Shown here piece by piece: positions 1-32,682 of a DNA stretch of 32,682 nt (position 1 is the stretch's first letter; each line of letters begins with the position of its first letter). This stretch comes from Bacillus sp. J33. Its GTDB lineage: Bacteria; Bacillota; Bacilli; Bacillales; Cytobacillaceae. The notes beneath the pieces were generated by a model. That model was given only the letters and a program-made list of their open reading frames with translations, ran no database searches and was not told the DNA's origin. The DNA is taken from contig NZ_JAEL01000063.1 in assembly GCF_000518885.1 (NCBI RefSeq), positions 1-32,682 of the forward strand, given 5' to 3'. Made by a program: the position numbers and the translations under genes.

Positions 1-249
1 TTTTATTTTAGCCTCAGGATCTTCCGGAGAGGTCCTGGGTCTGCCTTGACCTGGTCCTTTTGCTTTCCCTCGTTTTTCTTCCAGCCCCTTTATCCCTTCA
101 GCCTTAAAATGTTTAACCCAGCGTCTTACCATTGAATAATTAATATCCAGCTCCTTAGCGACTGTTTCATAACCCATCCCCTCTTTTAAGTAAAGGTCTA
201 CGGCTCTTTTCTTAAATTTAACATCATATGTCTGTCTTGTTTTCCCCAT
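1..249 (-). CDS. IS3-family transposase OrfA (helix-turn-helix), partial at its C-terminus
   Basis: Reading on the reverse strand from ATG at 249 gives 83 codons without a stop, running off the window edge. The protein starts MGKTRQTYDVKFKKRAV and contains the typical OrfA helix-turn-helix (ETVAKELDINYSMVRRWVKH, roughly residues 28-47), followed by a basic, Gly/Pro-rich linker (GPGQGRPRTSPEDPEAK). This is the DNA-binding half of IS3-type transposases; the catalytic DDE half (OrfB) is normally made by programmed -1 frameshifting and would lie beyond base 1. Subgroup (IS150-like) is a guess. Whether the copy is intact cannot be seen here. Confidence 0.75.
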   Translation of the reverse strand, partial: MGKTRQTYDVKFKKRAVDLYLKEGMGYETVAKELDINYSMVRRWVKHFKAEGIKGLEEKRGKAKGPGQGRPRTSPEDPEAKIK

Positions 250-314
250 CAAAAATCCCCCCATAGTAGACAGATTAGTATGCTTTCTTTTTTCTGTCTA
301 CTATAGGGGGATCA
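1..314 (-). mobile_element. IS3-family insertion sequence, one end only (truncated by the window edge)
   Basis: The element's outer end appears to be at 314, where the reverse strand reads TGATCCCCC and continues to CTGTCTAC-complementary bases at 294; a TG-starting terminal repeat is typical of IS3-like elements. A second copy of the same motif in opposite orientation lies at 256-273, just upstream of the transposase start, so 256-311 can fold into an approximately 18-bp hairpin with one mismatch. Only the first reading frame (OrfA) is in the window. The target-site duplication cannot be checked because the other end lies outside. Confidence 0.7.
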
Positions 315-474
315 TATCAGTGTTCTCCATCCTTTTTTATAATATAATAAGATCTCGGAATGTAGGCCTCAGTCCTCCACGTTCCGTCGATGTGCTCTAA
401 GGAAATCTGCTTTGAATAAGCTTTGCAGGAACAAACTGCTTTTTTGCTTGTTCCGAAGGGAACCTCCGCTTTTC

Positions 475-978
475 TTATTCAGCATGCGCAGCACTGTGCG
501 CCAGACGGCTTGAAGCTGCCGCAGCGATAGCCCCAACAATATCATCAAGGAATGTATGGCATCTGCCGGAGCTTTTGTCGTTAAGCTCCTTCAGAATGCC
601 AGGCTTTAATTTATCAATATAGCCGAAGTTGGTAAACCCAATCGAACCATACACATTAACAATGGATAATGCCAATACTTCATCCGCTCCATACAATCCT
701 TCATCTGTTGAAATGATGGATTGAAGCGGCTCTAATAGCTTCTTTTCCTCTGCCAGCATATCAAGCTGAATGCCTGTCAAAATTGCGTTCTGGACTTCTC
801 TTTTTGACAGGACTCTTTGCACGTTTTCAACACAATCCTCCATTTTTAAATCAGGGAGATATTTTTCCTGGAGAAAGTATACCAGCTCAGCTATATCCTG
901 AATCTCTACTCCTCTTTCATGGAGCCATTTGCGCGCTGTTTGCTCTGTGACACTTACTGCTTTTTCTTCTTCATTCAT
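475..978 (-). CDS. yutG: YutG, phosphatidylglycerophosphatase A superfamily protein
   Basis: Matches the Bacillus YutG family, a small PgpA-fold protein. The diagnostic segments are STDEGLYGADE (residues about 90-100), the region ending SIGFTNFGYIDKL, and HTFLDDIVGA near residues 141-150, whose acidic pair (D145, D146) resembles the metal-binding end of PgpA. Unlike proteobacterial PgpA it lacks clear membrane helices. By fold it may dephosphorylate phosphatidylglycerophosphate, but the enzymatic role of YutG is not settled. Start: ATG at 978 has AAAGGTG about 6-7 bases upstream; a GTG at 987 lies inside that ribosome binding site and is rejected. Product about 167 aa. It sits divergent to yutH as in B. 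subtilis, and its 3' end faces the insertion sequence. Confidence 0.8.
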   Translation of the reverse strand: MNEEEKAVSVTEQTARKWLHERGVEIQDIAELVYFLQEKYLPDLKMEDCVENVQRVLSKREVQNAILTGIQLDMLAEEKKLLEPLQSIISTDEGLYGADEVLALSIVNVYGSIGFTNFGYIDKLKPGILKELNDKSSGRCHTFLDDIVGAIAAAASSRLAHSAAHAE

Positions 979-1171
979 TGGCTTCACCTTTTTCTTTTTA
1001 TTTTCCCTATGTATATACCTTTTTTTGAAAAATTATGCCCGCTGAGGATTAATCCGATATTTCTTTTAACATCATCTCCATGGTACAAACTCTTATTCAG
1101 GAAAACAACAAGTTTTGTCACTCTCTTTCATATATATTCCATAAGGACCAATTCCCAAAGAGGTGGTAATA

Positions 1172-2179
1172 GTGTTTACAAAGTTGCTTAAGGAGCAATT
1201 TGGCATAGAGGCGGAAAGTACGATGCGAATCGGAAAGTATGATGCATGCCGTAAACAGGGACAGCTGTATTTACTTGTGCCTGCTGGGCATGTAGCTGAA
1301 GAAGAGCTCGAGGAACTGGAGAAAATGGCGGAGCACCTAAGGACAAATGGTGATCGAAATATAAGTACTTTCTTAAAAACGAAAGAGGGCAAGCGGTATA
1401 TCGATTGGAATGACAGCCGCTTTTGTGTTTTAGTCAATCAGCATGCCCAAAACCGAAAGATAAATAAGTTTGGCCGAAAGCTGGCCAAATTCCATTATAG
1501 GGGCAGGACCATTTCCTTTCCGGTGAAAAAGACGAGCAGGATTGGCCAGTGGAAGCAGATGTGGGAGCAGCGGCTGGATCAGATGGAGAAGGTTTGGAAT
1601 GAGATGCTTTTCCAGAATCCTGACAACGATTTCGAGCGGATGTTTTTGGAATCCTTTCCTTACTATATGGGCCTTGCTGAAAATTCGATTCAATATCTGG
1701 TTGATACAGAGCTTGATGATGAGCCTGTTATGATTGATAGCGGTACGGTTTGCCATGTCAGGTTAACATCCTCGACCTGGGGAGATTCATATTATATGAA
1801 AAATCCATTTGACTGGGTGTTTGACCATTCATCGAGAGACTTGGCCGAGTGGACGAGGGAGAAATACTTCCAAAATATTAAAACCTACCAGCCGGAATTG
1901 CGCCAATTTTTATCTGAATACCAAAGTGTAGCCCCGCTGTCTCCTTTTTCCTGGAGGCTTTACTACTCACGTCTGCTTTTCCCGCTGCATTATTTTGAGA
2001 CGATTGAGGATTACTATGTGACAGATTCTGAACAGAAGAAGCTAATGCTGCAGGAGCGGCTCCAAAAGTACCTTTGGCAGTCAGATGACCATGAACGTTT
2101 TCTTGGCAGCTTTTATGAATTTGCGGAAGTGCCTGTAAAAAAGTTTAGGATCCCGCTTCTGGATTGGATTAAGAGTTAA
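1172..2179 (+). CDS. yutH: YutH, spore coat-associated protein (CotS/kinase-like fold)
   Basis: Recognised as the YutH family of spore-former proteins, related to the CotS/aminoglycoside phosphotransferase-like coat proteins. About 335 aa with no signal peptide; the middle (around DNDFERMFLESFPYYMGLAENSIQYL) and the following VMIDSGTVCHVRL are family-typical. No complete kinase catalytic loop is evident, consistent with a structural or regulatory coat role in the mother cell. Start chosen at GTG 1172, placed 5 bases after AGAGGTGG; the in-frame GTG at 1163 overlaps that site. It is divergent from yutG and followed 77 bp later by the hydroxyacid dehydrogenase. A sporulation promoter is expected, but no convincing sigma-E match was found. 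Confidence 0.8.
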   Translation: MFTKLLKEQFGIEAESTMRIGKYDACRKQGQLYLLVPAGHVAEEELEELEKMAEHLRTNGDRNISTFLKTKEGKRYIDWNDSRFCVLVNQHAQNRKINKFGRKLAKFHYRGRTISFPVKKTSRIGQWKQMWEQRLDQMEKVWNEMLFQNPDNDFERMFLESFPYYMGLAENSIQYLVDTELDDEPVMIDSGTVCHVRLTSSTWGDSYYMKNPFDWVFDHSSRDLAEWTREKYFQNIKTYQPELRQFLSEYQSVAPLSPFSWRLYYSRLLFPLHYFETIEDYYVTDSEQKKLMLQERLQKYLWQSDDHERFLGSFYEFAEVPVKKFRIPLLDWIKS

Positions 2180-2256
2180 GTTAAAAAAGAGGAAGGGATA
2201 TCATCCGTTGCTGACGAAAGAAACATACAGCAGAGAAAGGAAAGAGGAGATGCTGT

Positions 2257-3225
2257 ATGAAGCCATATATATTTATAAGCAGAAAATTGCCAGAAGAGGC
2301 TATAGCGATTTTAAGGGAAAAGTACGATGTCCATATGTGGGATCGGGAAGATGTACCTGTTCCGTATGAAATTTTTCTGGAGGAAACGAAGAAGGCGGAT
2401 GCCCTTTTGACCATGCTCTCAGAGCCGGTAAATGAAGAGGTCCTGAAAGCAGGAAAAAAGCTGAAAATTGTAGCTAACATGGCTGTTGGTTTTGACAACA
2501 TTGATGTGGAGGCAGCATCAAGACTGGGAATTACAGTGACCAACACGCCAAATGTTTTAAATGATTCCACTGCCGATCTGACGTTTGCGCTTGTGCTTGC
2601 AGCGGCCCGCAGGATGGTGGAGGCCGCTGAGTTTGTAAAAGAAGGCAATTGGAAGAGCTGGAGTCCGCTGCTCTTGGCTGGACAGGATGTGCATCATAAA
2701 ACCATTGGCATAGTCGGCATGGGGAACATTGGTAAAACCGTAGCAAAACGGGCCGCCGGATTTGAAATGGAGATATTATACCATAACCGCTCCAGGAAAC
2801 CTGATGCCGAGCAGGAGCTGGGAGCCCAATATGTAAGCTTTGACGAATTATTGGAGCGCTCTGACTTTGTAGTCTGCCTGACTCCTTTAACAGAAGAGAC
2901 GAGAAATCTATTTAACCGGGATACTTTTAAAAAGATGAAGAACCAGGCAGTTTTTGTTAATACATCAAGGGGGCCGATTGTAAATGAACAAGATTTATAT
3001 GAAGCGCTCCAGGAGGGAGAAATAGCAGCTGCCGGTTTGGATGTATTTGCTGAAGAACCAATCGGCTCAGAACATCCGCTGCTACAGTTAAAGAATGTGG
3101 CGGCTATGCCTCATATCGGAAGTGCAAGTATGGAAACACGCTATTCCATGATGAAGCTTTGTGTGGAAAATATCGACCTTGTTCTGTCAGGGAATCCGCC
3201 TAAAAGCCCGGTTAATAAGAAGTGA
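2257..3225 (+). CDS. D-2-hydroxyacid dehydrogenase (glyoxylate/hydroxypyruvate reductase type)
   Basis: A complete 322-aa NAD(P)-dependent D-isomer-specific 2-hydroxyacid dehydrogenase. The Rossmann motif GMGNIG is at 154-159. The catalytic triad is visible as Arg238 (NTSRGP), Glu267 (DVFAEEP) and His286 (MPHIGSA). The NRSRK after the second beta strand (residues 177-181) has basic residues that often mark NADPH preference. The family reduces glyoxylate or hydroxypyruvate, or oxidises D-glycerate or gluconate; exact substrate is not decidable from sequence. The ribosome binding site is AGAGGAG, 7 bases before ATG 2257. A good terminator follows, so the gene probably forms a short unit, perhaps with yutH. 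Confidence 0.88.
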   Translation: MKPYIFISRKLPEEAIAILREKYDVHMWDREDVPVPYEIFLEETKKADALLTMLSEPVNEEVLKAGKKLKIVANMAVGFDNIDVEAASRLGITVTNTPNVLNDSTADLTFALVLAAARRMVEAAEFVKEGNWKSWSPLLLAGQDVHHKTIGIVGMGNIGKTVAKRAAGFEMEILYHNRSRKPDAEQELGAQYVSFDELLERSDFVVCLTPLTEETRNLFNRDTFKKMKNQAVFVNTSRGPIVNEQDLYEALQEGEIAAAGLDVFAEEPIGSEHPLLQLKNVAAMPHIGSASMETRYSMMKLCVENIDLVLSGNPPKSPVNKK

Positions 3226-3237
3226 ATGATTCTTAAG

Positions 3238-3262
3238 CACCCAAAAAGCTGGGTGTTTTTTA
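3238..3262 (+). terminator. Rho-independent terminator after the hydroxyacid dehydrogenase
   Basis: CACCCA (3238-3243) pairs with TGGGTG (3250-3255), immediately followed by a run of T to 3261. Confidence 0.85.
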
Positions 3263-3278
3263 AATTTTGCCTTCTGGA

Positions 3279-3440
3279 GTGGAAAATGCATTCACATTTT
3301 TTTTATGCGTTAATCAAGGATGCTTATTCAATGTCCTGCGTAACAAGTTTGTCAAAGGGATACTGCGTCAGGTGTGGACTATTGGCGGAAAGCGAGTGAC
3401 TGAAAAGGAAATCAGCAGGCAACTTTATCAGGCCTTCTGA
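3279..3440 (+). other. Possible small open frame or gene remnant in the hom leader region
   Basis: An uninterrupted frame from GTG 3279 (or TTG 3267) to TGA 3438-3440 encodes about 53-57 residues. The C-terminal part, e.g. VLRNKFVKGILRQVWTIGG and VTEKEISRQLYQAF, looks protein-like, while the N-terminal part is Phe-rich and AT-driven. No ribosome binding site precedes either start. It could be the tail of a decayed gene between the terminator and the hom promoter. I do not recognise it; it may be chance. Confidence 0.2.
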
Positions 3441-3460
3441 AAATATTTTTTAAAAATAAA

Positions 3461-3478
3461 ACCCTAATACCTTAGGGT
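3461..3478 (+). promoter_or_regulatory. Inverted repeat upstream of the hom promoter
   Basis: ACCCTAA-TACC-TTAGGGT is a perfect 7-bp inverted repeat with a 4-base loop, about 40 bp upstream of the -35 box of hom. It lacks a good U-tract (followed by GTTAAG), so it is a weak terminator at best and may be an operator. No known factor is assigned. Confidence 0.35.
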
Positions 3479-3517
3479 GTTAAGCGTTTTCATCGTAATT
3501 TTTCGGAAAATTTCCTA

Positions 3518-3546
3518 TTGTAAAAATTAACTATCAGCCATATAAT
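3518..3546 (+). promoter_or_regulatory. Sigma-A promoter of the hom-thrC-thrB operon
   Basis: TTGTAA (3518-3523), a 17-bp spacer and a perfect TATAAT (3541-3546) lie about 55 bp before the hom start. Confidence 0.75.
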
Positions 3547-3601
3547 GTCTACTATACAAATACAAGTGTACTTACATAGTGAACATTAAGGGGGAGCTAG
3601 C

Positions 3602-4900
3602 ATGGAATCAATCTCAATCGGTTTATTAGGATTAGGAACAGTTGGATCGGGTGTCGTGCAAATCATTGAGAAACATCAAGATAAGCTCATGCATCAGGTA
3701 GGGTGTCCAGTCGTTGTAAAAAAAGTTCTTGTTAAAGACTTAAATAAAGATAGAGCGGTCAAGGTTGACCAGAATCTGCTCACTTTAAATCCCGACGAAA
3801 TCTTAAATGACCATGATATAGATGTAGTAATTGAAGTAATGGGCGGAATTGAAGAAACGCGAGATCATTTAAAGAAGGCTTTAAACAGTGGAAAGCATGT
3901 AGTAACAGCGAATAAGGATCTAATGGCTGTTTACGGTCCGGAACTGCTGAATGCCGCTTCGCAAAATGGCTGTGACCTATTTTATGAAGCCAGTGTTGCC
4001 GGCGGGATTCCAATTCTAAGAGGGCTTGTAGATGGACTGGCTTCCGATAGAATTACAAAAATGATGGGAATCGTAAACGGGACAACAAACTTCATTTTGA
4101 CAAAAATGAGCAAAAACGGCAGTGCATACGACGAGGTTTTGAAGGAAGCGCAGGAGCTTGGCTATGCTGAGAGCGATCCGACAGCTGATGTAGAAGGCCT
4201 GGATGCGGCAAGAAAAATGGCCATCCTGTCAACGCTTGGCTTCTCCATGAACATTGATTTGGATGATGTAAAAGTAAAGGGCATCACGGAAATTACTGAA
4301 GAGGATCTGCAATATGGCAAGCAGCTTGGCTACACGATGAAGCTAATCGGGATTGCCCATAGGGAAGGAGAAAAGGTGGAGGTCAGTGTCCAGCCAACGC
4401 TGCTCGCCGAATCTCACCCGTTAGCATCTGTTCAGGACGAATATAACGCTGTATATGTATACGGTGAGGCTGTAGGAGAAACGATGTTCTACGGACCAGG
4501 GGCGGGCAGCCTGCCTACTGCCACTGCCGTTGTTTCCGACCTCGTTGGCGTCATGAAAAATATGCGCCTGGGTGTTAATGGGAAAAGCGCCGTTACACCA
4601 CAGTATGAGAAGAAGTTAAAAGATGCAGATGAAATTTATTCAAAGTATTTTCTGAGGCTCCATGTAAAAGATGAAGTAGGAACTTTCGCCAATATTACAT
4701 CTATCTTTTCGGAGCATCATGTCAGTTTTGAAAAGATCCTGCAGCTGCCTTTGAAAGAAAAGGGGCTTGCTGAAATCGTACTGGTTACGCACCAGGCATC
4801 TTTGCAGGATTATGAGGATATTTTAGTGAATTTAAGAGATTTGCCTGCTGTACAGAACATTAAAAGTTCGTACCGAGTGGAAGGGAGCGCGAGAGTATGA
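3602..4900 (+). CDS. hom: Homoserine dehydrogenase
   Basis: Reduces aspartate semialdehyde to homoserine with NAD(P)H, the branch point to threonine and methionine. The 432-aa protein has an N-terminal Rossmann motif (GLGTVG, residues 10-15), the ANKD segment with Lys105, the homoserine dehydrogenase signature [12 protein letters not shown] (159-170) and a C-terminal ACT regulatory domain (about 350-425, [19 protein letters not shown]). The ACT domain implies allosteric threonine feedback. GGGGGAG at 3591-3597 precedes ATG 3602. It is first in a three-gene operon and overlaps thrC by ATGA. A recognisable sigma-A promoter lies upstream; no T-box or other riboswitch is seen in the leader. Confidence 0.97.
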
Positions 4901-5958
4901 GATGGGAAGGGCTTATAAAAACATATAAGGATTTTTTGCCGGTAAACGAAAACACACCTATGCTTACTTTAAATGAAGGGAACACTCCCTTAATCAGGCT
5001 TGATAAGCTCTCAAGAGATTGGGGCATTGATCTTTATGTCAAAACAGAAGGAGCCAATCCGACTGGTTCTTTTAAAGATAGAGGAATGGTTATGGCGGTT
5101 GCCAAAGCAAAGGAAGAAGGAAGCGATGCAATCATTTGTGCTTCAACGGGGAATACGTCTGCTGCAGCGGCTGCTTATGCAGCGAGGGCCGGCATGAGAT
5201 GCGTTGTCGTTATTCCTGAGGGCAAAATCGCCATGGGCAAGCTTGCGCAGGCTGTCATGTACGGTGCAGAGGTGGTTTCAATCGAGGGGAACTTTGACCA
5301 GGCCCTTGCCATGGTTCGGAAGATAAGTGAAACCGAACCTATTACTCTTGTAAACTCGGTAAATCCATACCGTCTTGAAGGCCAAAAGACAGCTGCCTTT
5401 GAAATCTGCGACCAGCTTGGGGGCGCCCCTGATATTCTTGCTCTCCCGGTCGGCAATGCAGGCAATATTTCTGCTTACTGGAAAGGCTTTAAAGAATATC
5501 ATGAAGCACGACAGACGGGACTTCCAAAAATGCACGGTGTTCAGGCAGAAGGAGCGGCTGCAATCGTTCATAACCGTGTGTTTGAAAATCCCGAAACAGT
5601 TGCAACAGCGATTAGAATTGGGAATCCGGCAAGCTGGCACTTAGCAAACGAGGCTTTGGCCGAATCCTGCGGGAAAATTGATGAAGTCAGCGATGAAGAA
5701 ATCCTTTGCATGTATCGCAAGCTGGCATCTTCAGAAGGAATTTTCGCTGAACCTGCTTCTTGTGCTTCTCTTGCAGGAATATACAAACAGCTCCGCAATG
5801 GCGAGATCCCGCATAAAACAAGAGTTGTGGCGATACTGACAGGCAACGGGCTCAAGGATCCGAATACAGCTATTGACTGCAGCCCTGTTAAGCCGGTTTT
5901 GCTTCCAAATGACGAAAGAGCTGTTGCCGAGCATATTAAGGGAGTCGTTCACGTATGA
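4897..5958 (+). CDS. thrC: Threonine synthase
   Basis: PLP-dependent conversion of O-phosphohomoserine to threonine. The 353-aa protein has the PLP-lysine motif [10 protein letters not shown] with Lys60, the phosphate-binding [13 protein letters not shown] (81-93) and the glycine-rich PVGNAGN loop. This length and architecture match the short bacterial threonine synthases (fold type II). ATG 4897 overlaps the hom stop as ATGA, with AAGGGAG upstream, indicating translational coupling. The downstream overlap with thrB is also ATGA. Confidence 0.96.
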
Positions 5959-6899
5959 GCGAAGGTGAAATGTTTGTCATCAAAGTACCAGGCAGCACGG
6001 CAAATCTGGGGCCAGGCTTTGATTCCATCGGTCTCGCATTAAACCTATATTTAACTCTTGAAGCAGAAAGGGCTGATCACTTTGAAATGATCCCCTTATC
6101 TGCACCTTTGAGCATTTACCCTTCAGATGAATCGAATTTCATTTTTCAAGTAGCGAATGAGACGGCAAAGAAGTACGGAAGAGAGCTTCCAGGCTGTAAA
6201 GCGAGAATTTCCAGTGAAATTCCATTGACTAGAGGCCTTGGTTCAAGTGCAGCAGCCATTGTAGCCGGAATCGAATTAGCTGACGCGCTATGCGGTCTGC
6301 AATTAAGCCAGCAGGAGAAATTGGAGCTTTCTTCGCGTATGGAAGGACACCCTGATAACGCTGGAGCATCATTGCTTGGCGGGATGGTGATTGGCTGCCA
6401 GTCAGAGGAAGAGGTAAATGTGCAGTCCATTAAAAATCTGTCATTGGATATTGTAGCAGTCATACCAAAAGAAGAACTTCTCACGAAAGAATCAAGGGGC
6501 GTGCTGCCGGAATCCTGGTCCTATAAAGAGGCTGTACAAGCAGGAGCAGTAGGGAATGTCATGATAGCAGCTTTATTAAGCGGGAATTACTCTCTTGCAG
6601 GCAATATGATGAAAGCTGATTTATATCATCATCCTTACCGCAAAAAAATGGTTCCCCATTTGGCAGCTATTGAGAAAGTGGCACCTGGCCTAGGCGCTTT
6701 TGGTGTTGCCTTAAGCGGTGCAGGGCCAGCAGTTCTTTGCCTTGCAGAGGCCGGGCTTGCTCCCGCTGTGTCAGTGGGGCTGAAGGAGATCTTTCCGGAC
6801 ATGGATATTCTTTGCCTTCAAATTGACCAGAAAGGAAGCAGTGTTTTAAAAAAAAGCCTAGCTGAGGAACTGGAGCTGGAATTTGGCTATATTTACTAA
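5955..6899 (+). CDS. thrB: Homoserine kinase
   Basis: GHMP-family kinase that phosphorylates homoserine to O-phosphohomoserine. The 314-aa protein shows the N-terminal GHMP motif [18 protein letters not shown] (12-29), the ATP-binding [11 protein letters not shown] loop (90-100) and the C-terminal [12 protein letters not shown] segment. ATG 5955 overlaps the thrC stop as ATGA, with AAGGGAG 10 bases upstream; an in-frame ATG at 5970 also follows a purine-rich stretch but is too close to it. Gene order hom-thrC-thrB is that of B. subtilis. A strong bidirectional terminator follows. Confidence 0.95.
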
Positions 6900-6900
6900 G

Positions 6901-6936
6901 AAAAAAAGCGATGTCTCATACAGACATCGCTTTTTG
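6901..6936. terminator. Bidirectional terminator between thrB and yutI
   Basis: GCGATGTC (6908-6915) pairs with GACATCGC (6923-6930), flanked by seven A and five T. It serves the convergent thrB (+) and yutI (-). Confidence 0.92.
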
Positions 6937-6945
6937 TAATTGGGA

Positions 6946-7185
6946 TTAAAATACTTGTTCTACTTCGACTACACCCGGTACTTCTTCCAAAAGAGCGCGC
7001 TCAATACCGGCTTTTAACGTAATAGTTGAACTTGGGCAGCTTCCGCATGCACCAAGAAGGCGCAGCTTAACAATGCCATCTTCAACATCCACTAATTCGC
7101 AGTCCCCGCCATCGCGAAGAAGGAATGGGCGTAATTTATCTAATACTTCCTGAACTTGTTCAGTCATAGTCGTTTGTTCTGCCAT
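6946..7185 (-). CDS. yutI: NifU C-terminal domain Fe-S cluster carrier (YutI)
   Basis: A 79-aa single-domain Nfu protein. The conserved [11 protein letters not shown] places the cluster-ligating CxxC at Cys47 and Cys50, preceded by the [17 protein letters not shown] region typical of the family. It is expected to carry and transfer [4Fe-4S] or [2Fe-2S] clusters in the cytoplasm. AAAGGAG stands 10 bases upstream of ATG 7185. It is divergent from yuzD across about 165 bp. With YutM and YuzB it forms a loose set of Fe-S and redox genes. Confidence 0.93.
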
Positions 7186-7350
7186 GTAAAATCGACTCCT
7201 TTCCTTTTATTTATTATAATCAAATCACAGCTAAAAATCTATTCCCGGAACTTAATTTCCACTCATTAGGAAAATATTTTCTTAGGTTAGCTATATGGTT
7301 ATGTTGTAAAATGGAACTAGAAAACATAAGTGCAATAGGGGGAGTTAAGC

Positions 7351-7674
7351 TTGAAAAAAGAAGTAGAGATCATTGTTTATGGTGCTGAACAGCTTTGCCC
7401 GAGCTGTGTGAACCTTCCTTCATCCAAGGAGACTTACGAATGGCTGGAAGCGGCACTGGCGCGCAAGTTTGCGGACCAGCCTTTTAATATTGTGTATGTG
7501 GATATCCACAATCCTCCTGAGGAGGCGGATAAAAAGGAATTTGCCCAGCGGGTTATTGAAGAAGATATGTTCTATCCGGTCGTTCTTATTGAGAACGAAA
7601 TTGTCGGGGAAGGCAATCCAAAGCTTAAAACAATATATGCAGAAATGGAAAAGTACGGGTATCAGGCAGTATAA
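7351..7674 (+). CDS. yuzD: YuzD, thioredoxin-fold-like disulfide protein
   Basis: A 107-aa member of the YuzD family with a CPSC motif (Cys16 and Cys19) just after the first beta strand (EVEIIVYGAEQLCPSC), as in thioredoxin-like redox proteins. The rest (YVDIHNPPEEADKKEFAQR, YPVVLIENEIVGEGNP) supports a small alpha/beta fold with the usual cis-proline-like YPVV. Substrate unknown. The start is TTG 7351, preceded by AGGGGGAG with good spacing; no ATG is available. It is monocistronic and followed by a very strong terminator. Confidence 0.88.
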   Translation: MKKEVEIIVYGAEQLCPSCVNLPSSKETYEWLEAALARKFADQPFNIVYVDIHNPPEEADKKEFAQRVIEEDMFYPVVLIENEIVGEGNPKLKTIYAEMEKYGYQAV

Positions 7675-7716
7675 TAACAAAATGAGCATCCGGGCAGGAT
7701 GCTCATTTTGTTATTT
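7673..7716. terminator. Long bidirectional terminator between yuzD and yutJ
   Basis: AATAACAAAATGAGCATCC (7673-7691) and its exact reverse complement (7697-7715) form a 19-bp stem with a 5-base loop. The stem overlaps the yuzD stop codon and ends 12 bp from the yutJ stop. Confidence 0.93.
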
Positions 7717-7727
7717 TAATATGTTTA

Positions 7728-8795
7728 TCACCCGTTATGGTATTTGTACATCCAAAGAATGCCCGATTTTAACAAACGGGCTACACGGCCGGTAATTGGA
7801 CGTTCAGCAACCAATCCAAACCCGTGCTTCTTGCCGAGAGAACCGAGAACCCCTTTAAGCTTGATGACAGGCAATGATTCAGGAAGTTCCTCACCTTTCC
7901 AGCGTTTCAATAGGATTTGTACAATTTGCTCTGCCTGGCCTTCAGCAAGCTGGGCGCTTGGCGCGTGCGGAAGGCTTGCGCAATCCCCTACTACATATAC
8001 ATGTTCGTTATCAGGCAGGTTATGATACTTGGTTAAAACCACGCGGCCTTGCTGATCTTTCTCCACATCCATTTCACGGACCACTTTACTAGGCTGGATC
8101 CCGGCAGTCCATACGATCGCATCGCAATGGATCGCTTCATCATGGTTGTAAAGAGTTTTTTCTTCCACTTTAGTGATATTTGAACGGTTGATGATTTCAA
8201 CATTATGCGATTTAAACCATTTCTCTACATAAGTGCTTAATCTCTCAGGGAATGCGGATAAAATATGCTTACCCCTGTCAAATAATTTTATCTTCAGGTC
8301 AGGACGGCTTTCATTCAATTCAGAAGCAAGTTCCACACCGCTTAGTCCTGCTCCGACAATCCCAACAACAGAACCTGGCGATAAATTGTTTAAAGCCTGG
8401 TAGGTTCTTCTGGATTTTTCAATCGTTTGGATGCTGAATGTATGTACGTCAGCTCCAGGAACGTTATGGTATTTATCCTCACAGCCAAGGCCTATTATTA
8501 TATCATCATATGAAATAGGCTCTTCGTCTTGAAGATACACCTTATTTTCCTCAATGCTGATTTTTGTAACTTCACCATATTTAATTGTTAATCTTGGATG
8601 TTCAGGGTAAGATACACGTACATGCTGATCGGAAATGGTACCGGCAGCAAGCGCGTAATATTCAGTTTTCAGGCAATGGTATGGCACGCGGTCTATTAAC
8701 GTAATGGAGACATCTTCTGGAAGCTGGTTAGGCAAAAGACGGGCAAGCACCCTCATGCCACCATAGCCGCCGCCAAGTATCACAAGATTTTTCAT
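7728..8795 (-). CDS. yutJ: Type-II NADH dehydrogenase-like flavoprotein (YutJ)
   Basis: A 355-aa pyridine nucleotide-disulfide oxidoreductase-fold protein without the redox-active CxxC. The FAD motif GGGYGG is at 8-13, the second dinucleotide motif GIVGAGLSGVELA lies in the middle, and VVGDCASLPH is the C-terminal FAD contact. The C-terminal region after about 310 is short and hydrophobic/basic (GRVARLLKSGILWMYKY), fitting peripheral membrane attachment of NDH-2-like enzymes. It would oxidise NAD(P)H and reduce a quinone or another acceptor. AAGGGG precedes ATG 8795. It is divergent from yuzB, as in B. subtilis. Confidence 0.88.
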   Translation of the reverse strand: MKNLVILGGGYGGMRVLARLLPNQLPEDVSITLIDRVPYHCLKTEYYALAAGTISDQHVRVSYPEHPRLTIKYGEVTKISIEENKVYLQDEEPISYDDIIIGLGCEDKYHNVPGADVHTFSIQTIEKSRRTYQALNNLSPGSVVGIVGAGLSGVELASELNESRPDLKIKLFDRGKHILSAFPERLSTYVEKWFKSHNVEIINRSNITKVEEKTLYNHDEAIHCDAIVWTAGIQPSKVVREMDVEKDQQGRVVLTKYHNLPDNEHVYVVGDCASLPHAPSAQLAEGQAEQIVQILLKRWKGEELPESLPVIKLKGVLGSLGKKHGFGLVAERPITGRVARLLKSGILWMYKYHNG

Positions 8796-9086
8796 AGTAT
8801 TATTCCCCTTCGTGTCCGTACTGTTTAGCAGAAGTAAGCTTTTCTCTCCGAACTTTCACTGAAACGTTTACTTATTATCAAAAAAAATAAATTAATGATA
8901 TTAATAACCTTAATCCCATAAAAAGTATAACGAAATTGTGACAAAATCACAACACATATAAGTAGGAAACTTGACAATATACGACATGAAGTGGTAAATA
9001 TGTGCACTTATATGCAGGAGTGGCATCCTTATCTTGCGGATTTCTTTTAAAAAAGGTAGCATTAACAGGGTAGAGAGGTGATAGAA

Positions 9087-9326
9087 GTGATCAAGCCAAT
9101 CATCGAATTTTGCATCAGCAATTTGGCCAGCGGCTCTCAAAAAGCGCTGGAAACGCTCGAAAAGGATTATGACCTTGATGTCATTGAATACGGCTGCCTG
9201 GGCTATTGCGGAAAATGTGCAAGCACTCTATTTGCGCTTGTTAACGGTGAAGTTGTAACTGGGGAAACATCAGAAGAACTGGTTGAAAATATATATCAAT
9301 ATTTGGAAGAAAATCCGATGTTTTAA
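9087..9326 (+). CDS. yuzB: YuzB (DUF1450) small cysteine-rich protein
   Basis: A 79-aa YuzB/DUF1450 protein. Conserved cysteines lie at Cys9 (EFCISNLA) and in [10 protein letters not shown] (Cys37, Cys41, Cys44), an arrangement that could bind an Fe-S cluster or zinc and resembles the N-terminus of thioredoxin-like ferredoxins. Function unknown; genomic association is with Fe-S and NADH dehydrogenase genes. GTG 9087 is chosen because AGAGAGGTGA ends 6 bases before it; the in-frame GTG at 9078 lies within that site. A strong terminator follows. Confidence 0.86.
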
Positions 9327-9333
9327 TATTAAG

Positions 9334-9363
9334 AAAAGGAGCGAATTTAATTCGCTCCTTTTG
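9334..9363 (+). terminator. Rho-independent terminator after yuzB
   Basis: AAAAGGAGCGAAT (9334-9346) pairs with ATTCGCTCCTTTT (9350-9362) around a 3-base loop. It marks the boundary between the conserved backbone and the accessory island. Confidence 0.92.
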
Positions 9364-9625
9364 CTTATAAAAAAACATGGTTTCTACATACACTTAGAAA
9401 TGGTCCAGATCCGGCGCATGCGCTTTGATTAGACTGCTGCAGCTTTTTTTACAGAATTTGCATTCTTGGACCATATACGAAATTTTTAGTGATATAAGAT
9501 GATAATTATTAATTTTTTATATTTATGGTGAAACGAGAGAATGTAGCAGGTTTTTAAAATCGCAACCATGTTTATGATCCAATAAATAATTTTGTATGAC
9601 AGTCGAATAAGGAGAGGTAAAAAAA

Positions 9626-9677
9626 TTTTGCAGTATTTTCAATAAAAGATTTTTGCAGTGCAATTTATTTTTGCGGT
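9626..9677 (+). promoter_or_regulatory. Candidate upstream activator sites (repeated TTTTGC[AG]GT)
   Basis: The nonamer TTTTGCAGT occurs at 9626-9634 and 9651-9659, and TTTTGCGGT at 9669-9677. The middle copy extends into a perfect palindrome TTGCA-G-TGCAA (9653-9663). They lie about 40-95 bp upstream of the sigma-54 promoter, a position suited to an enhancer-binding protein, although usual sites are somewhat further. The interpretation is inference; AT-rich sequence makes chance repeats possible. Confidence 0.4.
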
Positions 9678-9717
9678 TTTATCATGAAGATGATGCCGAT
9701 TAATCTATGTTTTTAAT

Positions 9718-9733
9718 TGGCACAGTTATTGCA
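9718..9733 (+). promoter_or_regulatory. Sigma-54 (SigL) -24/-12 promoter of the lysine island
   Basis: TGGCAC (9718-9723), five bases, then TTGCA (9729-9733) matches the sigma-54 consensus TGGCAC-N5-TTGCW at every position. It faces the catabolic genes, with predicted transcription start near 9745. Known sigma-54 regulons in Bacillus include amino-acid catabolic operons (Roc, Bkd), and I recall kamA-locus control by sigma-54 in the B. cereus group. No enhancer-binding activator gene is in this window, so it must be encoded elsewhere. Confidence 0.85.
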
Positions 9734-9875
9734 TTAGAGAAACGATAAGTTGATTTAACAAATTATGACTTCAGAGGAGGTATAAAGGTTTAGATATAAA
9801 ATAATGGAAATTGAACCAAAAGCTTTTCAAAACGAAGGAGAAAAAAAACTTTTAATAAAAAAATAGAATCCACTA

Positions 9876-9902
9876 TTGACATTGCATAATAAAGGCTATA
9901 AT
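9876..9902 (+). promoter_or_regulatory. Possible second, sigma-A promoter before the DUF3870 gene
   Basis: TTGACA (9876-9881) and TATAAT (9897-9902) are both perfect hexamers but are only 15 bp apart, two short of the optimum. An offset TAATAT (9899-9904) would give a 17-bp spacer. It could provide basal expression. Confidence 0.4.
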
Positions 9903-9994
9903 ATGATTTTAAATCAATATTCTGAATTTTCCAATGTCGATAGCTGGTTTCTTGTAGGGGAGGAATTATTATCCTGGCGCTAGAATCAGTAGTT

Positions 9995-10309
9995 GTGACT
10001 GGGTATGCAAAAGCTCCACAAGGGACATCTATGCATGAGGTATATAAGCATGCTGGTATTGTATTGGAAATAAACTTTACGAACCATGAAATTATTCGAG
10101 CTGATTTTACATTCGTAACGGAGCTGACAAAAGACTTCTTTGAAGGGATTTTGATCGGCTACTCACTAAAAGATGGAGTAGAGCCTCTTTTAGAAACAAT
10201 AAAACGCCATTATTTTGCTCCATCACAGCAAGCAATTATTGTAGCACTGCAAGCTGCAATCCAAAGGTACTGGGATAATATATCTAACACGAAAGAAATA
10301 GAAGAATAG
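9995..10309 (+). CDS. DUF3870 domain protein; translation probably begins upstream at a non-AUG codon
   Basis: A 104-aa protein if begun at GTG 9995. It matches the DUF3870 family pattern: a GYAKAP segment, then HAGIVLEINFTNHEIIRADF, LTKDFFEGILIGYSL, and a C-terminal HYFAPSQQAIIVALQAA helix. No function is established. The first beta strand of the family (here ESVVV) lies before GTG 9995, and that GTG has no ribosome binding site. The clear site GGGGAGG (9957-9963) instead points to ATT 9968, ATC 9971 or CTG 9974 in the same frame; the frame is open back to a TAG at 9941. So the gene likely uses a rare start or has lost its ATG. It is first in the island and is separated from the CoA-transferase by a terminator-like hairpin. 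Confidence 0.75.
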   Translation: MTGYAKAPQGTSMHEVYKHAGIVLEINFTNHEIIRADFTFVTELTKDFFEGILIGYSLKDGVEPLLETIKRHYFAPSQQAIIVALQAAIQRYWDNISNTKEIEE

Positions 10310-10360
10310 CAGAGTTTGGTTCTAATAAAGTGGGAGATCACCCTCTTCCATGGTCTTATT

Positions 10361-10442
10361 AAAGCCGGGCAAACATGCAGAATCATTGGGACCCCATCCT
10401 GGGTGTCTTAATGACTGAGCCATGTTTTGCTCGGCTTTTTTT
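10361..10442 (+). terminator. Terminator/attenuator hairpin between the DUF3870 gene and the catabolic operon
   Basis: AAAGCCGGGCAAACATG (10361-10377) pairs with CATGTTTTGCTCGGCTTT (10421-10438), with one G-U pair and one bulge, and seven T follow (10436-10442). The 43-base loop can form its own hairpin (GACCCC with GGGTGTC, one bulge). It lies only 32 bases before the TTG start of the next gene, so it should limit or condition readthrough into the operon. Confidence 0.75.
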
Positions 10443-10473
10443 ATTAATTGAGGAAAAGGGAGGGAAAGGTTCT

Positions 10474-11133
10474 TTGAACAAGATCATTTCAAGTAAGGAA
10501 GCCGCTAATTTAATAAAAAATGGCTCACGAATCATGGTTGGAGGATTTGGATTGGTTGGCAGTCCTTTAACGATTATAGAAGAAATAACAAAAACCAATG
10601 TAAACCAGTTAGAGATCATCAGCAATAACCTTGGTGAACCAGGAAAAGGTCTTGGGGTACTAGTTCAAATGAATAAAGTAAAAAAAGCAATTGGCTCCTA
10701 TTTTACGTCTAACCCTGATGTAGTGAAAGCTTACCAAAAAGGGGAATTGGAAGTGGAGTTGCTTCCGCAAGGCACCTTTTCAGAAGCGATAAGGGCCGGC
10801 GGAACAGGTATAGGAGGATTTTATACTCCCGTTGGAGCTGGCACAGAGCTTGCAGCAGCGAAAGAAGAAAGAGTAATTGATAATAAGCATTATCTTTTAC
10901 AAACCCCTCTTAAAGCGGATTTTGCCTTAATAAAAGCTTGTAAAGCAGATGAACTTGGGAATTTAACATACTCGAAATCAGCAAGAAATTTTAATCCTTT
11001 AATGGCTGCATCCGCAGACATTGTAATTGCAGAGGTTGAAGAAATTGTAAAGTCTGGCGAGCTATCACCAGAAGAAATTGTCACACCCCACTTATTTGTA
11101 GATTATTTGGTTTTAAAGGGAGGAGGAAGGTGA
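10474..11133 (+). CDS. 3-oxoacid CoA-transferase, subunit A (YodS/AtoD-like)
   Basis: A 219-aa family I CoA-transferase alpha subunit. The family signature GGFGLVGSP is at 23-31, followed by NNLGEPGKGLGVL and the glycine-rich GGTGIGGFYTPVGAGT loop. With subunit B it would move CoA between acyl-CoA donors and a 3-keto acid. In the proposed pathway the acceptor is 3-keto-6-acetamidohexanoate (inference). TTG 10474 is chosen because AAAAGGGAGGG lies just upstream; the same frame is open further up (from 10375), but that segment is the terminator hairpin and not protein. Its stop overlaps subunit B as TGATG. Confidence 0.9.
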   Translation: MNKIISSKEAANLIKNGSRIMVGGFGLVGSPLTIIEEITKTNVNQLEIISNNLGEPGKGLGVLVQMNKVKKAIGSYFTSNPDVVKAYQKGELEVELLPQGTFSEAIRAGGTGIGGFYTPVGAGTELAAAKEERVIDNKHYLLQTPLKADFALIKACKADELGNLTYSKSARNFNPLMAASADIVIAEVEEIVKSGELSPEEIVTPHLFVDYLVLKGGGR

Positions 11134-11807
11134 TGAATCCAAAAGAGAGAATTGCCAGGAGGGCAAGCAAGGAGCTGAAGAATAGGGACATTGTTAATTT
11201 GGGAATTGGCATTCCTACACTTGTGGCAGAATATATTCCAGAAAATATTCAAGTATTCTTGCACTCTGAAAATGGAATTTTGGGAGTGGGTCCAGCACCA
11301 AAAGCAGACGCTGTTGATCCGGATATTGTGAATGCGGGAAAACTGCCGGTCTCTATAGAGGAAGGAGCATCCTTTTTTGATAGTGCAGCGTCATTTGGAA
11401 TGATTCGCGGAGGCCATATCGATGTTTCAATTCTTGGAGTGCTTCAAGTTGATAGGAATGGACGTGTTGCTAACTGGGCAGTTCCAGGTAAAAGCGTGTT
11501 AGGTGTCGGAGGGGCAATGGATTTATTGGAAGGTTCAAAAAAAGTCATTGTTACAACGAAGCACACAACAAATGAAGGAGAGCCAAAAATCGTTGAGGAA
11601 TTAAGCTATCCGATTACTTCTAGACGAAAGGTGGACCTCATTATTACAGAATTGGCAGTCTTTAGTGTCCGGGAAGAGGGCCTATTATTAATAGACAAAC
11701 AGCCGAATGTCACATTGCAAGAAATCAATGAAAAAACTGGAGCACATTTTGAAGTGGATCAAAATCTAATTGATAGTAACGACTTGGATGGAGTGGTGGC
11801 AAAATAA
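11133..11807 (+). CDS. 3-oxoacid CoA-transferase, subunit B (YodR/AtoA-like)
   Basis: A 224-aa beta subunit of a family I CoA-transferase. The catalytic glutamate that carries CoA as a thioester is Glu46 in HSENGILGVG, preceded by NLGIGIPTL. The C-terminal half (VDLIITELAVF) is typical of the family. ATG 11133 follows AGGAGG by 6 bases and overlaps the subunit A stop by one base, so equimolar synthesis is likely. It also overlaps the following thiolase by one base (TAATG). B. subtilis YodR and YodS are the closest functional model because they are linked to kamA. Confidence 0.92.
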   Translation: MNPKERIARRASKELKNRDIVNLGIGIPTLVAEYIPENIQVFLHSENGILGVGPAPKADAVDPDIVNAGKLPVSIEEGASFFDSAASFGMIRGGHIDVSILGVLQVDRNGRVANWAVPGKSVLGVGGAMDLLEGSKKVIVTTKHTTNEGEPKIVEELSYPITSRRKVDLIITELAVFSVREEGLLLIDKQPNVTLQEINEKTGAHFEVDQNLIDSNDLDGVVAK

Positions 11808-13000
11808 TGATTGCGATTGTAAACGCTTTCAGATCGCCGATAGGCAGATACGGGGGCTCCTTAGCCGAAATACCGCCCGAAGATTTGCTCACAACCGTAA
11901 TGAATAACAACCTCTCTTCTGTAGGATACGGTTCAGAAATTATCGATGAAGTCATTATAGGCCAAACAAAGCAAAGCGCTGAAACACCCAATATCGCTCG
12001 AGTTGCTTCATTAAAAGCAGGCTTTTCTGAAAAAGTGGTTGGGCATACAGTCCATCTTCAATGCGGTTCAGGAATGCAGGCAATAATAAATGGTGCAATG
12101 TCTATCTTAACGGGTAATGCCCAAGCGGTTTTGGCAGGCGGGGTTGAAAGTATGTCACAGGCCCCGTATTACTTTACAGGCAATCGATTTGGAACAAAGC
12201 CTGGGGACCTGACATTGTTCGACTCTAATGTAAGAAGCCAGCCACGCTCCCAGCCTGAAAACATATATGGGAAATTTTCGATGGGGAAAACAGCTGAATG
12301 GCTAGCTGAAAAATACAAGATAACTAGAGATGAACAAGACCGTTTTGCTTATAAAAGCCAGGAAAAAGCATGGCGAGCCATTGAAAGACAGCAATTCTTT
12401 GATGAAACAGTTCCGATCAGTATTCAGAAAGGAGTAGGGGATGTTGGACTGTTTGCAGTGGATGAGCATCCTAGAAATACCACTTTAGATAAATTATCTA
12501 AACTGTCTCCTGTCTTTATGGAAAACGGAACGGTGACAGCTGGGAACTCATCTGGCAGAAATGACGGAGCGGCTGTTGTGCTGCTTATGGCAGAAGAAAG
12601 AGCAAGAGAGTTAGGGGTCAGGCCAATGGCAATCATCCGTTCATTTGCTTTATCTGGCGTTTCACCGCGTGAAATGGGAATAGGCCCGGTATCTGCAACT
12701 AAAAAAGCGTTAGACAAGGCAGGTCTTACTTTATCAGATATCGATTTGATAGAGCTTAATGAGGCATTTGCTGCTCAAAGTTTAGCCGTTTTGAAGCACT
12801 GGGATGTTAATTTGGACAAGGTCAATGTAAATGGAGGAGCCATTGCACTCGGGCATCCATTAGGCTGCTCAGGGGCTCGGATTTTAGTGACCTTGCTTCA
12901 TGAGATAGACAAAACAAAATTATCTTATGGCCTTGCGACTCTTTGTGTTGCTGGAGGGCAAGGAATAGCCATGGTGGTGGAAAGATGGAAAGACTACTGA
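11807..13000 (+). CDS. Thiolase (acetyl-CoA C-acyltransferase family)
   Basis: A complete 397-aa thiolase. The acyl-accepting Cys86 is in LQCGSGMQAI, the catalytic His350 in GGAIALGHPLGCSG, and the proton-shuttling Cys380 in LCVAGGQG. The NEAFAAQ loop is also present. In this operon it probably cleaves 3-keto-6-acetamidohexanoyl-CoA with CoA into acetyl-CoA and 4-acetamidobutyryl-CoA; a plain acetoacetyl-CoA thiolase that regenerates CoA donor is the alternative. ATG 11807 shares a base with the previous stop. The kamA-linked operon of B. subtilis (yodT to kamA), as I recall it, has no thiolase. Confidence 0.93.
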   Translation: MIAIVNAFRSPIGRYGGSLAEIPPEDLLTTVMNNNLSSVGYGSEIIDEVIIGQTKQSAETPNIARVASLKAGFSEKVVGHTVHLQCGSGMQAIINGAMSILTGNAQAVLAGGVESMSQAPYYFTGNRFGTKPGDLTLFDSNVRSQPRSQPENIYGKFSMGKTAEWLAEKYKITRDEQDRFAYKSQEKAWRAIERQQFFDETVPISIQKGVGDVGLFAVDEHPRNTTLDKLSKLSPVFMENGTVTAGNSSGRNDGAAVVLLMAEERARELGVRPMAIIRSFALSGVSPREMGIGPVSATKKALDKAGLTLSDIDLIELNEAFAAQSLAVLKHWDVNLDKVNVNGGAIALGHPLGCSGARILVTLLHEIDKTKLSYGLATLCVAGGQGIAMVVERWKDY

Positions 13001-14361
13001 CAAATGACTATGTGTTTCATCGCGATTTTACCAAGGAATATCCAATTATTTCTTATGGCAAGGGAATTTATTTATACGACAAAAATGGAAAAAGCTATAT
13101 CGATGCTTGTTCAGGTGCAGTTGCGGCCAACCTTGGCCATGGTATCGACGAAATTGCCCAGGCTATTGCTGATCAAGCGAAAAAGGCTGCATTTGTTCAT
13201 ACGATGAGATTTGAAACAGACATACTTCATTTATTGGCAGAGAAAATTGGCAAATTAGCACCTGAAGGGCTAAATAGGGTTTATTTTACTACTGGTGGCT
13301 CTGAAGCGAATGAGAGTGCCATTAAGCTGGCCAGGCAATACCATAAAGACTCCGGCAAGCATGGAAAACACGTAGTTATTGGCCGCTGGCAATCCTACCA
13401 CGGCAATACATTTGGCTCTCTTTCCGCGGGAGGGGATATTAAAAGAAGGCAGCCGTATACACCTAATCTCCTGCCATTTGAGCATATCTATTCCCCAAAT
13501 TGCCGCCATTGTCCATATAACAGGAAAAAAGGAGTCTGCGAACAGCATCGGGATTGGTCATGCGTCCAGGACTTTGAGCGTCTCATTCTGCAAATAGGCC
13601 CGGAAAACATTTCAGCCTTTATTGCCGAGCCGATTACAGGGAGCCAATTAGGAGCTGTGGCACCGCCGCAATATTATTTTAAAGAGATTAGAGAGATTTG
13701 TGACCGCTATGATATCCTGCTCATTCTAGATGAAGTAATGACGGGGTTTGGGCGAACTGGGAAACATTTTGCTTTAGAACATTTTGGGATTAGTCCGGAC
13801 ATTATTACTTTTGGGAAAGGGGTATCAGCAGGATATGCTCCTTTAGCAGGAATGATCGCAAGTGACAAGATTATTGACAGCCTTATCCAGAACAGCCAAG
13901 GAAAGTTTATTCATGGGTACACGTATAGCGGTCATCCAGTTTCAGTTGCAGCAGGACTGTCGGCATTAAGGATATACGAGCGGGAAAATATTGTGGAAAA
14001 CGCAAAGGAAATGGGATCGTATCTTTTTCACAAATTACTTGAGCTAAAAGAGAAGTATCCTTTTATTGCAGATGTTCGGGGCGAAGGGCTGCTAATCGGA
14101 ATAGAACTATTGAAAAATAAACGGCCTTCCGCTGCTTTTCCTGCAAATTATAAGATTTCAGAACGATTAAATGAATTAGCCATGGAGCTGGGTGCGGTTA
14201 TCTATCCAGGAAGCGGCTCCATAGATGGCGTGGCCGGGGACCATTTTATTATTAGTCCGCCCCTGAATATTTCGAAGGATGAAATTGATGAACTAATAAT
14301 CATATTAGATCATTCACTAAAACTGCTTATACATGAATTAAAGGAGGAGTTAGCACTATGA
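12985..14361 (+). CDS. Class III aminotransferase, YodT-like (candidate acetyl-beta-lysine aminotransferase)
   Basis: A 458-aa fold-type I PLP enzyme. The glycine/PLP-phosphate region is TTGGSEANESAIKLAR, the Asp contacting the PLP ring is in LILDEVMTGFGRTG, and the Schiff-base lysine is Lys278 (TFGKGVSAGYAPL). It carries a Cys-rich insert (YSPNCRHCPYNRKKGVC) as in related class III aminotransferases. Linked to kamA, it is best read as transaminating the 3-amino group of N6-acetyl-beta-lysine (inference from YodT). ATG 12985 overlaps the thiolase end by 16 bp, with GGTGGTGG before it. It overlaps the next aminotransferase as ATGA. Confidence 0.88.
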   Translation: MERLLTNDYVFHRDFTKEYPIISYGKGIYLYDKNGKSYIDACSGAVAANLGHGIDEIAQAIADQAKKAAFVHTMRFETDILHLLAEKIGKLAPEGLNRVYFTTGGSEANESAIKLARQYHKDSGKHGKHVVIGRWQSYHGNTFGSLSAGGDIKRRQPYTPNLLPFEHIYSPNCRHCPYNRKKGVCEQHRDWSCVQDFERLILQIGPENISAFIAEPITGSQLGAVAPPQYYFKEIREICDRYDILLILDEVMTGFGRTGKHFALEHFGISPDIITFGKGVSAGYAPLAGMIASDKIIDSLIQNSQGKFIHGYTYSGHPVSVAAGLSALRIYERENIVENAKEMGSYLFHKLLELKEKYPFIADVRGEGLLIGIELLKNKRPSAAFPANYKISERLNELAMELGAVIYPGSGSIDGVAGDHFIISPPLNISKDEIDELIIILDHSLKLLIHELKEELAL

Positions 14362-15653
14362 AATTGAAGAATAAATCAATTGAAATTGCTGAAAAATCCA
14401 AAAAACATCTTTCACCTGTAATGACAAGAGTAACGGAAATGGTTATTGACAAGGCCAAAGGAGCCAAGTTTTGGACTGCAGATGGCGAGGAATATTTAGA
14501 TTTTGTATCAGGGGTTGCGGTAAATGCGGTTGGCCATTCCCACGAGCAAATGGTTAAAGCGATTAAAGAACAAGCGGAGTCGCTTATCCATTTTGGCTTA
14601 AATTATGGATACTATGAAACGGCAGCCAATCTGGCTGAGAAAATTGCCCAAATCACACCTGGTAATTTGGACACTGTCTTCTTTTCTAATTCGGGGGGAG
14701 AAGCCATTGATGGAGCTATTAAACTAGCAAAGGCGGCAACCAATAGACCGGCCATAATCGCCTTTGAAGGTTCATTCCACGGGCGTACTCTGGGTGCTAC
14801 AGCGATTACTGCTTCAAGTTCAAAATACAGGCGCCATTATGAGCCAATCTTGGGAGAGGTATATCATGTGCCATATCCAAACCCAAATCAATTGAAAGAA
14901 GTTGATGAAGAGAAGGTGGTTTCCTATTGTCTCAGCCAGCTTCAAAAATTGTTTGATCTGAGAGTGGATCCATCCAGAGTTGCTGCTATTATTATTGAAC
15001 CTGTCATGGGAGAGGGAGGATATTACCCTGCACCAGCCGAGTTCCTGCGGGAACTGAGAAGGATAACAGAGAAGCATGGGATATTGCTGGTTTTTGATGA
15101 AGTACAAACTGGTTTTGGAAGAACAGGGAAGATGTTTGCTGCTGAACATGCTAATGTCACACCAGATATTCTGGTTTTGGCAAAAGCATTATCTGGAGGA
15201 ATGCCTTTAGGTGCAATTGTAGCAAATAGAGAGCTCCACGAGAAATGGAGTGCAGGAGCTCATGGTTCTACATTTGGAGGAAATCCTATTTCGTGTGCTG
15301 CTGCATTGGCCAATATTAACATTATTGAAGAAGAGAAATTAGTTGAGCGCAGTCATCACGTAGGAAATAGGATAGTGAATAGATTAAGAGAAACGCTGGA
15401 GAACCTTCCTGGAATCATTGATATACGCGGGTTAGGGATGATGATTGGCATTGAATTTGACACCAGGCTAGCCATGGAGGCTGTTCCAAAAATTAAAGAG
15501 GAAGCACTAAAAAATAAGCTGCTTATTATGAATTGCGGCGTTCAAGGCCAAACCATTCGGCTTATGCTGCCTCTGAATATTGATGAAGCTGAGTTAGACC
15601 AGGGCTTAACCATATTAGAGCAATCCATTATTACAGTATTAAAGGGGAGGTAA
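14358..15653 (+). CDS. GabT-like 4-aminobutyrate (omega-amino acid) aminotransferase
   Basis: A 431-aa class III aminotransferase distinct from its upstream neighbour. Motifs are NSGGEAIDGAIKLAK, SFHGRTLGA, IIEPVMGEGGYYPAP, LVFDEVQTGFGRTGK and the PLP lysine Lys276 in LAKALSGGMPLGA. The GSTFGGNP segment is typical of GabT and ornithine/acetylornithine aminotransferases. Followed at once by an aldehyde dehydrogenase, it most likely converts GABA to succinate semialdehyde. AAGGAGG precedes ATG 14358, and the start overlaps the upstream stop as ATGA. Substrate is inferred from context; other omega-amino acids are possible. Confidence 0.9.
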   Translation: MKLKNKSIEIAEKSKKHLSPVMTRVTEMVIDKAKGAKFWTADGEEYLDFVSGVAVNAVGHSHEQMVKAIKEQAESLIHFGLNYGYYETAANLAEKIAQITPGNLDTVFFSNSGGEAIDGAIKLAKAATNRPAIIAFEGSFHGRTLGATAITASSSKYRRHYEPILGEVYHVPYPNPNQLKEVDEEKVVSYCLSQLQKLFDLRVDPSRVAAIIIEPVMGEGGYYPAPAEFLRELRRITEKHGILLVFDEVQTGFGRTGKMFAAEHANVTPDILVLAKALSGGMPLGAIVANRELHEKWSAGAHGSTFGGNPISCAAALANINIIEEEKLVERSHHVGNRIVNRLRETLENLPGIIDIRGLGMMIGIEFDTRLAMEAVPKIKEEALKNKLLIMNCGVQGQTIRLMLPLNIDEAELDQGLTILEQSIITVLKGR

Positions 15654-15657
15654 TTTT

Positions 15658-17118
15658 ATGTACGAGAACGTAAAGGCCGAACTTGAAAAAGCAGACTTGT
15701 ATATTGATGGAAACTGGGTTTGTGATCACGATCAGTCCTATTTCGATAGTGTTAACCCATCAACGCTTGAAGTTGCAGGAGTCTGTGCCAGCGCTTCTGC
15801 AGCTCAAATAGATTTGGCTGTTGATGCTTCAAAACGGGCTTTTAAAACTTGGCGCAAAACCCCAGTATCAGAAAGAGCAGATTATTTATGGAAGGCTGCT
15901 AACGCTTTCGAAAAGAAAAAGCTGGAAATTGCTGAAATGATGACAAAGGAAATGGGCAAAGTTCTCGGAGAATCTTTGGGAGAGGTTAATGTTGTAATTG
16001 AAACCTGTAAATATATGGCTGGTGAGGGCCGCAGACTTTTTGGCGAATCGGTTCCATCTGGTTCCCCTGACCGGAACATCTTAATGATCAGGGAACCGCT
16101 TGGTGTTGTAGCTTGCATCACACCATGGAATTTTCCGGTTGCTCTTGCCGGATATAAAATATTGGCAGCTTTAATCACGGGAAATACAGTAGTCTGGAAG
16201 CCGGCTTCTGAAACAGCGCTATCCGCCAAACTATTTACAGAGGTTTTTGATGAAATCGGTCTGCCTCCAGGAGTGCTGAACCTCATTATGGGCTCTGGAA
16301 GAACCGTTGGGGAGAAGCTATCCATGCATAAACATGTAAACGTAGTTTCATTCACAGGATCTACTTCTGTTGGATGCAAGCTGTCAGAGATATGCAGTAA
16401 AACTCTTAAACGGATTTCTTTGGAGCTTGGAGGAAAAAACGCAGTCATTGTCCTGGAGGATGCTGATCTGGATAAGGCAGCTGAAGCAATTGTAAAGTCT
16501 GCTTTTACCACTACTGGCCAAAGATGTACCGCTGCGAGCAGGGTGATTGCCCAAAAGAATATCGCCTCTGAACTATTAACTAAGGCAGTTAATCTTACAA
16601 AGTCATTAAAGATTGGAAATGGGCTCAATGAAGACAGCGATATCGGGCCTCTTGTTAATAAGAATCAGCTGAAAATTGTTGAAGAATATGTGCAAATTGG
16701 AGCTGCAGAAGGCGGAACTATTGTTTGCGGCGGAAATAGGGTTCATGACTTAAAAGGCTATTTCTATGAACCAACTATTCTTTCGAATATCAGGCCGCAT
16801 CATCGCATTGCTCAAGAAGAGATATTTGGACCAGTATTAGCCTTTATTGAGGTAGATTCATTTGAAGAAGCCATTGAAGTAAATAATGATACAGTGTATG
16901 GACTATCAACCTCTATTTTCACAAATAATCTTAAGCTTGCAAACATGGGAGCAAGAGATGTAGAAAGCGGTCTTGTTTACATTAATAATGGAACTTCAAA
17001 TGCTGAGCTGGGCGTTGCTTTCGGCGGAATGAAACAATCAGGCAACGGCCACCGTGAGGTTTCTTATCACGCTTTTGATGTGATGACAGAATGGAAATCA
17101 ATTTATACATCTTATTAA
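15658..17118 (+). CDS. NAD(P)-dependent aldehyde dehydrogenase, probable succinate-semialdehyde dehydrogenase
   Basis: A 486-aa ALDH-superfamily enzyme. The catalytic nucleophile is Cys290 (TTGQRCTAASR), the general base Glu256 (LELGGKN), and TPWNFPVALAGYK and FTGSTSVG mark the cofactor fold. The C-terminal AFGGMKQSGNGHRE is family-typical. Position directly after a GABA aminotransferase suggests oxidation of succinate semialdehyde to succinate, although sequence alone does not separate this from related semialdehyde dehydrogenases. Ribosome binding site AGGGGAGG before ATG 15658, 4 bp after the previous stop. Confidence 0.9.
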   Translation: MYENVKAELEKADLYIDGNWVCDHDQSYFDSVNPSTLEVAGVCASASAAQIDLAVDASKRAFKTWRKTPVSERADYLWKAANAFEKKKLEIAEMMTKEMGKVLGESLGEVNVVIETCKYMAGEGRRLFGESVPSGSPDRNILMIREPLGVVACITPWNFPVALAGYKILAALITGNTVVWKPASETALSAKLFTEVFDEIGLPPGVLNLIMGSGRTVGEKLSMHKHVNVVSFTGSTSVGCKLSEICSKTLKRISLELGGKNAVIVLEDADLDKAAEAIVKSAFTTTGQRCTAASRVIAQKNIASELLTKAVNLTKSLKIGNGLNEDSDIGPLVNKNQLKIVEEYVQIGAAEGGTIVCGGNRVHDLKGYFYEPTILSNIRPHHRIAQEEIFGPVLAFIEVDSFEEAIEVNNDTVYGLSTSIFTNNLKLANMGARDVESGLVYINNGTSNAELGVAFGGMKQSGNGHREVSYHAFDVMTEWKSIYTSY

Positions 17119-17137
17119 TCAGCATTGGATGTGACTA

Positions 17138-18634
17138 ATGATGAAGACTTATCGTATTGGAATCGCATTTTTCTATCATGAATCACACAGTTTTAGTCCT
17201 GTGAAGACTGAAATTATCGATTTTAAAAATGAAGGGTATTTTAAGGGCGACCAAATTGTCAAAGCCTATAATGGCACAATGACGGAAGTTGGCGGTTTCC
17301 TGGATCAGCTTAGCAAGGAAAAGGATATTGAAATCGTTCCATTATTATGCGCAGCTGCCACTCCATCAGGTATTGTTTCGAAAGAAGCTTACATGATGAT
17401 AGAAGAGGATATGCTCAATTCAATTCAACAAGCTTCACACCTGGATGGAATGTTACTTGCTTTGCATGGTGCGATGATCGTTGAAGACATGTTTGATCCT
17501 GAAGAGGTATTAATGGGAAAAATCAAATCCCAGTTGGGTCCTGGAACACCAATCGCCACTACGCTTGATATGCACGCTAATTTAAGTGAGAAAATGATGG
17601 GTTACACACCGTATCATTTCGGGTTTAAAACATATCCTCATACCGATATGTATGAGCAAGGAATAAATGCTGCCAGAATGCTAGTCGAACATGTCAGGGG
17701 AGACGCGAGCTATTATTCAGCCTTCCGAAAGCTCCCGATGATGCCTCCTTCTATCAATATGAGGACGGAAGAAGGTCCCATGAAGAAAATGATTGATTTG
17801 GCTTTTAAAATGGAAAGCAAGGAAGAAATCGCAAATGTGTCCGTTTTTGGCGGATTTCCTTATTCAGATATCCCGATGGCTGGTGCGAGTGTCCATGTTA
17901 TCGGGAGGAATAAAAAAGCTGCTGAAGATACAGCTGATTTTCTTGCAAAGCAATACTGGGATATTAGAGAGGAATTCATTGTAAAGCTTCCAAGCGCAAA
18001 AGAAGGATTGCAGCTTGCAATATCTCTGAATACGGATAAGCCGGTCGTCTTGGCAGATATATCTGATAATCCCTTAAGCTGTGGAAGCGGTGATACAACA
18101 CTATTATTAAGAGAGATGATTGATGCAAATGTGCCAAATACATTATTTGGCGCACTAACCGATCCTCAGTCTATAGAAGCATGTACTAACGCTGGTGTAA
18201 ATCAAATGGTCCAATTGAATCTCGGTGGGAAAACCTCTCCTGAGTTCGGGCTCCCTGTCCCTGTTATGGCTAAGGTAATCGCTTTATCAGATGGAGTATT
18301 TTGTAACAGCGGACCCATGAATAAACATTTAAGAGTAGATGTTAAGGGAGCTGCACATATCCGGGTCGGTGAAGTAGATATCTTACTTATTGGAAGGCCG
18401 ATGTCAGCTAACGATCCTCAATTGTTTCGCCACATAGGGATTGAACCAAAAAACAAAAAAATACTTGGTTTAAAGGCAAAAAATCATTTTCGGGCAGCTT
18501 TTGATCCCCTGGTTAGCAAAGTGATTTACGTAGATGCACCAGGTGTATCGTCTAATAACCTATTAAATTTCAATTATCGGAATATACCGGAAAATATGTG
18601 GCCCATAAAGAGCCCAACCTACTCGTTACATTAA
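17138..18634 (+). CDS. M81-family metallohydrolase (MlrC-like), candidate 4-acetamidobutyrate deacetylase
   Basis: A 498-aa protein of the MlrC/DUF1485 family, known from microcystin breakdown. The N-terminal catalytic domain has the zinc-binding set Asp144 and His146 (TTLDMHANLS) and His168 (KTYPHTDMYEQG), spaced as in characterised MlrC, plus LLALHGAMIVEDM. The C-terminal MlrC domain contains LADISDNPLSCGSGDTT. No signal peptide, so it is cytoplasmic. The ribosome binding site before ATG 17138 is weak (GGATGTG), which suggests coupling to the upstream gene. The expected M20-type deacetylase YodQ is absent from this operon, so I infer that this enzyme removes the acetyl group from 4-acetamidobutyrate to give GABA. 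Not demonstrated. Confidence 0.85.
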   Translation: MMKTYRIGIAFFYHESHSFSPVKTEIIDFKNEGYFKGDQIVKAYNGTMTEVGGFLDQLSKEKDIEIVPLLCAAATPSGIVSKEAYMMIEEDMLNSIQQASHLDGMLLALHGAMIVEDMFDPEEVLMGKIKSQLGPGTPIATTLDMHANLSEKMMGYTPYHFGFKTYPHTDMYEQGINAARMLVEHVRGDASYYSAFRKLPMMPPSINMRTEEGPMKKMIDLAFKMESKEEIANVSVFGGFPYSDIPMAGASVHVIGRNKKAAEDTADFLAKQYWDIREEFIVKLPSAKEGLQLAISLNTDKPVVLADISDNPLSCGSGDTTLLLREMIDANVPNTLFGALTDPQSIEACTNAGVNQMVQLNLGGKTSPEFGLPVPVMAKVIALSDGVFCNSGPMNKHLRVDVKGAAHIRVGEVDILLIGRPMSANDPQLFRHIGIEPKNKKILGLKAKNHFRAAFDPLVSKVIYVDAPGVSSNNLLNFNYRNIPENMWPIKSPTYSLH

Positions 18635-18647
18635 GGAGGAAATAGAC

Positions 18648-19127
18648 ATGACGATAGCAGAGAAATCTTTTTACATTGAAGTTCCTTCTTCATTAAACCC
18701 GGATCAGCTGCAGATTATGATGGCGATGGAGAAGGATGCCTTTCCTGGACTTGGTGCCATCGATGAACAGACTCTTGTTCCTTTGGCCAGATATGGAAAA
18801 ATTATTCTTTATCGGGAGGAAGGAGATTCAAGGCCCATTGCTGTTTGTGAATTAATGAGGGACTACCAGGATGTTAACAAGGCATATATCTTTGGATTTT
18901 ATGTTCGTTCTGATCAGCAAGGCAGAGGGATTGGCAAAAAATTCTTAGGGGATATTTTCCCTATTTTAAAAGAAGATCGCTTTAAGAAAGTCTGCCTAAC
19001 GGTCAGTACCCATAATACTAGTGCTGTAAAGCTATATGAACGAACAGGGTTTGAGATCAAAGGAACCAGGTTTTCTGAGTTTGGTGCAGGTGAAGACCGC
19101 TATTATATGGAGAAGGACATCAGATAG
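18648..19127 (+). CDS. GNAT N-acetyltransferase, candidate beta-lysine acetyltransferase (short form)
   Basis: A 159-aa single-domain GNAT protein. The acetyl-CoA pyrophosphate loop is QGRGIG (91-96, pattern Q-x-x-G-x-G), after the beta strand IFGFYVRSD, and the C-terminal TVSTHNTSAVKLYERTGFE is classic GNAT motif B. It lies directly before kamA, the place of yodP/ablB, so acetylation of the 6-amino group of beta-lysine is the natural role. However, YodP and AblB are considerably longer (about 270-280 aa, from memory), so this is not simply ablB. Strong site AAGGAGG before ATG 18648. Confidence 0.85.
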   Translation: MTIAEKSFYIEVPSSLNPDQLQIMMAMEKDAFPGLGAIDEQTLVPLARYGKIILYREEGDSRPIAVCELMRDYQDVNKAYIFGFYVRSDQQGRGIGKKFLGDIFPILKEDRFKKVCLTVSTHNTSAVKLYERTGFEIKGTRFSEFGAGEDRYYMEKDIR

Positions 19128-19181
19128 TATCATTCCTGGATTTTAGGATTAAAATAAAAACCTATTTTAGGAGGGAATAAA

Positions 19182-20594
19182 ATGTTACAGCAACTTTATA
19201 AACCTAAAAAGCATTGGAAGGAATTTGAACTGTGGAAGGATGTAACAGATGAGCAGTGGAATGATTGGGTCTGGCAGCTTACCAACACAATCAAAAATGT
19301 TGAAGACTTGAGAAAAATCATTAATTTAACGCCTGAGGAAGAAGAAGGAGTTAAAATTTCCACAAAAACAATTCCATTGAATATTACACCTTACTATGCT
19401 TCTTTAATGGATCCGGATGATCCCAGATGTCCAATCCGCATGCAATCTGTACCAATTTCAAGCGAAATTAATAAAACAAGATATGATTTAGAAGACCCTC
19501 TTCATGAAGATGAAGATTCACCTGTACCAGGATTAACCCATCGATACCCGGATCGAGTATTATTTCTGGTAACTAACCAATGCTCAATGTATTGCCGCTA
19601 TTGTACAAGAAGAAGATTTTCCGGCCAAATAGGAATGGGCGTTCCTAAAAAGCAATTAGATGCAGCAATCGGGTATATTCGCGAAACGCCTGAAGTAAGG
19701 GACGTGTTAATTTCCGGTGGGGACGGCTTATTAATTAATGACAATATTCTAGAGTACATTCTTAAAAATTTACGGGATATTCCGCATGTTGAGATTATTC
19801 GTATCGGGACAAGAGCACCAGTTGTATTCCCTCAAAGAATTACAGAAAATTTATGTAATATCCTAAAAAAATATCATCCAGTTTGGCTGAATACACACTT
19901 TAATACATCAATTGAAATCACTGAAGACTCAAAACGCGCATGTGAAATGCTGGTAAATTCCGGAGTGCCAGTAGGTAATCAGTCCGTTATTTTAGCTGGC
20001 ATTAACGACAGCGTACCAATTATGAAAAAGCTGATGCATGATTTAGTCAAAATTAGAGTCCGCCCTTATTACATTTATCAATGTGATTTATCCGAAGGGA
20101 TTGGGCATTTCAGAGCACCAATCAGTAAAGGCTTAGAGATTATGGAAGGCCTGAGAGGGCATACATCAGGATATGCAGTGCCAACGTTTGTTGTAGATGC
20201 ACCAGGGGGCGGTGGCAAAATACCGCTTCAGCCAAATTACATCATTTCACAAAGTGCTGGTAAAGTCGTTCTTCGAAACTTTGAAGGGGTCATTACTTCT
20301 TATCCGGAACCAAGCACGTACGAACCTGGTAAGGCGGATTCTTATTATAATAAGTTATACCCTGAAGTCTACGAAAACTATGAAAGCACTGGCGTTTTAT
20401 CGATTCTGGATGATAAGAGTTTCAATATCGTGCCGGAAGGACTAAAAAGATTGGATAAACGTGAATCCTATAAAGAAAATCCTAACCATGATTCTCTTAA
20501 GAACAAACGGGATAAACGTGATGAGTTAAAGGAGAAAAAGTATCAAACACAATTGAAAAAGTACTTTGCCGGTGCAGGAAGCAAGGGGGAGTAA
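19182..20594 (+). CDS. kamA: Lysine 2,3-aminomutase
   Basis: Radical-SAM, PLP-dependent enzyme that interconverts L-lysine and L-beta-lysine. The 470-aa protein has the [4Fe-4S] motif Cys134-x3-Cys138-x2-Cys141 (NQCSMYCRYCTRRR), the SGGDGLL and IRIGTRAPVVFP segments, and the PLP lysine Lys346 in DAPGGGGKIPL. The C-terminal tail beyond about residue 420 is highly charged (Lys/Arg/Glu-rich), as in Bacillus KamA and unlike the shorter clostridial enzyme. GGAGGG precedes ATG 19182. A 54-bp gap separates it from the acetyltransferase gene, the second largest break within the operon core. Confidence 0.96.
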   Translation: MLQQLYKPKKHWKEFELWKDVTDEQWNDWVWQLTNTIKNVEDLRKIINLTPEEEEGVKISTKTIPLNITPYYASLMDPDDPRCPIRMQSVPISSEINKTRYDLEDPLHEDEDSPVPGLTHRYPDRVLFLVTNQCSMYCRYCTRRRFSGQIGMGVPKKQLDAAIGYIRETPEVRDVLISGGDGLLINDNILEYILKNLRDIPHVEIIRIGTRAPVVFPQRITENLCNILKKYHPVWLNTHFNTSIEITEDSKRACEMLVNSGVPVGNQSVILAGINDSVPIMKKLMHDLVKIRVRPYYIYQCDLSEGIGHFRAPISKGLEIMEGLRGHTSGYAVPTFVVDAPGGGGKIPLQPNYIISQSAGKVVLRNFEGVITSYPEPSTYEPGKADSYYNKLYPEVYENYESTGVLSILDDKSFNIVPEGLKRLDKRESYKENPNHDSLKNKRDKRDELKEKKYQTQLKKYFAGAGSKGE

Positions 20595-20597
20595 GCT

Positions 20598-20876
20598 TTG
20601 ATTTGTGAATGGTGTGAGGAAGGAATCGTAGCAGAGTCAAGAGATACTGTGTTTTGGGAATTGCCAGATGGAAAACTGTCTATTGAAATAAACGAGACTC
20701 CATCAATCTATTGCCGCAGCTGCGGAATGAATTACCAATCAGAAGAAACGGTAAAAGCCATTGAAGATCAACTTTATTTAATTGATACACGTAACATGGA
20801 AAAAAAATTAAGCTATGAAGAATTAATGTCAAAGCCTCGCTTATTAAAAAGAAACTATTTTGATTTCAGTCAATAA
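20598..20876 (+). CDS. YokU family zinc-ribbon protein
   Basis: A 92-aa protein with two CxxC pairs, Cys3/Cys6 (ICEWCEEG) and Cys39/Cys42 (YCRSCGMNY), the layout of YgiT-type zinc fingers; I recognise it as the YokU family, which commonly neighbours kamA in bacilli. The helix KAIEDQLYLID follows the zinc knuckle. Function unknown; a role in maturation or regulation of KamA is conceivable. The start is TTG 20598, only 3 bp after the kamA stop, with AGGGGGAG before it; this tight linkage suggests stoichiometric co-expression. Confidence 0.82.
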   Translation: MICEWCEEGIVAESRDTVFWELPDGKLSIEINETPSIYCRSCGMNYQSEETVKAIEDQLYLIDTRNMEKKLSYEELMSKPRLLKRNYFDFSQ

Positions 20877-20922
20877 ATAGTAAATCTTTTTCACGGCAGA
20901 TTTAATAGAGGGAAAGAAGATT

Positions 20923-20972
20923 CGTTCTAAAAGACGAGCAATTCCAGTGGAGAACTGCCGTCTTTTGGAACG
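20923..20972 (+). promoter_or_regulatory. Strong RNA hairpin in the leader of the NhaC-family gene
   Basis: CGTTCTAAAAGACG (20923-20936) and CGTCTTTTGGAACG (20959-20972) form a 14-bp stem with one G-U pair; GCA and TGC continue inside. CGGCAG at 20894-20899 is exactly complementary to CTGCCG at 20955-20960, which overlaps the stem, so two mutually exclusive folds exist. No U-tract follows, so it is not a plain terminator. It may be a processing, stabilising or sensing element. Confidence 0.5.
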
Positions 20973-21149
20973 TATAAGTTTATGTTATTATTGACTAATA
21001 GTTTAAAAAAATCCGTCATTCAGGATTGATCTTGTGTAAATAATCTGAATATTTGGAAAAAATTCCATTTTCTTGTATTTATGATTAAGTGGCTGGAAAC
21101 TTTCGCACATACCTGTAATGGCACAATATTCAATGAAGGAGGAAAATAT

Positions 21150-22574
21150 TTGGATACTAAAAAGAAAGAAGTTTCCTTTAGTTTAGCTATTTTACCTTTG
21201 GCTGCGATGATGGCTGCTATGGCATTTACAATTATCGTTTTTGAGGGCAGTCCCCATGTTCCGCTTATCTTTGGTACATTGATCGCTGCCTTTATCGCGT
21301 GGAGAGTTGGATATGGCTGGAAGGATATCGAGGAAGGATTATACAAAGGAATTCGTTTAGTTTTACCTGCTGTGCTGATTCTTATCGTGGTTGGAATGAT
21401 TATTGGATCATGGATCGGCGGCGGAGTTATCGCATCAATGACTTACTTCGGATTAAAGCTGCTATCCCCTGCCTATTTCCTTGTGGCTATTACATTAATT
21501 TGCAGTGTTGTATCCTTAGCTATCGGCAGCTCTTGGTCTACTATGGCCACAATCGGGGTAGCTGGAATGGGAATTGGTATGAGCATGGGGATTCCTGCCC
21601 CGATGATTGCGGGGGCTGTCATTTCCGGGTCCTATTTTGGGGACAAGATGTCACCTTTATCCGATACTACGGTTTTAGCATCAGGCCTATCTGGTTCGAA
21701 TTTATTTGATCATATTAGACATATGCTTTATACCACGATCCCGGGGCTCATTATTGCACTTGGCGTCTATTGGTATCTCGGGAGGCAATTTTCACCTGCA
21801 ACAACTGGGGCCGGGGAAATCGATAGTGTATTAAAAACCCTGCAGGAGCATTTTGTAATTTCTCCATTTCTTCTCCTGATCCCTGTTATTGTTATTGTTC
21901 TTGTTGCACGCAAGGTCCCGGCTCTTCCTGCTCTTATATTAGGTGTTATCCTTGGTTCATTGGCTTCGGTTTTCATACAGGGCAGTTCAGTAGGGGAAGC
22001 GGTCACTGCTCTGCAGGCGGGCTTTACCCTGGAATCGGGAAATGAGATGGTAGATACCCTGCTGAACCGCGGAGGCATTGATGGCATGATGTATACCATC
22101 TCTTTAATTCTGGTTGCAGCTGCCTTTGGAGGAGTACTGGAGAGTGTCGGAATGCTGGAAGCGATTGTAAAGCAGATTTTAAAGTTGGTAAAGTCGGACA
22201 AAGGATTACTATCTTCTACCGTTTTGACAGCGTTTTTTACCAATATTGTATCGGCTGACCAATACCTCTCCATTGTTGTACCATCACGTATGTACTCCAA
22301 GGCCTATCAGGGTCGAAACTTGCATCCAAAGAATCTCTCACGTGCTTTAGAAGATGGCGGAACCATTACGTCCGTTTTTGTTCCATGGAATACCTGTGGA
22401 GTTTTCATATTCGGTACATTAGGCGTCTCTGCATTTGCTTATGCCCCATATGCTATTTTAAATTTTTCGGTTCCAATTATTTCCATTATTTTTTCAATAA
22501 TTGGCTTTTCTGTAGTCAAGCTGTCAGATATAAATGCAAAAAGAATCACAAATGAAGTGGAAGATGCAGTATAA
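21150..22574 (+). CDS. NhaC-family Na+/H+ antiporter-like transporter
   Basis: A 474-aa polytopic membrane protein with about 11-12 hydrophobic segments. The NhaC hallmark GSYFGDKMSPLSDTT follows the loop SSWSTMATIGVAG, and NIVSADQYLSIVVPSRMY and a VPWNTCGVF segment are in the C-terminal half. NhaC relatives include plain Na+/H+ antiporters, MleN (malate/lactate) and amino-acid carriers. Next to the lysine genes it could import lysine or export acid products, or buffer pH during deamination (inference). TTG 21150 follows AAGGAGG; the frame is open upstream from 21081 but without a binding site. A strong terminator closes the island. Confidence 0.88.
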   Translation: MDTKKKEVSFSLAILPLAAMMAAMAFTIIVFEGSPHVPLIFGTLIAAFIAWRVGYGWKDIEEGLYKGIRLVLPAVLILIVVGMIIGSWIGGGVIASMTYFGLKLLSPAYFLVAITLICSVVSLAIGSSWSTMATIGVAGMGIGMSMGIPAPMIAGAVISGSYFGDKMSPLSDTTVLASGLSGSNLFDHIRHMLYTTIPGLIIALGVYWYLGRQFSPATTGAGEIDSVLKTLQEHFVISPFLLLIPVIVIVLVARKVPALPALILGVILGSLASVFIQGSSVGEAVTALQAGFTLESGNEMVDTLLNRGGIDGMMYTISLILVAAAFGGVLESVGMLEAIVKQILKLVKSDKGLLSSTVLTAFFTNIVSADQYLSIVVPSRMYSKAYQGRNLHPKNLSRALEDGGTITSVFVPWNTCGVFIFGTLGVSAFAYAPYAILNFSVPIISIIFSIIGFSVVKLSDINAKRITNEVEDAV

Positions 22575-22622
22575 GAAAAAAACAAACCCTTTCTTTCCTT
22601 GGAATTTATAGTGTAAAGGAGG

Positions 22623-22669
22623 CTGACTTAAAAAGGTCATTGAAACATGTCTTTTTAAGTCAGTTTTTT
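22623..22669 (+). terminator. Rho-independent terminator closing the accessory island
   Basis: CTGACTTAAAAAG (22623-22635) pairs perfectly with CTTTTTAAGTCAG (22651-22663), followed by six T. Confidence 0.92.
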
Positions 22670-22792
22670 CTTTTCTTGTCCGTTCACCCTTAAATGTCGG
22701 TATGTAAAAAAGACTGAATGCAAAACTATGTAAGGAGAATTGGTTTTGGTGAGTGATAGAAAGTTGTAGATCAAATAGTTAAGCTTCTTAAG

Positions 22793-22821
22793 TTGAGCAC
22801 ATATTGTTTACTGTATATACT
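22793..22821 (+). promoter_or_regulatory. Probable sigma-A promoter of yutM
   Basis: TTGAGC (22793-22798), a 17-bp spacer and TATACT (22816-22821), about 43 bp before the start codon. Confidence 0.6.
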
Positions 22822-22863
22822 ATGAATATAGAAGTATCCTTACATTGACAGGAGGGAATGGAA

Positions 22864-23226
22864 ATGGAACAAGTAGTGGTAATTACAGAAGCAGCGGCTT
22901 TGCATATAAAAGAAATGATGAAACAAAACGAGGAAGAAGATGCATTCTTGCGTGTAGCAGTAAAAGGTGGCGGCTGCAGCGGCCTTTCATACGGAATGGG
23001 ATTTGCCCATGAAGTTGAAGAAAATGATATCCAGGCAGAACACCATGGGATTCAGGTCCTTGTCAGCAAGGAAGATGCGCCTATCTTAAAAGGAACAAAA
23101 ATCGATTACAAACAATCCATGATGGGCGGAGGATTCACAATCGATAATCCAAACGCTATCGCATCATGCGGCTGCGGATCCTCTTTCCGTACAGCTACGA
23201 ATACTGGTACTCCAGAAGAGTGCTAA
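22864..23226 (+). CDS. yutM: A-type Fe-S cluster carrier (YutM, HesB/IscA/ErpA family)
   Basis: A 120-aa A-type carrier. The three cluster-binding cysteines are Cys38 (GGGCSGLSYG) and Cys102/Cys104 (ASCGCGSSF). ITEAAALHIKEMM is the typical N-terminus. It receives Fe-S clusters from the SUF system and delivers them to apo-enzymes; KamA is one possible client nearby, but yutM is a conserved backbone gene. ATG 22864 stands 7 bases after AGGAGGG; the in-frame ATG at 22858 is only one base from it and is rejected. Confidence 0.93.
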   Translation: MEQVVVITEAAALHIKEMMKQNEEEDAFLRVAVKGGGCSGLSYGMGFAHEVEENDIQAEHHGIQVLVSKEDAPILKGTKIDYKQSMMGGGFTIDNPNAIASCGCGSSFRTATNTGTPEEC

Positions 23227-23246
23227 ACAGTCCTCTGAAAACGAGT

Positions 23247-23613
23247 GACGCATATTTGATTAAAAGTGACGCATAAAATGTCCGAATGACGCAAATGTGG
23301 GTCTTACTGAAGCAAATAACCGGCTTCAACGAAACGGCACGGGTGGACTCAAAAACGACCTGAAAAGACGCAAAAGCTGGTTGGATCGGCGCATAAGTTG
23401 GTCTGACCGACGCAAAAAAACGACCACGACGCAAACCCGGTCTGAGTAGACACAAAAACAACCTGAAGCGACGCATAAATCAGTCTGCATGACGTAAAAA
23501 CCGTTCATGATACAAACCCTGCTCAAGAAGAAGCAAAAACAACCAGAAGAGACCCAAAAGCAGCTCGAAACAACGCAAAATATGGGTCTCATCACGCAGA
23601 AACCCTAAAAGCA
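23247..23613. repeat. Degenerate 21-bp tandem repeat array between yutM and yumC
   Basis: At least 18 diverged units begin with GACGCA or a near match at 23247, 23268, 23288, 23309, 23328, 23346, 23367, 23388, 23409, 23428, 23449, 23470, 23491, 23509, 23530, 23551, 23572 and 23593. Spacing is 21 bp in 12 of 17 steps, otherwise 18-20. A typical unit is GACGCAAAAAC plus a GGTCTGA-like second half. There are no spacers as in CRISPR, and both strands lack a convincing gene. Similar degenerate GACGCA arrays occur between genes in other Bacillaceae (from memory). Confidence 0.85.
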
Positions 23614-23640
23614 CAAACTAGACTACTCATGCATTCCAAC

Positions 23641-23674
23641 AAAAAAGGGCAGCCCCAACAGGGCTGCCCTTTTC
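23641..23674 (-). terminator. Terminator of yumC (works in both directions)
   Basis: GGGCAGCCC (23647-23655) and GGGCTGCCC (23661-23669) form the stem; on the reverse strand a run of T follows, and on the forward strand TTTT, so it also limits readthrough from the repeat side. Confidence 0.9.
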
Positions 23675-23679
23675 CTATC

Positions 23680-24678
23680 TTATTTGCCAAACATAGAAGA
23701 ACTGTGCATTGGCTGCACTTTTGCTTTTGGATCGATGAATGATTTGGCATGGTTGACTGCAGTTGGCGCTTCCCCAAAGCCGCAGGCAATTAGCTTAACT
23801 TTGCCATCGTATGTGCAAATGTCACCGGCAGCATAGATTCCTTCGATATTTGTTTCCATTCTGGAATTAACAACGATTGAGTTCTTTTCGATTTCAAGCC
23901 CCCATTCCTTGATCGGGCCAAGGGAGGAAACGAATCCATAATTGACGATGACAGCATCCACATCGAATACTTCTTTTTCTTTGGAAGTTACGCCTTCAAG
24001 CACAACCTGTTTGATTCCTTCGTCGTCGCCGATAAGCTCGGCAGGTACGTAAGGTGTTTTGATTTCAACCTTGGAGTTTTGCAGGTTTTCTACACTGTGT
24101 TCATGTGCGCGGAATTTATCGCGGCGGTGAACAATCGTTACTTTTTCAGCGATAGGCTCCAGCATTAATGCCCAGTCAACTGCAGAATCTCCGCCGCCGA
24201 AAACAACCACTTTCTGGCCAGCGAATTTATTCAAGTCATCAATGAAATAGTGAAGGTTCTTTCCTTCGTATTGTGCCGCACTTTCAAGTTCAAGGCGGCG
24301 TGGCTGGAACGCGCCATTTCCAGCAGTAATGATAATGGTTTTGGAATAATGTACTTCCTTATTGGTGGTAAGCTTAAAAGTCCCGTCGGCCTGCTTTTCC
24401 AATTTTTCTACAGACTGCTCAAGTGATACAGTCGGCTCGAATTTCGCCATTTGTTCTTTAAGGTTATCGATTAATTCCTGAGCACGGACTTTAGGAAAGC
24501 CAGCAACATCATATATGTATTTTTCAGGATAAAGAGCAGATAATTGTCCCCCAAGCTGCGGCAAGCTTTCAATGATTTTTACTGAAGCTTGTCTCATACC
24601 CCCGTAGAAAGCAGTGAATAAACCAGTTGGCCCCCCGCCAATAATGGTTATGTCATACACTTTTTGATCTTCTTTCAT
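23680..24678 (-). CDS. yumC: Ferredoxin/flavodoxin-NADP+ reductase, thioredoxin-reductase type (YumC)
   Basis: A 332-aa flavoprotein, the same length as B. subtilis YumC. The FAD motif GGGPTG is at 14-19, the NADPH motif [12 protein letters not shown] in the middle with the basic [10 protein letters not shown] that binds the NADPH phosphate, and [11 protein letters not shown] near the C-terminus. The CxxC of true thioredoxin reductases is absent, which defines this FNR type. It supplies reduced ferredoxin or flavodoxin and so could feed radical-SAM enzymes such as KamA (inference). ATG 24678 follows GGGGGGA; the TTG at 24693 lies before that site. Confidence 0.93.
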
Positions 24679-24965
24679 GCTATATCCCCCCAAGTATGTA
24701 TTGCAATTCCACTCTTAATTCTAACATAAATCAACAAAAACCTCACTAATCGTGGTAAATATTATGAATAATAACAACACTCTAAATGGGATATTAAAGA
24801 AGGTGAAAATTTAAAAACACGTATATTCTTATATAAAAGTCTTAAAATTTTTAAGTTTTTCAACTATTTATTAAGGCTTGAAAAACACTAGGAAGTAGAA
24901 TAATATGTATTGTAGGCATAATGTTAATATTTTGTGACATTTTCAAGGCATTTTTTTGAACTAGT

Positions 24966-24983
24966 TAGTGAATAACATCACAA
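24966..24983 (+). promoter_or_regulatory. Candidate Rex operator upstream of yumB
   Basis: TAGTGAATAACATCACAA matches the Rex-type palindrome (TTGTGAA-N4-TTCACAA) at 12 of 14 half-site positions. It lies about 92 bp before the yumB start, in the AT-rich 395-bp yumC-yumB divergent region. A weaker half-match TTGTGA lies at 24932-24937. Rex senses NADH/NAD+ and represses NADH dehydrogenase genes, so this fits. No -35/-10 pair could be placed with confidence. Confidence 0.45.
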
Positions 24984-25074
24984 AGTTTTTTATATTTTTT
25001 TGAAATAAAAAATATAAAGCAGCGGAAGATAAGAAAAACATTAGAAAATACTAAAAAAGGTGGAAGTGATACAC

Positions 25075-26292
25075 TTGAGAAAGCCAAAGATTGTTATCCT
25101 GGGTGCAGGCTACGGCGGATTAATGGTTGCAACCCGTTTGCAGAAGTCTGTAGGAACAAATGAAGCAGAAATCGTATTAGTGAATAAAAATGATTACCAT
25201 TACGAAACAACATGGCTGCATGAGGCATCAGCCGGAACACTTCATCATGATCGAGTACGCTACGATATTAAAGATGTTATCGACCGCAACAAGGTTGAGT
25301 TTGTTCAGGGAACTGCTCTTGAAATTAAAACAGAAGAAAAGAAAGTCATATTAGAGAGCGGCGAACTGGACTATGATTACCTGGTTGTTGCCCTTGGCGC
25401 AGAGCCTGAAACGTTCGGAATCAAAGGACTTAAGGAGCATGCATTCTCAATTGTCAATGTAAATGCAGCACGCCAAATCCGAGAGCATATTGAATATCAA
25501 TTTGCTACTTATAATACAGAGGCTGAGAAGAAAGATGAGCGCCTGGCAATCGTTGTCGGCGGAGCTGGCTTCACAGGAATTGAATTCCTAGGGGAATTGG
25601 CAAACCGCATTCCTGAGCTTTGCAAAGAGTACGATGTAGACTACCATAAAGTAAAATTAATTTGTGTAGAAGCAGCGCCAATGGTGCTTCCAGGTTTTGA
25701 TCCTGAGCTTGTTAATTATGCCGTCTCCCATTTGGAGAAAAAAGGCGTACAATTCATGATTGGCACTGCGATCAAAGAAGCTACACCTGAAGGCATCATC
25801 GTTGGAAAAGGTGAAGATGAAGTCGAAGAAATCAAAGCTGGAACTGTTGTTTGGGCAGCAGGTGTACGCGGAAACTCTATTATTGAGAACTCCGGCATCG
25901 AAGCAATGCGCGGCCGTGTAAAAGTTCAGCCTGATTTGCGTGCTCCTGGGCATGATAACATGTTCATCATTGGAGACTGCTCATTGATCATCAATGAAGA
26001 AATTAACCGCCCATACCCTCCTACTGCCCAGATCGCCATGCAGCAAGGTGAAGTATGCGCCAGAAACCTAACAGCTTTAATCCGCAACAAGACTGAGCTG
26101 GAAACATTCACTCCTGATATTAAAGGAACTGTATGTTCACTTGGCGAAGACGATGCAATTGGTGTTGCGTTTGGAAAGAAAATGGTTGGCTCTAAAGCTT
26201 CATTTATGAAGAAAATGATTGATAACCGTGCTTTATACATGATTGGCGGACCTTCAATGGTACTGAAAAAAGGTAAATTCAACATTCTTTAA
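25075..26292 (+). CDS. yumB: Type-II NADH dehydrogenase-like flavoprotein (YumB)
   Basis: A 405-aa NDH-2-like enzyme, matching B. subtilis YumB. GAGYGG (10-15) binds [19 protein letters not shown] binds NADH, and FIIGDCSLI followed by [15 protein letters not shown] is the quinone-site region typical of NDH-2. It transfers electrons from NADH to menaquinone at the inner face of the membrane without proton pumping. TTG 25075 gives the family N-terminus [15 protein letters not shown] and follows GGTGGAAGTGA; GTG codons at 25060 and 25066 are within that site. A possible Rex operator lies upstream. Confidence 0.9.
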
Positions 26293-26315
26293 TAAAACAG
26301 CTCTTATACATTTTT

Positions 26316-26347
26316 AAGGGATGGACTGCTTAGTCCATCCCTTTTTT
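26316..26347 (+). terminator. Rho-independent terminator after yumB
   Basis: AAGGGATGGACT (26316-26327) pairs with AGTCCATCCCTT (26332-26343), followed by more T. Confidence 0.92.
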
Positions 26348-26411
26348 AATGCTCATCTCATTAATCTCGTAATGATCGTGTTACAATATTTTATAAAAAG
26401 GGGGTTGTCAG

Positions 26412-26903
26412 ATGGGAGTGGAGAATAAAAGAGGCAAGGTCTGGCTGGCGGTTTCGGGGCTAGTGGTTTCTCCTGATGGCAAATGGCTTGTCGTTAAAAA
26501 GAAATACGGCGGTCTGAAAGGGAAATGGTCGCTGCCCGCGGGATTCGTTGAGCCGGGAGAAACAGCGGATGAAGCCGCTGTTCGGGAAGTTGAAGAGGAA
26601 ACAGGTGTTAAATGTGCAGTGAAGGGCATGATTGGCATGCGAACAGGAGTGATTAAAGGGGAAGTCAGCGATAATATGATCCTTTTTACGCTTGAAGCTG
26701 AACCAGGACAGTCTTTGAAAGTCCAGGAGAGCGAGCTTTTTGATGTTCAATATCGCGATCCAGGGGAACTGGCTAGCGACCCGAATGCGTCTGTCCTTCT
26801 CCAATACATATTAAATTCTTCGGAGTCCTCTATAAAACCGTTAATAGACGGTATAAATCCGGGAGATACGTTTGGCTATACTGCTTATAAAATATTTTTA
26901 TAA
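26412..26903 (+). CDS. Nudix hydrolase
   Basis: A 163-aa single-domain Nudix protein. The complete Nudix box runs from Gly44 to Val66 (Gly44, Glu50, Arg58, Glu59, Glu62, Glu63, Gly65), the Mg2+-binding catalytic loop that hydrolyses nucleoside diphosphates linked to another group. The substrate cannot be read from sequence; NGO-type dNTP sanitation or ADP-ribose/NADH cleavage are common. GGGGG before ATG 26412 is a modest ribosome binding site. It stands alone between the yumB terminator and yuiA. Confidence 0.9.
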   Translation: MGVENKRGKVWLAVSGLVVSPDGKWLVVKKKYGGLKGKWSLPAGFVEPGETADEAAVREVEEETGVKCAVKGMIGMRTGVIKGEVSDNMILFTLEAEPGQSLKVQESELFDVQYRDPGELASDPNASVLLQYILNSSESSIKPLIDGINPGDTFGYTAYKIFL

Positions 26904-27059
26904 TTTTCTGAAATTTAGAGATACAGAGAGATTTTAGAAGTAAAACATGCTTGTATGCGTTTCCATCAATGGTTTTTCATGAAATTTGAAGCTTTTCATT
27001 TACTCATATCCTTGGTATATTATCAGAAAATTCAGTTACGAAATAAGGAGATGAATAAA

Positions 27060-27185
27060 ATGACAGCTAAGAATTATGAAAACAAAGAATGCATTTATTG
27101 TTCAGGGAAAGGTTATTTCCAATTGCTATTAGGTGGTTCGGAAACCTGTTCTTGCTGCGGCGGTACCGGAAAAAAGAAGGAATAA
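27060..27185 (+). CDS. yuiA: YuiA, 41-aa DnaJ-like zinc-knuckle protein
   Basis: A very small protein with two CxxCxGxG motifs, CIYCSGKG (Cys11, Cys14) and CSCCGGTG (Cys30, Cys33), as in the zinc centre of DnaJ; the QLLLGGSETC linker is conserved in YuiA. It probably binds one zinc ion; function unknown. ATG 27060 lies 9 bases after AAGGAG; an in-frame ATG at 27051 abuts the site and is less likely. The upstream part of the open frame (from 26955) is not coding. Confidence 0.82.
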   Translation: MTAKNYENKECIYCSGKGYFQLLLGGSETCSCCGGTGKKKE

Positions 27186-27190
27186 GACGA

Positions 27191-27216
27191 AACTTCGCGG
27201 AATGCGAAGTTTTTTC
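27191..27216 (+). terminator. Rho-independent terminator after yuiA
   Basis: AACTTCGC (27191-27198) pairs with GCGAAGTT (27204-27211), followed by T residues to 27215. Confidence 0.88.
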
Positions 27217-27343
27217 TTTGGAAAAAAGAATCCCCTCTTTTAAATAGTGAGGAGACCTGCTGATGTCTAGTGGCTTTTCTTATTGACTCCCTATCCCACA
27301 TTAAGTACACTAAATATTGATGTGCTAAGGGAGGAACAAGTCC

Positions 27344-27667
27344 ATGCAAATGACGATTTTTGTTTTGCCTATTTCCATGCTTTTGTTCTTTGTGCTATTT
27401 TTTGGAATAGGCTTTATTTTGAATATGCTGTTAAGAATGTCCTGGATTATGGCCATTATCTATCCGATTATAGCAATTAGGATTATTGATAAAGTTCGGT
27501 TTATCGAATATTTTCAAAATGCAGGTGAAGCTTTCTCCAGCCTGGGTGTAGAGTTATCCAGCCTTGCTCTGGCGGATATCCTGATTTTGAGCAGCGGGAT
27601 GGCAGGGGCAATTGTTGCCGGAATTACAATCAGGCTGCTCCGTAAAAAAGGCTACCGCATGTTTTAA
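27344..27667 (+). CDS. yuiB: YuiB family membrane protein
   Basis: A 107-aa integral membrane protein with three hydrophobic stretches: about 4-28, 32-46 and 78-98. The middle loop FIEYFQNAGEAFSSLG is amphipathic and the C-terminus is basic (RLLRKKGYRMF), so it is expected inside. I recognise it as YuiB from sequence and neighbourhood; the function is unknown. GGGAGG precedes ATG 27344. It has its own terminator. Confidence 0.8.
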   Translation: MQMTIFVLPISMLLFFVLFFGIGFILNMLLRMSWIMAIIYPIIAIRIIDKVRFIEYFQNAGEAFSSLGVELSSLALADILILSSGMAGAIVAGITIRLLRKKGYRMF

Positions 27668-27679
27668 TTATTTATAACA

Positions 27680-27709
27680 AAAATCTCTGCTGATGGCAGG
27701 GGTTTTTTA
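27680..27709 (+). terminator. Rho-independent terminator after yuiB
   Basis: AAATCTCTGC (27681-27690) pairs with GCAGGGGTTT (27696-27705) using two G-U pairs, with T residues after. Confidence 0.82.
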
Positions 27710-27862
27710 TTTTTTTTTGAATAGTGTGTTAAATTAGAGGAACCCTTGGCACCATTGGTTTCTCCCGCTATAAAAAGGGTATGATGGAAGCCTGCCCGTC
27801 CAAAAGTTATGAATATTTCTCTGAATGATGGGAAATGAATAACTTTGGGAGGAGTGTTCTAG

Positions 27863-28576
27863 ATGAACAGATTTAAAAAATGGACAAAACGTTCCATCAT
27901 GTCAGTTTTGTTTTTGGGAGCTTTGCTAACAACGTTTCATTCGATATCTGGGGTGGAAGCGAGAACAATCATTCATTTTTACCAAAATGAAACTAAACAA
28001 ACTAGCAATGATGAGCTATCAGGTTTTGATCATACATTTAAGTCGGTTGGCGTGGCTTTTAAGTTTTTGCAGCGTGCTGCAAGCCTGGATCCAAAGATTT
28101 TAGCCAGCGAAGCGGCTGCGAGCCAGCCTCTAACGCTGGAGGAATCAATTGACTGGTCGCAATACCAGACTAAGGAAGTGGTTGCGACAGGGTATACGGC
28201 ATTTTATGAATCAACGGGTAAGAATCCTGATCACCCGTCATTTGGCATTACATATTCAGGAGTTAAAGTAAAGCGAGATTTATATTCTACTGTAGCAGCA
28301 GATTTAAATGTTTTTCCGATTGGGACAATCCTGTTTGTTCCTGGCTATGGATATGGCGTTGTTGCCGACAAAGGCGGCGCCATCAAAGGAAACAAACTGG
28401 ATCTTTATTATGAAACGGTTGAAGATGTTTATAATAATTGGGGAAAAAAGACACTGGATGTCTATATCGTTGAGATGGGCGATGGCACCCTTACGGAGGA
28501 AGATTTAAGAATACTGAATGAAAATGAATCTATGCAGGTTTTTAGACAGCAATATATTAAATCTGAGAAGAGATAG
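27863..28576 (+). CDS. yuiC: YuiC, secreted 3D-domain protein (putative peptidoglycan lytic enzyme)
   Basis: A 237-aa exported protein. Residues 1-33 form a signal peptide (basic start [10 protein letters not shown], hydrophobic core, cleavage near VEA). The C-terminal 3D domain (about 105-205) has the three acidic residues that name it: Asp147 ([10 protein letters not shown]), Asp169 (VVADKGG) and Asp180 (NKLDLYY), in a double-psi beta-barrel like MltA. YuiC-type stationary-phase survival proteins cleave glycan strands to anhydro-muropeptides. GGGAGGAG precedes ATG 27863. A 15-bp terminator follows. Confidence 0.9.
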
Positions 28577-28582
28577 CAGCTT

Positions 28583-28625
28583 AAACAGGCAAATCCGGTT
28601 CAGTTCGGATTTGCCTGTTTCTATT
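28583..28625. terminator. Bidirectional terminator between yuiC and the cobalamin-binding-like gene
   Basis: AAACAGGCAAATCCG (28583-28597) and its exact reverse complement (28606-28620) form a 15-bp stem with T residues on the forward side. Confidence 0.88.
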
Positions 28626-28649
28626 TGGTTCTTGTAGCCAGCCTTCTTT

Positions 28650-29435
28650 TTATATTGAAGCAAATTCCTCCGGATGGATCTTTTTAGCCAGCCGGACGGC
28701 CCCTTCAATTAATCGGGGAGAAGGGCGGCAATAGAGTTCTTCTTCAAGTACAAGAATTTTGTTCTCTTTTACTGCATCGAGATTGCTCCAGCCAGGACGC
28801 TTCAAAACAATTTCCGGATTCACCTTTTCACGTCTAACACCAACCCATGCAAGGCAAATATAGTCTGGATTTCTCTGTAGTACATCATTCCAATCAGTTT
28901 GGACACTTGCAAGCTCCACATCTCTGAATAAATTAACAGCGCCAGCGATTTCGCTGATTTCTGTAAGCCAATTTACCTCGCCAGGTGTAAAAACGGGCTT
29001 TGGCCACCATTCCCAATATAAGCTGGGCTTATTTTGTATGTTTGCTGAGATTTTCTTGAGAGCCTCTATTTTTGTCCGAAAGGTTTTAGCCGCAGATATG
29101 CCTGCTTCAGGCTTTCCGATTTTTTCCGAAACAGATATTAAGTCCTGTTCAATATCTTCGAGGCTTTGGGGGTTTAAAACTATGTGGGGAATTTGTCTTT
29201 TCTTCAGGTCCTCCACATTTTTCTCCATCCCGGGTACACTAAGAGAAGCAAGTACCAGGTCAGGATTTAATTCTTCAACTTTATCCATATTGATGGACAA
29301 ATCTGGCCCGAGCCGGGGAAGGCTCTTAATTTGATCAGGCCAGTCGGAGTAATCGTCAACCCCAGCCAGCATATGGGTAAAGCCTAGATATTCAATTAAC
29401 TCCGTATTGCTTGGGCACAAAGAAAGGATTTTCAT
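28650..29435 (-). CDS. Cobalamin/Fe3+-siderophore periplasmic-binding-fold protein lacking an export signal (BtuF-like)
   Basis: A 261-aa protein of the helical-backbone metal-receptor class: it begins directly with MKILSLCPSNTELIEYLG, the first beta strand of a BtuF/FecB fold, and continues LPRLGPDLSINMDKVEELNPDLVLAS, a classic segment. WEWWPKPVFTPG near residue 143 is also family-like. No signal peptide or lipobox is present, so it would be cytoplasmic, and no ABC permease or ATPase gene is adjacent. It may bind cobalamin or another corrin inside the cell. ATG 29435 follows AGGTGTG and lies 15 bp after the yuiD stop, so both share one transcript. Confidence 0.8.
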   Translation of the reverse strand: MKILSLCPSNTELIEYLGFTHMLAGVDDYSDWPDQIKSLPRLGPDLSINMDKVEELNPDLVLASLSVPGMEKNVEDLKKRQIPHIVLNPQSLEDIEQDLISVSEKIGKPEAGISAAKTFRTKIEALKKISANIQNKPSLYWEWWPKPVFTPGEVNWLTEISEIAGAVNLFRDVELASVQTDWNDVLQRNPDYICLAWVGVRREKVNPEIVLKRPGWSNLDAVKENKILVLEEELYCRPSPRLIEGAVRLAKKIHPEEFASI

Positions 29436-29450
29436 TTCAATTCACACCTA

Positions 29451-29927
29451 TCAGGATAATAAATAATGCAGTCCCAAAGTTAACAGGATGCCTGTTAAAC
29501 CGCCAAATAATACTTCAATTGGCTTATGGCCAAGCAGCTCCTTCAATTCCTTCTGCTTTTCCTGCTCCTCTTTCTTTTGCCACATCTTCGCTTCTTCAAC
29601 AAATTTATTGAAATCGGCAACAAGCTGGTTCAAAACAATGGCTTGTTCCCCTGCCTGACGGCGAACTCCGGTAGCGTCAAACATAGTGATGATGGCAAAA
29701 ATGGCAGAGACGGCAAATACAGCAGAGTCCATTCCTGTTTCAAGTGCAACACCGGTGGAAAGAGCTGTTACTGCCGCTGAGTGGGAACTGGGCATTCCAC
29801 CTGTACTTGTCAGCAGGGACCAATCAACTTGCCTTGTTGCGATAAATTGAATCGGCACTTTTACAAACTGGGCAAAAAAGATGGCTGCAAGAGCAGACCA
29901 TAAAGGAAAGTTCGTGAATAATTCCAT
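29451..29927 (-). CDS. yuiD: YuiD, divergent PAP2-family membrane protein
   Basis: A 158-aa membrane protein of the divergent PAP2 group. GGMPSSHSA (about 43-51) is the phosphatase motif-2 segment, with helices around it and at the C-terminus (VLFGGLTGILLTLGLHYLL). A charged, Glu/Lys-rich stretch (EEAKMWQKKEEQEKQKEL) separates the last helix and may be a short coiled coil. The full set of three acid-phosphatase motifs is not evident, so the catalytic activity is unsure. Start ATG 29927, with AAAGGTGGTC upstream. Followed by the cobalamin-binding-like gene. Confidence 0.85.
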   Translation of the reverse strand: MELFTNFPLWSALAAIFFAQFVKVPIQFIATRQVDWSLLTSTGGMPSSHSAAVTALSTGVALETGMDSAVFAVSAIFAIITMFDATGVRRQAGEQAIVLNQLVADFNKFVEEAKMWQKKEEQEKQKELKELLGHKPIEVLFGGLTGILLTLGLHYLLS

Positions 29928-29978
29928 TTGAGACCACCTTTAGCTGCAACATACTTCACTGGAACTGGCAAATGCAGT

Positions 29979-30263
29979 TCAACAGATTAGCTGAAATTTC
30001 TTTAAACTTATATTCATATTCTCTAATAGTTTTGCTCTTCCTGCAAGCGGTTCTCTTAAGAAGGGCTGCTCTGTTTTTGAAAATGAACTGTCACAATCAA
30101 GGATAGCAGAAGGACCCACTCGGAAGGCATTAAGGGCAGCTGCGCTTTCAATCGGGAGCTTTATGGCGGTTCTGATGATCGTGATTATGCATCCTAAAAA
30201 AAACAGAACCATTAGAAGTACTATGTAAGCAAAAGCGAATACAGCAAATAAGATTGTATCCAT
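29979..30263 (-). CDS. Unrecognised 94-aa protein with an N-terminal membrane helix
   Basis: ATG 30263 is preceded by AAGGAG with 6-base spacing, a strong sign that it is translated. Residues 4-33 are a long hydrophobic segment (one or two helices, LFAVFAFAYIVLLMVLFFLG) and the remaining 60 residues are polar (NAFRVGPSAILDCDSSF, then REPLAGRAKLLENMNIS), so it looks like a small membrane-anchored protein. I do not recognise a family. It lies upstream of yuiD on the same strand, 51 bp away, and is divergent from the DUF309 gene. Confidence 0.55.
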   Translation of the reverse strand: MDTILFAVFAFAYIVLLMVLFFLGCIITIIRTAIKLPIESAAALNAFRVGPSAILDCDSSFSKTEQPFLREPLAGRAKLLENMNISLKKFQLIC

Positions 30264-30419
30264 TTCATTCTCCTTACTGTCTATCTTCTTCTTTACTCAC
30301 TTATCCTGGAATATACTAAGAATAAATGTTAGATGCTGAAAATGTGCGAATACTCTTCCCTTTTGCTAAAATGTGCAGTACCAGCAAGTATGGGAACTTG
30401 TAAAATGGAGTGGATTTGT

Positions 30420-30797
30420 ATGGAAGATTATCCGATTGAATATTACGAGTTCTTCATCAGTTTTAATGAAGGCGACTACTATACATGCCACGATCTTCTT
30501 GAGGAAATGTGGATGACGGACAAGGGAAATCTCTTTTTAAAAGGTTTGCTGCAGATGAGTGTAAGCATCTATCACTATGAGTATGGCAATGTAAAGGGGG
30601 CAAGGCTTATGATGCAGGCGGCCCATGATTACTTGCAGTCATATCGCCCGAAGCATTGGGGGATCGACCTGGAGCATGTGTACAGGTTTATTGAAGAAAG
30701 CCTCTCGATATTTCCGAAAGACATTGACCGTGTACCTTTTGAAGGGGTAGGAAATCTTCCAAAGCTTCCTCAGCTTATATTGTATCTAGAGGATTAG
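30420..30797 (+). CDS. DUF309 family protein
   Basis: A 125-aa all-helical protein of DUF309. The hallmark is NEGDYYTCHDLLEEMWMTD followed by LKGLLQMSVSIYHYEYGN and GARLMMQAAHDYLQSY; the conserved His/Glu residues suggest metal or ligand binding, but the function is unknown. ATG 30420 has TGGAGTGG 6 bases upstream and begins MEDYPIEYYEFF; the frame is open upstream (from 30333) but that segment lacks a ribosome binding site. It lies 85 bp before the aminopeptidase gene. Confidence 0.85.
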   Translation: MEDYPIEYYEFFISFNEGDYYTCHDLLEEMWMTDKGNLFLKGLLQMSVSIYHYEYGNVKGARLMMQAAHDYLQSYRPKHWGIDLEHVYRFIEESLSIFPKDIDRVPFEGVGNLPKLPQLILYLED

Positions 30798-30882
30798 CCT
30801 ATAAAAATTAGATAGTCGAAATAATTCTGTATTTTCGATATAATAAGATGAAATACATTAAATGATTTATGGGGGTGCAATG

Positions 30883-32385
30883 ATGTTTTCAGTTAAACAG
30901 GAATTCAATTATTCAGCTGAACACGAATGCCTGATTGTAGGTGTGTTTGATAAACCAAACAAATTCGAAGGAGTTCTTGCCAGGGCTGACGAGCAGTTTG
31001 ACGGGCAGCTGACAGAGCTTGTGAAAAGCGGAGATATTTCTTCAAAGAAAAAAGCAGTTGCCAAAATACATACATTTGGAAAGATCGGTGCAAAACGCCT
31101 AATTGCGGTAGGGCTTGGCAAGGAGAAAGAATATAGTTTCGAGCTTCTGCGCGAAGCGCTGGGCAGAGCTTTTAAAGAAGTGAAATCGTCCAAGCTTCAG
31201 GAGGCGGCGGTTTACCTTGATAGTTTCACAAGCGAAAAAGTAGATGCGCTGGATGCTGCCCATGCAGTCAGCGAAGCGTTTGCTCTTGCTACATATAAAT
31301 TTGAAGATTACAAACAGAAATCGAATGAACCGGAAAAAGAAATTGAAAACATTGTGGTTTATAGCGATGCAGCGGATGAAGAAGATGTTAAAGCATCTTT
31401 AACGGTTGGATATGCATACGGAAAGGGAACGAACTCAGCACGTACACTCGTGAATCTGCCCGGCAATATGCTGACAGCTACAGATATGGCAAATTACGCG
31501 TCAGAGCTTGCATGGAGATATGGAATGGAAGTTGAAATCCTTGATAAAGAGGACATGCTTAAGCTTGGCATGGGTGCCCTTTTGGCAGTAAACCAAGGTT
31601 CGGCAGAGCCTCCTAAAATGATCGTCCTTAAGTATCAGGGCAAGGAAGAATGGAAAGATGTCATTGGCCTGGTCGGAAAAGGAATTACCTTCGATACAGG
31701 CGGCTACTCCATTAAGCCGAAGGATGGCATTGTCGGCATGAAAACCGATATGGGCGGAGCGGCAGCAGTCCTTGGCGCCATGGAAGTCATTGGCGAACTG
31801 AAGCCTGAGCAAAACGTAGTCGCTGTCATTCCTTCAACAGATAATATGATCAGCGGAACAGCTTTAAAGCCGGACGATGTGATTACATCCATGAGCGGCA
31901 AAACAATTGAAGTGCTTAATACAGATGCAGAAGGCCGCCTTGCTCTTGCGGACGCAGTAACTTATGCCAAGCATCATGGAGCGGATTACCTTGTAGATGT
32001 CGCTACTCTGACTGGCGGTGTCATCGTCGCGCTTGGCGAGGAAACAACTGGTGCGCTGACCAATAACGAAGAGTGGTTCGAGCAGGTGCTTGAAGCTTCA
32101 AATGAAGCCGGTGAACCAATCTGGCGCTTGCCGCTTTTTGAAAAAGATAAGGAAAGAATCAGGAACAGCAAAATTGCTGACTTGAACAACTCTCCTGGCC
32201 GTGCCGGACATGCGATCATGGGGGGAGGCTTCGTAGGCGAATTTGCAGAAGGCACCCCTTGGGTGCATCTCGATATAGCAGGAACAGCAACCACAACGAA
32301 AAACCATGACCTTGGCCCGGCAGGCGCTACTGGCGTTATGGTCCGTACACTGGCATTGCTGGTGGAAAGATTCGAATCTAAATAA
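30883..32385 (+). CDS. pepA: Leucyl aminopeptidase, M17 family (YuiE/PepA)
   Basis: A 500-aa cytosolic, hexameric, two-metal aminopeptidase. The metal and catalytic region is visible as Lys266 to Gly274 (KGITFDTGG; Lys266 and Asp271), [15 protein letters not shown], and [14 protein letters not shown] (Asp348, Glu350 and catalytic Arg352). The N-terminal half is the variable macro-like domain. ATG 30883 ([10 protein letters not shown]) follows GGGGGTG by 5 bases and equals the length of B. subtilis YuiE; ATG 30880 is an alternative, while ATG 30862 lies before the ribosome binding site. Removes N-terminal Leu and other residues from peptides. Confidence 0.95.
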
Positions 32386-32396
32386 GGCTGATGCAG

Positions 32397-32423
32397 AACT
32401 CCGGAGAAATCCGGGGTTTTTTT
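32397..32423 (+). terminator. Rho-independent terminator after pepA
   Basis: AACTCCGG (32397-32404) pairs with CCGGGGTT (32411-32418; one G-U pair), with a T run to 32423. Confidence 0.88.
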
Positions 32424-32682
32424 ATTGGGGAAAATTCAGCTTAAAAGATTAGTTATATTAAAAATTCATCAGCAATATCTGGTTTACAGGTTCAAAATGA
32501 ATACATCTTCCATATAAGCAGCTCTTTTCACAATATAAGAGATTAAGAGAACAGAAAAAAGAATATTACTGATACTACGTCAAGAAAACGGACAAATTAA
32601 ATTGGGCACTTTCTTACTTTCTTCCTACCGCGCTATCGCTTGGTAACCTGGACAAATGATGATCTAACTTGCGTTACATCAT
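32424..32682. other. AT-rich intergenic end of the window, nothing recognised
   Basis: No open frame with a ribosome binding site, no tRNA-like fold and no clear promoter were found in these 259 bases. Confidence 0.5.

What the first reader, a model, noticed from the sequence alone, without database searches (positions are those of the whole stretch)
10474..20876. One operon appears to encode a complete acetylated route from lysine to succinate
Sequence shows in order: two CoA-transferase subunits, thiolase, two class III aminotransferases, aldehyde dehydrogenase, M81 hydrolase, GNAT, kamA, yokU, with overlaps or short gaps. The only published-type relative I know (B. subtilis yodT-S-R-Q-P-kamA) covers only the first part. 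Adding a thiolase, a GABA aminotransferase and a semialdehyde dehydrogenase closes the route: lysine, beta-lysine, N6-acetyl-beta-lysine, 3-keto-6-acetamidohexanoate, its CoA ester, acetyl-CoA plus 4-acetamidobutyryl-CoA, GABA, succinate. The CoA-transferase could use 4-acetamidobutyryl-CoA as CoA donor, so that CoA cycles within the pathway. Net output would be succinate, acetyl-CoA and acetate.
Basis: partly seen in the sequence, partly recalled or inferred. Interest (0 to 1): 0.9.

Follow-up and report, generated by a model that had tools for sequence, protein, structure and literature searches.

The report
Lysine-degrading operon with a different route
A Cytobacillus bacterium carries, beside the usual lysine-breakdown genes, a second operon that probably turns lysine, by way of acyl-protected beta-lysine and a six-carbon diacid, into succinyl-CoA and acetyl-CoA, a lysine route that I know of no description of.

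Summary
The gene order is real: CoA-transferase A/B, thiolase, aminotransferases AT1 and AT2, aldehyde dehydrogenase (ALDH), M81 hydrolase, GNAT, KamA, YokU. The window is Cytobacillus. The same genome has a second, classical kam locus with YodT, YodSR, M20 YodQ, AblB, KamR, KamA, so this is not an extended yod operon. Eighteen genomes in five families hold the block; in one the thiolase is a remnant.

Here the CoA-transferase is not YodSR (one clade rejected, AU p = 9e-13); its nearest group, weakly supported, holds Bacillaceae catechol-cluster enzymes. The ALDH has Tyr where succinic-semialdehyde dehydrogenases have Arg (21 of 21). Two genomes keep AT1-AT2-ALDH-M81-GNAT together, CoA-transferase and thiolases elsewhere.

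Best reading: N3-acyl-beta-lysine, 3-aminoadipate, 3-oxoadipate, succinyl-CoA plus acetyl-CoA. A covarying leader RNA, unmatched in Rfam, precedes the CoA-transferase genes in 13 of 397 genomes searched.

The parts
9717..9733 (+). sigma54 -24/-12 promoter, perfect consensus match
   Evidence: 0 mismatches. One search finds a perfect match also in L011 but none within 1 mismatch in L006-L010, L174, L187
9995..10309 (+). DUF3870 protein
   Evidence: PF12986, 1.6e-28; upstream of the block in all 18 genomes
10312..10443 (+). leader RNA: small two-helix domain, then a terminator-like stem with a T run, before the CoA-transferase start
   Evidence: (9 of 36 pairs with compensatory change); no Rfam family at gathering score
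10474..11133 (+). CoA-transferase subunit A (TTG start)
   Evidence: TIGR02429 and PF01144 (given the ORF from 10375); tree
11130..11807 (+). CoA-transferase subunit B, SENG motif Glu47, Lys71
   Evidence: TIGR02428 299 bits, over cut-off
11807..13000 (+). thiolase, Cys86/His350/Cys380
   Evidence: TIGR01930 465 bits, over cut-off
12994..14361 (+). class III aminotransferase AT1, proposed 3-aminoadipate (beta-amino acid) transaminase
   Evidence: PF00202; 44% to YodT; pocket columns
14358..15653 (+). class III aminotransferase AT2, proposed omega-transaminase of N-acyl-beta-lysine
   Evidence: PF00202; GabT residues R141, E211, K268, R398 kept
15658..17118 (+). aldehyde dehydrogenase, Cys290/Glu256, Tyr166 in place of the succinic-semialdehyde Arg
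   Evidence: PF00171
17138..18634 (+). M81 (MlrC-like) metallohydrolase, proposed deacylase
   Evidence: PF07364, PF07171; PDB 7ylq and 3iuu; E15, H110, D144, H146, H168 in 22 of 22
18648..19127 (+). GNAT acyltransferase, not AblB
   Evidence: PF00583; no TIGR03827 match
19182..20594 (+). KamA, lysine 2,3-aminomutase
   Evidence: TIGR03820 640 bits, over cut-off
20598..20876 (+). YokU zinc-finger protein
   Evidence: TIGR03829, over cut-off
21081..22574 (+). NhaC/ArcD-type antiporter, possibly a lysine or beta-lysine transporter of the same regulon
   Evidence: TIGR00931 468 bits; in genome G777 a copy of the leader RNA directly precedes an 83% homologue

Best explanation
The operon encodes a second, different beta-lysine route that ends in the beta-ketoadipate steps. 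KamA makes L-beta-lysine (3,6-diaminohexanoate). The GNAT acylates N3, so that the later aldehyde cannot close on it. AT2 removes the terminal amine and the ALDH oxidises the aldehyde, giving N-acyl-3-aminoadipate. M81 removes the acyl group. AT1 transaminates 3-aminoadipate to 3-oxoadipate. The CoA-transferase, with succinyl-CoA as donor, makes 3-oxoadipyl-CoA, and the thiolase yields succinyl-CoA plus acetyl-CoA. Shown: gene content, conservation, that the CoA-transferase is not YodSR, the ALDH residue, the partial forms. Inferred: every substrate, the order, the acylated nitrogen and the acyl group (acetyl or succinyl). In logic the upper half resembles the E. coli AST pathway, the lower half PcaIJF/CatIJF.
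For: CoA-transferase: one clade with YodSR is rejected (p 8.8e-13). Its sister group, weakly supported (80/74), holds the enzyme of catechol clusters in Peribacillus and Priestia that also carry DUF3870 and a thiolase. Asn52(A) and Lys71(B), kept in 18 of 18 rows, are also in the Pca, Cat and Sco rows shown from that half of the tree; the 17 YodSR rows and E. coli AtoDA have Asp and Gly. Thiolase: sister to a clade with catechol-cluster thiolases (84/76). ALDH: Tyr in 21 of 21 where SSADHs have Arg213 (PMC11681614 passages). AT1: at GabT columns 77, 80, 141, 211 it has H, R, N, Q in 8 of 8 rows; YodT has Y, Q, I, A in 37 to 40 of 40. In L221 DUF3870-CoAT-thiolase-AT1 go with TctCBA and M81, without AT2, ALDH or GNAT in 16 kb, as if an N-acylated diacid were imported.
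Against: No enzyme was assayed. I first read L175 and L176 as holding GNAT-AT2-ALDH-M81 without AT1, CoA-transferase and thiolase; the fetched stretches ended at AT2, and one search shows the missing genes just beyond, so that argument is gone. The thiolase clade also holds members from other acyl-CoA clusters, and the thiolase fails the PcaF cut-off (377 against 597 bits). AT2 groups with GabT/PuuE rather than ArgD/AstC in a small tree (86/82). The classical ALDH also lacks the SSADH Arg. The AT1 comparison was filtered mainly for positive charge in AT1, and two columns go the other way. G529 and G204 hold the block, one KamA and AblB. N3-acylation has no direct evidence.
Confidence: 0.54

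Rival explanations
1. One reading: the GNAT acetylates N6, AT1 gives 3-keto-6-acetamidohexanoate, CoA-transferase and thiolase give 4-acetamidobutyryl-CoA, M81 deacetylates, AT2 and ALDH act as GABA transaminase and succinic-semialdehyde dehydrogenase.
For: All enzyme families are present; AT2 keeps the GabT active-site residues and sits nearest GabT/PuuE (86/82); some classical loci pair a GabT and an ALDH with AblB. The pathway is known from Pseudomonas enzymology (recalled).
Against: GNAT is not AblB; CoA-transferase is not YodSR; ALDH lacks the SSADH Arg; AT2 is under the GABA-transaminase cut-off (387 against 507 bits); in G067 and G023 CoA-transferase and thiolases are split off from the other five.
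Confidence: 0.18
2. The operon handles another diamino acid or an N-substituted amino acid and KamA only feeds part of it; the chemistry is of the same type (acylate, transaminate, oxidise, deacylate) on a different main substrate.
For: In 6 of the 17 genomes with enough downstream sequence KamA does not follow the block (L174, L187, L210, L214, L175, L176). In L175 and L176 FAD-oxidase and SoxA-like genes stand inside the block, in L175 also an amino-acid binding-protein gene; in L212 the leader RNA precedes an amino-acid ABC transporter and a FAD oxidase.
Against: KamA-YokU follow the block in the other 11 of 17, and all 22 tested genomes that hold the block or part of it have KamA, against 85 of 159 in the order sample; the 22 are related, so not independent.
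Confidence: 0.18
3. GNAT and M81 work apart from the catabolic route (for example acyl-beta-lysine as an osmolyte and its recall), and the remaining enzymes degrade free beta-lysine.
For: AblB-type GNATs make an osmolyte in archaea (recalled). In L221 M81 stands without GNAT.
Against: GNAT and M81 stay together with AT1, AT2 and ALDH in all 18 blocks and in L008-L010.
Confidence: 0.05

Closest known systems
Classical yod/kam locus (B. subtilis yodTSRQP-kamA, recalled; B. thuringiensis kam locus; C146 in this genome)
   Same: KamA (83% identical within this genome), YokU, a YodT-like aminotransferase, a CoA-transferase; sigma54 promoter (B. thuringiensis kam locus, PMC4428206 passages)
   Different: M81 in place of M20 YodQ, non-AblB GNAT, different CoA-transferase clade, different ALDH (34%), an added thiolase, no KamR among the operon's genes
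Beta-ketoadipate pathway, catechol branch, of Bacillaceae (L077, L145, L146)
   Same: CoA-transferase A/B, thiolase and DUF3870 in one cluster
   Different: Those clusters hold ring-cleavage and muconate enzymes; this operon holds amino-acid enzymes instead
E. coli AST pathway (astCADBE)
   Same: Logic: acyltransferase, omega-transaminase, semialdehyde dehydrogenase, deacylase (one search names the genes)
   Different: GNAT and M81 in place of the AST acyltransferase and deacylase, and a proposed beta-amino acid product that needs AT1, CoA-transferase and thiolase
Pseudomonas N6-acetyl-beta-lysine pathway (recalled)
   Same: Acyl-protected beta-lysine degraded to C4 + C2
   Different: Position of the acyl group and the intermediates, if the best reading is right

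Membership tests
classical yod/kam locus | KamA over TIGR03820 cut-off | tested here: met
   640 against 525.4 bits
classical yod/kam locus | AblB acetyltransferase TIGR03827 | tested here: not met
   no match; the C146 copy gives 316 against 205 bits
classical yod/kam locus | M20 deacylase YodQ in the operon | tested here: not met
   M81 instead; YodQ is at C146
classical yod/kam locus | YodT aminotransferase (PRK06917 cut-off) | tested here: not met
   483 against 535 bits; C146 YodT 751
classical yod/kam locus | CoA-transferase in the YodSR clade | tested here: not met
   AU p = 8.8e-13
beta-ketoadipate PcaIJ/CatIJ | pcaI/scoA and pcaJ/scoB family cut-offs | tested here: met
   228.5 against 128.5 and 299 against 243.55 bits; these families include ScoAB, and the YodSR pair of C146 passes them too
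beta-ketoadipate PcaIJ/CatIJ | clade with a CoA-transferase of a ring-cleavage cluster | tested here: inconclusive
   sister at 80/74
beta-ketoadipate PcaF | TIGR02430 cut-off | tested here: not met
   377 against 597 bits
succinic semialdehyde dehydrogenase | Arg213 (human numbering), kept in all SSADHs | tested here: not met
   Tyr in 21 of 21; rule from PMC11681614 passages; the mapping through E. coli GabD is mine
GABA transaminase | TIGR00700 cut-off | tested here: not met
   387 against 506.65 bits; active-site residues kept
M81 metallohydrolase | both Pfam domains and five Glu/His/Asp positions shared with MlrC and 3iuu | tested here: met
   metal role recalled
N3-acyl-beta-lysine route | enzyme activity on the proposed substrates | not testable with these tools
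   needs assays

The most novel reading that the evidence does not exclude
An undescribed lysine catabolic pathway, beta-lysine to N3-acyl-beta-lysine to 3-aminoadipate to 3-oxoadipate to succinyl-CoA plus acetyl-CoA, with an M81 hydrolase as deacylase and an undescribed attenuator-type leader RNA that also precedes transporters (NhaC, an amino-acid ABC transporter), possibly a riboswitch for lysine or beta-lysine.
Probability: 0.35. Interest if true: 0.87.

Novelty: new variant of a known kind. Interest (0 to 1): 0.7.

Why it matters
If right, lysine meets 3-oxoadipate, the central intermediate of aromatic degradation, a lysine route that I know of no description of (two searches of the open-licence PMC library, found no paper; most subscription papers are not held there). 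It would give a concrete function to one M81 clade, a GNAT clade and possibly DUF3870, separate two lysine routes within one genome, and offer a candidate new regulatory RNA with a small, testable regulon. It also warns that naming such operons by analogy with yod/kam could name several substrates wrongly.

Tried and rejected
Both stretches ended at AT2; L224 and L225 show DUF3870-CoATa-CoATb-thiolase-AT1 directly upstream. With it fell the claim that AblB is absent from every block-holding genome with one KamA. I lowered the best explanation from 0.62 to 0.54 and the novel case from 0.4 to 0.35, and raised two rivals (from 0.15 to 0.18 each); the third rival went from 0.08 to 0.05.

Also tried: matching the leader RNA to Rfam (nothing at a gathering score). 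The idea that GNAT homologues beside an enolase-superfamily gene (L178-L185) are N-succinylamino-acid racemase partners: one search found a muconate-cycloisomerase/epimerase-type protein and a C45 acylase in L182, which leaves the acyl group open; one search found no paper. The thiolase as proof of 3-oxoadipyl-CoA: dropped. E. coli AstD, PuuC and GabD stand on long branches in the ALDH tree, so that tree was not used for function. In the aminotransferase tree two rows labelled YodT (L033, L048) are GabT. In one search the row cGabT_L003 is the YodT gene, because gabT there is in pieces. In the presence table AT1 and AT2 hit each other, so searches were used. The second element in G589 (L220, E = 0.009) looks like a plain palindrome and is treated as probably false. 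Paper searches returned nothing; one returned one unrelated clinical paper (listing only).
Full report
1. Observation. The ten genes are present in the stated order and strand, tightly packed. Upstream stand a DUF3870 gene, a perfect sigma54 promoter match at 9717 and, between DUF3870 and the CoA-transferase, a structured leader. Downstream is an NhaC/ArcD-type antiporter.

2. Host and second locus. The genome (5.56 Mb, 196 contigs) holds a second kamA. That locus, C146, is a classical kam locus: YodT, CoA-transferase A/B, M20 YodQ, a GABA aminotransferase in pieces, an ALDH, AblB, a KamR-type sigma54 activator, KamA, YokU. No thiolase was matched in its 14 kb. Between the two loci KamA is 83% identical but CoA-transferase A/B 44/50%, AT1-YodT 44% and ALDH 34%. 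B. thuringiensis has a sigma54- and KamR-controlled kam locus (PMC4428206, passages).

3. Survey. Of 159 genomes of the order, 85 have KamA and 17 have M81. I took 60 of the KamA places with up to about 10 kb on each side. In these 60 no thiolase matched the queries; one (L064) has M81 and GNAT; 9 show a GabT-like gene, 15 an ALDH of the classical kind, 4 both; full-length GabT was confirmed in 7 of 7 loci tested, L003 set aside. The block CoATa-CoATb-thiolase-AT1-AT2-ALDH-M81-GNAT, preceded by DUF3870, was found in 18 genomes of five families: the window, L004/L011, L005, L006, L007, L174, L187, L210, L211, L214, L215, L217-L219, L222, L223, and G529 and G204 (L224+L175, L225+L176), where transporter and FAD-oxidase genes are set into it. 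In L187 only the two ends of the thiolase are left (query residues 1-38 and 267-396). KamA-YokU follow directly in 11 of the 17 with enough downstream sequence; L215 ends at its contig end.

4. Partial forms. L008 (G101): KamA, YokU, CoA-transferase and the five-gene set; the genome's thiolases lie elsewhere. L009 (G067) and L010 (G023): AT1-AT2-ALDH-M81-GNAT, with KamA about 11-15 kb away. In these two genomes the only CoA-transferase B at E up to 1e-20 is elsewhere, 61% identical to the window's, and every thiolase listed is elsewhere; a 529-residue CoA-transferase-like protein (29-30%) does stand some 4 kb before the set in L009. L221 (G770): DUF3870, leader RNA, CoA-transferase, thiolase, AT1 (49%), TctC-TctB-TctA, M81, and no AT2, ALDH or GNAT match in the 16 kb fetched. 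The L221 set is a run in both, but a tricarboxylate-type transporter suits a diacid better. All this rests on one genus and one genome.

5. CoA-transferase. In a tree of 37 rows the window group falls with Pca/Cat/Sco rows (100/98), apart from YodSR (100/99). Its sister, at 80/74, is the catechol-cluster group of Peribacillus and Priestia plus the lone pairs of G067 and G023. Holding it with YodSR is rejected (p 8.8e-13). Asn52 of subunit A and Lys71 of subunit B are kept in 18 of 18 rows of this kind and in the Pca, Cat and Sco rows shown, while the 17 YodSR rows and E. coli AtoDA have Asp and Gly. I read this as a mark of a succinyl-CoA donor; that is recalled and inferred, and one search found no paper on it.

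6. ALDH, AT1, AT2. Human SSADH Arg213 is kept in all SSADHs (PMC11681614, passages). The window ALDH and 20 relatives have Tyr there (21 of 21). The classical ALDH has His in the two rows printed, so this residue speaks against SSADH for both loci. AT1 (8 rows) differs from 40 YodT rows, those of 61 loci that passed length and identity filters, at active-site columns by polar residues, as a diacid substrate would ask for. The script looked mainly for positive charge in AT1; two fixed columns go the other way (Asp148 and Tyr309 in AT1 where YodT has His). AT2 keeps the GabT residues R141, E211, K268 and R398, shared with other omega-transaminases, so they do not fix its substrate.

7. AblB and KamA. 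AblB was found in the five Cytobacillus genomes with the block, and in G529 and G204; it was not found in G101, G067, G023, G029 and G072, five genomes of two other families that hold the block or its five-gene part with one KamA. So of seven tested genomes with one KamA, five lack AblB. All 22 tested genomes with the block or part of it have KamA (12, 10). These genomes are related, so neither number counts independent cases.

8. Leader RNA. Seven leaders align. RNAalifold gives 36 pairs, 9 with compensatory changes. The first helix never varies among the seven, but in L212, L213 and L221 one of its A-U pairs reads G-C (sequences printed). A model of the 55-base first part finds 17 sites in 13 of 397 genomes of the order; three of those genomes, and four further loci, supplied the model. 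Thirteen sites, one in each genome, precede the CoA-transferase genes; that of G770 is weak (E = 0.004). One further site precedes an NhaC homologue (83%), one an amino-acid ABC transporter with a FAD oxidase, one a PEP-synthase-like gene, and one is probably false. Within the genus the core pattern occurs in 5 of 36 genomes, once each; these are the five whose block was mapped.

9. Verdict. The best reading is an AST-like conversion of beta-lysine to 3-aminoadipate followed by the beta-ketoadipate steps (confidence 0.54, lowered from 0.62). Activities, the acylated nitrogen and the acyl group remain to be shown.

Noticed in passing
window 10312-10443; L005, L006, L007, L011, L174, L187, L210, L211, L214, L215, L217-L219, L221-L223: Covarying leader RNA with a terminator-like stem, no Rfam match; extra copies before an NhaC homologue (L213), an amino-acid ABC transporter plus FAD oxidase (L212) and a PEP-synthase-like gene (L216).
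   Followed up: partly
L175, L176 (with L224, L225): In G529 and G204 the block has FAD-oxidase (ThiO/SoxB-like) and SoxA-like genes set into it, and in L175 an amino-acid binding-protein gene: a possible supply route from an N-substituted amino acid.
   Followed up: partly
L003 7128-8262 (G000 C146): The GABA aminotransferase of the classical kam locus is in pieces in this genome, while several relatives carry it whole.
   Followed up: no
L187 14105-14609: In G072 only the two ends of the thiolase gene remain; the rest of the block is present.
   Followed up: no
L077, L145, L146: Bacillaceae plasmids carry catechol (beta-ketoadipate) clusters with a DUF3870 gene beside the thiolase, a hint at a role of DUF3870 in this chemistry.
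   Followed up: no
L178-L185: In one genus of the class, relatives of the GNAT (46-50%) sit next to an enolase-superfamily gene; in the one scanned, L182, also a C45-type acylase and a peptide-binding-protein gene.
   Followed up: partly
L011, between DUF3870 and CoATa: About 200 extra bases stand between the leader RNA and the CoA-transferase start in this C. oceanisediminis genome and not in the window.
   Followed up: no
window 9078-9362: DUF1450 protein upstream of the operon, followed by a strong hairpin.
   Followed up: no
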